DNA from: Clostridium sp. AT4
GTDB taxonomy: Bacteria > Bacillota > Clostridia > Lachnospirales > Lachnospiraceae
DNA length: 64,000 nucleotides
Assembly: GCF_001517625.2 (NCBI RefSeq)
Contig: NZ_LN999825.1
Coordinates: forward strand, 62,001-126,000
Direction of reading: 5' to 3'
Shown here: one piece after another, positions 1-64,000 of the stretch
Numbering within the stretch: the first letter of the stretch is position 1
Layout of the letters: each line of letters starts with the position of its first letter
The notes under the pieces: generated by a model
Database searches by the model: none
Told to the model about the DNA's origin: nothing
What the model saw: only the letters and a program-made list of their open reading frames with translations
Program-made: the position numbers and the translations under genes

Positions 1-1
1 C

Positions 2-640
2 AAGCTGGTCTACTACACCCCTACCTTTGACGATAAGGTACGCACCTTCTGCAGCAACCCTTCCGGTGAAGTAGCAACCGAATACTATGAAAACGGCCTT
101 GCAGTAGTAAACGGCCATGCATATAAATCACAGGAATATAAGACAAACAATACCAATTTTGCCCTTCTGGTAAGCAAAAACTTCACCCGCCCCTTTAACG
201 AGCCCATCGAGTACGGTAAACACATTGCCCAGCTCTCCAATATGCTCTGCGGAGGCAGGATCATGGTCCAGACCTTCGGCGACTTCCAGAGAGGCCGCCG
301 CACCACAGAGGAGCGCCTCTGCCGCAACAACCTGACCCCAACCTTAAAGGATGCGGTTCCCGGCGATCTGTCCCTTGTATTCCCCTACCGCATTATGACG
401 GATATCAAGGAAATGATCCTGGCCCTGGACAAGGTCACTCCCGGTATTGCCAGCGATGAAACCCTGCTCTATGGCGTAGAAGTTAAATTCTACTCCAACA
501 AGGTAGTGGTTGATAAAGACTTTGAAACCAGCGTACATGGACTGAGAGCCATCGGTGATGGCGCTTCTGTTACCAGAGGCCTGCAGCAGGCTTCTGCAAA
601 CGGTATCAGCGTGGCGAGAAGTATTTTGAAGAGGATGTAA
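2..640 (+). CDS. FAD-dependent dehydrogenase, C-terminal part (gene starts before the window)
   Basis: The reading frame is open from base 2 to the TAA at 638-640, so the window holds about the last 212 residues of a longer protein. The end of the frame has the pattern of large clostridial NAD(P)/FAD-dependent oxidoreductases: a segment rich in Asn/Gly followed by a C-terminal FAD motif, LRAIGDGASVTRGLQQA, where the GDGA stretch is expected to contact the flavin ribityl or pyrophosphate. A ferredoxin-like or BaiN-like role cannot be decided from this part. The gene converges on the beta-glucosidase gene at 698-2143 and the two share a terminator hairpin. Family assignment is fairly safe; substrate is unknown. 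Confidence 0.8.
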   Translation, partial: KLVYYTPTFDDKVRTFCSNPSGEVATEYYENGLAVVNGHAYKSQEYKTNNTNFALLVSKNFTRPFNEPIEYGKHIAQLSNMLCGGRIMVQTFGDFQRGRRTTEERLCRNNLTPTLKDAVPGDLSLVFPYRIMTDIKEMILALDKVTPGIASDETLLYGVEVKFYSNKVVVDKDFETSVHGLRAIGDGASVTRGLQQASANGISVARSILKRM

Positions 641-643
641 AAA

Positions 644-691
644 CCGCCCAGCCGGAATCGACTTTTCCGATTCCGGCTGGACGGCCTTTTT
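644..691. terminator. bidirectional Rho-independent terminator
   Basis: A perfect 13-bp stem (648-660 with 668-680) encloses a 7-base loop and is followed by a T run at 687-691 on the plus strand. The A run at 641-643 gives a short T run for the opposite strand. It lies between two convergent genes and can serve both. Confidence 0.88.
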
Positions 692-697
692 ATATCT

Positions 698-2504
<1,807 letters not shown>

Positions 2505-2579
2505 TTTTATTTCTCTCCTTTCTGAAAAGCAGCGCCCCCAAAACCAGGGAACGCCGCCATATGTTTTAAGTGCTCTGCA

Positions 2580-3818
2580 TCAGCATGCAGCCTGTGTTTC
2601 TTCCTCTACGCACTGTCTCTCATATACTTTGTAGAATGGATACCAGGTCAGCAGATACAGGATAAACAGTACGATATACACCGGAACGGCTCTCCAGTCT
2701 CCCGTAATCATCACACTGGAAAACGGAGCCGGGATCTGTCCTACCTGCACCATCTTGGAAGGAATATTTAACAGGCCATAGTGCATGGTCAGCCATACAA
2801 CTGTAGGACCAACGATACTATTGATCAGGATCGGAAGCATTAACAGAGGGTTAAATACAACCGGTGCGCCGAACATTAACGGTTCGTTGATATTGAACAA
2901 AGAAGGTCCGATACAGATCTTACCCATGGTTTTAAGCTTCTTGCTCTTGGAACCCAGCATCAGCACGTTTAAAGGAAGTGTGCCGCCGCGGCCGCCCATG
3001 GTGATCAAAGCAGCTGTAAATACGGCCTCGCTGGTAGCGATATTCATAGGAACGCCGCCGTTTGCCACAGCCTCGATATTCTCTGCGATCGCCACCATAA
3101 AGATAGGAGTGGTAACTGCATTGAATACCCAGCTGGAAATACCCATTGAGTAGAAAATAACCGGTACAAAGCAGATCAGGATAAAGCCGGGAAGTGTCTG
3201 AGCGCCCTTCTGAAGAGGCATAAAGAAGCTTACCAGAATATTGTAAAGATCCAGCTTTAATACGTTTGCAAAGATCATCGCCAGTCCCAGAGTAATGGTA
3301 ATGGGAATGATATTGTTGATCCAGTCGCTTACAAAATCCGGAAGCGTATCATTGTTTTCCAGTACATGAAGGTTTGCATAGATGTGGAATACAATGGCAA
3401 CGAAAAGACCTACTACGATACCCATCATGATACCGGCAGCGCCGATACGGCCGTTATCAATCTGGAAGATTCCGTCTACTACCTGAGGACGGCAAAGCAG
3501 CAGGTACGCTGCAATGGAGATCAGCGATGCATTGATCTGATACTGTCCATGTCCCAGCTTGATCATGGCCTCATGGGTAACAAAGAAAGCTACGAAGATT
3601 GCCAGCAGTCCAAAGGAGAAATTCGCAATGGGACTTAAATCAGGAAGCGCCGGGATATAGGAACGGAATACGTTGTAGAAGAAGATCAGGGAACCGGTCA
3701 AAATGATCGGAAGAACCTTCTTCATGGTACTTGCCACGGTATCGATCCATGGATTTGCAAAAACCTGCCGGGCCTTAGGAGCAAATACGTCCGAAAGCCA
3801 TGTCATTAAACCATTCAT
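2580..3818 (-). CDS. PTS cellobiose/beta-glucoside-type EIIC permease
   Basis: Integral membrane channel of the Lac-family PTS. The 412 residues contain roughly ten hydrophobic segments and the family stretch around FNINEPLMFGAPVVFNP, where the NEP glutamate region helps bind sugar. The protein is slightly shorter than typical CelB (about 430-450). It begins 7 bases after the IIB stop codon, so the two are co-translated or nearly so. Together with the IIA, IIB and 6-phospho-beta-glucosidase genes it gives a complete uptake and cleavage route for a beta-glucoside. Confidence 0.92.
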   Translation of the reverse strand: MNGLMTWLSDVFAPKARQVFANPWIDTVASTMKKVLPIILTGSLIFFYNVFRSYIPALPDLSPIANFSFGLLAIFVAFFVTHEAMIKLGHGQYQINASLISIAAYLLLCRPQVVDGIFQIDNGRIGAAGIMMGIVVGLFVAIVFHIYANLHVLENNDTLPDFVSDWINNIIPITITLGLAMIFANVLKLDLYNILVSFFMPLQKGAQTLPGFILICFVPVIFYSMGISSWVFNAVTTPIFMVAIAENIEAVANGGVPMNIATSEAVFTAALITMGGRGGTLPLNVLMLGSKSKKLKTMGKICIGPSLFNINEPLMFGAPVVFNPLLMLPILINSIVGPTVVWLTMHYGLLNIPSKMVQVGQIPAPFSSVMITGDWRAVPVYIVLFILYLLTWYPFYKVYERQCVEEETQAAC

Positions 3819-3824
3819 CTGTAC

Positions 3825-4148
3825 TTATCCATCCTTTCTTGCAGCTACCTTCTCTGCCAGCTCAACCAGTGCGGCTCCGTCCAGAGAAGAATAAATCTCT
3901 GCCGGGATCAGCTCTACCTGGATTCCATGGGGTGCGCACTCCTCTGTCAGCTTCGGAACAGCGCTTGCATAGTGGGGACCAACTAACAGTACATCCATCT
4001 TGTCCATGTACTCGCTTACCACACTCTCACTTCTGGCTTCCACAGTCATGTCCAGCTTTTTCTTCTTTGCTGCCTGTCTTGCCTTCTGTGCCAGGAATCC
4101 GCTGGAGAATCCAGCTCCGCAGCATAATAACACTCTGATCGTACCCAT
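3825..4148 (-). CDS. PTS lactose/cellobiose-type EIIB
   Basis: Cytoplasmic phosphocarrier that receives phosphate from EIIA on a cysteine and transfers it to the sugar during transport. MGTIRVLLCCGAGFSSGF contains the P-loop; one of the two adjacent cysteines is the phosphorylation site. Length (107) is normal for CelA/ChbB. TAAGGAGG stands just upstream of the ATG at 4148. It follows the PRD regulator by 39 bases and is the first transport gene of the operon. Confidence 0.93.
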   Translation of the reverse strand: MGTIRVLLCCGAGFSSGFLAQKARQAAKKKKLDMTVEARSESVVSEYMDKMDVLLVGPHYASAVPKLTEECAPHGIQVELIPAEIYSSLDGAALVELAEKVAARKDG

Positions 4149-4187
4149 AATTGTTACCTCCTTAGTTTGGTTAATGTGTTTTATATA

Positions 4188-6101
4188 CTACCGGTTCTGA
4201 AGCTCATCTCTCTCCGCCCAGTCAATAATATCCATCAGGGTATCATAACTCCGGGTTTCCAGAAGATGGTTCATACAGCCCTCGTCCATCATAAAACTGG
4301 GGGCAATCCGGTAAAATTCCTCCAGGTTTTCCTTATTAACCGAAACGGATAAAAGAAATACCACCTGTACCTCATAAATATGCCAGAGCACCGGCTTTTC
4401 CAAAAGCGCCACGCAGACAAAAGTATCCTTCGTCACTGGCTGATAGGGATGAGGAATTGCAATCTGAGGACAGAAGTCTGTCTGCATCAGATTTTCTCTC
4501 TTTCGTACGGAATCCTCAAAATCCGGCGGAAGTTCCCGCACTCTGCGGATGCGCCCGCACAGCTCATGGAGGATCTCCTCTCTGCTGTTTCCCTTTATAT
4601 TGGTAAAAAAGAGCGACCGGTCAAAATACGATCGGATTCCGCCTTTCCTGCTGCTTTTCAGCAGCCGTTCCACCTCTCCCGCATTGTGCCTGTCAAAAAA
4701 ATACTGTACTTGACATACCGGAACCGGAATGGCTGTTTTTACGGGAACCGTAGAAAATACATAATCTATATTAGAAAAATCCCAGGATGCCAGAGATCCG
4801 ATATCACAGGCTTCTACCCGGTCCAGATAATCTCCGAACATTTCCCGAAACCGATATTCAAAAAGCTTAGCACTACCGGAACCGGAGGCGCACACAAGAA
4901 GGATATTCCTCTTGTACCTCTGTCTGTCCTGCCGTTTTAACGAAAGGGCAAAACACAGGGCCAGGTATCCAATCTCTGCCTCAGGGACTATGGTGTGGAA
5001 ATACTCCGACAAAACCGTAGACGCATGGGCCGCCACTGCATAGGGAAAGCTGTATACCTCTTTAATCTCCTTTAAAATGGGGTTGTCCATTTTCAGCCGG
5101 TACTGCAGGCGGATCCGCAGCGATACCATGTGAAGTCTCAGGGATGTATTTAAATCAAAATCCGATGCCAGATCCAGATTATATGTCTGCTTGACGCTTT
5201 CAAGCATCCGGTTCACCAGCTGATTGATCTCCATATCAATAAAAACGCTGCTTCTGTCTCCGGCCAAAATTTTTTTCTTTCCCAGAAGCTGGATCGCCAT
5301 GTATTTAATCTCAGGAACCGGAAGACAGATTCCAAAAGCCTCTTTCAGTCCTTCCGCACAAAGCCTTGCGGCACGGATATCGCCTTCATGAAGCAGGTCG
5401 CTGTGCTTCATCTCCTCCAACGGAATCACACAGCCCCGTCCCCAGCGGTACAGAGCGATCTGCACCTGCAGGACAATATTAGGGATATCCATTTCATAGA
5501 TGGTTTCCCCACATTGTTTTACACTGCTTAGAATCTCATTGCGGATCTGTTCCCCATCCCAAAATGTATGATAAATTTCCTTAAACCACTGATCGCTGAA
5601 CTCATAAAATGCCGCGCTCATACAAAGCCGTATGGAGAATTCATCCCCCTGGATCTTAAGACCGTAATAGGGTTTTCTTTCAAGAGCCAGATGATGCTTA
5701 TTTAAATACTGCTCGACTCCTTTTAGATCAAGGGACAACGTTTTTCTGGATATATAGAGCCGTTCGCAGAGCTCCTCCGCCTTCACTCCGGAAGCATCGG
5801 CAAATAATCGGGCCAGAATAAATTCTATCCTCTCTTTTCCGGTCTCCGGAAGCAGGGCTGAGGTTCTTCCCTTTATAAACTCCTGATAGCGCTCCGGTTC
5901 CTTTACGCAAAGCCTGAGTCCAAGACCTCTGCGGCGCTCTATGGCAGCTCCGTTCCGGCAAAGAAGTTCATCCAGCTGACTGACCAGCGTCCGGGCCGTT
6001 CTCTCGCTGACTTCCAGCTGGTCGGCCACGGTTTCCATATTTATATATAAATCTTCTGAAAGCACTGACAAAAGCCGGTTCAGGCGTCCATCCATCTGCA
6101 T
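4188..6101 (-). CDS. BglG/LicR-family PRD transcriptional activator with EIIB-like and EIIA domains
   Basis: A 637-residue PTS-controlled regulator, expected to activate the downstream PTS/GH1 genes when the sugar is present. Order of domains: N-terminal HTH (about 1-160, with two winged-helix units), PRD1 and PRD2 (about 180-390), a GatB-like EIIB segment with LLVCASGSGSAKLF (Cys site), and a C-terminal EIIA of the mannitol/fructose type with IAIPHPYQP (His site). The start is set at MQMDGRL because GGGAGG lies 8 bases upstream; an in-frame ATG 30 bases earlier lacks a good site. It is the first gene of a five-gene minus-strand operon, so it may control its own synthesis. Confidence 0.92.
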   Translation of the reverse strand: MQMDGRLNRLLSVLSEDLYINMETVADQLEVSERTARTLVSQLDELLCRNGAAIERRRGLGLRLCVKEPERYQEFIKGRTSALLPETGKERIEFILARLFADASGVKAEELCERLYISRKTLSLDLKGVEQYLNKHHLALERKPYYGLKIQGDEFSIRLCMSAAFYEFSDQWFKEIYHTFWDGEQIRNEILSSVKQCGETIYEMDIPNIVLQVQIALYRWGRGCVIPLEEMKHSDLLHEGDIRAARLCAEGLKEAFGICLPVPEIKYMAIQLLGKKKILAGDRSSVFIDMEINQLVNRMLESVKQTYNLDLASDFDLNTSLRLHMVSLRIRLQYRLKMDNPILKEIKEVYSFPYAVAAHASTVLSEYFHTIVPEAEIGYLALCFALSLKRQDRQRYKRNILLVCASGSGSAKLFEYRFREMFGDYLDRVEACDIGSLASWDFSNIDYVFSTVPVKTAIPVPVCQVQYFFDRHNAGEVERLLKSSRKGGIRSYFDRSLFFTNIKGNSREEILHELCGRIRRVRELPPDFEDSVRKRENLMQTDFCPQIAIPHPYQPVTKDTFVCVALLEKPVLWHIYEVQVVFLLSVSVNKENLEEFYRIAPSFMMDEGCMNHLLETRSYDTLMDIIDWAERDELQNR

Positions 6102-6168
6102 CCGGTATTCCTCCCTTCTGCCTCCGTACATTCCTGATTTTTATACTCACTGTCTGTTTGTTATGCGT

Positions 6169-6197
6169 AGTATACCCCAAAATCATTTCCAGTTCCA
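6169..6197 (-). promoter_or_regulatory. possible promoter of the beta-glucoside PTS operon
   Basis: On the minus strand TATACT (6169-6174) lies 17 bases from a weak -35, TGGAAC. It is upstream of the PRD regulator by about 70 bases. The weak -35 fits an activator-dependent promoter but is not proof. Confidence 0.4.
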
Positions 6198-6264
6198 TCC
6201 GGCTTTCTTCCAGCAGTACTCGGCAAAAAGTACACTAAAATCCCGCTTTTAATCATGGCTGGCG

Positions 6265-6284
6265 ACGTGCGCCGCCAGGCGCAC
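6265..6284 (-). repeat. isolated 5'-end remnant of a group II intron behind the spoVG terminator
   Basis: Twenty bases beginning GTGCGCCTGGCG on the minus strand match the first 20 bases of the group II intron at 28901-28920 except for one base. The ten bases before it also match apart from one. The copy stops abruptly after this short segment. It directly follows the T run of a terminator, as the intron at 28920 does. Confidence 0.55.
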
Positions 6285-6290
6285 CACACA

Positions 6291-6330
6291 AAAAAACCGG
6301 GCAGAAAGAATTCAATCCTTCTGTCCGGTT
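6291..6330 (-). terminator. terminator of the glgC-glgD-spoVG unit
   Basis: On the minus strand a long stem (6316-6330 with 6295-6309) is followed by six Ts at 6291-6296. It lies 16 bases beyond the spoVG stop codon. Confidence 0.88.
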
Positions 6331-6345
6331 CTTAATATTATCCGG

Positions 6346-6627
6346 TTATTCAGCCTCTGCTCCCCCATTCTCCAGCAGCGTCATCTCATATTTCTCCAGA
6401 ATGGTATTCTGGATCATTTCTCTGGTGCCGGAATTGATGGGATGAGCGATATCGCGGTACTCGCCGTCTGCAGAACGGCGGCTGGGCATCGCGATAAACA
6501 GCCCTTTTTCTCCCTCGATCACCTTAATATCATGGATCACAAATTCATTATCCATGGTAATAGATACGATCGCTTTCATTTTACCTTCTTTTTCTACCCG
6601 TCTGACTCTTACATCCGTAACCTGCAT
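6346..6627 (-). CDS. spoVG: SpoVG, RNA-binding sporulation and septation regulator
   Basis: Small conserved cytoplasmic protein that in Bacillus affects septum formation and in other Firmicutes binds nucleic acid. The 93 residues match the family throughout: [11 protein letters not shown] at the start, [16 protein letters not shown], then FIAMPSRR and [19 protein letters not shown] precedes the ATG. It follows glgD by 77 bases, with a small hairpin (6667-6692) in the gap lacking a T run, so it may be read with glgCD or from its own promoter. Confidence 0.96.
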
Positions 6628-6704
6628 GCTAATCCCCTTCCGTCCTCTCCGTCAGCCCCCTTGCTGCATCTTCCACGCACAGCAGGAAGATGACTGCGCG
6701 TAAA

Positions 6705-7826
6705 TTATAATGTATATCTCTCGTTCTTCTCTACCACGATCTTGATATTATCCGGCGTTCCGATATGTGTGGTGTTGGCCCGGATGGTATCACGGCTTTC
6801 AACGATGCAGTTTTCAATCACCGTGTTATCTCCGATATATACATCATTTAAAATGATGGAGTTTTTGATCACACAGTTATTTCCGATATAAGCCTTTTTA
6901 AACAGGATCGAATTTTCTACCGTGCCGTTTAAGATACAGCCGCTGGAAACAAGGCTGTTTCTCACCACAGCGCCCGGGTTGTACTTTGCCGGAGGAAGAT
7001 CGTCAATCTTGGTATAGACATCCGGATACTCTCTGAAGAAGTAATTTCTCACTTCCGGCTTCAGGAAATCCATGTTTGTCTTATAGTAGGAATCTACGGT
7101 AGCAATGTTGCTCCAATAGCTGTCCATCTTGTATGCATAGATGCGCTTTAAGTTCTTATAGCGTACCAGAATATCATTTACCAGATCATAGCGATCCTCT
7201 GCTGCACAGCGCTCCAGAAGCTCGATCAGCTGTCTTCTGCGGATTACATAGATACCGCAGGAAATCGTAGTGGCGTCTGAAGCCATGGGCTTTTCCTCAA
7301 AGTCCACGATCCGTCCGTCTGCAGCCAGCTTCACGCAGCCGAAACGGGTGACGTCCATACCTTCTTCCATATCCTTGCATACAACGGTGATATCTGCCTT
7401 TTTCTCGATATGGTATTCCAGAACCTTGTTATAGTCCAGCTTGTACACGCCGTCGCCGGAGGCGATCACTACATAGGGCTCATGGCTGTTCTTTAAGAAT
7501 GTAAGGTTCTGATACAGGGCATCTGCGGTTCCGCGGTACCAGTCGCCGTTCTCCGGAGTAATGGATGGAGTAAACAGAAACAGTCCGCCCTGCTTACGTC
7601 CGAAATCCCACCACTTGGACGAGCTTAAATGAAGATTTAAGGATCTGGAATTGTACTGTGTAAATACAGCCACATTCTGGATATGGGAATTGGTCATATT
7701 GCTCAATGCAAAGTCAATGCTGCGGTAGCTTCCTGCAACCGGCATAGCGGCTACGGCTCTCTTGTTGGACAATTCCCGCATTCTCTTGCTGTTTCCACCT
7801 GCTAAAACAATACCGATTGCTCTCAT
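6705..7826 (-). CDS. glgD: glucose-1-phosphate adenylyltransferase subunit GlgD
   Basis: Second subunit of the ADP-glucose pyrophosphorylase of Firmicutes, which makes ADP-glucose for glycogen. The nucleotidyltransferase fold is present ([12 protein letters not shown] near the N-terminus, [10 protein letters not shown] in the middle) and the C-terminus is a left-handed beta-helix of hexapeptides ([20 protein letters not shown]). GlgD subunits are known to lack full catalytic function and to form a heterotetramer with GlgC. Its ATG overlaps the glgC stop codon (ATGA), which implies translational coupling and balanced amounts. Length 373, usual for GlgD. Confidence 0.95.
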
Positions 7827-9097
7827 TTCACGCCACCTGCCTTTATAATGTAATTTCCGCCTGCCAGTATACCGTCAGGATAGTCGTCGATTGCCGTCTC
7901 GCCCGCAATGGCTGTATTTCTTCCAATCTTCACGCCGTCAGGAATCACTGAATTCTCTCCGATGGTAGCCAGTTCAAACTGATATACCTTAGGATCATAG
8001 GTGCTGGGTGCATAATCTCCAAAGCCTACCTCGGCATTTGCCCCGATCGTTACATTTTCAGCGATAATGGCCTTGTCCACCACTGTGCAGGCTCCGATAT
8101 GAGTGCCCTGCATCACGATGGAATCCCGAACTACGGCTCCTTTCTCAATGGTTACTCCCGAACCTATAACAGAATTGATCACCTTCCCGTAAACCTCTGT
8201 TCCCTCGCCTATGATACTGCGTTCGATTTCTGCATCATCTGCTATGTACTGAGGAGGGATTACATCACTCTTGGTATAGATCTTCCAGTATTCCTCATAA
8301 AGATTAAACTCAGGAATAATGTCGATCAGCTCCATATTGGCCTCCCAGTAAGATCCCAGAGTACCTACGTCCTTCCAGTAGCCGTTGTATTCATATGCAA
8401 AAATGCGGTCTCCCTTTCCGTGACAGTACGGAATAATGTGCTTTCCGAAGTCACATCCGGGTTCGTCCTTTAAGTGGATTAAAGCGTCCCTTAATACGGG
8501 CCAGCTGAAAATATAAATACCCATAGAAGCAAGGTTGCTTCTGGGAACAGCGGGCTTTTCCTCAAACTCTGTGATCCGGTTGGCCTCGTCCGTAATCAGA
8601 ATACCAAATCGGCTGGCCTCCTCAATAGGCACAGGCATGGCAGCAATGGTGACATCCGCATTATTCGCTTTGTGATAATCCAGCATAACCTCATAATCCA
8701 TCTTATAAATGTGATCACCGGAAAGGATGAGCACGTACTCAGGATTATACGCTTCCATATATTCCAGATTCTGGTAAATCGCATTGGCTGTACCGGTATA
8801 CCAGTCGCTGCCTTTGCTCCTTTCATATGGAGGTAAGATCGTCACGCCGCCTACGTTCCTGTCCAGATCCCACGGAATACCGATTCCGATATGGGTATTT
8901 AAACGTAATGGCTGATACTGTGTCAGAACTCCCACTGTGTCAATACCGGAGTTGATACAGTTGCTCAGCGGAAAATCAATGATACGGTACTTCCCCCCAA
9001 AAGATACCGCCGGCTTGGCTACTTTCTTTGTCAGAACGCCAAGGCGGCTTCCCTGTCCGCCAGCTAAAAGCATGGCAATCATTTCTTTCTTAATCAC
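7823..9097 (-). CDS. glgC: glucose-1-phosphate adenylyltransferase, catalytic subunit GlgC
   Basis: Catalyses ATP + glucose-1-P to ADP-glucose + PPi, the committed step of glycogen synthesis. [16 protein letters not shown] is the nucleotide-binding loop, [18 protein letters not shown] the next conserved block, GDHIYKMDY the catalytic Asp region and FEEKP the sugar-binding loop; a beta-helix follows to the end. The GTG start at 9097 was chosen because AGAGGTG lies 6 bases upstream and it gives the family length (424); the longer open frame reaching 9229 adds 44 unlike residues over the promoter. First gene of glgC-glgD-spoVG. Confidence 0.95.
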
Positions 9098-9134
9098 GTT
9101 ATCACCTCTTGCTGTTATAATTTTTGTAAGTATA

Positions 9135-9163
9135 ATTATAACACAAATTTTAGTTTCCGTATA
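9135..9163 (-). promoter_or_regulatory. extended -10 promoter of glgC
   Basis: On the minus strand TGTTATAAT (extended -10 with TATAAT at 9135-9140) lies 37 bases before the glgC GTG. The -35 position (TATACG at 9158-9163) is poor, as is common for extended -10 promoters. Confidence 0.55.
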
Positions 9164-9378
9164 TAAATATTTAATTTTATTTTGTGTTTTTTGCGCAGTT
9201 TTCCGACATTTTTCGTTTAAAAATTCCATAGTTCTTCTAATTTATCCATATCTTGTATTATGGTACAGTTTTAAATACTATATATCCTTTATCCGGATCT
9301 AACATGCAAACCAGGGCAGTCTCTTCCTTCAGCGCCTTAAACTTGCAGAAAAATGCGGAAACTCCGGCTGGGAAGGCC

Positions 9379-9407
9379 TTGAAACATTGAGAGAAATATC
9401 ATATAAT
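9379..9407 (+). promoter_or_regulatory. sigma-A type promoter of asnS
   Basis: TTGAAA (9379-9384), 17-base spacer, TATAAT (9402-9407), about 70 bases before the asnS ATG. The remaining leader has no T-box motif and no terminator-like stem, so T-box control is not seen. The rest of the 9098-9478 gap holds only this and the glgC promoter. Confidence 0.75.
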
Positions 9408-9478
9408 CACGATATGCAGTTTTTAAGACATATTTTTTTATCGAAATCAATGGAAAAAGAAAGGAAGTTACCATTATT

Positions 9479-10870
9479 ATGGATCTGATTACAGTAAGAG
9501 AATTATACAAGCATCCGGATCAGTATATGGATCAGGAAATAACCATCGGCGGCTGGGTTCGCAGCCTGAGAGATTCCAAGTCCTTCGGCTTCATCGTCAT
9601 CAGCGATGGAACCTATTTTGAGCCTCTGCAGGCCGTTTATCACGACACGCTGGAGAACTTTCAGCAGGTATCCAGGCTGGGTGTAGGAACAGCTGTCATT
9701 GTAAAGGGTACTCTGGTGGCTACGCCTCAGGCAAAGCAGCCCTTTGAGATCCAGGCCACAGAAGTTACGGTAGAGGGAGCCTCCGCACCGGATTACCCGC
9801 TGCAGAAGAAACGCCACTCCTTTGAGTACCTGCGCACCATTTCCCATCTGCGTCCCAGAACAAACACCTTCCAGGCTGTATTCCGCGTACGTTCCCTGAT
9901 TGCCTATGCCATCCATCAGTATTTTCAGGAGCGTGATTTTGTCTATGTACACACCCCTCTGATCACAGGAAGCGACTGCGAGGGCGCAGGAGAGATGTTC
10001 CAGGTAACTACCATGGACTTAAACAATATTCCAAAGACAGAAGACGACAAGGTAGACTTCAAGCAGGATTTCTTCGGAAAGCCAACCAACCTGACCGTAA
10101 GCGGACAGTTAAACGGCGAAACCTACGCCATGGCCTTCCGCAATATCTATACCTTCGGACCTACTTTCCGTGCGGAAAATTCCAACACTACCCGCCATGC
10201 GGCTGAGTTCTGGATGGTTGAGCCTGAGATTGCTTTCGCTGATCTGGAAGACAATATGAATCTGGCTGAGGGTATGTTAAAATACATTATCCGCTTTGTA
10301 ATGGAGCACGCACCGGAGGAGATGAACTTCTTCAACCAGTTCGTGGACAAGGGCCTGTTAGACCGCTTAAACAATGTACTGAACTCCGAGTTTGGCCGCA
10401 TCACTTATACAGAGGCAGTCAAGCTATTAGAGGAGCATAATGACCAGTTCGATTATAAGGTATCCTGGGGCTGCGATCTTCAGACCGAGCATGAGCGCTT
10501 CCTGACAGAGCAGATTTTCAAGAAGCCTGTATTTGTTACAGACTATCCAAAGGAAATCAAAGCCTTCTATATGAAGATGAATCCCGACAACAAAACTGTA
10601 GCGGCTGTAGACTGTCTGGTTCCCGGTATCGGCGAGATCATCGGCGGCAGCCAGAGAGAGGACGACTACGATAAACTGGTTGCCAGAATGGAGGAGCTTG
10701 GCCTTAAGAAAGAGGATTATGGCTTCTATCTGGATCTGCGCAAATATGGTTCTGCCCGTCATGCCGGTTTTGGTCTGGGCTTTGAGCGCTGCGTGATGTA
10801 CTTGACCGGTATGTCCAACATCCGCGACGTCATTCCGTTCCCAAGAACTGTAAATAACTGCGAGCTGTAA
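9479..10870 (+). CDS. asnS: asparaginyl-tRNA synthetase
   Basis: Charges tRNA-Asn with asparagine using ATP. An N-terminal OB-fold anticodon-binding domain (about 1-110, [24 protein letters not shown]) is followed by a class II catalytic core: motif 2 [21 protein letters not shown] and motif 3 [15 protein letters not shown] near the end. The long insertion with [11 protein letters not shown] is typical of AsnRS rather than AspRS. Length 463 is normal. AGGAAG lies 11 bases upstream of ATG. Confidence 0.97.
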
Positions 10871-10930
10871 TTTTATCCATGATCTGCAGTCCGGACTGCG
10901 TTTCGGCTGCAGGCAGCATCTATATCAAAC

Positions 10931-10964
10931 CAGGGCCTGTTGCGATAACAGGCCCTGATGTTTA
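10931..10964 (+). terminator. probable terminator after asnS
   Basis: An 11-bp perfect stem (10931-10941 with 10947-10957) and 5-base loop are followed by a short, weak T tract. It lies 60 bases past the asnS stop. Confidence 0.6.
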
Positions 10965-11011
10965 TGGAAGCGTTGGAAGCATCCTCTGCTTCCGGACGAG
11001 GGGGAGGTATT

Positions 11012-12082
11012 ATGAAATTCATCCATACAGGCGATGTACATTGGGGCATGACCCCGGATGCAGATAAACCCTGGGGAAAAGAACGGGCACAAGCCATCCG
11101 GGATACGTTTAAAGCCATTATCGATCATGCAGGCGCAGTTAAAGCCGACTGCCTGTTTATCAGCGGCGATCTTTTTCACCGCCAGCCTCTGATGCGGGAT
11201 ATCAAAGAAGTCAATTATCTCTTTTCCACAATCCCCCATGTCAGGGTCGTGATGATTGCAGGAAACCACGACAAGATCCGGGAAAATTCCAGTATCCTGA
11301 GTTTTTCCTGGAGCCCTAATGTAACCTTTCTTGCTGATCCCGCTTTAAGTTCTGTTTACTTTGATGACATTAACACAGAGGTCTATGGCTTCAGCTACCA
11401 TACCACTGAAATACGCGACCCTCTCTTAGAGGATATCCAGGTTCCCTTAAACAACCGGATCCAGATCCTTTTAGCCCACGGCGGAGACCCGGCCCATGTT
11501 CCTATGAATTTCAACACCCTGAGCTTATCCCCATTTTCTTACATTGCACTGGGACATATCCACAAAGCGCAGGTCATTGCCGAGGATAAAATGGCCTACT
11601 GCGGTTCCCCTGAACCCCTGGATCTGACAGAGACAGGAACCCACGGATATTTTGAAGGAGAAATCCACCCCGTTACCCGGCGGCTGACCCGTCTGGACTT
11701 TATCCCTGCCGCCAGCCTGCGCTGCATCCCTCTGGCTGTGACCGTCACGACGGAAACGACAAACGGAGGTCTGACCGACCGGATCATCAATGAAATCGAC
11801 AAACGGGGCCGGGAGCATATTTACCGCTTCCGTTTAAAAGGAATGAGGGATCCGGATATTACCTTTGATCTATCCTCCCTCTCTGCACGATTCCGAATCG
11901 GTGAAATCATCGACGAATCCGAACCGCTCTATGACTTTCCAGCACTTTTTGCAGAACATTCCAGCGATATGATCGGCTTTTTTATCCAGGCACTCCAAAA
12001 AGAGGATATGTCACCTGTAGAAAAAAAGGCCCTTTATTATGGCGTAAATGCCCTGCTTCACACCACGGACGAAAGGAGCTAG
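11012..12082 (+). CDS. SbcD/YhaO-like metallophosphoesterase (DNA repair exonuclease)
   Basis: Calcineurin-like phosphoesterase of the SbcD/Mre11/YhaO group, which with an SMC-like ATPase forms a DNA-end processing complex. Metal-binding motifs run in order: GDVHWG, SGDLFH, AGNHD, a conserved His in LLAHGG and GHIH. The start at 11012 is preceded by GGGGGAGG; a longer in-frame start at 10958 lies inside the asnS terminator and is rejected. The YhaN-like ATPase gene begins 4 bases after the stop, so the two form a pair. 356 residues. Nuclease polarity cannot be told from sequence. Confidence 0.88.
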   Translation: MKFIHTGDVHWGMTPDADKPWGKERAQAIRDTFKAIIDHAGAVKADCLFISGDLFHRQPLMRDIKEVNYLFSTIPHVRVVMIAGNHDKIRENSSILSFSWSPNVTFLADPALSSVYFDDINTEVYGFSYHTTEIRDPLLEDIQVPLNNRIQILLAHGGDPAHVPMNFNTLSLSPFSYIALGHIHKAQVIAEDKMAYCGSPEPLDLTETGTHGYFEGEIHPVTRRLTRLDFIPAASLRCIPLAVTVTTETTNGGLTDRIINEIDKRGREHIYRFRLKGMRDPDITFDLSSLSARFRIGEIIDESEPLYDFPALFAEHSSDMIGFFIQALQKEDMSPVEKKALYYGVNALLHTTDERS

Positions 12083-12086
12083 ACCC

Positions 12087-13976
12087 ATGAAAATACTCAG
12101 TCTTCATATTGACGGCTTTGGAAAACTGAATGACCTGGATCTTTCCTTTGAAGACGGCTTAAATGTGCTCTATGGAAAAAATGAAGCCGGAAAATCCACC
12201 CTTCATACCTTTATCCGCGGAATGCTCTTTGGAATTGAACGCCAGCGGGGACGTGCTTCCAAAAATGATACCTATTCCCGCTTTGAACCATGGTCCGGTA
12301 CAGGGGCTTATCAGGGATGGCTCCGTCTGGAAAGCCAGGGAGAAATCTTCCGGATTGAACGCAGATTTCAAAAAGGGAATAAAAGCCTTACGATCATCAA
12401 TGAAACAAAGGGCTGTGAGGAAACGCCCACAGCGGCTCTGTGGGAACGCCTGCGGTGCGGCCTTTCAGAAACCGCCTACAGCAACACCATCAGCATCGGA
12501 CAGTTAAAAAGCGCCACAGACGGGGGGATGGTATCGGAGCTGCGAAATTACATTGCCAATCTCAATACCTCCGGCAGTATTGCTTTAAATATCACCAAAG
12601 CCAGCGCTCTTCTAAAATCCCAGAGGCGGGAAATGGCTGCAAAGCTGGTACCTGAGGCCGCAAAGAGATACACAGCGCTTCTGAGCGAAGTACGCACCAT
12701 TGAACACGAAATTTCCGATCCCCGCTATCAAAACCGTCTTGCATCCTGTCAGGCTGATCTGACGCAGATAAAGGAAGAGCTTGAAACCCACCGGACAGAA
12801 AAAGAGTCTCTTCTTGAAAAAACTGCCAGAGGACGGCAGATCCTTATTGGAAGCCATTTTACAGATGAGGCCTCCATTCAAAACCAGCTTCGCCAGACAC
12901 AGGAAGCCTATAAGGAATACAGAGAAAAAACGGCGGCATCCGGCGGACGCGTTCAGACGGCAGCCACAGCCCTCTGTTTTCTGGCAGCAGGCATCCTGGC
13001 TCTGGGAATGGGATCCTGCATCAAAAAACCAGATATGATCCGGGGGCTTCTTACCCGGTTCGGGCCTGAACACGCAGGAACCTCTCCCGCCTTTTTTACA
13101 TTTCTCACCGGTCTCTGCGGCCTTGGAGGCGCTGTCTTCCTGGCAGCTGCCCTGATGCAGCTATGGAGCAGACGGCGCCTAAAACGAGAGCTGTCCTCTG
13201 TAACGGATTTTTTATCCGGGATTCTCAGGGATCATCTGGGCGATTCCTCTATCTCCGATGAATCCATCCGCCGGTTAGAACAGCGCATATCGGAGCTCCT
13301 TCGCCTGGAGCGGGCTGTATATCAGTCGGAGAACGCCCTGAAGCGGCTCACAGATGAAGCCGAACAGCTCCAGTCCCGTGAAGCAGAGCTTTCAAAGGAA
13401 ATCGAAACCGGTCAGCGCCTTCAGTGGGAATTAGAACAAAAACTGGAACGGCTCAGTACCTGCCGCAGTGAAGCGGAAGGCCTGAAGCACGTTCTCATGG
13501 AAAATGAGAGGATTCAGGAGGAGCTGGATGCCCTGGATCTGGCCCAGGATACTTTAAACCGGCTTTCCTCTACCATCCGGGATTCTTTCGGTCTCTACTT
13601 AAATAAAACTGCTTCTGAGCTTATAGCGGGTATCACAGGCGGTATCTACACCAGTATGAGTATCGATCAGGACTTAAATATCTTTATGAACACCCCCTCT
13701 CATCTTGTTCCTGTGGAGCAGGTCAGCAGCGGAACCATGGATCAGATTTATCTGGCAGTCCGCCTTGCCGCCGCAAAGCTGGTTCAGACGGAAGGAGAAC
13801 AGATGCCCTTAATCTTTGACGACAGCTTTGCTCTATATGACGATGAACGGCTGAAAACTGCCTTAAAATGGCTCTCAAAGACCTTTAAGGGACAGATCAT
13901 TCTCTTTACCTGCCACCAGAGAGAGGCCCAGCTGCTCACAGCGAATCAGGTGGATTTTCACTATCTGACTTTGTAA
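12087..13976 (+). CDS. YhaN/SbcC-like AAA ATPase with two internal membrane segments
   Basis: Partner of the upstream phosphoesterase. N-terminal ABC-type head with Walker A YGKNEAGKSTL (about residues 32-42), long charged coiled-coil arms, and a C-terminal half-head with signature VSSGTMDQIYLAVRLA and Walker B LIFDDSFALYDD. Between the coils are two hydrophobic stretches (about 285-310 and 330-355), so the arms may be anchored in the membrane as in Bacillus YhaN, though this protein (629 residues) is much shorter than YhaN (about 960). AAAGGAG precedes the ATG. The ATPase fold is certain; role in repair is inferred from the pair. Confidence 0.85.
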   Translation: MKILSLHIDGFGKLNDLDLSFEDGLNVLYGKNEAGKSTLHTFIRGMLFGIERQRGRASKNDTYSRFEPWSGTGAYQGWLRLESQGEIFRIERRFQKGNKSLTIINETKGCEETPTAALWERLRCGLSETAYSNTISIGQLKSATDGGMVSELRNYIANLNTSGSIALNITKASALLKSQRREMAAKLVPEAAKRYTALLSEVRTIEHEISDPRYQNRLASCQADLTQIKEELETHRTEKESLLEKTARGRQILIGSHFTDEASIQNQLRQTQEAYKEYREKTAASGGRVQTAATALCFLAAGILALGMGSCIKKPDMIRGLLTRFGPEHAGTSPAFFTFLTGLCGLGGAVFLAAALMQLWSRRRLKRELSSVTDFLSGILRDHLGDSSISDESIRRLEQRISELLRLERAVYQSENALKRLTDEAEQLQSREAELSKEIETGQRLQWELEQKLERLSTCRSEAEGLKHVLMENERIQEELDALDLAQDTLNRLSSTIRDSFGLYLNKTASELIAGITGGIYTSMSIDQDLNIFMNTPSHLVPVEQVSSGTMDQIYLAVRLAAAKLVQTEGEQMPLIFDDSFALYDDERLKTALKWLSKTFKGQIILFTCHQREAQLLTANQVDFHYLTL

Positions 13977-13987
13977 ACAAATCCAAA

Positions 13988-14050
13988 GCCCCATACCTGC
14001 ATCTCTTCTCTGAAATACACCAGAAAGGATGCACCGGTATGGGGCCTTTT
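13988..14050 (+). terminator. terminator after the SbcCD-like pair
   Basis: Ten-bp outer stem (13988-13997 with 14036-14045), extra pairing inside, T run 14046-14050. The complementary strand lacks a comparable T run, although the converging minus-strand gene ends 26 bases away. Confidence 0.78.
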
Positions 14051-14075
14051 CCGTTTAAAAATATCTATCGTTCTT

Positions 14076-15185
14076 CTACTGTCCATCCGCCTTTTTCTGG
14101 CTTCCAGCCTTATACAGGGTAATAGCCTCTGTAATATTGGCCGCGGAGCCTGACTGGATCAGCTTTGAAAGCTCGCTTAAGCGGTCGGGTTCTAAAAATT
14201 CATTTCCAAGATAAGGGCCAAATGTATCTGTGATATGGATGTTCTGATCCCGGATACTGTCCTCCAGGCTGTGAAGCTGGGCGGAAAGCTCCTTAATCTC
14301 CTCTTCCAGAGCCAGCATTTCTTCTCTGCGGTTTCCCTCGATCTCATCTGAAATAATGGTTCTTGTCACATTTTCAAAATTGCTCACAGCATCCTTTTTC
14401 CGCTCTGCAATTTCAGAAAGCTCCTGGCTGGCGCAGGCAATCTCGTCATCATATTTTTCCAGGTCATAGAGAGCTTCATTTCCGTCCTTCTGAATGGTAC
14501 GGGTAATCACATGGATCTTTTTATGATTGGCCCTGAGAAGATTGCGGATCTCCCGCCCCTTCTTTAAAACATCCTGATAATGAGTCCGAATACGGTTTCC
14601 CACCATCAGATAAAGCCCTCCAAATAAAAATACATCTGCTACATAAACTGCAGCCAGATACCACCATTTTCGTTCAGGAATCAAAAAATAGATGCCGCAG
14701 GGGAATGCCAGAAAGCAGATAAGGAAGGTTAAAAAACCTATTCCAAATTCCTTCATTCCCCTGGGATAATAAAGGGCATAAAAGAAGGTCGTATTTACAA
14801 AGGCCGGAACACGATCCTTTTTAAACATGGTCTTTAACTGTATCTTCAAATCTCTGTTGTGGTCTCTTAACTGGCTGGTTTCCTCGGCAATCCGTTCTTT
14901 CACGCCTTTATCTTTTGCCTTTTCCCGTTTAGCTCTGGCTTTTTTCAGCCTGTCCTGCCCCTTTGCAATTTCTCTGTCATAACCGGATTCAATCTCATCT
15001 CTGCGTGCCTTTACGGTGCGGGAAATGGTATCCGCCACCTCTTTTTTCAAAGAAGCCAGCTCCTTTTCCTTCTGGCTCTCCTCTGCTTCCAGCTGTCTGG
15101 CTGTACGGCTGTCGCAGTTCACGCGGTATACCGCATCTCTGGCATCTGCCAGGAATTTTACATAATCTGTAATGGCCTGTGCCAC
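14076..15185 (-). CDS. coiled-coil protein with two central membrane helices, function unknown
   Basis: I do not recognise a named family. The 369-residue protein has a long charged N-terminal coiled coil (about 20-135, rich in Glu/Lys/Arg), two hydrophobic segments (about 155-180 and 185-207) separated by PERKWW, and a second coiled coil (about 225-330). The GTG start at 15185 is chosen because AAGGAGG lies 8 bases upstream; the open frame continues to 15347 but that region lies across the divergent promoter. It converges on the YhaN-like gene, which has a similar coil-membrane-coil plan. A structural or scaffold role is a guess. Confidence 0.65.
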   Translation of the reverse strand: MAQAITDYVKFLADARDAVYRVNCDSRTARQLEAEESQKEKELASLKKEVADTISRTVKARRDEIESGYDREIAKGQDRLKKARAKREKAKDKGVKERIAEETSQLRDHNRDLKIQLKTMFKKDRVPAFVNTTFFYALYYPRGMKEFGIGFLTFLICFLAFPCGIYFLIPERKWWYLAAVYVADVFLFGGLYLMVGNRIRTHYQDVLKKGREIRNLLRANHKKIHVITRTIQKDGNEALYDLEKYDDEIACASQELSEIAERKKDAVSNFENVTRTIISDEIEGNRREEMLALEEEIKELSAQLHSLEDSIRDQNIHITDTFGPYLGNEFLEPDRLSELSKLIQSGSAANITEAITLYKAGSQKKADGQ

Positions 15186-15295
15186 AATTTTGTCCTCCTT
15201 ATGAGTCCCGCGCATCCTGAAATCATACCAAAACCGCGCGTCTTTTGTATATCCATAGCTTACTACAAAACAGGCCGCTGGGCAAGAGATGGTCT

Positions 15296-15324
15296 GCTTT
15301 TCCATATCTGTTTTGTGGTATAAT
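15296..15324 (+). promoter_or_regulatory. extended -10 promoter for the 15369 gene
   Basis: TGGTATAAT (TATAAT at 15319-15324) is an extended -10 element 44 bases before the ATG at 15369. The -35 region is weak. Confidence 0.5.
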
Positions 15325-15368
15325 AGCCTTACAAAAATAACTGTCACAGAAAGGAGCTGCTAAATTCT

Positions 15369-16076
15369 ATGGAGCGCAGTACATATACCGTAACTCATCA
15401 CGGACTTCTGATCGGATTATATGGCAAAACACTGGAGGAACATTTGGGAGAATACGGACTGGATATTTTTGCAAATGCGATCATGCGCTATGCCCATGAG
15501 AGGGGACAGCGGATGCGAAAACGGGCCGTCCGAGACGGACGCAGGCTTGATCATGAGACATTTTTATCCTATGGCGAACTCCAAATCCCGTCAAGTCCTG
15601 AGGACTACAGTATTGGCAGCGAGTCCCCTGTTTATACGCTCTGCTGCCACCGCTGCATGTGGCAGGAAAGCTGGGCCAGATATGGTCTGGAACGCTACGG
15701 CGCACTGTACTGCAGATATGTAGATCTCCATCTGATCCAGGGCTTTCATCCCGATCTGGCAATAATCACCCGGTCGGCCCTGGGACTTGGCGACAGCTGC
15801 TGCACCTTTTCCTATGTAGGCTACTGTCAGACTCCCAAAAGCCGTCAGCGGATCGCAGCTGTGAAAAAAGAACTGGCCGGACAATATACGAAGGATTTTC
15901 TGTATCACTGCGGCCACCTGGTAAGCATCTTCCATACCTGTATCTCTGATATTCTGGGGGAAGAGACGGCGTCTCTCATTACCAGCCGGACAGCCTGTGA
16001 TTTTGATACATATACAAAAGACGGATATTCCAAAGATATCCTGGCGGAGGCACAGCAGGATTTTTCAGAAATATAA
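15369..16076 (+). CDS. ATC-hydrolase-like protein (L-2-amino-thiazoline-4-carboxylic acid hydrolase family)
   Basis: The central block CMWQESWARYGLERYG, then LYCRYVDLHLIQGFHPDL and LGLGDSCCTFSYV, matches the arrangement C-x-W ... C-x-x-D ... F-x-P ... GDxCC-F seen in the ATC hydrolase family. Named members hydrolyse a cyclic precursor of cysteine, but most family members in clostridia are uncharacterised. 235 residues, no signal peptide or membrane segment. AAAGGAG lies before the ATG. It is followed by a short hypothetical gene at 16143. The family call is moderately sure; substrate is unknown. Confidence 0.6.
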   Translation: MERSTYTVTHHGLLIGLYGKTLEEHLGEYGLDIFANAIMRYAHERGQRMRKRAVRDGRRLDHETFLSYGELQIPSSPEDYSIGSESPVYTLCCHRCMWQESWARYGLERYGALYCRYVDLHLIQGFHPDLAIITRSALGLGDSCCTFSYVGYCQTPKSRQRIAAVKKELAGQYTKDFLYHCGHLVSIFHTCISDILGEETASLITSRTACDFDTYTKDGYSKDILAEAQQDFSEI

Positions 16077-16142
16077 GTCTTGAGGTTCTGCATTTTGCCG
16101 TGTTATACTGAAGCATATCATGTATGAGAAAGGGGGATTTTT

Positions 16143-16409
16143 ATGTTCAGAATGTGGGGCAAGCTCATAAAGGACAACCATCTGCTAAAGGATATAACTG
16201 CCTGCCGGAGCGACTACTCCCAGTCACGGACCCAGATGGTATTTGACTGTCTGGATGAGATCTGCTATGAATTTGACCTGGAAAAACCGATCTGGCTGGA
16301 TTCCAATATAAAAGATTTTAAGCTCCATGCAAAAACCCGCTTTGGCCGGGATCATTTTATTGAATCGGTAGATTTTGACTATCTGGAGATACAGGTGATC
16401 GAAGAATAA
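16143..16409 (+). CDS. small conserved-type hypothetical protein (88 residues)
   Basis: Starts with MFRMWGKLIKDN and ends with the acidic VDFDYLEIQVIEE. AAAGGGGG lies 8 bases before the ATG, and the codon use resembles neighbouring genes, so it is likely real. The pattern of a short basic N-terminus and an acidic C-terminus is familiar from small clostridial proteins of unknown function, but I cannot name the family. No membrane segment or cysteine motif is evident. Confidence 0.6.
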   Translation: MFRMWGKLIKDNHLLKDITACRSDYSQSRTQMVFDCLDEICYEFDLEKPIWLDSNIKDFKLHAKTRFGRDHFIESVDFDYLEIQVIEE

Positions 16410-16511
16410 AACTTGCCTGTGTTTCCGGTCTGTAGTATGATAATGTATATGTCGCAGGGGACGATTCTGCTCCTTCCGGCTTATCACTATATGTATAAAG
16501 GAGAAAGCACT

Positions 16512-17153
16512 ATGAAAATTGCACTGATCAACGAGAACAGCCAGGCTGCAAAGAATTCCATGATCTGCGAGAACTTAAAGAAGATTGTAGAGCCTATGGG
16601 CCATGAAGTTTTCAACTACGGTATGTATACCGCTGAGGATGAAACACAGCTGACCTACGTTATGTGCGGACTGCTGTCTGCTATCCTGTTAAACTCTAAG
16701 GCTGCAGATTATGTCGTTACCGGCTGCGGCACAGGAGAAGGCGCTATGTTAGCCTGCAACTCTTTTCCCGGCGTACTCTGCGGTCATATCGTAGATGTAG
16801 AGGATGCTTATATGTTTGCTCAGATCAATGACGGAAACGCCATCGCAATGCCATTTGCCAAGGGCTTTGGCTGGGGCGCCGAGCTGCACTTACAGTATGT
16901 ATTTGAGAAGCTTTTCGGCTGCGAAAGCGGCGGCGGCTATCCAAAGGAGCGCGTAATTCCTGAGCAGCGCAACAAGAAGATCCTGGATGAGGTGAAGAAG
17001 ATCACCCATACCGATATGATGACCATCTTAAAGAATATCGATCAGGATTTCTTAAAGACCGCCATCAGTGGAGAGAAATTCCAGGAGTATTTCTTTGCAA
17101 ACTGCCAGGTACCTGAGATCGCAGAGTACTTAAAGAGCGTATTAAACGCTTAA
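16512..17153 (+). CDS. RpiB/LacA/LacB-family sugar-phosphate isomerase
   Basis: The protein (213 residues) starts MKIALINENSQAAKN and carries VVTGCGTGEGAML, the RpiB/LacAB active-site loop with its catalytic Cys, then VEDAYMFAQINDGNAIAMPFAKG. Family members interconvert aldose and ketose phosphates (ribose-5-P/ribulose-5-P, or galactose-6-P/tagatose-6-P). This longer subgroup has a C-terminal extension of about 60 residues relative to RpiB, and its substrate is not settled. AAAGGAG lies 8 bases upstream of the ATG. A strong terminator follows, so it is probably transcribed alone or as the last gene of a unit. Confidence 0.82.
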   Translation: MKIALINENSQAAKNSMICENLKKIVEPMGHEVFNYGMYTAEDETQLTYVMCGLLSAILLNSKAADYVVTGCGTGEGAMLACNSFPGVLCGHIVDVEDAYMFAQINDGNAIAMPFAKGFGWGAELHLQYVFEKLFGCESGGGYPKERVIPEQRNKKILDEVKKITHTDMMTILKNIDQDFLKTAISGEKFQEYFFANCQVPEIAEYLKSVLNA

Positions 17154-17181
17154 TCCGATCATTGACCGGTTGATACAGGAT

Positions 17182-17209
17182 CGGGCGCCTTTGGGCGCCC
17201 GGTTTTCGT
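17182..17209 (+). terminator. terminator after the sugar-phosphate isomerase
   Basis: GC-rich 8-bp stem (17182-17189 with 17194-17201) and a T-rich tail TTTTCGTTT. Confidence 0.87.
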
Positions 17210-17223
17210 TTGCAGGATCATTT

Positions 17224-17694
17224 CTACTGTACCTTTTTATACAGCGTATATACTACCACATCCTCTACATATCTGGAAAGAGTCATCAGCTGATCCCCTT
17301 CTGCAATAAAATACGTCTCATATGGATTTTTAAAATAATCTTCTCCCGGCAGAGATTTATAGATTCCATCCTCTGTCGGATAAAGCGTATAATCCCATAT
17401 TTTATACCTAACCCATTTATCATCTTTTCCTACTATATACCCCAAAACCTGAAGACATCTGTTCGACTGCCGGCTGATCTCCAGCCTGTGAAGTCTGGGC
17501 ATGCCATAGCTTCCCAGGTGGTTTCCGTAATCATATACCTCCCCATCCTGTACCCATGCGCCCGACTCATTTACCTGATAGCCGTCCGGCGTAACCGTAT
17601 TGACATAGAGATAACCCCAGTCATCAAAGCAGTATGACTCTGCCGTTCCGTCCCCGTTTCCATAATCATAACCACCCGTCAAACGCAACTTCAT
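17224..17694 (-). pseudogene. C-terminal remnant of a surface protein with a choline/glucan-binding-like repeat
   Basis: The first 50 residues read GNGDGTAESYCFDDWGYLYV followed by TPDGYQVNESGAWV, which is the last unit of a cell-wall-binding (choline/glucan-binding) repeat array. Full proteins of this kind have a signal peptide and several repeats; neither is present, and there is no good ribosome site at the ATG at 17694. The remaining 100 residues are a beta-rich tail that I do not recognise. It is best read as the 3' end of a gene whose front has been lost. It faces the isomerase terminator and adjoins another broken gene. Confidence 0.55.
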
Positions 17695-17740
17695 AAACCC
17701 ACGAGGAAATTATCCTTATATCTGTGCCTGAATTTTTGAA

Positions 17741-18141
17741 TTATTTTTTCAAGCCGTAACAATAATATAAGACTTCTATTATTCCGGCTTTATTGGCGTT
17801 TCTTATACCGATGGACTTTAAATCTATATCTTCGTTTTCTATTTCGAATAAAAATTTTCTCATGTCATCGGCAATTTCGGCAGTGATGATTTGCCGTGTA
17901 TCGGCAGTAATTAACTGAGCGAGGCGGAACACATCATTCTTGTGTTTCTTAATATTTTTACTGTCGATTTGCTCCCCATTGGACTTACGTTCCTTTTATC
18001 CAAAGCAAGCAGGATATCATTGGCGCTATATCCGTTGGCAACCAATCCCTCAAGGTAATTTCTGATATATATGTAGTTCTTATAAATGAGGGACGCAAAA
18101 TACAAGGGTACCGGCAGCTGTTTTCCCCTCATCCACAACAA
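17741..18141 (-). pseudogene. frameshifted remnant, possibly the C-terminus of an AbiEii-like nucleotidyltransferase
   Basis: Two overlapping minus-strand frames appear to be one broken gene. The distal frame contains GEQIDSKNIKKHKNDVFRL followed by an acidic helix-rich tail ending YYCYGLKK; the IDSKNIKKHKNDV stretch resembles the C-terminal part of AbiEii/AbiGii-type toxins. In that frame a TAA stands just before it (near 17980), while the upstream frame (NYLEGLVANGYSANDILLAL) runs on in another phase. No start signal is visible. The family link is from memory and weak. Confidence 0.4.
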
Positions 18142-18192
18142 AAATCAGCCCCACAGCTCCCGGAAAACGGAAGCGCAGGACTGATTTTCATA
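18136..18192 (-). terminator. probable terminator of tkt
   Basis: On the minus strand an imperfect stem with AAAATCAG/CTGATTTT ends is followed by TTTTTGTTGT. It lies about 10 bases beyond the transketolase stop codon. Confidence 0.62.
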
Positions 18193-18201
18193 TTGCTTCA
18201 A

Positions 18202-20187
18202 TTACAGGCTCTTAACCACCTCTGCCACATGAGCAGCGGTAAAGCCAAATTTCTCAAACAGTTCATTTGCAGGGCCGGAAGCACCGAAGCCTTCCATGCA
18301 GACGGTTGCTCCGTCCAGTCCTACATATTTTCCCCAGCCAAAGTCGGACAGCGCCTCTACGGCCACTCTCTTTCTCACAGCCTTTGGAAGTACGGACTCT
18401 TTGTACTCTGCAGTCTGCTCTTCAAATACATCCATACATGGCATGGAAACAACTCTTACGTCCATGCCGTCAGCCGCCAGAAGCTTCTTTGCTTCGACTG
18501 CAAGGCTTACCTCAGAACCGGTTGCAATGATAATGGCATCTGGTGTCTCCTTCACGGAATCTGCCAGAACGTACGCCCCCTTTAAGGCGTCCTTTCCAGT
18601 TCCTTCCAGCTGAGGAAGATTCTGTCTCGTCAGTACCAGAGCAGTAGGAGTTTCCTTAGAGGTAACTGCCGCATACCAGGCTGCTGCTGTCTCTCTGCCG
18701 TCTGCCGGACGGAATACATGGAAGTTCGGCATAGAACGCAGCATAGCCAGCTGCTCGATGGGCTCATGGGTCGGGCCGTCTTCGCCTACGCCGATGCTGT
18801 CATGGGTCAGAACGTATGTCATAGGCACCTTCATCAGGGAAGACAGTCTTGCCACAGGCTTCATGTAATCGCTGAATACGAAGAAGGTAGCCACATAGGG
18901 AATCACACCGCCATGAAGAGCCAGACCGTTTCCGATAGCTGCCATAGCCTGCTCACGAACGCCAAAGTGCAGATTCTTGCCGCTGTAATCCTCTTTGGAG
19001 AAATCTCCCTCGCCCTTTAAAGCAGTTTTATTGGAAGGAGCCAGGTCAGCAGAACCGCCGAACAGGTTTGGAACTGCCTTGTTGATACGGTTTAACAGCT
19101 CTCCGGAAACGTTTCTGGTTGCCTGAGGCTTATCCTCAAAGGCCCAGAACTCTTCCTGATCGTAAAGCTTTTCTGCCAGATTTCCGTCATGGTACTGATC
19201 CCAAAGTTCCTTCATTTCAGGATATTTCTCGCAGTACAGGGCAAAACGTGCCTTCCACTCTTCTTCCGGAGTTTTCAGACGCTCTTTTACTGTTTCCATG
19301 TGATCGTATACGTCCTGAGGAACAAAGAAGGGCTCCATGCTCTCCCAGCCGATGTTCTCCTTTAATGCAAGCACATTGTCTCCGCCCAGAGGCTCGCCGT
19401 GGGCAGAAGCCTTGCCCTGCTTTGCAGGACAGCCATAGCCGATCTCGGTATGAACAATGATTATTGACGGTCTTTCTGTATCTGCCTTGGCTGCCTCAAT
19501 GGCTGCACCGATGGCGTCAAAGTCATTTCCATCCTCTACCTTAAATACGCCGAAGCCGTATGCTTCCATACGCTTTGCCACATCTTCCCTGAACGCAATG
19601 TCCGTATTTCCCTCAATGGAAATATTGTTGGAATCATAGATTACGATCAGCTTTCCAAGTCCCAGAGTACCTGCCAGAGAGAATGCTTCAGAGGAAAGTC
19701 CCTCCATCATACAGCCGTCTCCGCCCAGTACATAGGTATAATGGTCTACGATTTTGCAGTCTTCTTTGTTAAATACAGCAGCCAGATGAGCTTCAGCCAT
19801 AGCCATGCCCACTGCCATGCCCATACCCTGTCCCAGAGGACCGGTAGTTGCTTCTACGCCTACGGTATGTCTGTACTCCGGATGTCCCGGTGTCAGAGAA
19901 CCAGTCTGACGGAAGTTCTTAATATCATCAATGGAGAGATCTCCGTATCCGAACAGATGGAACAGAGAGTACAACAGCATAGAGCCATGGCCTCCTGATA
20001 ATACAAAACGGTCTCTGTCAACCCATTCAGGGTCAGCCGGATTGTGTTTCATATGCTCTGCCCACAGCTCGTAGGCAATAGAGGCGCAGCCTAAAGGAAG
20101 GCCCGGATGGCCGGACTTTGCCTTTTCAATGGCGTCCGCAGAAAGTACGCGGATGGCATTGGCGGTTTTAGTCTTGATCATTTCCAT
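18202..20187 (-). CDS. tkt: transketolase
   Basis: Thiamine-diphosphate enzyme that transfers two-carbon units between pentose and hexose phosphates. The N-terminus has [18 protein letters not shown]; the ThDP motif runs from [14 protein letters not shown] to [10 protein letters not shown]; the second domain has [14 protein letters not shown], and [19 protein letters not shown] is the transketolase signature. 661 residues, full length. AAAGGAG lies 8 bases before ATG. It lies downstream of the ula cluster in the same direction, 137 bases after the HAD gene, and could use the xylulose-5-P that pathway produces, but it is a general pentose-phosphate enzyme and may have its own promoter. Confidence 0.97.
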
Positions 20188-20324
20188 GATCGTTCTCCTT
20201 TCTCTTGTGTCATGTCTTTTTGTTTCTGCTATAAACCAGTATTACACTTAATCTTATCATTTCATTTTGATTCCGTCTAGGGTGAGTTTTGAATTTATGG
20301 CGTTTACCGCCGGCATCTGTGCCT

Positions 20325-21038
20325 TTAAATCAAAATTTCTTTACCCAGGCATATCCTGTCATCCTGTATGCATCCGCAGAATGAATCAATCACCGGATAT
20401 GATCGTTTCTCATCTTCCGTAGGATTTTTATGATACCATACGCCCTTAAATCCGTTCTTTAAAGCACCCTCTACGTCCTTTTCAAGACTGTCTCCGATAA
20501 AAGCGCACTGAGACGGGGCTGCTCCTGCCTTTTGCGCGCACAGATCAAAGAAACGTCCGGCCGGTTTTTCCGCTCCAGCCTCCTCGCTGGTTACGATCCA
20601 GTCAATATAAGAAGAAACTCCCAGCACTTCCAGTTTTTTATACTGGATATACGCCGTCATATCCGTGCCTATCCCAATTCCGATCCCTTTCGTTTTAAGC
20701 AGCTGCATCAACTGCAGAACACCCTCTTCAGGACGGGCAGAAGATAAAAGACTGTCCCAATATAAATGATACATGACTGTTGCATGGGGAAAAAGCGGCT
20801 TTCCCAATAATTCCAAAATACACTGCATCCGGATCAGACGGTTATGCACTGCTGCACAGTCTGCGCCTGTCCGTTCCTTTACCAGCTGCTGTGCCTGGCG
20901 AAACACCTTCACAAATGTCTCCCGATCCATCTGAAGAACCGTTTCTCCGTAAACAGTCAGGGCTTTCATTCCAGCCTCATTTCCTCTGTCATAGCTGTAA
21001 AGAGTGTTGTCAATATCAAAAAATACCGCTTTTATCAT
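20325..21038 (-). CDS. HAD-superfamily phosphatase
   Basis: Haloacid dehalogenase-type hydrolase. Motif I is VFFDIDNTLYSYD (the first Asp is the nucleophile), motif II lies in GIGTDMTAYIQ, motif III is the Lys in GAEKPAGRFF, and motif IV is FIGDSLEKDVEGA. The helical cap lies between motifs I and II (about 20-95), as in the YjjG/PGP-like group, which often dephosphorylates sugar phosphates or damaged nucleotides. It starts 14 bases after the ulaF-like gene and so is the last gene of that operon. Substrate unknown. Confidence 0.85.
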   Translation of the reverse strand: MIKAVFFDIDNTLYSYDRGNEAGMKALTVYGETVLQMDRETFVKVFRQAQQLVKERTGADCAAVHNRLIRMQCILELLGKPLFPHATVMYHLYWDSLLSSARPEEGVLQLMQLLKTKGIGIGIGTDMTAYIQYKKLEVLGVSSYIDWIVTSEEAGAEKPAGRFFDLCAQKAGAAPSQCAFIGDSLEKDVEGALKNGFKGVWYHKNPTEDEKRSYPVIDSFCGCIQDDRICLGKEILI

Positions 21039-21052
21039 CTGATTCTCCCGTA

Positions 21053-21745
21053 TTATTTCCCCTGTCCATAGTAAGCATTAACGCCATGTTTTCTGTAATA
21101 GTGCTTATCCTGAAGCTCCTGAGGCGCAGGCTGCACCCGGGGATTGATCATCTCACAGCGGGCCGCCATTTTGGCAACCTCCTCCAGCACAACTGCATTG
21201 TGAACCGCCTCATGTCCGTCCTTTCCCCAGGTAAAGGGACCGTGATTCTTACATAAAACAGCTGGAACCGCTTCATAATCTTTATCTTTAAAATAATCTG
21301 CGATCAGAACCCCTGTATTCTTCTCATAAGCACCCTCGATCTCCTCCTTTGTCAGGCATCTGACACAGGGAATCTCTCCGTACATATAATCCGCATGGGT
21401 AGTTCCGTAGCACGGAATCCCTCTGCCCGCCTGAGCCCAGCTGGTCGCCCAGGGTGAATGTGTATGTACAATTCCACCGATCTTTGAAAATGCCTTATAC
21501 AGCTCCACATGGGTAGCTGTATCAGAAGAAGGATTATATTTTCCCTCGATTTTATTTCCTTCCAGATCCACGATTACCATATCATCCGGAGTCAGCTTAT
21601 CATAATCCACGCCGCTGGGCTTAATAGCAAAATATCCTGTTTCCCGGTCAATCTCGCTTACATTTCCCCAGGTAAACGTTACAAGGCCATGCTTTGGCAG
21701 CAGCATATTTGCCTCATAAACTCTTTTTTTCAGTTCTTCTAGCAT
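21053..21745 (-). CDS. L-ribulose-5-phosphate 4-epimerase (UlaF/AraD/SgbE type)
   Basis: Zn-dependent class II aldolase-fold epimerase converting L-ribulose-5-P to D-xylulose-5-P. Metal ligands are the two histidines in [14 protein letters not shown] and the later His in [18 protein letters not shown] and KPSGVDY are the phosphate-binding loops, and [13 protein letters not shown] is also conserved. 230 residues, normal length. In this operon it follows UlaE, giving the last step from L-xylulose-5-P to the pentose phosphate pathway. It could equally serve arabinose use, but the neighbours favour ascorbate. Confidence 0.93.
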
Positions 21746-21756
21746 AATGTCCTCCC

Positions 21757-22809
21757 TTATTCCATTTCCAGCTCGTATCTTGCCACTTCGTCAATCTCAC
21801 GATTCGTTGCGATCAGAATGTCTTTTCCATCATATTTATACGCATATGCATTGGCAGGGCCGCAGTCATGGTCAAGCCGCTCTGCCCTGTATTCCTGCTT
21901 TTCCTGATCGTAGGTAAATGCCAGCAGATCCCGGTCTCCCTTTCTGTGGCCGATAATTACAGTGGGAACACCGCCGATATCGCCGCCCCAGATGGCATGA
22001 ACAAATTCCGCGTCCTTCCCATAGCTGTATACATGCTCAAAGCGGCCGTCTTTCTTTTTGTAGAAGTCGATCTTCTCGCCATGGAAGGGCGCCAGAACTG
22101 CCAGCTCCTTCTCTCCGTCTCCGTCCATATCAAGCAGCAGCGCATCGCTGGCCGGGGTATCAAGAAGCTGTGTAATCTCCCACTCGCCCTCAGGTGATGC
22201 AGGCGGAATAAACTGATAGATTCCGTTTTCACAGGAAACCACGCTTGTATCCTGTCCGTTTTCCTTTACACGGTAGTAGCCGTGGTTTTTGAGCATCTGA
22301 TCCTTGATCACCTTCATCTCCAGCTGATGCTCCTCGTCAAAGCTGCTTAAATCCTCCGGAAGCACAGCCGCAAACACACGGCCGGGAGAGGACCAGTCAT
22401 CCTTAAACTCATGGCCGGATTTTAAACAGCAGGCGATCAGATAGTGTACCCCATTTCTCTCTAAAATGTCAAACCGGTGTACAAAGGGCAAATCGGTCAG
22501 AGTGCGTACCTCCCAGTTTCCCTTTGATTTTGGAGTCACAATTACGATCTTTGCGTCCTTTGAGTCATTGGGAGAATAAAATTTATGGGTAGCAAGAAAC
22601 TGGCCGTCCGTTCCCGGAACCTGCTGCATGGTCATAACACCGCCCGGCTGCTCCCAGACAGTATCCTCCTGGTTTCCATCCAGATCAAAGAGCAGACAGC
22701 GGTCTACCTTCTCAGCTGCCACCAGGATATGATCCTTTCCCTGATAATGAAGAGGTGCTATGGAATAACATTTTGTCAGATTGGAAATTACTTTTTTTAC
22801 TGCCTTCAT
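21757..22809 (-). CDS. FG-GAP/VCBS-like beta-propeller protein of unknown function in the ula operon
   Basis: 350 residues, no signal peptide, no membrane segment. The sequence is beta-rich and contains [20 protein letters not shown], a classic D-x-D-G-D-G calcium loop of FG-GAP/VCBS repeats, and a looser copy at [11 protein letters not shown] near the N-terminus, which suggests a seven-bladed propeller. It lies between ulaE (16 bases) and the ulaF-like gene (11 bases), so it is co-transcribed with an ascorbate pathway. It occupies the place where a pathway enzyme would be expected. A sugar-phosphate isomerase, lactonase or sensor role is possible; none is shown. Confidence 0.6.
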
Positions 22810-22824
22810 CGTTTAACCGCCTTT

Positions 22825-23670
22825 CTACTCATTACCCTGTAAAATCTTCGTCATCTTATCACAGGCAAACTTCAGATCTTCTGTCCAGTCTGGATTTCCT
22901 ACATACCAGAACTCGGTCACAAACTTCCGAACGCCCAGCTCCCACGCCTTGCGGATACCGGCCTCAAAGTCTACATGGCCTGTCCCAAAAGGAATTTCGC
23001 GGAATTTACCCGGAAGTGTCTCTTTTAAATGCATGGCAGCCAGATGGCCCCGTCCGGTTTCCAGATCCTCTTCCACATCTGTACCATACGTTACAGCCGC
23101 ATTGGTAACATTTCCCAGATCAGGATATACATTCAGATACGGAGAATTTACCCGATTTACATAAACCATCGCTTTCTCTACCGTATTCATAAATTCCGTT
23201 TCCATGGTCTCAAAGCCCATCATCACTCCGGCTTTTGCCGCCATCTCCACTGCTTTTTTTAAATTTTCCTCAAAACGCTCTCTTGTCTCTTCACTGCCTT
23301 CTTCATAATAAACATCATAACCGGCCAGCTGAATGATCCGAATCCCCAGATCCTCTGCCAGACGGATCGCCTTTTCCATAATCTCCATTCCTCTGGCGCA
23401 GGTCTCTGGATCATTGCTTCCCAAAGGGTATTTTCTGTGTCCACTCAGACACATGGTACGGATGGGAACACCCGTCTCACTCATCAGTTCCATTAAAGCC
23501 AGCCGTTCTTCCCTGCTCATATCAAGCCGTGCCAGCTTTTCATCTGTTTCATCAATACTAATCTCTATAAAATCAAATCCTGCCCCTTTTGCCGCCAGCA
23601 TCTTTTCCTTCCAGCTCAGATCCTTTGGCATGGCCTTCTCATAAAGGCCCAGTGTATATGCTTTTGCCAT
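22825..23670 (-). CDS. ulaE: L-ribulose-5-phosphate 3-epimerase
   Basis: TIM-barrel epimerase converting L-xylulose-5-P to L-ribulose-5-P. The start MAKAYTLGLYEKAMPKDLSW, then GFDFIEISIDETDEKLARLDM and IRTMCLSGHRKYPLGS, are close to UlaE/SgbU of enterobacteria. Metal-binding residues expected from the family are the Glu in GFETME, the Asp in YPDLGN, the His in MHLKET and the Glu in FVTEFW. 281 residues. It overlaps nothing and lies 1 base after the regulator gene. Confidence 0.94.
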   Translation of the reverse strand: MAKAYTLGLYEKAMPKDLSWKEKMLAAKGAGFDFIEISIDETDEKLARLDMSREERLALMELMSETGVPIRTMCLSGHRKYPLGSNDPETCARGMEIMEKAIRLAEDLGIRIIQLAGYDVYYEEGSEETRERFEENLKKAVEMAAKAGVMMGFETMETEFMNTVEKAMVYVNRVNSPYLNVYPDLGNVTNAAVTYGTDVEEDLETGRGHLAAMHLKETLPGKFREIPFGTGHVDFEAGIRKAWELGVRKFVTEFWYVGNPDWTEDLKFACDKMTKILQGNE

Positions 23671-23671
23671 T

Positions 23672-24484
23672 TTATTTTCCTTTCTTTTCTGTCTGATTTA
23701 TCAGTCCTTCATTCGGAAAATCTGCTTTCTTCACCTGATGAACTCTTACTCCTTTTGCCCTCAGCTCCTCCACAGCCTCTGCCGGAGCCAGTTCATCCGT
23801 AATCAGATAGTGAATCTCCTCAATAGGACAGCTGATAAAGCTACTGATCTGCCCCAGCTTGGTATGGTCTGCCAGAATATATGCATCCTTTGCCACATTC
23901 CGCACCATTAGCTGGTTAATCGTAACCTCATTGGCGTTTTCCGTTGTCATTCCCATAACAGCATCAATGCCGGAACATCCCACAAAGGCCTTTTTGGCAA
24001 TTACCGTCTGGAGATTACGGATTGCATAATCCCCCACCATTGCCTCTTTTGGATAACGCAGCTCTCCTCCTGTAAGGATTACATTTACCCCCTGGCCTCT
24101 CTCTGCATCAATCGCTCTTCCATTATTTGTGATCACTGTAACATTTTTTTTTGTAATATATCGAAGAATCTGGCGGACATTCCGGCTGGTATTAAGAAAC
24201 AGTGTATCGCCGTCCTCTACCAGACTGGCCGCATAGCGCGCAATCAAATCCCGGTACAGCTGGATTTCGTCCGTCTGCTCCCCTTGTTCCCGGACTGCAA
24301 CTGCACCTCCGTATACCCGGATCAGCTGCTTCTGCTCTTCCAGATACTGTAAATCCCTGCGTATCGTAATCACAGAAACCTTCAGCTCTTCTGCCAGCGC
24401 CTCTACCCGAACCTGAGATTTTTCCCTTAATATATCCCGGATCCGTTCTCTCCGCTCATCCACATATACCTTCTCACGCTTCAC
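23672..24484 (-). CDS. DeoR/GlpR-family regulator, probable ula operon repressor
   Basis: N-terminal winged HTH (RRERIRDILREKSQVRVEAL ... VSVITIRRDLQYLEEQ, about 10-62) is the DeoR signature; the C-terminal DeoRC sugar-phosphate sensor domain has FLNTSRNVRQILRY, VILTGGELRYPKEAMVG and CSGIDAVMGMTTEN. The start is set at the GTG at 24484, with GGGAGGGG 5 bases before it; the frame is open to 24517. It sits inside the operon after a terminator-like hairpin that could lower its expression relative to the transport genes. By context it is the equivalent of UlaR, which responds to L-ascorbate-6-P. Confidence 0.9.
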   Translation of the reverse strand: MKREKVYVDERRERIRDILREKSQVRVEALAEELKVSVITIRRDLQYLEEQKQLIRVYGGAVAVREQGEQTDEIQLYRDLIARYAASLVEDGDTLFLNTSRNVRQILRYITKKNVTVITNNGRAIDAERGQGVNVILTGGELRYPKEAMVGDYAIRNLQTVIAKKAFVGCSGIDAVMGMTTENANEVTINQLMVRNVAKDAYILADHTKLGQISSFISCPIEEIHYLITDELAPAEAVEELRAKGVRVHQVKKADFPNEGLINQTEKKGK

Positions 24485-24550
24485 TGTTTCCCCTCCCATT
24501 CTTTTAAAATAAGGCAAATATTTAACAGTCCTTCCGCCGTTGTGATAATA

Positions 24551-24580
24551 AAGGCTGCAGCAGTCAGCTGCGGCAGCCTT
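24551..24580 (-). terminator. intra-operon hairpin between ulaB and the DeoR gene
   Basis: Thirteen-base arms (24551-24563, 24568-24580) pair with one mismatch around a 4-base loop, followed on the minus strand by TTTATTAT. It probably reduces read-through from the abundant PTS message into the regulator and enzyme genes. Confidence 0.55.
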
Positions 24581-24614
24581 TTAAACAAGATCTGCTGTTT
24601 ATACGCTCACTGTA

Positions 24615-24920
24615 CTATTCAATAATACCCTGAGCCTTCAGCTTCTCCTCAATCTCTTTATCTGACATAACATTCTTTAACGGAATCACCTTTACACCCT
24701 TTGCCGCTGCATCTGTGAACATACTGGCAAAGTTCTGGGCACACAGCAGAACATCATACTGTGCAGCTGTGCTCTTCCCCTCAGACAGCGGCGCGTGATG
24801 GGTTTTACACTTAATGCCGTTTCTTTTTAACACCTTGTCTAATGCCAGCTGAGCCATCAGGCTGGAACCGGAACCATTTGCGCAGCACACGAGAAATTTT
24901 AAATTATTTGCATTTGCCAT
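24615..24920 (-). CDS. ulaB: PTS ascorbate-type EIIB
   Basis: Cytoplasmic phosphocarrier, about 101 residues. The N-terminus KFLVCCANGSGSSLMAQLAL contains the Cys phosphorylation site and the phosphate loop of the UlaB/SgaB family. The start at MANANN is preceded by GGAGG at 8 bases; an ATG 15 bases earlier is less well placed. Between the IIC and the internal hairpin. Confidence 0.93.
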   Translation of the reverse strand: MANANNLKFLVCCANGSGSSLMAQLALDKVLKRNGIKCKTHHAPLSEGKSTAAQYDVLLCAQNFASMFTDAAAKGVKVIPLKNVMSDKEIEEKLKAQGIIE

Positions 24921-24946
24921 GAATATATCCTCCATATAAAATTATT

Positions 24947-26443
24947 TTAGTTTGCTTTGTTTGCCTTTAATTCCTTATATGCCTCATAATCTTCTGTCAT
25001 AAGGAAGTAACCCTTCTTATCCTTGTAATACTGGATCTGCGGAATAGCAAGAAGACCGATAAAAATAAGAGTTACGCCGATATAGCTTAAATACTTCATA
25101 ACTACTGTAAATACAGGCCATACAACCGCCCAGTCCCACATACCTAAATATCCGCCGTAAGCTGCCATTCCAACCCAGCCTGCAATCAGAGCAGAACCGA
25201 ATACCTGGCATAATCCGGAGATAAACGGAAGAACCAGAACAGCCTTTAAGCCACCCTTTTCATTGGCAAATACACCGATGGTAGCATTGTCAAAGAATAC
25301 AGGTACGAAACCGCAGATAATAAGTACCGGACTCTTTAAAGCAATCAGAACAATAATTGCCAGGATCTGTCCGATAAAACCGGATACAAAGCCCAGAGTC
25401 ACTGCATTGGATGCACCGAAACCAAAGATAACTGCACAGTCTACACCAGGAACAGAACCCGGAAGCAGCTTGCTTGCAATACCTTGGAAAGAAGTTGTCA
25501 GCTCAGCAACGAAGGTACGGACGCCCATCTGCAGAATTGCCAGATATACTGCAAAGTAAAGACAGGTCTGGATTACATAGAACAGCATGCTCTGCCCTTC
25601 CTTCATAAAACCGCCTGCAATCAGATAGTCCTTTCCAAGTACACATAAGATTGCGCCAAAGAATACCAGCATCAAAACAGAAGCAGATACCATGTTGTCG
25701 TTGAAAATAGATAAAAAGCCGGGAAGTTCCAGATCCTCAATCTTCTTAACCTTCTTATCTTTCTTCTTGCCTTCATTTCCAAAAAGCTTTCCTGCCAGCC
25801 AATAGAAGAAAGCTACACCAAACATCTGCTGATGAGCCAGAGCAAAGCCTGCTCCGTCAGTTACTTCCTGACATGGTTTAATTGTCAGGTTAGAACCTAC
25901 TGCCCAGTAAGCACCCAGAAGAAGAGCCATAACGATCAGCATCGGAACATGCATGCCGGGAGCCAGAAGGCCCGGAAGAGCAAACATGATCAGCCAGTAA
26001 GCAGTTGCAGCCTGCTGTACCTGTACGTTTCCTGTGGTAAACAGTGCGCGAAGCTTTGTATATTTGCTGAAGCGCACCAGCAGGATATTTACAATAAATG
26101 CGATAAACAGAAGGATCATCGCATCGCCGAAGCCTTTTCCGAATACTTCTTCTACTCCGGCTGTAACGGCATTCTGTCCAAAATACGGATCAATAACTGT
26201 TGCGTTAATATTGAAGCGTTCACCCAGACCTACCAGTACAGGACGGAAGTTGTTAACCAGTCCGCCGGAACCAACAGTCAGAATCAGGTATCCTACAATT
26301 GCTTTAATTGTGCCTGCCAGAATATCATACCATGGTCTCTGAAGCAGAATATAACCGATCAATACAATAAAACCAATCATAAATGCCGGCTGCTGCAGGA
26401 TATTTGTTGCAAAATATGACCAGATCTTAGACAAAATTTCCAT
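24947..26443 (-). CDS. ulaA: PTS ascorbate-specific EIIC permease
   Basis: Polytopic transporter of the UlaA (AG superfamily) type, about eleven hydrophobic segments over 498 residues. It begins with a helix containing NILQQPAFMIGFIVLIGY and holds the conserved GVEEVFGKGFGDAMILLFIAF and FNDNMVSASVLM stretches. It takes up L-ascorbate (or a related acid) with phosphorylation. Codon use and spacing match the other ula genes. Confidence 0.95.
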   Translation of the reverse strand: MEILSKIWSYFATNILQQPAFMIGFIVLIGYILLQRPWYDILAGTIKAIVGYLILTVGSGGLVNNFRPVLVGLGERFNINATVIDPYFGQNAVTAGVEEVFGKGFGDAMILLFIAFIVNILLVRFSKYTKLRALFTTGNVQVQQAATAYWLIMFALPGLLAPGMHVPMLIVMALLLGAYWAVGSNLTIKPCQEVTDGAGFALAHQQMFGVAFFYWLAGKLFGNEGKKKDKKVKKIEDLELPGFLSIFNDNMVSASVLMLVFFGAILCVLGKDYLIAGGFMKEGQSMLFYVIQTCLYFAVYLAILQMGVRTFVAELTTSFQGIASKLLPGSVPGVDCAVIFGFGASNAVTLGFVSGFIGQILAIIVLIALKSPVLIICGFVPVFFDNATIGVFANEKGGLKAVLVLPFISGLCQVFGSALIAGWVGMAAYGGYLGMWDWAVVWPVFTVVMKYLSYIGVTLIFIGLLAIPQIQYYKDKKGYFLMTEDYEAYKELKANKAN

Positions 26444-26470
26444 AAGTCACCCCTTATTCCCTCTCTTAAA

Positions 26471-26926
26471 TCAATCCAGATATTGTTTCTGGATTTCCAA
26501 CAGATCTTCCGGTGTTTCAGCCTTTAATAAGGCTGCCACCACTTCTTCGTTCATCAGAAGTTCTGACAGACGAACCATATTGTTCATGTGCTGCTCCGCA
26601 TTGCAGGAAGCCAGCGTAAAAAACAGCTGTGCGTCCTTTTCCGGATCCTCCGGATCAAAAGAAACCGGCTTGTCCAGCTTCATAAAACCAATGCTGGTCT
26701 TATGTACCCCTTCAGCCCCCTCCTGAGAATGGGGCATGGCAATGTTTGGCATAAGCACAATATATGGACCATATTTCTCCACGCAGGCAACAATATCTTC
26801 CTTATAATTTGCCTCTATCGTACCGTCTGCCTCCAGACTTTCGCAGCTCATGCGGATGGCTTCCTTCCAGTCCGGCGCTTCAGCTGCAAACTTATAATGT
26901 TTCTGCTCTACAAATTCTCTCAGCAT
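26471..26926 (-). CDS. ulaC: PTS ascorbate-type EIIA (mannitol/fructose fold)
   Basis: 151 residues. The phosphorylated His is in LMPNIAMPHSQEGAEGVHK; a second conserved His appears near the end of that segment. The first half has the usual IRMSCESLEADGTIEANY helix. It lies between ulaG and ulaA and gives phosphate to UlaB. Confidence 0.93.
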   Translation of the reverse strand: MLREFVEQKHYKFAAEAPDWKEAIRMSCESLEADGTIEANYKEDIVACVEKYGPYIVLMPNIAMPHSQEGAEGVHKTSIGFMKLDKPVSFDPEDPEKDAQLFFTLASCNAEQHMNNMVRLSELLMNEEVVAALLKAETPEDLLEIQKQYLD

Positions 26927-26955
26927 ATAACTTTCCCCCTAACACTTATCTGACC

Positions 26956-28059
26956 TTACAGGCAGGAACGGAATGGAATATTCTGAGGATGTTCGAAGCA
27001 GTCCTCAAATCCGCGTCTGTGGTGGTAAGCTTTCTTATCCTTATCTGTAGGATATACATATTTTCCTCCCACTTCCCAGAAGAATGGATGGAACTTGTAG
27101 TCCAGACGGTCTTTCTTCATATCATAAAGTACCCGGATTTCATTGATATCTGCCATAAAGTTGGTCCATACGTCATAGTGGATCGGGATTACAACCTTGG
27201 CTCTCAATGCCTCTGCCATACGGAGAATATCTACAGAGGTCATCTTGTCTGCCATACCCACAGGATTCTCACCATAGGAACCAAAAGCCACATCTACATC
27301 ATAATCTTTGCCGTGCTTTGCAAAGTAAATGGAGTAGTGGGAATCACCGCTGTGATAGATATTTCCGCCCGGAGTCTTAATCAGATAGTTTACTGCCTTG
27401 TCATCCATATCGGTAGGACAAATTCCTGTAAGCTCTTCTCTGTTCTCGCTGGTATCATCTGTTGTTACCAGGCAGGTTCTGTCAAAGGAATCCAGAGCAA
27501 CGATCTCAACGTCTTTGATCTTAATCGTATCACCCGGTTTTACTGTAATGCAGCGATCTGCAGGAACACCCCATTTCTGCCACAGTTCTACAGATTTCTT
27601 CGGTCCGATAAATGGTACGGGAACCTCTTCTCCCTTTTCGTTTGTTGTTGTCATGCCGCTCTTAATTACATGGGCTGCATACTCAGCGCTCATATGATCC
27701 TGATGGTAATGGGTCGCCAGCACTGCGTCTACCTGCTTAATGGCAAAGGGATCGATCACAAAGGGGACTGCTCTTAAGTTAGGCTGCATCATTCTGCCGC
27801 CGCACATATTTGCCATCTGATGTCCCGGCTTCATCTTTCCGTCTCCATGGGTTCTCTTTCCGTTTCCGGCCCAAAGATCTACGGTAAGATTGCATCCTCC
27901 AGGAGTCTTAAACCAGATACCGGTACATCCCAGCCACCACATGGCAACAGTTCCCGGCTTCACCTCCTCGTTCTCAATCTCCTCATTCAGCCAGGTTCCC
28001 CACTCGGGAAATGTCCCCATGATCCAGCTCTCTCTTGTGATCTCATCAATCTTGCTCAT
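26956..28059 (-). CDS. ulaG: L-ascorbate-6-phosphate lactonase
   Basis: Metallo-beta-lactamase-fold enzyme that opens the lactone of L-ascorbate-6-P to 3-keto-L-gulonate-6-P. Start [20 protein letters not shown] is typical for UlaG; metal motif TVDLWAG and [14 protein letters not shown] (H-x-H-x-D-H), then SGDSHYS and [13 protein letters not shown] supply the remaining ligands. 367 residues, slightly longer than E. coli UlaG. AAGGAGG lies just before the ATG. First gene of the ula operon, with a good promoter at 28128-28156. Confidence 0.95.
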
Positions 28060-28127
28060 TTCGCATCCTCCTTGTTTTTGATCATTTTTATGATTGTTCT
28101 TATGCGTTCATCTCTGTCTTTACTTGA

Positions 28128-28156
28128 ATATTAGCACTTTTTGTGCAGTATGGCAA
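28128..28156 (-). promoter_or_regulatory. ula operon promoter with an inverted repeat in the spacer
   Basis: On the minus strand TTGCCA (28151-28156), 17 bases, TAATAT (28128-28133). The spacer contains GCAC-AAAAA-GTGC (28134-28146), a 4-bp inverted repeat positioned where a repressor would block polymerase. The ulaG ATG is about 70 bases downstream. Confidence 0.65.
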
Positions 28157-28163
28157 TGGTATT

Positions 28164-28408
28164 ATATGATTGTTTCATATTTTATATGATTCATTTATTA
28201 TTTTGCATTATATTACACGTGATTTAACTTATCTTTTATATATTTTATCCATAATTTTTACCATTCCATTTGTTTTATCTTTGTATTTTAATTTAATTTT
28301 TTATATATTTACTTATTATCCTGATTTTTACATACTTTCTTCTTGGTTATATGATTCTTTTTTATGGATTTCGGTCTTATCTTTTAGTCGTCATCCCTTC
28401 ATATGATT
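28164..28408. repeat. four ATATGATT repeats in an AT-rich upstream region
   Basis: ATATGATT occurs at 28164, 28184, 28349 and 28401. The first two are exactly 20 bases apart and lie directly upstream of the ulaG -35. The 28060-28440 stretch has no convincing gene and is very rich in T on the plus strand. Chance is possible in such AT-rich DNA. Confidence 0.4.
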
Positions 28409-28478
28409 CTTTTTACGATATCAGCGTGTTCACCTTTTCGATCGAGTAGGAGGCGGTGATTAACCGCCGTCCTCTCAC

Positions 28479-28510
28479 AGCACCGTACGTACCGTTCGGT
28501 ATACGGCGCT
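28479..28510 (-). ncRNA. group II intron domain V
   Basis: Hairpin of 32 bases with 9-bp lower helix, 2-base bulge, 4-bp upper helix and tetraloop, the shape of domain V. It begins AGC, the catalytic triad. Confidence 0.8.
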
Positions 28511-28511
28511 T

Positions 28512-28802
28512 TCAATAGTTGACGTGCACAGACTGGTAGGCTGTGGCTAAATCATAATAGCCACTGTTTATCAGTCTTTCTTTATTCAGCGCCCAAATCA
28601 CAGCTTTGTTATTACTGATATACCAATACTTTCTGCGACTGTTTGCTATTGTTGCCGCATAGTGTTCTGGAATTCCCAGCTTGACTAGATTCTTATATTT
28701 TGTTCTAGGTTTCTTCCACTGTTTCCATATACACATACGTATTCTGTGATAGAGCCATCCGTTAATGTCAGAGATTTGCCCGTGAGTTAGTATGTTCCTC
28801 AC
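28512..28802 (-). pseudogene. C-terminal fragment of a group II intron maturase
   Basis: The 96-residue frame contains RIRMCIWKQWKKPRTKYKNL, the X (maturase) domain hallmark of intron-encoded proteins, and ends in a basic/aromatic tail (KYWYISNNKAVIW ... AYQSVHVNY). The reverse transcriptase domain with YADD is absent, so the intron cannot mobilise itself. The first few residues come from sequence joined to the intron 5' part, close to 28800. Confidence 0.85.
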
Positions 28803-28929
28803 ATCCAGCTTCCTTCAGATCCCACCTCACGATGGACACCCTTGCCTTCGGCTATATCCTTCCCACTACCGGGCGGATTCGGGACTTTAACCCGTTAGAA
28901 ACGTGCGCCGCTAGGCGCACCATACAAAA

Positions 28930-28965
28930 AGCTGCCCCCAGTCCCCAAGGGAACCGGGAGCAGCA
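28930..28965 (-). terminator. terminator interrupted on its 3' side by the group II intron
   Basis: On the minus strand GCTGC...GCAGC arms (28931-28964) enclose a GC-rich imperfect stem, followed by TTTTT at 28926-28930 and then by the intron 5' end at 28920. It serves the gene ending at 28992. Confidence 0.8.
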
Positions 28966-28991
28966 CATTTCTCCAAATCTCATAACTATGA

Positions 28992-29759
28992 TCAGGATAT
29001 AAATCCTTTAAGCATCTCACCCAGCATCCGCTTCTGATCCGGGTTCAGGTCCTGAAGCCAGTTTTCACCGGAACGGTCCTCTCTGGCGTCTCTGGATACT
29101 TCCCTGAGAGTTTCCCTGCTGGCTGCGGTCTGTTCTGCACTGCGTCTGGCATGAACTCTGCGGTCTCTTCCGATGGAGCGCACAGGAGCCGCTTCCCGGC
29201 GTTCTTCCTCTGCCGCCGGAGCAGGCTGCTGGTCTGATGCCGTCTCACGCTCCATCCGGGACCACATTACATTTTCCACATGATCCTGAAGACAGGTAAG
29301 GAGATGCTGGCGCTTTGCCTCCAAATTTACACCGTAATCCACAAACACGGTGGCCATCCCTCCAAAGATACCCATAACGCCATACAGGACAATGTAGTAA
29401 TTATCGCTTCTGTTCCAATAGGAGAGGAACGCCGCCGCCCCTCCTGCGAGAAAGCATAAAAGCGTCAGCTGTCCTCCCAGATTTTCAAATCCCTGAAGGC
29501 TGATCCCCATAAAACGCAGGCTGTAAATCTGGCGTTCCAGATATACTCTGGTGTTGTTCATTCCCATATTGATCCTGTATGTATCCTCCGCATTCTGGCG
29601 CAGGGCGCGCAGATACCGGTTTTTTGCAAGCGCCAGATTGGAGCTCTCCCGAATGAGACGTTTATAGAAGCTTCCCGCTGCGAGCCTTACCATAATTCCT
29701 CCCAGACAAATTGCTGCCAGCAGATACAGAGCTCTTCCAGTCTCCAAAAAACTCATCAT
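28992..29759 (-). CDS. membrane protein of unknown function with a charged C-terminal tail
   Basis: 255 residues. An N-terminal hydrophobic segment (about 5-25), a helical linker with ALAKNRYLRALRQNAEDTYR, two membrane segments (about 95-115 and 122-142), then a cytoplasmic-type tail of about 90 residues very rich in Arg, Glu and Ala, ending NPDQKRMLGEMLKGFIS. The ATG at 29759 is taken because AAGGGG lies 8 bases upstream. Similar small proteins occur in Lachnospiraceae, but I cannot name a function. A terminator and the intron follow. Confidence 0.6.
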   Translation of the reverse strand: MMSFLETGRALYLLAAICLGGIMVRLAAGSFYKRLIRESSNLALAKNRYLRALRQNAEDTYRINMGMNNTRVYLERQIYSLRFMGISLQGFENLGGQLTLLCFLAGGAAAFLSYWNRSDNYYIVLYGVMGIFGGMATVFVDYGVNLEAKRQHLLTCLQDHVENVMWSRMERETASDQQPAPAAEEERREAAPVRSIGRDRRVHARRSAEQTAASRETLREVSRDAREDRSGENWLQDLNPDQKRMLGEMLKGFIS

Positions 29760-29928
29760 AACCAATTCCCCTTTCTATACACTACCATCATTTCTCTGCA
29801 GCCTATAGGCCGCTGCAGGCCGCCGAACCCGTCCCTGCAGGTCTGGAACATTTTCCGAAAATGATCCGAGCGGCTTCGGTAAGGTCTATTATAGTCCGGG
29901 AATTGGATTTGGGAAGTTGAGAACCCCT

Positions 29929-29964
29929 AGAATCGTTCGTCAAATTCCCCCACGAAACGATTCT
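29929..29964. repeat. inverted repeat near the end of mtnN
   Basis: AGAATCGTTCGT (29929-29940) pairs with ACGAAACGATTCT (29952-29964), one bulged base, 11-base loop. No T run follows on either strand, so it is either a weak terminator or a binding site. The rest of the 29760-29979 gap shows nothing else. Confidence 0.4.
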
Positions 29965-29979
29965 TAAGGTAAAATGCTG

Positions 29980-30672
29980 CTACATGCAGCGAACCATTTC
30001 CGTCATCAGGTTTACGCTGTGGCGGATGGCCTGAGCCTCGAAAACAGCGTAATCTACACCGGCGCTGTCATCTGCCTTGTCAGAAATAGCGCGCAGGATC
30101 AGGAATGGGATACGGTTAAAATAGCACACCTGAGCAATGGCCGCTCCCTCCATCTCTGTACACATACCGGAAAATGTTTCACTGATCCACTGCTTTTTAT
30201 CCTTATCAGAAATAAACTGATCCCCCGAAACAACACGGCCTGTAAAAGTGCCGATCTCCGGATTCACCCGGCTGCAGCATTCCTTTGCAAGAGTAACCAG
30301 TGTTTCATCTGCCGGAAATGAAAGCGTATCTACTCTTGGGATCTGCCCCGCTTCATAGCCAAAGGCTCTGGCATCCATATCGTGCTGCAGAGCGTCTGTA
30401 GAAATCACAATATCACCGATATTGATCCGGGCGTCCAGAGAACCTGCAATTCCCGTATTGATGATACAGGAAGGCGCATAGCGGTCCGCCAGAATCTGAG
30501 CGCACATGGCCGCATTTACCTTGCCGATGCCGGAACGGACTACCACCGTGTCCTTTCCTTCCAGCTTTCCCTTATAAAATTCCATGCAGGCCCGGGACTC
30601 CACCTGTACCTCTGTCATTTTTTCTTTTAACATAGCCACTTCTTCATCCATGGCTCCGATAATTGCTATCAT
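29980..30672 (-). CDS. mtnN: 5'-methylthioadenosine/S-adenosylhomocysteine nucleosidase
   Basis: Cleaves adenine from MTA, SAH and 5'-deoxyadenosine, recycling the by-products of methylation, polyamine synthesis and radical-SAM enzymes. IIGAMDEEVAMLKEKM at the start carries the catalytic Glu; NTGIAGSLDARINIGDIVIS, SGDQFI, MEGAAIAQVC and the active-site Asp in RAISDKAD follow in the usual order. 230 residues. AAGGAGG lies upstream. Confidence 0.95.
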   Translation of the reverse strand: MIAIIGAMDEEVAMLKEKMTEVQVESRACMEFYKGKLEGKDTVVVRSGIGKVNAAMCAQILADRYAPSCIINTGIAGSLDARINIGDIVISTDALQHDMDARAFGYEAGQIPRVDTLSFPADETLVTLAKECCSRVNPEIGTFTGRVVSGDQFISDKDKKQWISETFSGMCTEMEGAAIAQVCYFNRIPFLILRAISDKADDSAGVDYAVFEAQAIRHSVNLMTEMVRCM

Positions 30673-30726
30673 TGCAATTCCTCCTTATTCTGATCGGCGG
30701 CGCTGTCTGAAAGCCGCTTTTTCTCA

Positions 30727-30756
30727 ATTATACTGTGGCCTGCACCATTTTTTCAA
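30727..30756 (-). promoter_or_regulatory. mtnN promoter
   Basis: Minus strand: TTGAAA (30751-30756), 18 bases, TATAAT (30727-30732), about 55 bases before the mtnN ATG. Confidence 0.65.
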
Positions 30757-30764
30757 GCATCTTC

Positions 30765-30793
30765 TTGACAATCCACCCGCCTTGGGGCATAAT
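30765..30793 (+). promoter_or_regulatory. promoter of the TSCPD gene
   Basis: TTGACA (30765-30770), 17 bases, CATAAT (30788-30793), 50 bases before the ATG at 30843. It stands back to back with the mtnN promoter, 8 bases between the two -35 elements. Confidence 0.75.
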
Positions 30794-30842
30794 CGAATCT
30801 GCATTGACTATGAAACAACGATTTTAATTGGAGGTTAATTAC

Positions 30843-31094
30843 ATGATGACATATAAAACACACGGCGTATGTTCCAGAGCCATTACCTTTGATGTAGACG
30901 GCAATAAGCTCACCAATGTCCAGTTTGCAGGCGGCTGCTCCGGCAATACCCAGGGCGTTGCAAGACTGGTAGAGGGTATGGATGTAGATGAGGCGATCCG
31001 CCGTCTGGAAGGCATTCAGTGCGGCCCCCGTCCTACCTCATGTCCTGACCAGCTAGCACAGGCATTAAAGGAATATAAGGCACAGCTGGCATAA
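30843..31094 (+). CDS. TSCPD-domain protein
   Basis: 83 residues with the motif that names the family, RPTSCPDQLAQAL, and a conserved cysteine in FAGGCSGNTQGVARL. Short TSCPD proteins (the TIGR03905 group) are widespread in clostridia; the same domain ends class II ribonucleotide reductases, where its cysteines matter for metal or redox. Function of the stand-alone form is unknown. TTGGAGG precedes the ATG-ATG. Strong promoter and terminator suggest a single-gene unit. Confidence 0.9.
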   Translation: MMTYKTHGVCSRAITFDVDGNKLTNVQFAGGCSGNTQGVARLVEGMDVDEAIRRLEGIQCGPRPTSCPDQLAQALKEYKAQLA

Positions 31095-31133
31095 AACAGC
31101 ACTGCTTCGGATTCTTATAAAAACTGTATCCAT

Positions 31134-31175
31134 ATGCTGTACTGCGGATCGTCTGCCGCCGGTACAGCATTTTTT
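31134..31175 (+). terminator. terminator after the TSCPD gene
   Basis: Arms 31134-31142 and 31162-31170 pair perfectly, with further pairing inside, and are followed by six Ts. Confidence 0.85.
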
Positions 31176-31208
31176 ACGCACTGCATTTTATAAAAAAGGA
31201 GATTTGCC

Positions 31209-34193
31209 ATGGCAAAGCTGCCCGAAAAAGGCCAGACTCTGTGGGGCTTTACTGTCACAGAGCGCAACTCAATTTCCATGCTGGGAGCTGAAACTGCGGA
31301 ACTGTTCCACCCTTTCAGCGGAGCCAGACTTTTATATATACATAACGACGACCGGGAGCTTGGGTTTAATCTGATCTACCGGACTCCGCAGCTGGATAAT
31401 CTGGATTCCAACCATATATTAGAGCATCTGATGCTCTGTTCCTGCCCTTCCTATCCCAGCCGGGATGTGTTCTTTGACATGGACAGCAAAAGCTATTCCA
31501 CCTTTATGAACGGGATCACGGACAATACCTGCACCTGCTATCCGGTCTGCTCCCTGAGCATGGAGCAGCTTATAAAGCTTATGGATGTCTTTTTATGCTG
31601 TATGGAAGAACCGGAGGCTTTAAAGGATCATCGGTTCTTTATGAGGGAGGGGCTTCGGTTTGAACTGGAGGATACGGATGGAGAGCTTTCCATGCTGGGA
31701 ACGGTTCTCAGCGAAGACTGGGGGCATTTAACAGATCTGGAGGAAAATGCGGACAGCGCGGCTGCCCAGGCATTGTATGAAGGGCAGATTGCAGCCAATC
31801 TTCTTGGAAGAGCCCATTTCCATTATAAAGAAATCACCTTTGAAAAAATCCGTCAAACCTACGAACAGCTTTATGACTATTCCAACTGCCTGATGATCCT
31901 CTACGGAGACGCCGACCTGGAGGCGGTTCTGCGTTTTCTGGATGAAAAACACTTATCACGCTTCAAAAGCAGAAACCTGAATCTTCGCCCCCTTTTTGAA
32001 GGGCCTGTGTCTTCCGGTTTCCGAAAAACAGAGGTCAAAAGTCCGGCCTATGAAGGAAGCCCGGCCGAACACTCCTCTGTGATCGACTATACCATTGATC
32101 TAAGCGGGCTGTCCCAGGAGGATGTGATCTGTATGGGGTTCTGTGCCGGAATGATGGATCAGGATACCTCTCCGGTTCAACGGGCCGCCAGATCCCTTGG
32201 CCTTAACAATATTATCGACGTCTATCTGGATACGGCGCTGGCCCGGCCGGTTTTAAAATTCCGCCTTCAAAATGGGGATAAAGAACAGCAGGAGCTGTTT
32301 TTTCAGACCGTAAATCAGGGGCTTGCAGACATGGCGGAAAATGGAATTGCAGACGAGCTGTACCATGCAGTCATAAAGGAAAACAGGCTGGCCGATCTCC
32401 TTATGAGGGAAACGCCCCATCTGGGCTTTCATCTGTCCGAGGATATCGGACGCTTCTGGAGCCTTACCGGACGAACCGACTACTACTCCCTTTACGAACG
32501 TACCTTCACACATTTCAGTGCAGATCAGGAACAGTCCATTCTGCGCAGGCTGGCAAAGCAAGTATTAAACCCGCCGTCAGCCGTACTGTCTGCAGCCATT
32601 CCCGTACCCGGTCTGGCAGAAGCTCTGGAACAGGAACGCGATCGGTGGCTGAGAGAAAAAAAGGCTTCCATGTCCCCAAAAGAGCTTCAGGCTCTCATCC
32701 GTGAAACAGCGGATTTTAAAAAATGGAGCGCCCAGGATAAAAGCTGTCTTGATTTTCTGATTCAGCCGGAGCAGCTTCCCGAACCCGAAGAGGATCCGCC
32801 CTTTTTCTCCGGCCTGCGCCATGGGATCTTCTGCTGCGGTTCCCCTTCTCCTCTTGCAGGAATCGGCAGCTACCAGCTCTTTTTTGATCTGAGCGAACTA
32901 AGCGGGGAAGACTGGAACTATCTTACATTGTATCAGATGCTGCTCACAGAACTGGATACACGCCGTTTCTGTGTGGAACAGCAGAAAAACATGGAACAGG
33001 AATATCTTTATGACTGTACCTTTGATGAACTGTATCCGGATGCAGATGCCGGCGAAAACAGCCGACCCATGATGAGCGTGGTGTGGTCGGGACTTACGGA
33101 GGACTTTGAAATCAGTCTGGATTTTCTTCTGGAGCTGATGAGAAATGGAAATTACGAAGATAGGGAAACGATTTCACAGGTGATTGAAAAATATCTCCCG
33201 GACTACGATCTGTCCAAAAGTGAAAACGGTCCTTCTCTAGCCTACAGCCTGGCAGAACGGTATATACGGCAGGACAGCCGTTTCCGTTTCCAGCTCAATT
33301 CACCTGAGATATACCACTTTTTAAAGAATATTTTAACCATCCTGATCAGGGAGCAGGCCCATCCCGATGATGAAGCGGCCAGGACAGACGCAAACCAGAT
33401 AAGCAGCTCATTATATACCCTGGCCCAGAAGCTGGTAAGCCGCAGAAAGCTGATCTTTCTGGCAGCTGCCGAAAACGCTTCACTGGAACACATCCTGGAT
33501 CGTGCCTCCACGTTGCTGAGCCAGCTTCCCGAGCGCAATGAAAACGGTTTCATGTTTTCCAATCATCTTTCACTTCCATCATGGGATCAGGCCCCGTCTC
33601 TTCGGACAGCCGCCTGCATTGACAGTTCTCTTGAAGAACTTAGGATGCTGGGAGATTTTAAAAAGGTTCCTGAATTTAAGGGCCGTTTCCTTCCATGGCT
33701 TCTGGCAGCAGGCGATAAATATGTAAAGCCTGCCGTGCGCTATCAGGGACGAGCCTATGACAGCGGAATTGATTTTCTTCTTCCGGCCGGATATTTTACC
33801 CTATGGAGCACAGAAGACCCTGATATCGAATCAACACTTTCCGTATTTAACCGTACCGGCCAGGCTCTGGCAGAACTAAAGCTGACGCCAGAGGATCTTC
33901 AGGGTTACATTTTAAGCGCCTATGCTCAGGCTCTCCCTCCCATCGGAATCCTGAACAGCCGTATGCGGGCTATGCGAAGATATATTATGGGGATCTCTAC
34001 TGTATACATTAATGAAATGATACGCAATATACGCAACAGTACCGTAAATGACCAAAAAGAAGCGTCAGATTTAATCTGCCGTCTTTTAAAATCCGGTCCG
34101 GTATCTGTAGTCGGAAATGAAAAAATAATCCTGGAATATAAAAACCGATTTGATGAAATACTGAAGATAAAAGAAAAAAACGGTACGGTATGA
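31209..34193 (+). CDS. M16C-family zinc metallopeptidase (PreP/falcilysin type)
   Basis: A 994-residue protein made of four M16 units. The first carries the inverted zinc motif H-x-x-E-H in SNHILEHLMLCS (about residues 74-78) and the third ligand region in VLSEDWGHLTDLEENA about 75 residues later. Relatives (PreP, CD-type insulinase-like peptidases) degrade peptides inside a closed chamber. No signal peptide, so probably cytoplasmic. AAAAGGAG lies 7 bases before the ATG. The neighbouring residues in this copy deviate from the common FNEMKG pattern near the third ligand, so activity should not be assumed. Confidence 0.85.
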   Translation: MAKLPEKGQTLWGFTVTERNSISMLGAETAELFHPFSGARLLYIHNDDRELGFNLIYRTPQLDNLDSNHILEHLMLCSCPSYPSRDVFFDMDSKSYSTFMNGITDNTCTCYPVCSLSMEQLIKLMDVFLCCMEEPEALKDHRFFMREGLRFELEDTDGELSMLGTVLSEDWGHLTDLEENADSAAAQALYEGQIAANLLGRAHFHYKEITFEKIRQTYEQLYDYSNCLMILYGDADLEAVLRFLDEKHLSRFKSRNLNLRPLFEGPVSSGFRKTEVKSPAYEGSPAEHSSVIDYTIDLSGLSQEDVICMGFCAGMMDQDTSPVQRAARSLGLNNIIDVYLDTALARPVLKFRLQNGDKEQQELFFQTVNQGLADMAENGIADELYHAVIKENRLADLLMRETPHLGFHLSEDIGRFWSLTGRTDYYSLYERTFTHFSADQEQSILRRLAKQVLNPPSAVLSAAIPVPGLAEALEQERDRWLREKKASMSPKELQALIRETADFKKWSAQDKSCLDFLIQPEQLPEPEEDPPFFSGLRHGIFCCGSPSPLAGIGSYQLFFDLSELSGEDWNYLTLYQMLLTELDTRRFCVEQQKNMEQEYLYDCTFDELYPDADAGENSRPMMSVVWSGLTEDFEISLDFLLELMRNGNYEDRETISQVIEKYLPDYDLSKSENGPSLAYSLAERYIRQDSRFRFQLNSPEIYHFLKNILTILIREQAHPDDEAARTDANQISSSLYTLAQKLVSRRKLIFLAAAENASLEHILDRASTLLSQLPERNENGFMFSNHLSLPSWDQAPSLRTAACIDSSLEELRMLGDFKKVPEFKGRFLPWLLAAGDKYVKPAVRYQGRAYDSGIDFLLPAGYFTLWSTEDPDIESTLSVFNRTGQALAELKLTPEDLQGYILSAYAQALPPIGILNSRMRAMRRYIMGISTVYINEMIRNIRNSTVNDQKEASDLICRLLKSGPVSVVGNEKIILEYKNRFDEILKIKEKNGTV

Positions 34194-34198
34194 AACTG

Positions 34199-34267
34199 TG
34201 GGGAGAGAAATCTCCCCATAAATTGGTTTGAGCCGGCAAGGCTGTCCATATGCCAACCCCGCCGGCT
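34199..34267 (+). terminator. two hairpins after the M16C gene
   Basis: An 8-bp stem with GAAA loop (34199-34206 with 34211-34218) and a wider 7-bp inverted repeat (AGCCGGC 34231-34237, GCCGGCT 34261-34267). T runs are weak, so termination is likely but not certain. The rest of the gap to 34543 holds only the PadR promoter. Confidence 0.5.
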
Positions 34268-34447
34268 TAGTGATCTATGCTGCAGCGATAAATGCTGCTG
34301 TCTTCTATGTAAAAAGCTCTGACTGCTTGTTTATGTCCTTTAGTATAACCTTTAATTGTGTACGAAGTTTGACCACATGGTAAACAGTTTCTAAAATAGT
34401 TTAAGAAAAAATAACAAACATTTCCTTTTTCTTTGGATTTTCTTTTA

Positions 34448-34476
34448 TTGACATATAATATTATACATCATATAAT
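34448..34476 (+). promoter_or_regulatory. consensus promoter of the PadR operon
   Basis: TTGACA (34448-34453), 17 bases, TATAAT (34471-34476): a full match to the sigma-A consensus, so it needs repression to be off. Confidence 0.85.
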
Positions 34477-34485
34477 ATTGATGTA
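34464..34485 (+). promoter_or_regulatory. palindromic operator over the -10, likely PadR autoregulation site
   Basis: TACATCA (34464-34470) and TGATGTA (34479-34485) form a perfect 7-bp inverted repeat with an 8-base spacer that contains the TATAAT. PadR operators commonly have ATGT/ACAT half-sites of this kind. Assignment to this PadR is by position. Confidence 0.7.
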
Positions 34486-34543
34486 ATCATTCACAGCGGC
34501 AGATCATACATTTTCATGCCGCCAACACACGGAGGGGATGCTT

Positions 34544-34864
34544 ATGGTATTCAACACCGGATCTGCCCTTCTGGATGCCATTGTACTGGCTGCCGTTTCA
34601 CGGGAAAAGGAAGGAACCTATGGCTACCGGATCACCCAACAGGTCCGCGAGGCCATTGACATATCAGAATCTACCTTGTATCCGGTGCTTCGGCGTCTGC
34701 AGAAGGATGACTGCCTGGAGGTCTACGACCGGGCGATTGACGGCAGAAACCGCCGGTATTACCGGCTCACAGAACAGGGACGGCTGCAGCTGCAGCTCTA
34801 CCAAAGAGAATGGGCAGTCTACTCCCAGAAGATTTCCCACATCATAAAGGAGGGGGACTCTTGA
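34544..34864 (+). CDS. PadR-family transcriptional regulator
   Basis: 106 residues. Winged helix with GTYGYRITQQVREAIDISES, then TLYPVLRRLQKDDCLEVYDR and RRYYRLTEQGRLQLQLY, the PadR signature; a C-terminal dimerisation helix follows. The second of two ATGs (34544) is preferred because GGAGGGG is 6 bases away from it and touches the first. Its stop codon overlaps the TTG start of the DUF1700 gene. Expected to repress its own operon; the inducer is unknown. Confidence 0.93.
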   Translation: MVFNTGSALLDAIVLAAVSREKEGTYGYRITQQVREAIDISESTLYPVLRRLQKDDCLEVYDRAIDGRNRRYYRLTEQGRLQLQLYQREWAVYSQKISHIIKEGDS

Positions 34865-35661
34865 ATCGAGAACAGTTTATGAAACAGCTTTCCTATCTGC
34901 TTCAGGATATAAGCGATGAAGATCGAACAGACGCTCTGGATTACTATGAAAATTATCTTGATGAGGCCGGATTTGGATATGAAACCGATATCACAAATGA
35001 GTTTGGAAGCCCGGAACGGATCGCAGCGATTATCCGGACCAGTCTTTTAAGTAATCCGGATGAGACAGGAGAATTTACAGACAGCGGCTATGAAAATTCC
35101 CGCTTTAAGGATCCGGGCTATGAGCTTGCAAAACAGCACCGTGAAACCGATACCTTCACCGGAGCTGACCGCAGCAAACATCCGTATACTTCCTGCGGAT
35201 CCGAATCAGGCCAAACGTATGGACAGGCACAGCAAAGCCGCAGTTCCTTTCATCCGGGAGCAGAGCGTTCCGGCCCCAGGACCAGCCGCCTGTTAAAGCT
35301 TCTTTTGTGGATCGTCCTTCTTATCGTAGGAGCGCCTCTTCTTCTGGGAATCGGAGGCAGTATCGCAGGATTAACCGCAGCCATAGTTGGCATTGCTTTT
35401 GCTCTCCTTATCAGTCTTGGTGTTTTAACCGGAGGCGCTTTTATTACAGCAATTCTTGCCCTTCCTCTGGGAATTGTATCGCTTTTTATCCACCCGGTTC
35501 AGGGAATTTTTACCGCCGGAACAGGGCTGGCAGCCCTGGGAGCAGGCTTTCTCCTCTTAGCCCTCTGCCTTCTGTTTTACGGCCGACTGATTCCCCGCCT
35601 TATATGCCGGATCATTGACTGGATCAGCGGAATGCTTCATAAAGGGAGGTCACAGAGATGA
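34861..35661 (+). CDS. DUF1700 (HAAS-domain) membrane protein
   Basis: 266 residues. The N-terminal HAAS domain reads NREQFMKQLSYLLQDISDED with ALDYYENYLDEAG, the pattern of DUF1700 partners of PadR regulators. A polar linker (about 80-140) precedes three or four hydrophobic segments (about 143-170, 175-200, 200-222, 230-255). The TTG start at 34861 overlaps the PadR stop (TTGA) with AAGGAGGGG before it, so translation is coupled. Such proteins are thought to sense the membrane and act with PadR, but the mechanism is not established. Confidence 0.88.
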   Translation: MNREQFMKQLSYLLQDISDEDRTDALDYYENYLDEAGFGYETDITNEFGSPERIAAIIRTSLLSNPDETGEFTDSGYENSRFKDPGYELAKQHRETDTFTGADRSKHPYTSCGSESGQTYGQAQQSRSSFHPGAERSGPRTSRLLKLLLWIVLLIVGAPLLLGIGGSIAGLTAAIVGIAFALLISLGVLTGGAFITAILALPLGIVSLFIHPVQGIFTAGTGLAALGAGFLLLALCLLFYGRLIPRLICRIIDWISGMLHKGRSQR

Positions 35662-35819
35662 ATAAACTGATACGTTTCTGCATCATTGCAGGCCTGATTT
35701 TTCTTCTCAGCGGACTGCTCTTATCCGCCTGCGGGATCGTCATGGGAGGCGCTTCCTATCCTGACGTTCGGCCCCACCGGATTCACCGGATTATGGAGAG
35801 GCTGGATGACTGCATCTGA
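35658..35819 (+). CDS. 53-residue putative lipoprotein
   Basis: The ATG overlaps the stop of the DUF1700 gene (ATGA) with AAAGGGAGG upstream, so it is very likely translated. The product starts MNKLIRFCIIAGLIFLLSG and continues with a lipobox-like LLLSACG, then a short tail rich in Arg/His. It could be a small lipoprotein, or the truncated front of the DUF4097-type protein that often follows DUF1700 genes. The stop TGA at 35817 is followed by a new ribosome site for the PspC gene. Confidence 0.7.
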   Translation: MNKLIRFCIIAGLIFLLSGLLLSACGIVMGGASYPDVRPHRIHRIMERLDDCI

Positions 35820-35862
35820 ACCTGAAATTTAACATTTTCATACAAAGGAGGTCTTTCTGATT

Positions 35863-36060
35863 ATGAATAAACGATTATACCGTTCTGTTTCCAACCGTAT
35901 GCTCAGCGGCGTATGCGGCGGGATCGGAGAATATTTTGACATTGATCCCACCCTCGTGCGCCTGGCCTGGGCTATATTCACCTGCGTTACCATAGGCGCA
36001 GGAGTTGCTGCCTATGTGATTGCCGCAATTATCATACCGGCTGATAATAATATCCGCTAG
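35863..36060 (+). CDS. PspC-domain membrane protein
   Basis: 65 residues: RLYRSVSNRMLSGVCGGIGE, YFDIDPTLVRLAWA and a transmembrane helix to the end (VAAYVIAAIIIP). This is the complete single-domain PspC form, found in envelope-stress systems of Gram-positives. AAAGGAGG lies 11 bases before ATG. It is the last gene of the PadR operon. Confidence 0.93.
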   Translation: MNKRLYRSVSNRMLSGVCGGIGEYFDIDPTLVRLAWAIFTCVTIGAGVAAYVIAAIIIPADNNIR

Positions 36061-36063
36061 GCG

Positions 36064-36110
36064 AAACAGCCGATTCCGGGCTCATATGCTACCGGGAATC
36101 GGCTGTTTTA
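36064..36110. terminator. bidirectional terminator shared by the PspC gene and the AraC gene
   Basis: AAACAGCCGATTCCGGG-type arms at 36064-36080 pair with 36092-36109 and are followed by TTTTA on the plus strand, TTTCG on the minus. The last codons and TAG of the AraC gene lie in one arm. Confidence 0.82.
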
Positions 36111-36928
36111 GCTTTATAGGTACGAAACTGTCTTTTGTACTCAGAAGGAGTGGTTCCTGTTACAGCTTTAAATACCCGGTTAAAGTGGGTCAGACTTGAA
36201 AATCCTACTTCCTGGCTAATCTGAGTCACATTTTTATCCGTTTCCATAAAACTCCTCTGAGCATTCATAATACGGGTTACATTAATATAATTAACCAGTG
36301 TGCTGTTTGTATAGCGCTTGAACTCCCTGCAAAGATACCAGGGGCTGATATAAAACTGCTGCGCAAGGCACTCCAGCTTTAAATCTTCATAATAATGACT
36401 GTGAATATAACTTATTATTTCATTAATCCGGCTTCGTTTCTCCTGTCTGACCGGAGGCAGATCTGCCCTGACAATTACAGCTGCAAGCAAATTTAAAAGA
36501 GCTTTGCGATAACTTACCGTAAAACGTCCCGGATCCTTCTGCTCCTCCAACAGCTGCTCCATAATCCGGTGAATTTGTGTACGCTTCTTTGTATCCAGAC
36601 GGCAAATTCCCCGTTCTCTGCAAAGCTCTCTGAATATCTCATCTGATCCCAGTTCCTCCTGTCTGAAATACAACACCAGCCTTTTGAATGGCATATCTTT
36701 TTCGCCATATGAATAGTGCATTACATAGGGTGGGAAAATAATAAATTCACCGGCTGTCATTTTATAGCACCGGTCCTGTACCATATGAAACCGTTCTCCT
36801 GTTTCAAGATAATACAGCTCAAAATATTCATGATAATGGGACTGTGCCATATTATCATTGACTCCTATGATACGTTCACTGGCAATTAAAGCCCCCTGAG
36901 CCATCATGATGCCTGCCTGATCGATCAT
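36089..36928 (-). CDS. AraC-family regulator, probable control of the GH31/TRAP genes
   Basis: 279 residues. N-terminal cupin sensor (HYHEYFELYYLETGERFHMV, then FIIFPPYVMHYS) and C-terminal two-HTH AraC domain (LECLAQQFYISPWYLCREFK and VTQISQEVGFSSLTHFNRVFK). Divergent from the GH31 gene across 257 bases, which is the usual placement of a regulator and its target. The ligand is probably the sugar handled by that locus. AAGGAGGAGGGAG precedes the ATG. Confidence 0.9.
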   Translation of the reverse strand: MIDQAGIMMAQGALIASERIIGVNDNMAQSHYHEYFELYYLETGERFHMVQDRCYKMTAGEFIIFPPYVMHYSYGEKDMPFKRLVLYFRQEELGSDEIFRELCRERGICRLDTKKRTQIHRIMEQLLEEQKDPGRFTVSYRKALLNLLAAVIVRADLPPVRQEKRSRINEIISYIHSHYYEDLKLECLAQQFYISPWYLCREFKRYTNSTLVNYINVTRIMNAQRSFMETDKNVTQISQEVGFSSLTHFNRVFKAVTGTTPSEYKRQFRTYKAKTADSR

Positions 36929-36976
36929 TTTTACTACTCCCTCCTCCTTTGCATTTATTTAAGTTGTGTCTTTTGT

Positions 36977-36990
36977 TGTAAGTGCTTACA
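36977..36990. promoter_or_regulatory. palindrome TGTAAGTGCTTACA, cre-like operator
   Basis: Six-bp arms around TG. It is close to the catabolite responsive element pattern (TGTAANCGNTTACA) apart from the centre. It lies between the AraC gene and the GH31 gene. Confidence 0.5.
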
Positions 36991-37107
36991 TTTTCACCAT
37001 AATTTTTATTGACTTTCTATATCCTTTTCTCTTTTTTTATTTCATCCACACAAAAAAACGCAAGAAATGTAAAATTTATTACAATATACTGCAATATTCG
37101 TCTGGTT

Positions 37108-37136
37108 TTGCCGATTCTGTTTTATTATTATATTAC
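37108..37136 (+). promoter_or_regulatory. possible promoter of the GH31-TRAP operon
   Basis: TTGCCG (37108-37113), 17 bases, TATTAC (37131-37136), 50 bases before the ATG. A moderate match as expected for an activated promoter. Confidence 0.45.
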
Positions 37137-37185
37137 CACAGAACCGATCGAAAGTATACATTTTACAAACAGGAGGAACTCATTG

Positions 37186-39690
37186 ATGAAGGTATGTATG
37201 AATGCCGGCAATGTAACAAAGAAGGGCTCTGTTTTCTGCATTTCCACCAACTGCATAGAAATCCGCCTTCTCTTTCTTACAGATCATATTCTGAGAATCA
37301 GAGCAGGATTTGATGGCGATTTTTGCGAAGAATCCTACAGTCTGGTAATGACTGCCTGGGAAGACAGAATGGACGGCTTTATGAAGCATTACAGAAAGCG
37401 TGTAGCACCGGCAGAAGCCGAACTGATTGAAGACAGCGCAGTGCAGGCTGTAATTCAGGGTAAAGAACTCAAGGTTGTGATTGAAAAGGATCCTTTCCGA
37501 ATCTGTGTATATGACCGTGAAGGCTCACAGATTCATGCGGATATCCCGGATCTTGCCTATCTGGAGGATTCAAACCACCGCCGGATCCATACAAGTGAGA
37601 TCAATGCTCAGGACTGCTTTTTTGGTTTCGGCGAAAAAAGCGGCGAATTTAATAAGGCTCAGAAATTTATGGTAATGAGCCCCGGAGACTCCATGGGATA
37701 TGACCCCAAAGAAACCGATTCCCTCTATAAGCACATTCCATTTTATATCAAATTAAACCCTGGCACAAAAAAGGCAGTCGGTTACTTCTATCACTGTACC
37801 TGGGAATGCGACTTTGATATGGGACGTGAAAAACGAAACTACTGGAAGCCCCACAGCCGTTTCCGTACAGATGGAGGCGATATTGACCTGTTCCTCATAG
37901 CCGGACCATCTATCAGCCAGATTGTCGAGCGCTACACAGATCTGACCGGAAAGTCTGCCCTGCTTCCCAAGTATGCCCTAGGATATCTGGGTTCTTCCAT
38001 GTACTATCCCGAACTGGAAGAAAACTGTGACGATGCCATCACGGAATTTATTGACACCACAAAAGAAGAAGGGATCCCTGTAGACGGCTTTCAGCTTTCT
38101 TCCGGTTACTGCGCCATCGAAACAGAGGAAGGAATCAAGCGCTGTGTGTTTACCTGGAACAAAAAACGCTTTAAAAATCCTAAAGATTTCTTTGCACAGA
38201 TGAAAAAACGAGGCGTCTGCGTATCTCCCAATGTAAAGCCGGGTATTTTGCTGGTACATCCCAGACTGGAAGAAATGAAAGCCAAAGGCATGTTTGTAAA
38301 AGCCAGCGACAGTGATCAGCCGGGTATCGGAACCTGGTGGGGCGGAAAAGGTATGTTTACAGACTTTACCAGCTCCTCTACCCGTGAAAACTGGAAAATG
38401 ATGTTAAAAGAAAATGTGTTAGACTATGGTACAAGCTCCATCTGGAATGATAACTGCGAATATGATTCCATGGTAGATAAGGACTGCCGGGTATCCTTTG
38501 AGGGAAAAGGCGCTACCATCGGTCAGTTAAAATCTGTTATGTCCAATATTATGTGCCATATCACAGATGAAGCAATCCATGAAACCTTTGAAAACACACG
38601 GCCCTATATCGTATGCCGTTCCGGCCATTGCGGAATTCAGAAATACGCCCAGACCTGGGCAGGCGATAACCTGACCTGCTGGGATTCCCTGAAATACAAT
38701 ATTGCAACCATACTTGGAATGGGACTCTCCGGTGTAGCCAATCAGGGATGCGATATCGGAGGCTTCTTTGGCCCTGCTCCGGAAGCCGAGCTTCTAGTCC
38801 GCTGGATCCAGAATGGTATTTTCCAGCCCCGTTTCTCCATCCATTCTACCAATACGGATAACACCGTTACCGAACCCTGGATGTACAGCGGCTGTACCGG
38901 CTACATCCGCAGCGCAATTCTGCTACGTTACCGCCTGTTCCCCTATCTGTATTCTCTGATGGAGCGGGCCCATACCACAGGACTTCCGATTATGGAACCC
39001 ATGTGCTACGCCTTCCAGAATGATCCTGCCTGCTATGAGGACGGAATTAACTTTATGTTCGGTGATTCTCTTCTGGTAGCAAATGTAGTGGAAAAGGGCG
39101 CAAAAATCCGCAGCGTCTATCTCCCCGAAGGAAGCGCCTTCTATGACTTCTATACAAGAGAAGTATATGAGGGCGGACAGACCATCGAATTCCCTGTAAA
39201 TCTGGGAAGCATTCCTCTGTTTGTGCGAAGCGGCGCCTTGATCCCCATGGCATCAAACCAGATGATGAATCTGATGAATGAAACAGTCACAGGACTTACC
39301 ATCCTGTGTGCGCCTGACAAAGACGGTTCCTTTATACTTTATGAAGATGACGGCGTATCCATGGATTATGAGAAAGGGCTATACTTAAAAACCGTTATCA
39401 CCATGACTGCAGGCGAACGTACTGTCATTGGCTTTAAACAGGAAGGAAGCTTTGAAACCTCCGTTGAGACCATCGCTCTGGATATGATCCACCGTGAGAA
39501 AGCCCCTTACTGGGTAAGCGTTAATGGAGAAATACTCCCACATTTCCTTCACCGTCGTAAATTTGAGGAGGCTGGCTGCGGCTGGTATTACAGCCAGACT
39601 CTGAAATCCGTTCAGATTAAATATAATAACCCCAAAAAGGATCATCAGGTTCTTGTTTCCTTTGAGCAATTCGATCTGATCGGTATGTAA
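37186..39690 (+). CDS. glycoside hydrolase family 31 alpha-glycosidase
   Basis: 834 residues, cytoplasmic (no signal peptide). GH31 order: N-terminal beta-sandwich with CFFGFGEKSGEFNKA, (beta/alpha)8 barrel with PKYALGYLGSSMYY, nucleophile Asp in SSIWNDNCEYD, and AQTWAGDNLTCWDSLKYNI with the acid/base Asp, then GCDIGGFFG and FQPRFSIHS. The C-terminal DUF5110-type sheet follows. The WNDNCEYD version is not the WxDMNE of common alpha-glucosidases, so the substrate is probably unusual. AGGAGG precedes the ATG at 37186; an upstream in-frame start at 37009 is rejected because it covers the promoter. First gene of an operon with a TRAP transporter. Confidence 0.9.
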   Translation: MKVCMNAGNVTKKGSVFCISTNCIEIRLLFLTDHILRIRAGFDGDFCEESYSLVMTAWEDRMDGFMKHYRKRVAPAEAELIEDSAVQAVIQGKELKVVIEKDPFRICVYDREGSQIHADIPDLAYLEDSNHRRIHTSEINAQDCFFGFGEKSGEFNKAQKFMVMSPGDSMGYDPKETDSLYKHIPFYIKLNPGTKKAVGYFYHCTWECDFDMGREKRNYWKPHSRFRTDGGDIDLFLIAGPSISQIVERYTDLTGKSALLPKYALGYLGSSMYYPELEENCDDAITEFIDTTKEEGIPVDGFQLSSGYCAIETEEGIKRCVFTWNKKRFKNPKDFFAQMKKRGVCVSPNVKPGILLVHPRLEEMKAKGMFVKASDSDQPGIGTWWGGKGMFTDFTSSSTRENWKMMLKENVLDYGTSSIWNDNCEYDSMVDKDCRVSFEGKGATIGQLKSVMSNIMCHITDEAIHETFENTRPYIVCRSGHCGIQKYAQTWAGDNLTCWDSLKYNIATILGMGLSGVANQGCDIGGFFGPAPEAELLVRWIQNGIFQPRFSIHSTNTDNTVTEPWMYSGCTGYIRSAILLRYRLFPYLYSLMERAHTTGLPIMEPMCYAFQNDPACYEDGINFMFGDSLLVANVVEKGAKIRSVYLPEGSAFYDFYTREVYEGGQTIEFPVNLGSIPLFVRSGALIPMASNQMMNLMNETVTGLTILCAPDKDGSFILYEDDGVSMDYEKGLYLKTVITMTAGERTVIGFKQEGSFETSVETIALDMIHREKAPYWVSVNGEILPHFLHRRKFEEAGCGWYYSQTLKSVQIKYNNPKKDHQVLVSFEQFDLIGM

Positions 39691-39751
39691 GCTTACAATT
39701 GCAGCCAAAAACTGCAGATCACTATTTTTAAGTATGAAAGGAGTAACTAGT

Positions 39752-40774
39752 GTGAAGAAACTTGCAGCAATCAGCGCCGCTCTGGTTATTGCAGCAGCCG
39801 GGCTTTCTGGCTGTGCTTCCCAGAGCGCTGCTTCCAGCGCAGAGGCTACCAGAGAAAATCCTATGATCCTTTCTCTGGCTCATGGGCTCAGCGAAACTCA
39901 TACCGTACATATTGCCATGACGGAATTTGCACAAAATGTAGAAGAACTCACAGATGGAAGAATTCAGGTTCAGATTTTTCCAAACGGCCAGCTTGGTTCT
40001 GAGAACGAAAATATGGAGCAGCTGATGGCCGGCGTTATTTCTATGACAAAAGTCTCAGCCCCCGGACTGGCAACCTACAATGAAGCGTATCATACCTTTG
40101 GGCTGCCGTATATCTTTGACAGTACCGATGATTTTTACCACAAAATGGATTCCCGTCCCATGCAGGACTTTTTCCTTTCCACAGAGAATGACGGCTTTGT
40201 AACCTTAACCTACTACACCTCCGGCGCACGTTCTTTCTATACAAAGGATAAGGCAATCCGCACTCCTGAAGATTTAAAAGGCCTGAAAATCCGTGTACAG
40301 GATATGAAATCCCAAACCGATATGCTAAAAGCCTTAGGTGGTATTCCTGTGGCGATGTCCTATGGAGATGTGTACACCTCTCTTCAAACCGGTATTATTG
40401 ACGGAACAGAAAATAACGAAACAGCCCTCACCACCGGAAAGCACGGAGAAATCTGTAAAGTATTTTCCTCCGACCAGCATGCCATGATTCCGGATGTTAT
40501 GGTTATGAGCTCCAAAGTATGGAAGTCCATTACTCCCGAGGATCAGCAGATTATTCTGGAGGCAGCCAGAAAATCCACAGACAGCCATAAAATTGCATGG
40601 AACACAGCGATTGAAGAAGCAAAAAAAGAGGCGTCCGAAACCATGGATGTCACCTTTGTTGAGGATGTGGATAAAGAGGCGTTTCGTCAGGCTACTGCAG
40701 GTATGATTTCCGATTACTGCAGTCAGTATCCCGGTGTACAGACCCTGCTTGACATTATCAATTCAGCAGAATAG
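39752..40774 (+). CDS. TRAP transporter solute-binding lipoprotein (DctP family)
   Basis: 340 residues. Signal peptide with lipobox AAAGLSGCASQ (Cys about residue 21), so anchored outside the membrane. DctP features follow: SLAHGLSETHTVHIAMTEFA, IFPNGQLGSENENMEQLMAG and the Arg-containing LKGLKIRVQDMKSQ that grips the carboxylate of the ligand. The GTG at 39752 is preferred, with AAAGGAG 8 bases upstream; the in-frame ATG at 39734 precedes that site. Binds an acidic solute, by family knowledge. Confidence 0.92.
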   Translation: MKKLAAISAALVIAAAGLSGCASQSAASSAEATRENPMILSLAHGLSETHTVHIAMTEFAQNVEELTDGRIQVQIFPNGQLGSENENMEQLMAGVISMTKVSAPGLATYNEAYHTFGLPYIFDSTDDFYHKMDSRPMQDFFLSTENDGFVTLTYYTSGARSFYTKDKAIRTPEDLKGLKIRVQDMKSQTDMLKALGGIPVAMSYGDVYTSLQTGIIDGTENNETALTTGKHGEICKVFSSDQHAMIPDVMVMSSKVWKSITPEDQQIILEAARKSTDSHKIAWNTAIEEAKKEASETMDVTFVEDVDKEAFRQATAGMISDYCSQYPGVQTLLDIINSAE

Positions 40775-40784
40775 GAGAGGCTAT

Positions 40785-41288
40785 ATGAGAGAATTTTTAA
40801 CATCTGTAAAAAAATGGATGACTTTTCTTTTGTCCAGAATTGCAACACTTCTTCTTTCCGTAATGACGTTTTTAGTACTGTATCAGGTATTTACACGTTA
40901 TGTCTTAAACAGCCCTGCCGCATTTACGGAGGAGCTGGTACGTTATTCCCTGATCTGGACCGGATTTATCGGCGCTGCCTATGCATTCAGTACAAGGGAG
41001 CATATGTCGCTTGTGCTCCTTCAGGAAAGCTTAAAGCCAGAAGGCCGCCGGATCCTTATGATCTGCATTGACACCCTGATTCTTATATTTGCCATTTTTA
41101 TTATCACCATCGGCGGTTTTAAGCTGGCCATGAGCGCCCAGAAGGTTTATTCTGCCCTTCTTGGCATTCCAAGAAGTCTGGTTTATGCAATGGCTCCTGT
41201 TTCAGGTATTTTTATCATTATTGCACAGCTCATCAATCTTTATGAGGATGTGACAGGTATTAAAATTGAAGGAGAAAATGAGTCATGA
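40785..41288 (+). CDS. TRAP transporter small membrane subunit (DctQ family)
   Basis: 167 residues, four membrane segments. FTRYVLNSPAAFTEELVRYSLIW is the DctQ signature. Start MREFLTSVKKW at 40785 with TAGGAGAGG upstream, 10 bases after the dctP stop. Its stop overlaps the ATG of the dctM gene (ATGA). Confidence 0.92.
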   Translation: MREFLTSVKKWMTFLLSRIATLLLSVMTFLVLYQVFTRYVLNSPAAFTEELVRYSLIWTGFIGAAYAFSTREHMSLVLLQESLKPEGRRILMICIDTLILIFAIFIITIGGFKLAMSAQKVYSALLGIPRSLVYAMAPVSGIFIIIAQLINLYEDVTGIKIEGENES

Positions 41289-42586
41289 GTATTGGTATTA
41301 CAACGGCCGTCCTGTTTGCGGTATTTGCAGCCCTTCTTTTCCTTGGCTGTCCCATTTCCGTAGGCATTGTAATTTCTTCTATTGTTGCTGCGGTATCCTC
41401 CCTCTCCTGGGATCAGATTACCTTTATCACCATGCAAAAAATGAACAGCGGTGTGGAAAGCTTTTCCCTTCTTGCAATCCCGCTGTTTATCCTGGCAGGA
41501 AACATAATGAACAACGGTGGTATTGCCAAACGCCTTGTAAACTTCGCTCAGCTTTTTGTAGGCTGGTGTCCCGGCTCTCTGGCTTTAGCTAATATTGTAG
41601 GCAATATGCTCTTTGGAGCGCTTTCCGGTTCCTCTGTTGCCGCAGCTTCTGCCATGGGAGGCTGCATCTACCCGATCCAGAAGGAAGAGGGCTATGATCC
41701 AGCCTTTGCAACGGCAGCTAATATTGCTTCCGCACCTACCGGTCTTCTGATTCCGCCAACCAGCGCATTTATCGTATATTCCACGGTTGCAGGCGGAGTA
41801 TCTATTTCCACACTGTTTATGGCCGGTTATGTTCCAGGACTTCTCATGGGGCTTGGTTCTATGGTTGTAGCTTTTTTGTATGCAAAAAAACATAAGTATC
41901 CAACCTCAGGCTTTCCATCCATGCAGACTGCAGTAAAGGTTACTCTGGAGGCTCTTCCCAGCCTTCTGCTGATTATCATCGTAATTGGCGGTATTGTAAG
42001 TGGTATCTTTACAGCAACTGAGGGGGCAGGTATTTCCGTACTGTACTGCCTGATTCTTTCTCTCTGCTACAAAAGCATTAACTTTAAGAGTTTTTCTAAA
42101 ATCCTGGTAAGCAGTGCCTGCACCAGCGGCATTATCCTGTTCCTGATCTCCGCCTCCTCAGCTATGTCCTTTGTAATGGCATATTCAGGAATCCCGGCAG
42201 CCATCAGTACGGCTATTATGTCTGTTTCTTCTAACAAATATGTGATCCTGCTGCTGATGAATGTAATTCTGCTGGTAATTGGTATGTTTATGGATATTAC
42301 TCCTGCAATCCTGATCTTCACACCGATTTTCCTTCCTATTGCAGAAAACCTTGGAATGAGCAATATCCAGTTCGGTGTTATGCTGATTTTTAATATGTGT
42401 ATGGGAAATATAACGCCGCCTGTAGGATCTGTCCTTTTCGTAGGCTGCGGTATCAGCAAAATCAGCATTGAACAGGTAGCAAAAACTTTACTACCTTACT
42501 TTATTGTACTTTTTATCCTTCTGCTGGCAGTTACCTATATCCCTGTACTTTCTCTGGGCTTACCCTCTCTGATGGGGCTGCTCTAA
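41285..42586 (+). CDS. TRAP transporter large membrane subunit (DctM family)
   Basis: 433 residues, about eleven membrane segments; LLAIPLFILAGNIMNNGGIA and GNMLFGALSGSSVAAASAMG are DctM hallmarks, and GNITPPVGSVLF near the end is the second hairpin-loop motif. It forms the Na+-driven transport channel with DctQ. Its stop codon overlaps by 4 bases the stop of nrdA on the other strand. Confidence 0.94.
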   Translation: MSIGITTAVLFAVFAALLFLGCPISVGIVISSIVAAVSSLSWDQITFITMQKMNSGVESFSLLAIPLFILAGNIMNNGGIAKRLVNFAQLFVGWCPGSLALANIVGNMLFGALSGSSVAAASAMGGCIYPIQKEEGYDPAFATAANIASAPTGLLIPPTSAFIVYSTVAGGVSISTLFMAGYVPGLLMGLGSMVVAFLYAKKHKYPTSGFPSMQTAVKVTLEALPSLLLIIIVIGGIVSGIFTATEGAGISVLYCLILSLCYKSINFKSFSKILVSSACTSGIILFLISASSAMSFVMAYSGIPAAISTAIMSVSSNKYVILLLMNVILLVIGMFMDITPAILIFTPIFLPIAENLGMSNIQFGVMLIFNMCMGNITPPVGSVLFVGCGISKISIEQVAKTLLPYFIVLFILLLAVTYIPVLSLGLPSLMGLL

Positions 42587-42596
42587 GAAGAGCAGC
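42577..42596. terminator. hairpin across the dctM/nrdA stop codons
   Basis: GCTGCTCT (42577-42584) and AGAGCAGC (42589-42596) make a perfect 8-bp stem with a 4-base loop, containing both stop codons. No T run, so it may only weakly terminate. Confidence 0.45.
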
Positions 42597-44832
42597 TCTC
42601 ACATTCCTCCACCTCTAAGGACTTGGAGCGGACATAGTAAATCGTCTTTACGCCTTCTTCCCAGGCCTGGATATACAGGTTTAAAACCTTGCGGAAGGTA
42701 TAGCTGTTGGTGATATACAGGTTCATGCTCTGAGCCTGGTCGATATGGCGCTGGCGGATGCCGCAGGCTTTTATGCTCCAGCTCTGATCTAACAGATGGG
42801 CATTTTTATAATACCAGTATGATTCGGGAGTCAGCTCCGGGGCCACCCTTGGGAGCATGGCTCCCTTTTTTTCTTCCAGATAGAAGCGGTGCATAATGGG
42901 GTCAATACCGGCTGTGGTTCCCGAAAGGATACTGGTTGAGCTGGTAGGAGCAATGGCTAAAAGATATGCATTCCGCATTCCCTGGGCTGCCTTTGCGGCA
43001 ATCTGTTTCCATCGGCTTCCCGTATAGCCCCGTCTGGAAAAATAGGTTCCGGTCTGCCAGCCGCTGCCCTCAAACAGAGGATAGCTTCCCTTTTCCTTTC
43101 CCAGATCCGCACTGGCCTCGATGGCAGCCTGGCTGATCCGTTCAAAAAGCCTGTCCACAAACAGAAGGTGCTCCCGGCTCTCCCATTTAATCCTCCGCTT
43201 TGCCAGCATATGGTGATAGCCGGAAACTCCCAGCCCGATGCTTCTGTATGCATGGTTTGTAAGCTCTGCATAGGGAAGAGGATAAAAATTAAGGCCAATT
43301 ACATTGTCCAATGCCCGGACTGCGGTCCACACGGTATCCTCTAACACGCCATCCTCCTCCAAAGGAATATTTCCCAGAGAAAGGCTCGCCAGATTACACA
43401 CCACAAAATCCCCCGGACGCACCCTGGTAACAACCACAGGATCGCCGTCCTCAGTCTCTACCGTCTGGCTGACGGTTTCCATGGGAGACATATTCTGCGC
43501 AATTTCCGTACAGAGATTGGAGCAGTAAATCATTCCTTTATGGCTGTTGGGATTGGCCCGGTTTACAATGTCCCGGTTAAAGGCAAAGGGCGTTCCCGTT
43601 TCCACCGCAGATTTGATAATCAGACGCACCAGCTCCTTTACCGTCACCGTTCTGCGGCTTAACCGGGAATCTGCCACACATTCCTCATAGCGCGTTTCCC
43701 ATTCTTCCCCAAAATAATCTTCCAGAAAATAGCCCTTTACCTCATGGATCTCATGGGGGCAGAACAGATGCCAGGGAGCATCCAGATTTTCCTTTGCCAG
43801 TCTCCAAAACCGATCCGGATAACATACAGCCGGAAAAATATCATGCGCCTTCATCCGATCGTCGCCGTTATTGGTGCGGAGCTGAAGAAATTCCGGCAGA
43901 TCCCTATGCCATGCATCCAGATATACGGCGGCGGCTCCCTGGCGCATCCCCAGCTGATCTACGGCTACTGCTGTATCATTTACAAGACGGATCCAGCGGA
44001 TCACACCTCCGGCCGCACCTTCAAAGCCCCGGATGCTGCTTCCGGCCGCGCGTACCTTTCCGAAATACAGTCCCATGCCGCCGCCGAATTTGCTGACGCG
44101 GGCAAAATTGTCAATGCTTCTGTAAATTCCCTCCAGACTGTCGGAAACCGTATCAATAAAGCAGCTGGAAAGCTGATGGTAAGGCTTTCTTGCATTGGAA
44201 AGCGTAGGGGTAGCCATAGTCACATACATCCGGCTGAGCATATCATAAAACTTTCTCACCCAGTACAGGCGGTCTTTTTTCTCTTCCATGGCAAGATGGA
44301 GGGCAATTCCCAAAAACATCTCCTGAGGCGTTTCTAACGGCTCCTGACGGCGGCTTCGGATCACATAGCGTTTAAGCAGCAGATCCAGTCCGGAATAGGT
44401 AAACAGATGATCCCTTTCCGGACATAAAAACGTCTCCGCCTCCTGTATCTCCTCCTTTGTATAGTGTTCCAAAATGTATTCCCCATAGAGTTTTTCCTCT
44501 GTCAGATAACAAAGCTTGCTGTAAAAATCCGTGATTCCCAGCACTTTAAGCCGTCCTGACAGCTCCCGCCTGAAGGATGCTCCCAAAAGCCTGGCTGCGA
44601 TCAGCTCCCACTTTGGAGACTGCGCGCTGGTAAGCTCCACTGCCGCTTTTACGAGAGCCGCCCAAAGCTCCGGCTCTTCCATTCCCGGTCTGGCAAAACT
44701 GCGGAATTTTTCCTCCAGAAACTCAAGACTGTACGCTTCATCCGTAAAATCAGAACATGTTCCCTCTAAAACGGTTCTTAAGAGCACCTGAAGCTCTGCA
44801 TCCTCCTTAAAAATCTGCATTATCATTTCCAT
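42583..44832 (-). CDS. nrdA: class I ribonucleoside-diphosphate reductase, alpha subunit
   Basis: 749 residues; reduces NDPs to dNDPs. The catalytic Cys lies in CSNLCTEIAQN (N-x-C-x-E), the first redox Cys in LSSCFIDTVSDSL, the radical-path tyrosines in KTIYYVRSKS and the C-terminal redox pair in EECESC. The dimer and specificity loop follows SKFGGGMGLYFGKVRA. There is no clear N-terminal ATP cone, so overall activity may not be controlled by dATP through one. Start has AAAGGA 8 bases upstream. It lies 18 bases after nrdB. Confidence 0.95.
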   Translation of the reverse strand: MEMIMQIFKEDAELQVLLRTVLEGTCSDFTDEAYSLEFLEEKFRSFARPGMEEPELWAALVKAAVELTSAQSPKWELIAARLLGASFRRELSGRLKVLGITDFYSKLCYLTEEKLYGEYILEHYTKEEIQEAETFLCPERDHLFTYSGLDLLLKRYVIRSRRQEPLETPQEMFLGIALHLAMEEKKDRLYWVRKFYDMLSRMYVTMATPTLSNARKPYHQLSSCFIDTVSDSLEGIYRSIDNFARVSKFGGGMGLYFGKVRAAGSSIRGFEGAAGGVIRWIRLVNDTAVAVDQLGMRQGAAAVYLDAWHRDLPEFLQLRTNNGDDRMKAHDIFPAVCYPDRFWRLAKENLDAPWHLFCPHEIHEVKGYFLEDYFGEEWETRYEECVADSRLSRRTVTVKELVRLIIKSAVETGTPFAFNRDIVNRANPNSHKGMIYCSNLCTEIAQNMSPMETVSQTVETEDGDPVVVTRVRPGDFVVCNLASLSLGNIPLEEDGVLEDTVWTAVRALDNVIGLNFYPLPYAELTNHAYRSIGLGVSGYHHMLAKRRIKWESREHLLFVDRLFERISQAAIEASADLGKEKGSYPLFEGSGWQTGTYFSRRGYTGSRWKQIAAKAAQGMRNAYLLAIAPTSSTSILSGTTAGIDPIMHRFYLEEKKGAMLPRVAPELTPESYWYYKNAHLLDQSWSIKACGIRQRHIDQAQSMNLYITNSYTFRKVLNLYIQAWEEGVKTIYYVRSKSLEVEECESCSS

Positions 44833-44850
44833 ATATTATATCCTTTTCTT

Positions 44851-45894
44851 TTATAAATCATCAATCAGGGCCGTGCTCTTGGCATAAGCGGTGCTCCGGG
44901 CCTCAAAAAAATCCGTCTTTACCAGATTTGCATTGGAATACTGGCTGACCCAGGCCATATTTTCCGGCTCCTTTTCAAATCCTTCATAGACAGGGTCAAA
45001 ACCCAGGCTCACCCAGCGGAGATTTCCCAGATAATAAATATAATCCCGGATCATTTCGGCTGTGAGGCCGGAAATACGATCCCCGATCACATATTCCCCC
45101 CACAGGATTTCCTGGCGGACGCCCTCCATCAGAAGTTCCTTCATCATTTTCACATTTTCGTCTGTAAACAGCTCCGGACGTTCCTGCTTTAATTCCCGGA
45201 TCATGTTTCTGAACAGCCACAGATGGGTATTTTCATCCCGATTGATATAACGGATCTCCTGCGCAGAACCGGGCATCTTTCCATTGCGGCTCAAATTGTA
45301 AAAGAACATGAATCCGGAGTAAAAATAGATTCCTTCCAGAATATAATTTGCCATCAGGACGCGCAGAAAGGCCTCAGGGCTTTTATTTTCCTGAAATCCA
45401 TTGTAGCATTCCCCGATAAAGGTATTGCGTCTTAAAAGATGCTCATCTGTCTTCCACTGGTACAAAATAGCGTCACGCTCAATGGGACTGCAGATCGTAT
45501 CCAGCATATAGCTGTAGCTCTGGCTGTGGATACATTCCTGAAAGGTCTGTATATTCAGACAAAGGTTAATCTCATTTGCAGTAATGTATTCTCCAATATT
45601 GGGAAGATTGGCTGTCTGGATGGAATCCAAAAACACCAGAAAGCTTAAAATCTTATCATAGGCGGCCCGTTCCGCAGGGGCCAGCTTCGGATAATCCTTC
45701 TTATCCTGTCCCAGACTGATTTCCTCTGGAATCCAGAAATTATTCATGGCCTGACGGTACCAGTCCTTGACCCAGGTATAGCGCATATTGTTAAAATCAT
45801 TCAGATTTGTGGTATTTCCCCCGATCATGCGTCTTGCATTAAGACTGGTATCGCCCTGGGGATTAAAAAGCGGCTTTTTCGTAAGCTGATCCAT
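44851..45894 (-). CDS. nrdB: class I ribonucleoside-diphosphate reductase, beta subunit
   Basis: 347 residues; holds the di-metal site and radical that starts the alpha-subunit reaction. Metal ligands: Asp in FLDSIQTAN, Glu and His in QECIHSQSYSY (E-x-x-H with Tyr at H+4, the radical tyrosine position), Glu in LEGIYFYSG and E/H in NRDENTHLW. The Tyr is present, so this is a conventional tyrosyl type by sequence. Start MDQLTKKPLF at 45894 has AAAGGA 6 bases before it. First gene of the nrdB-nrdA unit. No nrdI is next to it. Confidence 0.95.
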   Translation of the reverse strand: MDQLTKKPLFNPQGDTSLNARRMIGGNTTNLNDFNNMRYTWVKDWYRQAMNNFWIPEEISLGQDKKDYPKLAPAERAAYDKILSFLVFLDSIQTANLPNIGEYITANEINLCLNIQTFQECIHSQSYSYMLDTICSPIERDAILYQWKTDEHLLRRNTFIGECYNGFQENKSPEAFLRVLMANYILEGIYFYSGFMFFYNLSRNGKMPGSAQEIRYINRDENTHLWLFRNMIRELKQERPELFTDENVKMMKELLMEGVRQEILWGEYVIGDRISGLTAEMIRDYIYYLGNLRWVSLGFDPVYEGFEKEPENMAWVSQYSNANLVKTDFFEARSTAYAKSTALIDDL

Positions 45895-45920
45895 GGATGT
45901 TCCTTTCATTTTTTAATATC

Positions 45921-45949
45921 ATATTTATTATCTTAACATGGACTGTCAA
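45921..45949 (-). promoter_or_regulatory. probable nrdBA promoter
   Basis: Minus strand TTGACA (45944-45949), 17 bases, AAATAT (45921-45926). The -35 is perfect, the -10 weak. I see no NrdR box pair nearby. Confidence 0.45.
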
Positions 45950-45992
45950 TATATCCTCTTTTTGAATTCCCTGCGTTTCCTGAAAAAAACAC

Positions 45993-46021
45993 TGGCAATC
46001 TCTATGAAAGTAGGCTATAAT
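45993..46021 (+). promoter_or_regulatory. promoter of the DUF3881 gene
   Basis: TATAAT (46016-46021) with TGGCAA 17 bases upstream; the ATG is 34 bases further on. Confidence 0.55.
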
Positions 46022-46055
46022 GGGCTGAATGGTTTTTCAGAAAGAGGGTGACATT

Positions 46056-46934
46056 ATGCACAAATATATGCGAACCATCGGATTCAGCCAGTATACCTCC
46101 CGCCAGGATCTGGATAAGCTTTTAAAAAAGCTTGTAAAGGACGCTTCCAAATCTGATATTTTAAAAGAATCTGACGGAGAAATGTTCTGCGAACTGCGGG
46201 CACAGACCGCTCCCGGCATGGGCGTTGCCATCGCCGGACGTTTAAGCCAGAGAGGAATCTTTAAGCAGGAATACTATTTCCCATATGTAGAAAGCAGCCA
46301 GGTCACATCCACCGCGGACTGCTCGATCCAGCGCCATACGGAGCGTGAAACCTTTGCAGGCCTTTTAGATGAATACCGGGTAGGGATTTCTCTGATCTTT
46401 TATATGGAAAATTCGATGGAATACCGCCTGCGCCTTAAAAACAGCCAGCCGGTCTTTCCAAAGAGCGCTTCGCTCTCGGCTCTGTCCATTCATGGAAAAA
46501 TCCTTCTTCCGGTCCAGAAGACACCCCAGCAGACGGAAGACCGAAAAAAAGCGGCCAGCAAACGCAGCCGTCTCATCGAAGCCGCCAAACGGGGCGATGA
46601 AGAGGCCATCGAAACACTGACCGTAGAAGATATTGATCTTTTCTCCTCTGTATCACGCCGTGTGGCAAGAGAGGATATTTATTCCATTGTAGACACCTGC
46701 TTTATGCCCTCCGGCATTGAGTGTGACCAGTATTCTGTCATTGGAAATATTTTATCTGTGGACCGCAGGATCAACCGCATTACCGGAGAAGAAATCTTTC
46801 TTCTGGGCCTGGAATGCAACGACCTGCTCTTTACAGCTGCAATCAACGCTGCCGATCTCTTAGGAGAGCCTGTTCCCGGACGCCGTTTTAAGGGCCAGGT
46901 ATGGATACAGGGAAATGTATGCTTTGAAGCCTAG
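46056..46934 (+). CDS. DUF3881-family protein
   Basis: 292 residues, starting MHKYMRTIGFSQYTSRQDLD, a beginning typical of this family in Lachnospiraceae. No membrane segment. The middle has a basic KKAASKRSRLIEAAKRGDEEA helix, and the C-terminal half (SGIECDQYSVIGNI and following) is beta-rich. AAAGAGGGTG lies before the ATG. Function unknown; it stands alone and ends 2 bases before the yaaA stop codon. Confidence 0.82.
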   Translation: MHKYMRTIGFSQYTSRQDLDKLLKKLVKDASKSDILKESDGEMFCELRAQTAPGMGVAIAGRLSQRGIFKQEYYFPYVESSQVTSTADCSIQRHTERETFAGLLDEYRVGISLIFYMENSMEYRLRLKNSQPVFPKSASLSALSIHGKILLPVQKTPQQTEDRKKAASKRSRLIEAAKRGDEEAIETLTVEDIDLFSSVSRRVAREDIYSIVDTCFMPSGIECDQYSVIGNILSVDRRINRITGEEIFLLGLECNDLLFTAAINAADLLGEPVPGRRFKGQVWIQGNVCFEA

Positions 46935-46936
46935 TT

Positions 46937-47689
46937 CTATTCCGCCTTCACTCTCTCAAATATGTACCTTGTATCGGAAGAAAGCTCCTCTCTGAACCGA
47001 TATCCCAATCGGTCAAAGCTGCGGATTTCTGACGGATCCTTTATGCGGTTTTCCGCCATAAAACGAACCATTTCCCCGCGGGCCATTTTTGCATAGGTTC
47101 CCTTTGTCACAAGCTTTCCTCCGGCTTCTTCACAAAAGACCGGAGTGATATATCTGTCTTCTTCAGAAAGACAGACCTCAATACATTTGGAATACTCTTT
47201 GGAAGCCAGATTTAGGATGATTCCACTTTCATCTCTTACTGCCTCATACAGCCTGTTTCCCCACAGAGCGTACAAATCCTTATATCCGCCGACAGCGGCC
47301 CTGGCCTGCATCTCCAGGCGGTAAGGCGTCACGCCGTCCATAGGCCTTAAAACGCCGTAAAAAGCCGACAGGATGCGCAGATGCTCCTGAATATATTCAA
47401 ACTGCCCTGTTTCAAATACAGCCGGAGCCATATACTGATAGGCGATCCCTTCATAGGAGAGCACTGCCGGGGTAAGGTTTTTTCTCAGATCCATGTGGGC
47501 CAGACGTTCAACGTTCTGCCCCACGATCCGGTCATTACAGACCCACAGCCGTTTCAGCTCCTCCTGCGTTCTTGATCTAAGCCAGGCTAAAATCTCCTCC
47601 GTCTGATCCAGAAATTCGGGAAGACCCATATATGCAAGCGTATCCGGATCTTCCTTCATCTTTTTAGCCGGTGACAGTATGATCCTCAT
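46937..47689 (-). CDS. yaaA: peroxide stress protein YaaA
   Basis: 250 residues. MRIILSPAKKM at the start and ILSAFYGVLRPMDGVTPYRLEM in the middle are family signatures. E. coli YaaA lowers free iron after hydrogen peroxide exposure and has a DNA-binding fold. Its ATG overlaps the stop codon of bcp (ATGA), which joins the two as a small peroxide-defence operon. Confidence 0.94.
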   Translation of the reverse strand: MRIILSPAKKMKEDPDTLAYMGLPEFLDQTEEILAWLRSRTQEELKRLWVCNDRIVGQNVERLAHMDLRKNLTPAVLSYEGIAYQYMAPAVFETGQFEYIQEHLRILSAFYGVLRPMDGVTPYRLEMQARAAVGGYKDLYALWGNRLYEAVRDESGIILNLASKEYSKCIEVCLSEEDRYITPVFCEEAGGKLVTKGTYAKMARGEMVRFMAENRIKDPSEIRSFDRLGYRFREELSSDTRYIFERVKAE

Positions 47690-48141
47690 TCCAGCTCACC
47701 CAACATCTTTTCTGCATCTTCCGCAGCCTTTACCTTATCATTTGCACGGATGATAATTCCATTTTCATCAATCAGATAGGTTGTACGGACGACGCCCATG
47801 GAAACCTTTCCATAGTTCTTTTTTTCCTTCCACACATCATAGGCCTCAATGACCTTGCGCTCCGGATCGGACAACAGAGTAAATACAAGACCGTACTTTT
47901 CTTCAAATTTCTTGTGAGAAGCCACTGTATCTCTGCTCACGCCTAAAACAACAGTTCCCTTTTCCATAAACTGGGGATACCGCTCAGAAAATCCGCAGGC
48001 CTGTTTGGTACAGCCTGGTGTGTTATCCTTTGGGTAAAAATACAGGATTACCTTCTTTCCTCTGTATTCTTCTAATGTGTGTATTGTTCCGTTCTGATCC
48101 GGAAGTTCAAAATTGGGAGCTTTGATTCCTGTGTTCAGCAT
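47686..48141 (-). CDS. bcp: thioredoxin-dependent thiol peroxidase (Bcp/PrxQ)
   Basis: 151 residues. Peroxidatic Cys in PKDNTPGCTKQACGFSE, with a resolving Cys five residues later as in alpha2-linked PrxQ enzymes. MLNTGIKAPNFELPDQNG and VLGVSRDTVASHKKF are conserved. Removes peroxides with electrons from thioredoxin. GGAGGATTTC precedes the ATG. First gene of bcp-yaaA. Confidence 0.95.
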   Translation of the reverse strand: MLNTGIKAPNFELPDQNGTIHTLEEYRGKKVILYFYPKDNTPGCTKQACGFSERYPQFMEKGTVVLGVSRDTVASHKKFEEKYGLVFTLLSDPERKVIEAYDVWKEKKNYGKVSMGVVRTTYLIDENGIIIRANDKVKAAEDAEKMLGELE

Positions 48142-48307
48142 GGTGAAATCCTCCTTATATATGGTAAATTTTTGTTACGATAATTGGGGTATGGACATAT
48201 AATAAATAGTTTTTATGGGAAATACAAGTGAAATTTCTGTTTCATCCTGTCATCATGCTGACTCCGTCTTCAAATTTCGATGAAAGCTCAGCTTCACCAT
48301 ATAAATC

Positions 48308-48351
48308 AAAAAACGCCGCACCCCCTTACAAAAAGTAAAGGACTACGGCGT
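48308..48351 (-). terminator. terminator of the original tRNA-Arg(CCU) gene
   Basis: Minus strand: ACGCCGTA... arms (48313-48351) form a long stem with a TTTTT loop and end in TTTTTT. It follows the tRNA 3' half by about 10 bases. Confidence 0.75.
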
Positions 48352-48361
48352 CATCTTCCAG

Positions 48362-48403
48362 CGTTCCCGAGGTGACTTGAACACCCGATCTACCGCTTAG
48401 GAG
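48362..48403 (-). pseudogene. 3' half of a tRNA-Arg(CCU) gene split by integration
   Basis: On the minus strand the segment runs from CTCCTAAG (anticodon loop, 48403-48396) through GCGGT (anticodon stem), the variable region, a T arm (GGGTG/CACCT-like with TTCAAGT loop) and CGGGAAC plus discriminator G. It pairs with the 5' half at 53511-53472: acceptor GTTTCCG with CGGGAAC, anticodon stem ACCGC with GCGGT. No CCA is encoded. Confidence 0.85.
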
Positions 48404-48630
48404 TACAAGTTGGGAGTTATTTTGCTGGCATCCAAATGTTTCCCTATGTTCGTGAATGCCTTGATTTTACTTGCTTTTATGTTCTTCTGTGTCTGAATAA
48501 GAAAATTGAAATCTGCCTGGGTCAAACGCATTTTAGGTGGCAAAATGATGGCATTGCCACCTTGGGGCTTTAGCCTTTGCGAAACCTCTAGTTCATACAT
48601 ATGGCTACCATTGTCTTCTGCAGGCAGCAA
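48397..48630 (-). CDS. hypothetical protein ending inside the attachment core
   Basis: A 77-residue frame whose stop codon TAA is supplied by CTCCTAAG, the integration core, so its C-terminus depends on the join. The middle (MRLTQADFNFLIQTQKNIKA) is helical and polar. No convincing ribosome site and no family recognised; it may be the tail of an older element gene. Confidence 0.3.
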   Translation of the reverse strand: MLPAEDNGSHMYELEVSQRLKPQGGNAIILPPKMRLTQADFNFLIQTQKNIKASKIKAFTNIGKHLDASKITPNLYS

Positions 48631-48720
48631 TGATAACGTGATTTCCTTATTAAATTACTCAATATTATACAGTGAGTACAGCCGGATGGCGATATGGTTT
48701 TGACTACTCATGATTACATT

Positions 48721-49200
48721 CTAAAGAAGTTTTCGATTCCAATCAATAAAAACATCTTCCACAGATATTGCATTAAAAATATCTAATTTTAGTTCTTCAT
48801 CAGAATCATATGTACAGGTTAGTATTGCAGCAAGAATTCTGCGAAGCAAATCTTCATCAATATGTCCAGCTGCTACATGATAACTGATATTCTCCATTTC
48901 TCGAAAGTATATATTAGCAACTGCCATATAACCATTTTTAAGCAAAAACATTGCTGTTAAAGTAATAGCTATCCGTTTATTACCATCGCAAAAGCAGTGA
49001 AATTTACAAGAACAATAAAACAAATGCAAAAGCTTATCCAAAAAAGTGGGATAGTAATTATCGTTTTGAATATGACACAATACACTTTCAAGTTTCCCTA
49101 TGTCGAGTTCACAGCAATCGCCACCACCACTATTCCGAATGGTTGCAAGATGAATATCCCGTGCTTCATCTATTGAAATATAGTGTATATCGGCCATCAA
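48721..49200 (-). CDS. Doc-type (Fic fold) toxin
   Basis: 159 residues. The active motif reads FHCFCDGNKRIAI, close to H-x-F-x-[DA]-G-N-K-R of Doc kinases, which phosphorylate EF-Tu and block translation; the proline that usually follows the His is Cys here. N-terminal YISIDEARDIHLATI and KLESVLCHIQND fit Doc. It overlaps by 4 bases the end of the upstream gene, which looks like its former partner and is interrupted. If the partner is inactive, the toxin may be weak or silent. Confidence 0.8.
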   Translation of the reverse strand: MMADIHYISIDEARDIHLATIRNSGGGDCCELDIGKLESVLCHIQNDNYYPTFLDKLLHLFYCSCKFHCFCDGNKRIAITLTAMFLLKNGYMAVANIYFREMENISYHVAAGHIDEDLLRRILAAILTCTYDSDEELKLDIFNAISVEDVFIDWNRKLL

Positions 49201-49919
49201 TTGCGCTCCTTCAATCTCTTCAATACATCTTGATTCTCATGCATAAGCAATTCAAGTTCATCGCCAGCGACTCCTAAGAATTTCTCGTATTCTTCTGCTT
49301 CCAGAGGCTTAATATACTCTTCCAATTGCATATGAAATGCATCGCGTAAAGCTATATCCCTACTAGCCATTTTGGTACGTGCTCTAAGAATCAGGGGCTT
49401 CCATAAAGGTAATGACTCAAAGGCTGAAAACAAATCTGACAATTCCCAGTTATTTAGTTTTCTTCCCAACTGCGTAGACTGACCCTTAATCATTGCCGCT
49501 AATCCACATTCGTAAGACGCAATTAGATCTAAGACCTCAGAATACATCGTATCTCTGACGCTATCTCTTTTAGACAAATGTAAAACCTGCTTATATTCCT
49601 GGGCTTTTTCTCGAAAAATGCTTTAGTAAATTTTATCCGTATAAATTGCATATTTGCTATTTCCCATGGAAACATAGTCTCTAAGAGCATCAGTAAATTC
49701 ACGTCTATAGTTTTCTTCCTGCAAAAACGTACTGATAAAATCCCTGTCACGTTGATTGATATATTTTGTCGAACCGCCCGTCCTTTGATTAACGAAATCA
49801 ATAACAATATCCAACATGATCTGCCGGAGAACTTTTGCATTTTCACTTTCAACCAAGAGCATCGAAATATTCAAAAATGCCTTAAAATCAAATAATGCAA
49901 TTTGAGGAGTTCGATTGCT
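49197..49919 (-). pseudogene. Doc-partner DNA-binding protein, front replaced and interrupted by a TAA
   Basis: One continuous frame reads IALFDFKAFLNISMLLVES, NQRTGGSTKYINQRDRDF, NYRREFTDALRDYVSMG, then TAA at 49623-49625, then FREKAQEYKQVLHLSKRDSV and TMYSEVLDLIASYECGLAAM up to the overlap with doc. The pieces belong together as the C-terminal part of a DNA-binding protein seen next to doc genes. Its N-terminal part is missing: near 49919 the frame passes directly into relaxase sequence. The exact family name is from memory. Confidence 0.65.
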
Positions 49920-50294
49920 GATATGATTATGCACATGGGCTCGATCCGTGTGCGTTGCCACGATAAAGGCATACTTTCCTTTGGTAAACCGAAGGGCCAG
50001 CTCATGCCCCAATCGGTTTGCTTCCTCCGGCGTGATCTCTCCCGGTTTGAAGGACTAGCGGATCTGATAGGCGATCACTTCATGCTTTTGCCGCCGACCG
50101 GTGATCTGCTCATACTGACGCTTGGACAGCATAAACTCTTCGTCCACGGTCATGGGGTCACTCTGATAGCCGGTGACCAGTTCGCCCTTTTCGGTCTTTT
50201 CCGGATTCTTTGCATAATCCGTTCTGTCACCCAGACTCTGAGCAATGGTTTTCCCCTTGTTTACATGCAGGGGAATGAGTCTTGTTGCTACCAT
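49920..50294 (-). pseudogene. relaxase N-terminal remnant with an amber stop
   Basis: Reads MVATRLIPLHVNKGKTIAQS, RTDYAKNPEKTEKGELVTGY, SKRQYEQITGRRQKHEVIAY, a TAG at 50055-50057 where a Gln codon is expected, then SFKPGEITPEEANRLGHELA and FIVATHTDRAHVHNHI. The H-x-H-x-x-x-H metal cluster of MobA/Nic relaxases is partly present. It stops there and fuses in frame to the doc-partner gene. AAAGGAG lies upstream of 50294. Confidence 0.82.
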
Positions 50295-50379
50295 GGTCAT
50301 CTGCTCCTTTCTCGAATTTTGGCATAAGAAAAGACCTGAGGAGTTTTTTTATTTCCCAGCTCCGGTATGTTATAAACTA

Positions 50380-50688
50380 TTATGAAAAAATGAATTGCAA
50401 AAGCTTGCCCGTCAGCGCTTCCAGTCCCAAAGAGATCATTTCAGCAAACATCACTGCCCGGAACACCAGAACTGCAAATCCAAAAACCAGCGCAGCATAG
50501 ATCCAGACGTGTTGAAACAAAAGCATCACAATGCAGACGACCAGCACCAGATATAAAAGGCCGACGACCATTGCGGAAAGGTTCAATGCAAGGGAGTAAA
50601 AAATTGAGAATACAGCGACGATTGCCATAATCGGCAGTGCGATTATTCTAAACGGGAGTTTGATCAACCACATATATACGTCTTCCAT
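50380..50688 (-). CDS. small membrane protein of a mobilisable element
   Basis: 102 residues with three hydrophobic segments (about 12-35, 37-60, 62-85). It lies between a MobC fragment and the relaxase, where conjugative transposons of clostridia often carry such proteins. No further assignment. An internal ATG (MWLIKLPF) is a possible start. Confidence 0.5.
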   Translation of the reverse strand: MEDVYMWLIKLPFRIIALPIMAIVAVFSIFYSLALNLSAMVVGLLYLVLVVCIVMLLFQHVWIYAALVFGFAVLVFRAVMFAEMISLGLEALTGKLLQFIFS

Positions 50689-50781
50689 TGTCGGTTCTAA
50701 TGATAATTTATGAAGCGATTGATTTCATGTCAAGGATGTCGCTTATGTATCCGGTGTGACAGCATACCTGCCACACCGTTT

Positions 50782-50964
50782 TTACTGGATCGTTGCCAGT
50801 CTGGCAAGGATCTCCTTCGTAATTTCCCGGATCTCGTTCTGCCTGTTCTGCAAATCTTTGATATCCTCCGTATAGATGGAGCCGGTCTCATTGGCTCGTT
50901 TTGCGTACTGATTCAGGTTGTTGCTGCAGTAACGGAGAAGCCCTTCTCGAGACCGTATGTGCAC
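50782..50964 (-). pseudogene. C-terminal fragment of MobC mobilisation protein
   Basis: The frame contains LLRYCSNNLNQYAKRANETG and IKDLQNRQNEIREITKEILA, the C-terminal helix pair of MobC relaxosome proteins. The N-terminal ribbon-helix-helix is missing and no start signal is seen. It stands just upstream of the relaxase genes, the usual order. Confidence 0.7.
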
Positions 50965-50986
50965 CTACAGCTGGAGAAGGGCATAA

Positions 50987-51029
50987 AAAAATAGCCAGAG
51001 CTGATGATCAGTCAGTTCCAGCTATGTAA
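50987..51029. repeat. 43-bp direct repeat, copy A (downstream of fic)
   Basis: Matches 52290-52332 at 38 of 43 positions by eye. It contains an inverted repeat (TAGC.../...GCTA) after an A run, so on one strand it is terminator-like. Confidence 0.85.
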
Positions 51030-51060
51030 ATGTATTCAGTTTGTCAACCTCTCTTCTATG

Positions 51061-52107
51061 CTATTTCAAACGAATATAACAAGTAGATTTTCCCGTACCT
51101 TCGCGTTTTAATTCACCGGCTGCAACCAATTTTCTCAGTGCACCTTCAACAGAACTAAGACTCAGTGATGGACACTGCTCCCTGATATCCTGCTTCGTAA
51201 AACGACCGATTTTATTCAGGGTGGCTTTTCGGACCATATCAATGGCAGGAAGTTTCTCCTCCACGATAGCAAACCGGTCTCCAAAGTCCTTATATGCAGC
51301 CAGAATGGTACCCAGCAAATATTTGATGAATGGAACTGCATCCTCGGTTCCTTCGTGCCAGCCATGCTGCGAACGGCTTAGTGCCTCATAGTACAAATCC
51401 TTGTTTTTCGCGATCTTGGCTTCCAGAGAAATGTATTTGCCAACGTAGAACCCAGAGCGATACAAAAGCAGTGTAGTCAGCAGACGGCTCATTCTCCCGT
51501 TTCCATCATTAAAGGGATGGATACATAGGAAATCGTGGATGAAAACCGGAACTGCAATCAAGGGCTCCAGTTCCATATTTCCGATTACCCTGTTGTACTC
51601 TTCACAAATCCGATCCAATGCCTTCGGCGTTTCGAAAGGCGCGAGGGGAGTGAAAAGAATTTCAGTATGACCATCCGGATAAGTGGCGCTGATATAATTC
51701 TGGACATTCTTTGTCTGTCCGGCCATTGGATTATTCATATGGCTGTACATAATCTTGTGAAGCTGCAGGATGTAGTTTCTTGTCAGAGGAATGGCATCAA
51801 AGCTTTCGTGAATAATAGAAAGTACATCGCGGTATCCCGCAATTTCCTGCTCATCTCTGTTCCTGGGAGTCGTTTTCTCCTCAACCAACTGCCGGATTCG
51901 TGTATTAGTGGTAACAATACCCTCAATGGCATTGGATGCCTCTGTACTCTGAATCTTTGCAATCTCAACCAGCTTCTCTAATTCATCCGGGCGCTGCTTC
52001 AGGTAAAGCTCCTGTTTTCCAGCTTCCTTATAGATTGCGGCGATAAGCCCCAGAATCTCAGAATCCCATTTCTGCTCCCGGATTGTTGAGTAGTTAAAAT
52101 CTCTCAT
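51061..52107 (-). CDS. Fic-domain protein (AMP-transferase type, class II)
   Basis: 348 residues. The Fic motif HPFNDGNGRMSR is complete, so the enzyme should be able to transfer AMP to a protein hydroxyl. An N-terminal inhibitory helix has S-N-A-I-E-G, matching [S/T]-x-x-x-E-[G/N] of class II Fic proteins that restrain themselves. A C-terminal winged helix (NKIGRFTKQDIREQCPSLSL) follows. GGAGG lies 8 bases before ATG. It has its own good promoter and is the most intact protein gene of the element. Confidence 0.93.
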   Translation of the reverse strand: MRDFNYSTIREQKWDSEILGLIAAIYKEAGKQELYLKQRPDELEKLVEIAKIQSTEASNAIEGIVTTNTRIRQLVEEKTTPRNRDEQEIAGYRDVLSIIHESFDAIPLTRNYILQLHKIMYSHMNNPMAGQTKNVQNYISATYPDGHTEILFTPLAPFETPKALDRICEEYNRVIGNMELEPLIAVPVFIHDFLCIHPFNDGNGRMSRLLTTLLLYRSGFYVGKYISLEAKIAKNKDLYYEALSRSQHGWHEGTEDAVPFIKYLLGTILAAYKDFGDRFAIVEEKLPAIDMVRKATLNKIGRFTKQDIREQCPSLSLSSVEGALRKLVAAGELKREGTGKSTCYIRLK

Positions 52108-52134
52108 TCCCTTAACCTCCGTTCTTTCCCTTAT

Positions 52135-52162
52135 ATTATATTGAATTTTAATGGATAGTCAA
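52135..52162 (-). promoter_or_regulatory. fic promoter
   Basis: Minus strand TTGACT (52157-52162), 16 bases, TATAAT (52135-52140), 27 bases before the ATG. Confidence 0.65.
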
Positions 52163-52289
52163 TTACCTTAAATAAAAATTCCCTTTATTTCTTTTCAAAA
52201 ATAAGGGGAACATGCTTTGATAAGGGATAGTATACTCTCATTTCCGGCGCTTTATTCATCACATTGTATCTGAAATCAGAGAAGAACAG

Positions 52290-52332
52290 AAAAATAGCCA
52301 GAACTGATGACCAGTCAATTCTGGCTATGTAA
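52290..52332. repeat. 43-bp direct repeat, copy B (upstream of fic)
   Basis: Second copy of the repeat at 50987-51029. Here the inner stem is better: TAGCCAGAA pairs with TTCTGGCTA. The fic gene and its promoter lie wholly between the copies. Confidence 0.85.
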
Positions 52333-52379
52333 CAGGTGACTTTCGCCACCCGGTCGGATTTTCTACTCCGACAGCAGTT

Positions 52380-52571
52380 TTGGACTTAACCGAAGAGTCC
52401 AGAAAGCAGATGTACCAGCGTGATACCTATGAGAGCCACACCACCACCGACCATGAGCTGTTTTATCCCCAATTAGGAGTAAACGTTCTGCTCGATGGCG
52501 GGCGGCGGCGTACAAAAAATCTATATGGTGTTATTAAGAGAACCGTCCCGGCAGGACAAGTCAGGCAGTGA
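52380..52571 (+). pseudogene. unidentified fragment between fic and the integrase
   Basis: A 63-residue frame (start LTEESRKQMYQRDTYESH) without ribosome site. The 52333-52604 stretch seems to contain bits of more than one former gene in shifting frames. I do not recognise any of them. Confidence 0.25.
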
Positions 52572-52604
52572 CCTGTTCCACCTCCGGGATGGGTTTGAGA
52601 TTAA

Positions 52605-53222
52605 AATGAAAAGCTGAAAGAAAAAGTTATTATTAAAATTTTCCCAACCCAGAAGCCCCACTGTACTACAAGGCTGGTGTTAAAGACCCCAAAAACGGAA
52701 ACAAGTAATCGTACCGTATGGCTGCCGACAACGCTTGCTCAATTATTGGTTCAATACAAGAAAGACCAGCAGGAATTGAAAGAGTTTTTAGGAAGTGCCT
52801 ATAACGATTATAACCTCGTTATTGCTCTTGAAAATGGAAATCCCGTAGAAATCCGCATTGTTCGGGTCAGATTTACAACGCTGTGTGAGGAACACAATTT
52901 TGAAGTTGTTGTTTTTCACAGCCTACGCCATTTAAGCACAAAATATAAGCTCAAAATGACACATGGCGATATTAAGTCTGTTCAGGGAGATACAGGTCAC
53001 GCCGAAGCAGAAATGGTAACAGATGTTTACTCTGAAATCGTGGATGAAGACAGACGGCTTAATGCAAAGAAGCTGGATGAAGAATTTTATGACACCCTTG
53101 ATACAGAGGAACCCGAACACAATCACCATTCAGAAGCACCGGAGCCTATCAGTGACAATGACAAACTTCTGCTTGAATTGCTAAAATCCATGAAATCATC
53201 ATCTACCTTAAATGAGTGTTAG
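52605..53222 (+). pseudogene. tyrosine recombinase (integrase), C-terminal catalytic part
   Basis: The frame is open from a TAA at 52602 and recognisable from about LVLKTPKTETSNRTVWLP. VVFHSLRHLSTKYKLKM holds the H-x-x-R box, QGDTGHAEAEM the next conserved His, and MVTDVYSEIVDEDR the nucleophile Tyr. The N-terminal DNA-binding and core-binding domains, and the first catalytic Arg, are lost, so it should be inactive. It lies next to the right attachment end, the normal place of the integrase. Confidence 0.85.
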
Positions 53223-53260
53223 CAAGCTATCTCGCAAAATAAATGGCTTTTAGAAATTCC

Positions 53261-53299
53261 CACGGACATAAGCAACTATACATTGCTTCCCTGTCCGTG
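53261..53299. repeat. inverted repeat after the integrase fragment
   Basis: CACGGACA (53261-53268) pairs with TGTCCGTG (53292-53299), with TAAGCAA/TTGCTT pairing inside. It may terminate the integrase transcript. Confidence 0.5.
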
Positions 53300-53303
53300 A
53301 TAA

Positions 53304-53343
53304 CAAAAAAAGCTGTAAACCCTTGAAAACAAAGGATTACAGC
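53304..53343 (-). terminator. terminator after the element tRNA-Arg
   Basis: Minus strand: GCTGTAA arms (53312-53318 with 53337-53343) with an inner stem end in seven Ts (53305-53311). It follows the tRNA CCA by 10 bases and resembles the terminator of the split host tRNA at 48308-48351. Confidence 0.75.
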
Positions 53344-53352
53344 GTTGTTTAC

Positions 53353-53429
53353 TGGCGTCCATGACAGGAATCGAACCTGCGGCGTTTCGCTTAGGAGGCG
53401 AACCCTCTATCCTACTGAGGTACATGGAC
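53353..53429 (-). tRNA. tRNA-Arg(CCU), intact, inside the element
   Basis: Full cloverleaf on the minus strand: acceptor GTCCATG/CATGGAC, D stem CCTC/GAGG, anticodon stem TTCGC/GCGAA with loop CTCCTAA (anticodon CCU), T arm GCAGG/CCTGT with TTCGATT, discriminator G, CCA encoded. Its stems differ from those of the split host gene although the anticodon loop is the same. It reads AGG codons. Confidence 0.92.
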
Positions 53430-53471
53430 GTATATAAAATTTTCAGTGTTGGGCGATTGCTCCAACAAGCC

Positions 53472-53511
53472 CTTAGGAGGCGGTCGCTCTATCCAACTGA
53501 GCTACGGAAAC
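53472..53511 (-). pseudogene. 5' half of the split tRNA-Arg(CCU) gene
   Basis: Minus strand from GTTTCCG (acceptor), TA, D arm GCTC/GAGC, to the anticodon stem ACCGC and loop CTCCTAAG. After the core the sequence is unrelated to a tRNA. The missing part is at 48362-48403. Confidence 0.87.
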
Positions 53512-53550
53512 AACTCCACTCATCTCTCAGACTCAAAGCCAAAAGACAAG

Positions 53551-53578
53551 ACAGGCTACATTTTCTCTCACAGCCTGT
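53551..53578 (-). terminator. hairpin between MATE and the tRNA genes
   Basis: ACAGGCT (53572-53578 on the minus strand) pairs with AGCCTGT, then CTTGTCTTTT. Possibly the MATE terminator; the T run is imperfect. Confidence 0.45.
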
Positions 53579-53583
53579 TTTAT

Positions 53584-53612
53584 ATCATACATGATTTCCA
53601 TCCAAAAATCAA
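53584..53612 (-). promoter_or_regulatory. possible promoter of the tRNA-Arg locus
   Basis: Minus strand TTGATT (53607-53612), 17 bases, TATGAT (53584-53589), about 73 bases before the 5' half. It would transcribe first the dead half and then the element tRNA. The hairpin at 53551-53578 starts at the predicted transcript start, so the assignment is uncertain. Confidence 0.45.
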
Positions 53613-53615
53613 GTA

Positions 53616-54950
53616 TCAATTCCCATCCATTCCCTTCCGGTAAGTCCGCACCAGCAGCGGAACCTCTGCGATCAGCATTCCGATCCAGCCTGCCATATAG
53701 GCCAGAGGAAGGGCCTCAATTCCCATTCCCATCAGGAATACCAGCGGCAGTGCTGCCAGTACCCGCACACCCATATTGATAAAGCTGCTGATGAGGGTAA
53801 TCTTCAAATCGCCAATCCCTCTGAAATAGCCCTGGATACCGTTAGTAGCTGCGGGAAGCAGATACATGGCTGCGATCAGATGGAGATAGCTTACTCCATG
53901 GCGGATGACCTCCTCATCCTTTACAAAGAGCAGCATCAAGGGCCGTGCAAAGAGAAAGCAGACAGCAAACACAGCCACGCCGTAAATCAGCTCCAGCTTC
54001 ATTCCGCAGCGGAAGCCTTCCCTCATACGTTCCTTCTTTCCCGCACCTTTATTCTGGGCCATAAGAGCGGTCATAGCGTGGGCGATATTCTGCTCCGGCG
54101 TATAGGCGAAATCATCGATCCGGTTTACGACTGCAAAAGCAGCTGCCACCGATACTCCCATGGTATTTACAATAGCCTGTATTCCCAGCTTTCCCAGCTG
54201 AACGGTAGCCTGCTGCATGGCGGAAGCCCATCCATAGGAAATCGTACACTTCAGCAGCTTCCGGTCAAACACCAGCCATTTTTTCCCCAGCCGCAGCATT
54301 GGTACCTTCTTTTGTATATAAATCATACAAAACAGGCAGCAAAGAGCCTCGCTGATTACAGTGGCAATGGCGCAGCCGTTGCTTCCGGCCCTTAATACGA
54401 CTACAAAAAACAGATCGCCGAAAATGTTTAATACTGCACTGATAATCAAAAAATAAAGGGGCGTATTGCTGTCCCCCAGAGCCCTTAAAGTACTGGAAAA
54501 AAAGTTATATAAAAAGGTAAACATCAGACCCCAGAAAATAATCCGCAGATACTCCTTTGTCATCTGCATGATCGACGGATCAACCTGCATGAGCATGAGG
54601 ATCGGTTCTGCAAATATAACACAGATCAGGGTCAGAATGATGGAAAATACCATTCCCGATATCATGGTTGTACTGATCTGCCGGTGAAGCGTATCATAAT
54701 CCCTGGCTCCGTACTGCGTTCCCATAAGGATGGCTGCTCCCATGCACAGTCCGTTGAGAAAAAGGATCATCAGAGTGGTAATGGGATTGCAGATTCCCAC
54801 AGCCGCCAGTGCCTCTTTTCCAACAAAATGGCCCACGATGATACTGTCCACCGCATTGTATGTCAGCTGGAATAAATTCCCCAGCACAAGCGGAACTGTG
54901 AACTGCACCAGCATGGGCATTATTTTTCCGGTCGTCATATCCTTTGTCAT
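53616..54950 (-). CDS. MATE-family multidrug efflux transporter
   Basis: 444 residues, twelve membrane segments in two related halves; the first half carries LVLGNLFQLTYNAVDSIIVG and the second GKLGIQAIVNTMG. Na+- or H+-driven export of cationic compounds is the usual role. The start at MTKDMTTGK has GGGAG 9 bases upstream; an ATG 48 bases earlier lies nearer the palindrome and is less likely. It is transcribed alone. Confidence 0.9.
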   Translation of the reverse strand: MTKDMTTGKIMPMLVQFTVPLVLGNLFQLTYNAVDSIIVGHFVGKEALAAVGICNPITTLMILFLNGLCMGAAILMGTQYGARDYDTLHRQISTTMISGMVFSIILTLICVIFAEPILMLMQVDPSIMQMTKEYLRIIFWGLMFTFLYNFFSSTLRALGDSNTPLYFLIISAVLNIFGDLFFVVVLRAGSNGCAIATVISEALCCLFCMIYIQKKVPMLRLGKKWLVFDRKLLKCTISYGWASAMQQATVQLGKLGIQAIVNTMGVSVAAAFAVVNRIDDFAYTPEQNIAHAMTALMAQNKGAGKKERMREGFRCGMKLELIYGVAVFAVCFLFARPLMLLFVKDEEVIRHGVSYLHLIAAMYLLPAATNGIQGYFRGIGDLKITLISSFINMGVRVLAALPLVFLMGMGIEALPLAYMAGWIGMLIAEVPLLVRTYRKGMDGN

Positions 54951-54989
54951 ACTGTGTTCTCCCTTGTCATTCTCTTTCATACTATAAAA

Positions 54990-55003
54990 TGTAAACACTT
55001 ACA
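54990..55003. promoter_or_regulatory. palindrome upstream of the MATE gene
   Basis: On the minus strand TGTAAGTGTTTACA, with five-bp perfect arms. Together with its flanks (TTGTAAGTG, TTACATTTT) it matches the site at 36976-36994 except at one base. Confidence 0.45.
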
Positions 55004-55099
55004 ATATTAGTGCATTTCAGGAGAATGTCAAGAAAAAACTCCTTCTCGTCTCTGCATTTTGCACCGCCTCCGGCGTATCCTGAAGTCCGGTGCGCAGCT

Positions 55100-55801
55100 T
55101 TACTCCACCTTCATCATCCGATACCCCACTCCGATATGGGTCTGGATATACTGGGGGGAATCGGGCTCGCTCTCCAGCTTTTTACGCAGAGTTGCCATAA
55201 ATACCCGCAGGGAGGCGATATCATTATCCCAGCTGCTTCCCCATACCTTCTGCGTGATATAAGTATGGGTCAGGACCTTTCCCACGTTCTGGGCCATGAG
55301 GCAGAGCAGCTTGTACTCGATCGGCGTTAAGTGCATTTCCTTCTCTCCCAGATAAGCGCAGCCTGCTCCATAGTCGATCCGCAGCCTTCCGTTTGTAAAT
55401 ACGGATTCTCTTCCCGCCCCGTCGCCGTTCATAACTGCCAGACGCCTCTGGGTGACGCGCAGTCTGGCAAGAAGCTCCTCAACGGAAAAGGGCTTCGTCA
55501 GATAATCATCTGCCCCCGCATCCAGAGCGTCGATCTTATCCGTATCCTCGCTTCTGGCACTGATCACAATAATGGGAACATTCGACCAGCTGCGTACCCT
55601 TTTGATAACCTCCATGCCGTCCATATCAGGCAGTCCCAGATCCAGCAGGATAATATCGGGATTCTGGGAAGCGGTTGCCAGAACTCCCGCTTCTCCGTTT
55701 GCTGCTGTCTGGAACCGGTAATCGTTTGCTTTTAATGTGGTAGTGATCAAATTGCGCACCGGAGCGTCATCCTCGACCACTAAAATTAATGGTTTATTCA
55801 T
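55100..55801 (-). CDS. KdpE-like response regulator (OmpR family)
   Basis: 233 residues. Receiver domain with ILVVEDDAPVRN (acidic pair), IILLDLGLPDMDG (phospho-Asp) and the Lys in YLTKPFSVEELLAR; C-terminal winged helix with LTPIEYKLLCLMAQNVGKVL and RVFMATLRKKLE. The sequence is near KdpE. It overlaps the kinase gene by 8 bases. It probably binds the 11-bp repeats at 58926-59040 in front of ktrB. Confidence 0.9.
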   Translation of the reverse strand: MNKPLILVVEDDAPVRNLITTTLKANDYRFQTAANGEAGVLATASQNPDIILLDLGLPDMDGMEVIKRVRSWSNVPIIVISARSEDTDKIDALDAGADDYLTKPFSVEELLARLRVTQRRLAVMNGDGAGRESVFTNGRLRIDYGAGCAYLGEKEMHLTPIEYKLLCLMAQNVGKVLTHTYITQKVWGSSWDNDIASLRVFMATLRKKLESEPDSPQYIQTHIGVGYRMMKVE

Positions 55802-56879
55802 GCAGTGTTACCTCCTCTGCAGGCAGTGTAAATGTAAATACAGCCCCCTGGGGCTTATTGTCTGATACCCATATTTCTCCCCCGTGCGCCCGGATAATGG
55901 ATCTGCACAGTCCCAGCCCCAGTCCCAGGCTCCTGCGTCCGTCCGCCGCCCGGTTTGTTCCTGTATAAAACATATCAAATACTTTTGATTTCTGTTCATC
56001 CGGTATTCCAGGACCTGTATCGCTGACCGACACCACCACCATACCGTCCTTTTTTCCTGTATGGATCCGGATTTGGGCTCCCTCAGGCGTATATTTTACA
56101 GCATTGTCCACCAGATTGATCACTACCTGGACAATCAGCCTGGCATCCATCTTTCCCAAAATAAACTCCTCATCACTGCTTACCTCGATCTTCCGTCCGT
56201 CCCGGTTCCGGTCCGTATGGCGCATCGCCTCGGCAATGACCTCATCCATAAGCTCTGCAGACATCCGAAGATCCATCCGTCCGTCCTCAATCCGTGTGAC
56301 AGACAGCAGATTTTCCACCAGCTTGATCAGCCACATGGAATCATCATAAATGTCCCCATAGATCTGCATCCGCGTCTCCTGGCTGAATTCATTTTCATTG
56401 GAAAGCAGGTTGCTGGCATTTCCGGAAATAGAGGTAAGAGGAGTGCGCAGATCATGGGAAATGGACCGAAGAAGGTCAGCCCGAAGCTGCTCCTTTTCAA
56501 TCTGCATGGCCGCCTGGGCGGACTCCCTGGCATATTCCTTCATCCGGGAGGCCAGAGAACCGGTAATAAGGGCTACCAGAAACATGATGCCAAAGGTCAC
56601 CGGATAGCTGGGGTCATAGGCCCGCAGGGTAAAACGCGGGATTGTAAACAAAAAATTAAAGGCCAGTACGCTGATCACAGAGGCCAGAAAACTGTACATC
56701 CAGCTGCTTGTAATAATAGATATAATCAGCACACCCAGGATGTACACGGCGATAATATTCGCCTCCGGGATCTTAAGCCCTGAAAAAAGGAGTCCCACCA
56801 GCGTAGCCGCGATCAGAATTCCCGCAGCCCGTCCCCCATCTCTTATAATGCTGTGTGTTCTACGGGAAAATCGTTTCAT
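55794..56879 (-). CDS. KdpD-like sensor histidine kinase lacking the N-terminal KdpD and USP domains
   Basis: 361 residues. Four membrane helices of the DUF4118 kind (ILIAATLVGLLFSGLKIPEA, FLASVISVLAFNFLFTIPR), HisKA with the phospho-His in SISHDLRTPLTSISG, and HATPase with NLVDNAVKYTPEG, SDTGPGIP and GLGLGLCRSI. Full KdpD is about 900 residues; the first 380 or so (ATP-binding KdpD and USP domains) are absent. Its ATG overlaps the ktrA stop (ATGA). Expected to sense K+ or turgor. Confidence 0.9.
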   Translation of the reverse strand: MKRFSRRTHSIIRDGGRAAGILIAATLVGLLFSGLKIPEANIIAVYILGVLIISIITSSWMYSFLASVISVLAFNFLFTIPRFTLRAYDPSYPVTFGIMFLVALITGSLASRMKEYARESAQAAMQIEKEQLRADLLRSISHDLRTPLTSISGNASNLLSNENEFSQETRMQIYGDIYDDSMWLIKLVENLLSVTRIEDGRMDLRMSAELMDEVIAEAMRHTDRNRDGRKIEVSSDEEFILGKMDARLIVQVVINLVDNAVKYTPEGAQIRIHTGKKDGMVVVSVSDTGPGIPDEQKSKVFDMFYTGTNRAADGRRSLGLGLGLCRSIIRAHGGEIWVSDNKPQGAVFTFTLPAEEVTLHE

Positions 56880-57523
56880 ATCTTAAAACATTTCTGGATA
56901 TCACGGCTCTCACCCAGAACCAGCATGGTCGCATCATCGGTAAGCATGGTATCTGGCCGGATCGCCATATCCAGCTTTCCATCCCGCTTCAGAGCCATGA
57001 TATTGATATTGAACTTCTTTCGTATGTCTACCTGTCCGATGGTCTTTCCCACCCAGTTCTGAGGCATTTCAATCTCAAAAATAGCGTGAGTGTCACTGAT
57101 CTGCACATAGTCAAATATATGCTCTGAGCTGTAGCGGATAGCTGTCCAGTTTGCCACCTGCTTTTCCGGGTAGACGATCTCATCTGCACCATTCCGCAGC
57201 AGGAACCGGGCGTGTACATCTCTGGAAGCACGGGAAACCACCATCTTGGCCCCCAGATCCTTTAAATAAGCCGTTGTCTCCAGAGAGCTCTGGAAGTCGC
57301 TGGCAATGGCGACAATGCACACATCAAAATTGCTTACGCCAAGTGTTTCCAAAAACTCCATATTGGTGCTGTCTCCGATCTGGGCATTGGTTACATATGA
57401 CATAACCGCCTCCACGCGGTCCTCCTGCTTATCTACCGCCATAACCTGATGATCCAGCTCGTATAATTTTTCTGCCACATGACGGCCGAAACGGCCCAGT
57501 CCAATAAGTAAAATTGATTTCAT
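56876..57523 (-). CDS. ktrA: KtrA/TrkA K+ channel regulator (RCK domain)
   Basis: 215 residues. RCK_N Rossmann fold with LIGLGRFGRHVAEKL and Asp-lined ligand pocket, and RCK_C domain with VGKTIGQVDIRKKFN. Such octameric rings gate KtrB in response to ATP/ADP and often c-di-AMP bound at RCK_C. Lies 18 bases after ktrB and overlaps the kinase gene. Confidence 0.92.
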   Translation of the reverse strand: MKSILLIGLGRFGRHVAEKLYELDHQVMAVDKQEDRVEAVMSYVTNAQIGDSTNMEFLETLGVSNFDVCIVAIASDFQSSLETTAYLKDLGAKMVVSRASRDVHARFLLRNGADEIVYPEKQVANWTAIRYSSEHIFDYVQISDTHAIFEIEMPQNWVGKTIGQVDIRKKFNINIMALKRDGKLDMAIRPDTMLTDDATMLVLGESRDIQKCFKI

Positions 57524-57541
57524 AAGTCATTTCCCTTTCTT

Positions 57542-58888
57542 TTATCCCACAGTAATCTTTTCCTGGGGCAACCTTGAAACATGAGGCTTCACTCCGGAAA
57601 TAGCCGCATAGACCAGTGTCAGTCCGCCTACTCTTCCGCAATACATTAAAAGAATCAGTATGATCCGTGATGTCGTTCCCAGCTCCGGCGTAATGCCAAG
57701 GGTCAATCCTACCGTAGCAATGGCAGAGGCTGTTTCGTAAATACAGGTTAAGATAGGAAGGCCTTCCAGATAACTGATAGCAAGCGCGCCTCCGATACAG
57801 AGTGTGATATACATCATCATTACAACCGCCGCATAACGCACGGTTTCCTCTGAAATACGCCGCCCGTAGCACTGCGTATCCTCCTTGCGGTAAAATACTG
57901 CCCAGCCGGACAGCAAAAGCACTGCCAGAGTAGTCGTTTTCATACCGCCTGCCGTAGACCCCGGCGAACCTCCTATGAGCATCAAAATCGCTGTAAGAAG
58001 CTGTCCCGGCTCGCTCATGGCTGTCAGATCCACCGTGTTAAATCCCGCAGTCCTGGGCGTTACAGACTGGAATAAAGAAGCCCAAATACGCGCGCCCCGT
58101 CCCTGCCACTCAGGCCCGTTAAATTCAAGAAAATAAAAAATCACTGCCGGGATCAGGATCAAAAGAGCCGTTGTGGTGAGAATCACCTTGCTCTGCATCC
58201 TGTATTTTCTCCAGCACCGCCGGTTGGTCCATATATCCTCCCATGTGAGAAAGCCCAGACCGCCCACTACGATCAGCATCATAATGGCAAAATTGATAAC
58301 CGGATGGCCCACATAATGGGTCAGAGAGGAAAAGGGTTCTCTTACGCCCATAAGGTCAAAACCTGCGTTGCAGAATGCGGAAATCGAGTGGAATACTGCA
58401 TACCAGATTCCCTTAACAAAGCCGAAATCCTTAATAAACTGCGGCGCCATCAAGACAGCGCCCGTCAGCTCAACGATAAACGTACCTTTGAGGATAAAGC
58501 CCGTAAAACGGACGATCCCTCCTACCTTGGGTGCAGAAATAGCATCCTGCATGGTACTTCGTTCCCTCAGGCCGATTTTTTTTCCAGACACCATAGCCAC
58601 AGCCACAGCCACAGTCACTACGCCCATACCGCCGACCTGAATCAGCGAAATGATCACAAACTGGCCAAATTCCGTCCAGTAGGTCGCAGTATCATGTACG
58701 ATCAGCCCTGTAACACATACGGCAGATGTAGAGGTAAACAGCGCGTCTAAAAAGGGCGCTCCCCCTGATCCTTTGGTTGATATGGGAAGCATCAGGAGCA
58801 GTGCTCCCATAAAGATCACTCCCATAAAACCGAAAATAATGATCTGAGCGGACGTCATATGTTTTTTTCTGCCCTGAACATTCATCAT
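57542..58888 (-). CDS. ktrB: KtrB/TrkH K+ uptake channel
   Basis: 448 residues. The four M-P-M repeats each have a filter loop with a conserved Gly: STSAVCVTGLIVHDT, SISAFCNAGFDLMG, SVTPRTAGFNTVDL and TASAIATVGLTLGI. The start at the ATG-ATG at 58888 has GGAGGG 6 bases upstream; the frame is open to 58915. First gene of the four-gene K+ operon. Confidence 0.94.
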   Translation of the reverse strand: MMNVQGRKKHMTSAQIIIFGFMGVIFMGALLLMLPISTKGSGGAPFLDALFTSTSAVCVTGLIVHDTATYWTEFGQFVIISLIQVGGMGVVTVAVAVAMVSGKKIGLRERSTMQDAISAPKVGGIVRFTGFILKGTFIVELTGAVLMAPQFIKDFGFVKGIWYAVFHSISAFCNAGFDLMGVREPFSSLTHYVGHPVINFAIMMLIVVGGLGFLTWEDIWTNRRCWRKYRMQSKVILTTTALLILIPAVIFYFLEFNGPEWQGRGARIWASLFQSVTPRTAGFNTVDLTAMSEPGQLLTAILMLIGGSPGSTAGGMKTTTLAVLLLSGWAVFYRKEDTQCYGRRISEETVRYAAVVMMMYITLCIGGALAISYLEGLPILTCIYETASAIATVGLTLGITPELGTTSRIILILLMYCGRVGGLTLVYAAISGVKPHVSRLPQEKITVG

Positions 58889-58925
58889 AATATCCCTCCG
58901 GTTAACGGACACCATAAAAACCGTC

Positions 58926-58955
58926 TCTTTATACGGTCTTTATATTGTCTCTGTA
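58926..58955 (+). promoter_or_regulatory. KdpE-type box cluster 1 (11-bp repeats, TCTTTATA)
   Basis: TCTTTATA occurs at 58926 and 58937, exactly 11 bases apart, with a degenerate third (TCTCTGTA) at 58948. OmpR-family regulators bind such direct repeats at helical spacing. Confidence 0.6.
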
Positions 58956-59010
58956 ATTGCTAATTATGCCACATCATTCAAAAAGATTGTGTTAAAAGTA
59001 AAAACGCTGG

Positions 59011-59040
59011 TATAAAGATTGTATAAAGACGGCATAAAGA
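59011..59040 (+). promoter_or_regulatory. KdpE-type box cluster 2 (11-bp repeats, TATAAAGA)
   Basis: TATAAAGA at 59011 and 59022 and CATAAAGA at 59033, again 11 bases apart and in inverse orientation to cluster 1. A CATAAT -10 for ktrB (minus strand, 58963-58968) lies between the clusters. Confidence 0.62.
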
Positions 59041-59057
59041 CCCCATTAGGAAACTGC

Positions 59058-59888
59058 CTAAAAATCTCCGCTCTTATCCATATCGGGAAGTTCCATCGCC
59101 GTCTTATCGGTAGGAGCGCAGCCGAACATCTTCCGATAGGCTCTGAAAAAGCTGGAATAATCTCCAAAGCCGGCTCTGGATGCAGCCTCAGCCGCCGGAG
59201 TCCCCATTGCCAGTTCTTTTCTTGCAATAGTCATGCGCTTATAAATAATATAACGGGCTACCGTAGTTCCTGTTGCCTGGCGGAATATGGAAGTCAGATG
59301 ATTTCGGCTCATAAAAAACTGCTCTGCCAGCCCCTCTACCGTCAGCGTATCCCTCAGATGGCTGTTAATATACCGGATTATCTCCTGGGCCTGTCCCTCT
59401 GCTCCATGAACGCGTCCCGCACTTCGGACGTATATTGCAGAAATACCCGCCAAAAGCGACAGGATCCGTGTGCGAATTGCAATATTCTGCAGCTCCTTCC
59501 CGTAAGTACCGCACTCTTCGATTGCATGAAAATACCATTCAATGGGGAACTGCTCTTCAAGACAGCCCCATCCCGTTCCAAAGGGCTTTAACAGAAGCTC
59601 CCGCTCCTTTCCATTTAAAAGATCCTCTGTAAAATGAACCCGGATCCGGTCATATTCATTTCCATCCAGCACTCTCAGACCATGAAAACAGCCTGGTGCG
59701 ATCACTAAAAGGCTTCCCGGACGGGGACAATAGGATCTTCCTTCCAGAAGATACTCTACATTCCCGGTTATCATATAATAAATCTCATAGCTGTTATGGC
59801 AGTGCATTTTATACTCCATGTCTGCCTCATCACTGCGGGTATGGGCATAGATCACCTGCTCTGTCTTAAAACTGACCTCCTGGTACAC
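59058..59888 (-). CDS. AraC-family regulator with cupin domain
   Basis: 276 residues. The cupin sensor has MHCHNSYEIYYMITGNVEYLLEG and LLVIAPGCFHGLRV; the C-terminal AraC domain has LTVEGLAEQFFMSRNHLTSI and AASRAGFGDYSSFFRAYRK. There is no sugar operon beside it; its target is not evident. It ends 170 bases before ktrB and is followed by the response-regulator boxes. AAATGAGG precedes the ATG. Confidence 0.88.
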   Translation of the reverse strand: MYQEVSFKTEQVIYAHTRSDEADMEYKMHCHNSYEIYYMITGNVEYLLEGRSYCPRPGSLLVIAPGCFHGLRVLDGNEYDRIRVHFTEDLLNGKERELLLKPFGTGWGCLEEQFPIEWYFHAIEECGTYGKELQNIAIRTRILSLLAGISAIYVRSAGRVHGAEGQAQEIIRYINSHLRDTLTVEGLAEQFFMSRNHLTSIFRQATGTTVARYIIYKRMTIARKELAMGTPAAEAASRAGFGDYSSFFRAYRKMFGCAPTDKTAMELPDMDKSGDF

Positions 59889-60099
59889 CTCATTTCCTCC
59901 TGACTTTTTCTGTCCGTCCCTTCCTTCGGCCGCACATTTTTCGTTATCTATCAGTTTATCAGAGTTTGTGCATTTTGCAATATTTCTTTTTCATTTCACA
60001 ATGGAAATCCTTACCCCAATATACTATAATCCTAATTGTAAACAAAACCGAAAGGGTCCTCCCCCTTTCACACATTTTATCCCCCCTTTATACACATAG

Positions 60100-60133
60100 A
60101 AAAGACCAGGTATCCCCAGTACCTGGTCTTTTG
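60100..60133. terminator. terminator of aspA
   Basis: AAAAGACCAGGTA and TACCTGGTCTTTT arms (60100-60112, 60121-60133) with an 8-base loop. Symmetric, so it may act in both directions. Confidence 0.75.
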
Positions 60134-60147
60134 CTGTTTAAGCAGTT

Positions 60148-61554
60148 TTATAATTTGTAATCCACCGGATGGCCCGCCTGGGTCATATCCACCAGACTTA
60201 AATAACGATCCAGTTCTTCTTCCGGCAGCAGTCCCTCCTCAAGTACGATCTGGCGCACCGGAATCCCGGTTCGATTGCATTTTTTTGCAATTTCGGCCGA
60301 TTTTTTATATCCCAGAGCCGGACAAAGGGCTGTAGCCAAAGCCGCGCTGGACTCTACCAGAGCACGGCAGCGCTCTCTGTTCGCCGTAATACCGAGAATA
60401 CAGTTATCGATCAGCGTCTCCACCGCCCCTCTTAAGGTATCGATCGACTCAAAAATCTTATAGAAAATCACCGGCTCAAAAGCATTTAATTCCAGCTGTC
60501 CTGCCTCTGCAGCCATAGTAACGGTTACGTCATTTCCGATCACATTGTAGGCAACCTGGGAAACCACCTCCGGGATAACCGGATTGATCTTTCCCGGCAT
60601 AATGGAAGAGCCGTTCTGCTTCGGAGGCAGATTGATCTCTCCCAGTCCTGCTTTGGGGCCGCTGGAGAGCAGACGCAGATCATTGCAGATCTTAGACAGA
60701 TTTACCGCACAAACTCTGAGAGCCGCAGAGGTATGTACAAAGCCGTCCAGATTCTGGGTGGCGTCAAACAGATCCTCTGCCTGGCTGCAGTCTGTGCCAC
60801 AGACGAGGTTTACATTTCGGATAATGTGAAATAAGTACACCGGGTTTACATTGATCGCCGTTCCCACCGCAGTAGCTCCGATATTCAACACCTTAAGCTC
60901 TGAATCCAGGGAGCGTATCCGCCGGATATCTCTCTCGATCACTGCCGCATAGGCTTCAAAGGACTGCCCCAGGCGGATCGGCACCGCATCCTGAAGCTGG
61001 GTCCGTCCCATCTTTACCACATCGTCAAATTCAATGGATTTGTCCCTCAGAGCCTTGTGCAGCCGTTCCAGCTGTTCCAAAAGGCCCGGAAGCAGCGCCA
61101 GGATCGTAAGCTTTCCTGCACTGGGGATCACATCATTGGTAGACTGGGCCATATTTACATGGTCATTGGGATGAACAATCGTATAATCCCCCTTTTCACC
61201 GCCCAGGATCTCAATCGCCCGGTTGGCTATGACCTCGTTAGCATTCATATTGGCCGAGGTGCCTGCGCCTCCCTGAATGGCGTCTACAATAAACTGAGAA
61301 TGGAGCTTTCCCTCTATGATCTCATCACAGGCCTTTACAATGGCATTTCCAATCTTCTCGTCCAGTATATGGGCCGTCATATTGGTATAAGCCGCGGCCT
61401 TTTTTATTCTCACCAGATTTTTTATAAATTCCGGATGCAGCGGCCGTCCTGTAATGTGAAAATTCTTCTTCGCGCGTAATGTCTGTACTCCATAATACGC
61501 CTTCATGGGCACCTCCATTGTGCCTATGGAATCCGCTTCTTTTCTGGTTATCAT
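60148..61554 (-). CDS. aspA: aspartate ammonia-lyase
   Basis: 468 residues; interconverts aspartate and fumarate plus ammonia. The superfamily signature GSSIMPGKINPVIPE carries the catalytic loop serine; IVHPNDHVNMAQSTND and VKMGRTQLQDAVPIRLGQ are the other two conserved blocks. The latter pattern and the N-terminus (RKEADSIGTMEVPMKAYYGVQ-like) distinguish it from fumarase C. AGGAGGAG lies just upstream of ATG. Single gene between two terminators. Confidence 0.94.
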   Translation of the reverse strand: MITRKEADSIGTMEVPMKAYYGVQTLRAKKNFHITGRPLHPEFIKNLVRIKKAAAYTNMTAHILDEKIGNAIVKACDEIIEGKLHSQFIVDAIQGGAGTSANMNANEVIANRAIEILGGEKGDYTIVHPNDHVNMAQSTNDVIPSAGKLTILALLPGLLEQLERLHKALRDKSIEFDDVVKMGRTQLQDAVPIRLGQSFEAYAAVIERDIRRIRSLDSELKVLNIGATAVGTAINVNPVYLFHIIRNVNLVCGTDCSQAEDLFDATQNLDGFVHTSAALRVCAVNLSKICNDLRLLSSGPKAGLGEINLPPKQNGSSIMPGKINPVIPEVVSQVAYNVIGNDVTVTMAAEAGQLELNAFEPVIFYKIFESIDTLRGAVETLIDNCILGITANRERCRALVESSAALATALCPALGYKKSAEIAKKCNRTGIPVRQIVLEEGLLPEEELDRYLSLVDMTQAGHPVDYKL

Positions 61555-61623
61555 AATATATCTCCTCCTGTTTTGCAGGTAGTGTCAAAAACCACCTTTA
61601 CTCCGGCTCCTATCTGGAGCATA

Positions 61624-61947
61624 TCACTTTTTTACAAAATTCTGCAGTTTCATTGCTTTTTCCAGATTTCCCTCAACTCTCAATTTTCCTGTGGTAAAGG
61701 CAAAAATCGGATCAAGTTTTCCACTGGCCAGCTTAAAAAGCGTATCTGCAGTACAGGTAAACACTGCGTCCCTGTCATAATATTCATAGGGTTCCACACA
61801 GAGAGTACCCTCTTTTACTTCTGCGTAAAATGCTCCTTCCCCTTCTCCTGTGACATTAAACTGGAATGCCAGATGCTCCTTTTCCCCGCTTACATCTGCC
61901 TCCATAAAAATACTTTTAATCTGTGTAAATACTTCCTCGTACGTCAT
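61624..61947 (-). CDS. SCP2 sterol-binding-domain protein, copy 1
   Basis: 107 residues forming one SCP2 domain (TYEEVFTQIKSIFMEADV ... FTTGKLRVEGNLEKAMKLQ), the hydrophobic-ligand fold also found in lipid carriers. It differs from copy 2 at 63484 in 12 of 107 residues by eye. AAGGAG lies 8 bases before ATG. The pair flanks the cotJ operon. Ligand unknown. Confidence 0.88.
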   Translation of the reverse strand: MTYEEVFTQIKSIFMEADVSGEKEHLAFQFNVTGEGEGAFYAEVKEGTLCVEPYEYYDRDAVFTCTADTLFKLASGKLDPIFAFTTGKLRVEGNLEKAMKLQNFVKK

Positions 61948-61983
61948 ACCTGTATCTCCTTTTCCTATTTTTTACACTTCTTT

Positions 61984-61994
61984 AGTATACCATG
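61984..61994 (-). promoter_or_regulatory. extended -10 for SCP2 copy 1
   Basis: Minus strand TGGTATACT, an extended -10 with TATACT at 61984-61989, 37 bases before the ATG. The rest of the 61948-62290 gap holds no gene and no clear cotJ promoter; CATACTAA at 62188 resembles a sigma-E -10 but lacks a matching -35. Confidence 0.45.
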
Positions 61995-62290
61995 ATTTCC
62001 CTTTGTTTTCCAGACAGCCGAAAATCGGATATGTTATACTCTCCGCACAAAACGGAAGGCATTTTCTGTTTCTGAAGCACAAAACTAACTCTTCCTCTTA
62101 ATTTATTATTGACGTCGGGAAATAGAATAGACGCGACAAATTCCTTTTCTTCCGTTCATTCCCAAAGGGAGCCTTATGAAACCGGGACATACTAAGATCA
62201 GCGCCCGGTTTCCGGCGCCGGGGTTTTCAGGCAGGTTTTAGGATCTTGAAAGCCCCGATCCACATGTTCAGAAAGAGAGGTACTATTTAA

Positions 62291-62509
62291 ATGAACCTGT
62301 ATCGAGACGAAACCGCTCCTTACGCTGCTGTCTGCGGATACGAAAGAAATTCCCCGTTTCCCGGCGAAAAGCTGACGCTTGCAATCGCTGCAGTTCCTAC
62401 CCAGCCCTGGGAAACGCCCCTTTCTCCGGCTGTGGGACTGAAGCAGGGGAGTATCTTTCCGAGCCTCGTGCTCCCGTTTTTTAAGGAAGGAGGAAACGCT
62501 CATGTCTGA
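62291..62509 (+). CDS. cotJA: spore coat-associated protein CotJA
   Basis: 72 residues, Pro-rich: LAIAAVPTQPWETPLSPAVG followed by GSIFPSLVLPFF, the CotJA pattern. In Bacillus CotJA is needed for CotJC to assemble into the coat. AGAGAGG lies 10 bases upstream of the ATG. Overlaps cotJB by 8 bases. Confidence 0.9.
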   Translation: MNLYRDETAPYAAVCGYERNSPFPGEKLTLAIAAVPTQPWETPLSPAVGLKQGSIFPSLVLPFFKEGGNAHV

Positions 62510-62804
62510 CCGTAAAGCCATGTTAAAGGAACTTCAGGAAATCAGCTTTACTGCCGATGATCTAAACCTATACCTTGATACCCATCCTCTGGATATGCCT
62601 GCACTTGAAGCCTTTATGCAGGCAAATACCAGACGGAAAAACCTTCTCGAACAATTTGCCAGGGAATTTGAACCCCTTACCAGAGACTGTGTCTGCCCTG
62701 ATACAAACAATCAGTCCGGCTTCTGTACCGACTACCCCGGACAGAAACATTTTACCTGGACCGACGGGCCTCTGCCCTGGGATCGTGAAGGAGGTGTTCT
62801 CTGA
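62502..62804 (+). CDS. cotJB: spore coat protein CotJB
   Basis: 100 residues: LQEISFTADDLNLYLDTHP and LDMPALEAFMQANTRRK, ending with the family's W-W-x-G-P-x-P-W-like WTDGPLPWDREGG. The position between cotJA and cotJC is conserved in spore formers. AAGGAGG precedes the ATG. Its stop overlaps the cotJC start (TGATG). Confidence 0.93.
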   Translation: MSDRKAMLKELQEISFTADDLNLYLDTHPLDMPALEAFMQANTRRKNLLEQFAREFEPLTRDCVCPDTNNQSGFCTDYPGQKHFTWTDGPLPWDREGGVL

Positions 62805-63421
62805 TGTGGATCTATGAAAAGCGTCTCCAGTATCCTGTCAATATAAAAAAGACCTGTCCCAAAACCGCATCTCTGATCATCAGTCAGTTTGGCGGTCCGG
62901 ACGGTGAATTAGCTGCTTCCATGCGTTATCTTTCCCAACGCTACACCATGCCATGCAGAGAAGCAGCGGGACTTTTAACGGATATCGGCACAGAAGAACT
63001 GGCTCATCTGGAAATCATCTGCGCTATGGTATTTCAGCTTACCAAAGACCTGACGGCAGAACAGGCAAAGACAGCCGGATTTGATGCTTATTATATTGAC
63101 CATGCCACCGGACTGTGGCCTGCGGCTGCCGCAGGCATTCCCTACAATGCCTGCGAATTCCAGTCTAAGGGAGACGCCATCACAGACCTTCATGAAAACC
63201 TGGCTGCAGAACAGAAAGCCCGGAGCACCTACGAAAACCTTATCCGCATTATTGATGATCCGGATGTACTGGATCCACTTCGATTTCTGCGTGCCAGGGA
63301 AATCGTCCATTTCCAGCGGTTCGGTGAAGCTCTGGAAAAGATAAAGGACAGCCTGGACAGCAAAAACTTCTATTTCTTCAATCCTGAATTTGATAAACAG
63401 TTTACAGCAGAGGCAAAATAA
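62804..63421 (+). CDS. cotJC: spore coat manganese catalase-like protein CotJC
   Basis: 205 residues. Four-helix ferritin-like manganese catalase fold: the metal Glu/His pairs fall in DIGTEELAHLEII and in the ENLAAEQKARSTYENLI and LRAREIVHFQRFGEAL helices. The N-terminus MWIYEKRLQYPVNIKK is typical of CotJC. Protects the spore or breaks down peroxide in the mother cell by family knowledge. A strong terminator follows. Confidence 0.95.
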   Translation: MWIYEKRLQYPVNIKKTCPKTASLIISQFGGPDGELAASMRYLSQRYTMPCREAAGLLTDIGTEELAHLEIICAMVFQLTKDLTAEQAKTAGFDAYYIDHATGLWPAAAAGIPYNACEFQSKGDAITDLHENLAAEQKARSTYENLIRIIDDPDVLDPLRFLRAREIVHFQRFGEALEKIKDSLDSKNFYFFNPEFDKQFTAEAK

Positions 63422-63430
63422 GTCTAAAAC

Positions 63431-63475
63431 AGCCGGCAGGAGCCTGAATCCGGATGCTCCTGCCGGCTGCTTTTA
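63431..63475. terminator. terminator shared by cotJC and SCP2 copy 2
   Basis: AGCCGGCAGGAGC (63431-63443) pairs perfectly with 63456-63468; TTTT follows on the plus strand, TTTTAG on the minus. Confidence 0.88.
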
Positions 63476-63483
63476 ATTTTATT

Positions 63484-63819
63484 CTATTTATTTTTCTTCA
63501 CAAAGCTTTGCAGCTTCATGGCTTTTTCCAGATTTCCTTCAACCCTCAGTTTTCCTGTGGTAAAAGCAAAGATTGGATCCAGCTTTCCGCCTGCCAGCTT
63601 AAAAAGCGTCTCTGCGCTGCAGGTAAAAATGGCATCTCTGTCATAGTATTCGTAGGGCTCTACATAAAGTACGCCTTCCTTTACCTCAGCATAAAAAGCG
63701 CCTTCTCCTTCACCTGCAATATTAAACTGGAATGCCAGATGCTCCTTTTCCCCGCTTACATCTGCCTCCATAAAAATTTTCTTTACCTGTGAAAATACTT
63801 CTTCGTATGTCATCCCCAT
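63484..63819 (-). CDS. SCP2 sterol-binding-domain protein, copy 2
   Basis: 111 residues, nearly the same as copy 1 (12 changes over the shared 107, most conservative) with two extra residues at each end. By comparison with copy 1 the true start is probably the second ATG (63813), although AGAGGT stands closer to the first. It converges on cotJC. Confidence 0.88.
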   Translation of the reverse strand: MGMTYEEVFSQVKKIFMEADVSGEKEHLAFQFNIAGEGEGAFYAEVKEGVLYVEPYEYYDRDAIFTCSAETLFKLAGGKLDPIFAFTTGKLRVEGNLEKAMKLQSFVKKNK

Positions 63820-63923
63820 TTCTACCTCTTGGTTTTCATTTTATTTTTATATCAGGTATTAATATAATATACTATTTTTCTAAAAAACGCAATAAAGGCC
63901 ATCTGCCCAAGCGCACCTAAATT

Positions 63924-63951
63924 AAGAACTGCCGTTAAAACGACAGTTCTT
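63924..63951. terminator. hairpin near the right edge
   Basis: AAGAACTG (63924-63931) pairs with CAGTTCTT (63944-63951), with partial inner pairing. It may be the terminator of a gene beyond the window. The region 63820-64000 has no gene. Confidence 0.4.
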
Positions 63952-64000
63952 ACATAATAATATTATTCTGATTACTAACACATTCCCTGCACTACAAAAT

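Follow-up and report, generated by a model that had tools for sequence, protein, structure and literature searches.

Facing arrays of predicted KdpE half-sites at ktrB promoters of Lachnospiraceae, and a possible hand-over of potassium uptake from Ktr to Kdp

Why should a potassium transporter gene be preceded by two clusters of 11-bp repeats that point at one another across its promoter? The question is raised by a locus of the gut bacterium Clostridium sp. AT4 (the window, here, is the whole stretch of 64,000 nucleotides that was analysed), for which a sequence-only reading had claimed two facing clusters with the likely ktrB promoter between them, and had suggested binding by the KdpE encoded in the operon and possibly a loop or two-sided complex formed by the pair. 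KdpE is known as an activator of the Kdp pump. The explanation that we favour, at a probability of about 0.6 and from sequence comparison, is that KdpE activates ktrB from the upstream cluster and limits it through the inverted one, with a hand-over of uptake from Ktr to Kdp.

The operon lies on the minus strand in the order ktrB, ktrA, a kdpD half and kdpE:

59058-59888, minus strand: gene for an AraC-type regulator, upstream, ending 17 bp before the arrays
58894-58899, minus strand: Shine-Dalgarno sequence GGAGGG of ktrB, read from the sequence
57542-58888, minus strand: ktrB, TrkH/KtrB K+ transporter membrane subunit (PF02386, 9e-54)
56876-57523, minus strand: ktrA, TrkA-N/TrkA-C regulatory subunit (domain search)
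55794-56879, minus strand: C-terminal half of kdpD, with DUF4118 and a histidine kinase but no PF02702 sensor part (domain search)
55100-55801, minus strand: kdpE, response regulator (domain search, family match and residues), present within the operon as had been claimed

The regulator is KdpE-like by best match, operon and residues rather than by the NCBIfam cut-off: it scores 219.7 bits against the KdpE equivalog, below the 325-bit threshold, which is still the best of 99 families. Its best matches among solved structures are KdpE, and the residues R193, R200 and T215, which E. coli KdpE needs for DNA binding (PMC3264566), are kept as R199, R206 and T221. The PF02702 sensor half of KdpD, a protein of 686 aa with no kinase, has its gene next to kdpFABC at another place in the genome (G000:C7:1732059-1737248, L071); with the sensor half there and the kinase half alongside ktrBA-kdpE, the split KdpD links the two potassium systems. 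The nearest named relative is Enterocloster alcoholdehydrogenati, whose ktrB is 88% identical; there (L179, G001 contig 15, 54800-59500) no kinase gene lies between ktrA and kdpE, which follow one another directly, and a kinase-bearing kdpD half adjoins kdpFABC instead. A second KdpD-like (DUF4118-type kinase) and KdpE-like pair, its KdpE 49% identical, adjoins a D-Ala-D-Ala carboxypeptidase-like gene (L178, G000 contig 6, ~610-612 kb), and no convincing KdpE box was found near this pair. The window also encodes two small proteins of much the same sequence (MTYEEVF...EADVSGEKEHLAFQFN), some 1.9 kb apart at 61624-61947 and 63484-63819, an apparent duplication.

From upstream to downstream of ktrB, the promoter region contains the following elements:

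59044-59051, minus strand: weak fourth unit of cluster 2, TCCTAATG (from the sequence)
59033-59040, minus strand: distal half-site of cluster 2, plus strand CATAAAGA, minus strand TCTTTATG (from the sequence, scored)
59022-59029, minus strand: unit of cluster 2, plus strand TATAAAGA, minus strand TCTTTATA, predicted KdpE half-site at position 0, the anchor
59011-59018, minus strand: unit of cluster 2, plus strand TATAAAGA, minus strand TCTTTATA, predicted KdpE half-site at position 11, where the family consensus is TCTTAATA/G
58990-58997, minus strand: degenerate promoter-proximal half-site TTTTAACA, family position 31, here 32 (family profile peak)
58979-58986, minus strand: degenerate promoter-proximal half-site TCTTTTTG, family position 42, here 43 (family profile peak)
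58963-58968, minus strand: -10 element CATAAT with extended TG (TGGCATAAT), at a constant distance from the anchor, 61 in the window
58948-58955, plus strand: weak unit of cluster 1, TCTCTGTA, inverted array, family position 74 (register; conserved in E. alcoholdehydrogenati)
58937-58944, plus strand: unit of cluster 1, TCTTTATA, inverted array, family position 85 (register; conserved in E. alcoholdehydrogenati)
58926-58933, plus strand: unit of cluster 1, TCTTTATA, inverted array, family position 96 (register analysis; kept in the relative)

As ktrB is on the minus strand, cluster 2 (59011-59040) is upstream and cluster 1 (58926-58955) lies over the probable transcription start, every step being 11 bp and the two facing each other. 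Read along the ktrB strand, 59040-59011 is TCTTTATG-ccg-TCTTTATA-caa-TCTTTATA, followed by about 40 bp that close with the extended -10, and 58955-58926 is TACAGAGA-caa-TATAAAGA-ccg-TATAAAGA, followed by the ribosome site and ktrB itself (ATG at 58888). We infer a start near 58956; no clear -35 was seen at this promoter. The two facing clusters are present as the sequence-only reading described them, and a search for TATAAAGA-N3-TATAAAGA with up to two mismatches gave four matches in the 64-kb window, all at the arrays, where 0.07 are expected; its promoter between the clusters is supported by the constant placement of the -10, while the weak fourth unit and the two degenerate proximal units are additions to what it had listed. 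Exact TCTTTATA-N3-TCTTTATA pairs occur only three times in the 3.41-Mb genome, twice at the ktrB arrays. The third copy (G000:C6:404615-404633, L003) is flanked by genes for a response regulator and a solute-binding protein. Across 200 genomes the exact 8-3-8 motif is not enriched genome-wide relative to a reversed control, and several matches look like chance (L091, within a gene, and L093-L096), so that we base the claim on where the arrays lie, on their register and on what they co-occur with, and do not argue from counts of the motif.

To place the upstream cluster in its family, ktrB orthologues were gathered across Lachnospiraceae in two sets and their upstream DNA was read. In the first set the array precedes 26 of 32 ktr operons with kdpD/E but not one of the 24 without (Fisher 1.5e-10), and five of the six misses show visible degenerate pairs (L133, L155, L160, L161, L167). 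The second set gave 20/22 with kdpDE and 2/9 without, the two being G262 and G325, in which kdpA is present and the array is found though the ktr operon does not include kdpDE. When 33 promoters were aligned without gaps on the first half-site, TCTTTAT appeared at 0, TCTTAAT at 11, weaker half-sites at 31 and 42, and TATAAT at 60. With ties scored toward 60, the -10 stands at 60 from the anchor in 26/33 promoters of the first set (at 61 in 6/33) and in 18/21 further promoters, a distance nearly constant across some 50 promoters. In other Enterocloster, strong arrays stand before trkA-like/kdpDE operons as well.

KdpE boxes are already known, and so are clostridial KdpE sites that resemble the E. 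coli one. The E. coli box at kdpFABC is TTTATA-N5-TTTACA, at -72 to -50 (PMC3264566), and the window promoter shares with it direct half-sites resembling TTTATA/TTTACA with an 11-bp period, a location upstream of the -35 position (~-73 to -55 from the inferred start), and the association of potassium uptake genes with kdpDE. It differs in its target, as the window array precedes ktrBA with kdpDE inside the ktr operon, and in its additional elements, the proximal half-sites over the -35 position and the inverted array over the start. According to a second-hand report (PMC5401905), KdpE of C. acetobutylicum binds a T-rich, E. coli-like site at kdp; this too is a clostridial KdpE on a site of the same type, but what that report relates concerns the kdp promoter only and mentions no inverted second array. 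These comparisons, over about 54 Lachnospiraceae genomes, support the upstream cluster as an activator box of ktrB promoters and a candidate KdpE site, and the match to the E. coli box together with the co-occurrence with kdpDE makes KdpE very probably the protein that binds the arrays, in agreement with the earlier proposal. The same upstream plan, degenerate and weaker, recurs before kdpFABC, with scores mostly above the shuffle maximum, and the kdpF box of the window genome itself is weak and ambiguous in place; of 22 kdpFABC promoters, none has an inverted array. Two other repeats were noticed in passing: upstream of ktrB at L140, tandem CATAAAGCATGT repeats of ~12 bp occupy the place of the KdpE array elsewhere, and upstream of a TrkH gene (L045, G003 contig 1) long tandem repeats of ~90 bp (...CCACTTGGCGCGGTCTTCCACAAGCC...) adjoin a run of N.

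The inverted array is not peculiar to this locus. A strict search for the facing double array in 397 genomes matched five genomes of four genera, always directly before ktrB, and its reversed control pattern had no match. Among 30 non-redundant anchored promoters, nine contain inverted 11-bp unit pairs, 15 pairs in all, and 14 of these keep one register (units at 52, 63, 74, 85 and 96); 1000 dinucleotide shuffles yielded at most five pairs and at most three in one register, and no forward-oriented pairs occur in the same stretch. Six further genomes that had no part in discovering the register, four of them independent (G409 and G297 share a lineage with the first set), show it within 1 bp (52-85, 63/74, 52-74, 52-85, 62/73 and 63/74). 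In the window the first inverted unit is at 74 and the -10 is left uncovered. In E. alcoholdehydrogenati it is intact down to the weak third unit, within an unbroken conserved stretch, and the DNA just downstream has changed. Read on the opposite strand the inverted array is itself a predicted KdpE box, and several genomes preserve the order TCTTTAT then TCTTAAT. Conservation in relatives, on which the sequence-only reading had staked its case, is thus found for both arrays, the upstream one over dozens of genera and the inverted one in about 12 lineages, where it overlaps the -10 and start of the ktrB promoter. The inverted array needs about five changes when placed on the ktrB tree, three of them forced by well-supported branches, and it is therefore not one inherited copy. 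Genomes classed in several genera (G118, G153, G206, G297, G409) share near-identical ktrB loci, which suggests horizontal transfer.

The inverted array is enriched where the Kdp pump is encoded. A full kdpA is present in 36 of the 397 family genomes; the inverted array occurs in seven lineages with kdpA and five without, compared to 3 and 34 for upstream-only promoters (p = 8e-4), and as three of the five have kdpC or kdpB/C traces directly upstream, counting any kdp trace gives 10/2 versus 4/33 (p = 7e-6). Near-identical loci were collapsed beforehand, shared ancestry is only roughly handled, and the association was first seen in the first set and retested on the joint set, so these p-values serve as guides only. 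Exceptions run both ways: G368, G262 and G325 have kdpA and an upstream array with no inverted one, and G304 and the 76%-complete G189 have the inverted array without kdpA. At one locus (L182, G153 contig 1, 1822500-1830300) a large serine recombinase element that lies immediately before kdpC and ktrB truncates kdpB, and kdpA was not found. The occurrence of the array pair in related genera, mostly Kdp owners, suggests that one regulator may both activate and limit a transporter.

How might this work? Phosphorylated KdpE would bind the upstream array at its distal half-sites (0/11) and its proximal ones (31/42), which overlap the missing -35, and would recruit RNA polymerase to the extended -10, the proximal half-sites replacing the -35; we infer this activation step because the box is a known one, the geometry is constant, and the array co-occurs with kdpDE. 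The facing array would be a second KdpE box of opposite orientation over the -10, start and early transcribed region, on which KdpE would exclude polymerase on or just after the start, and from its position we consider such repression probable. Since KdpDE is a product of the operon, which would thus be self-activating, rising phosphorylated KdpE would fill the inverted array and cap ktrBA-kdpDE, and since kdpFABC has the activating array only and would stay on, the Kdp pump would take over uptake from Ktr when potassium is severely limiting. That this hand-over is the purpose of the repression is an attractive idea to which we give slightly less than even odds; the same tentative standing applies to the fuller statement that in gut Lachnospiraceae the phased array self-limits ktrBA-kdpDE, hands uptake to Kdp, and has repeatedly been acquired or lost along with kdpFABC. 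In its logic, to activate and then repress, the nearest analogue is OmpR, which activates ompF from tandem upstream sites and at higher phosphorylation represses it from an additional, weaker one as the sister target ompC is turned on (PMC3050692). The repressing ompF site, F4, differs in being far upstream and acting by a loop; the extra array here is inverted and would repress from its place over the start.

A loop was also the proposal of the sequence-only reading: KdpE on both arrays would form a looped or two-sided complex, and this would activate the promoter or hold it poised. Both arrays keep a fixed register and face each other, which suits it, as does the looping of OmpR at ompF (PMC3050692). 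However, no more than about 50-80 bp separates the arrays, the -10 is just as fixed, so the register could be that of the promoter itself, the inverted units vary in number and place (52 to 96), and most KdpE-type ktrB promoters do without them altogether. Nothing specific speaks for a loop; it is possible, though unlikely, and steric, self-limiting repression fits the inverted array more simply.

That another protein binds the arrays, either an OmpR/PhoB-family regulator such as PhoP or the neighbouring AraC-type protein, seems quite improbable. Response regulators of this family do bind 11-bp direct repeats (RR_1586, for example; PMC6222199) and the genome has at least 12 other OmpR/PhoB-family members, but the arrays equal the KdpE box in sequence and their presence tracks kdpDE and kdpFABC. 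The AraC protein we reject, as its gene is missing at other loci and does not accompany the arrays outside E. alcoholdehydrogenati.

Still less can be said for the inverted pair as an RNA hairpin or cruciform that attenuates read-through or hides the ribosome site. A read-through RNA is more stably folded than its shuffled versions (z = -2.3) and the last unit extends into the ribosome site in some genera, but the spacers of the facing arrays pair at chance level (0.15-0.38) where most half-site positions are close to 1, so that selection appears to act on the half-sites, pointing to a second predicted binding site and leading us to reject a hairpin. Moreover, units 52 and 63 precede or overlap the -10 and fall outside the promoter's own transcript, a hairpin has no need of a strict 11-bp step, and upstream arrays also occur alone. 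Equally remote is a convergent promoter activated by the inverted array toward the upstream gene: an activating box acting on the opposite strand would be oriented in this way, but that gene varies between genera and a mirror -10 is not conserved when promoters with and without the array are compared, and we reject it. A known riboswitch, such as one for c-di-AMP, is out, with no Rfam match at 54000-64000.

Among the open papers searched, none deals with KdpE control of ktrBA in Lachnospiraceae and none describes a facing KdpE array. Self-limiting control by KdpE would be of interest beyond this locus, as KdpE appears to control a second class of transporter here, and a conserved geometry could give the one protein two opposite roles. 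If true, it explains how a single regulator can rank potassium transporters, and the consensus of half-sites at 0/11/31/42, a -10 at 60 and inverted units at 52-96 could be used to predict KdpE regulons in gut Clostridia.
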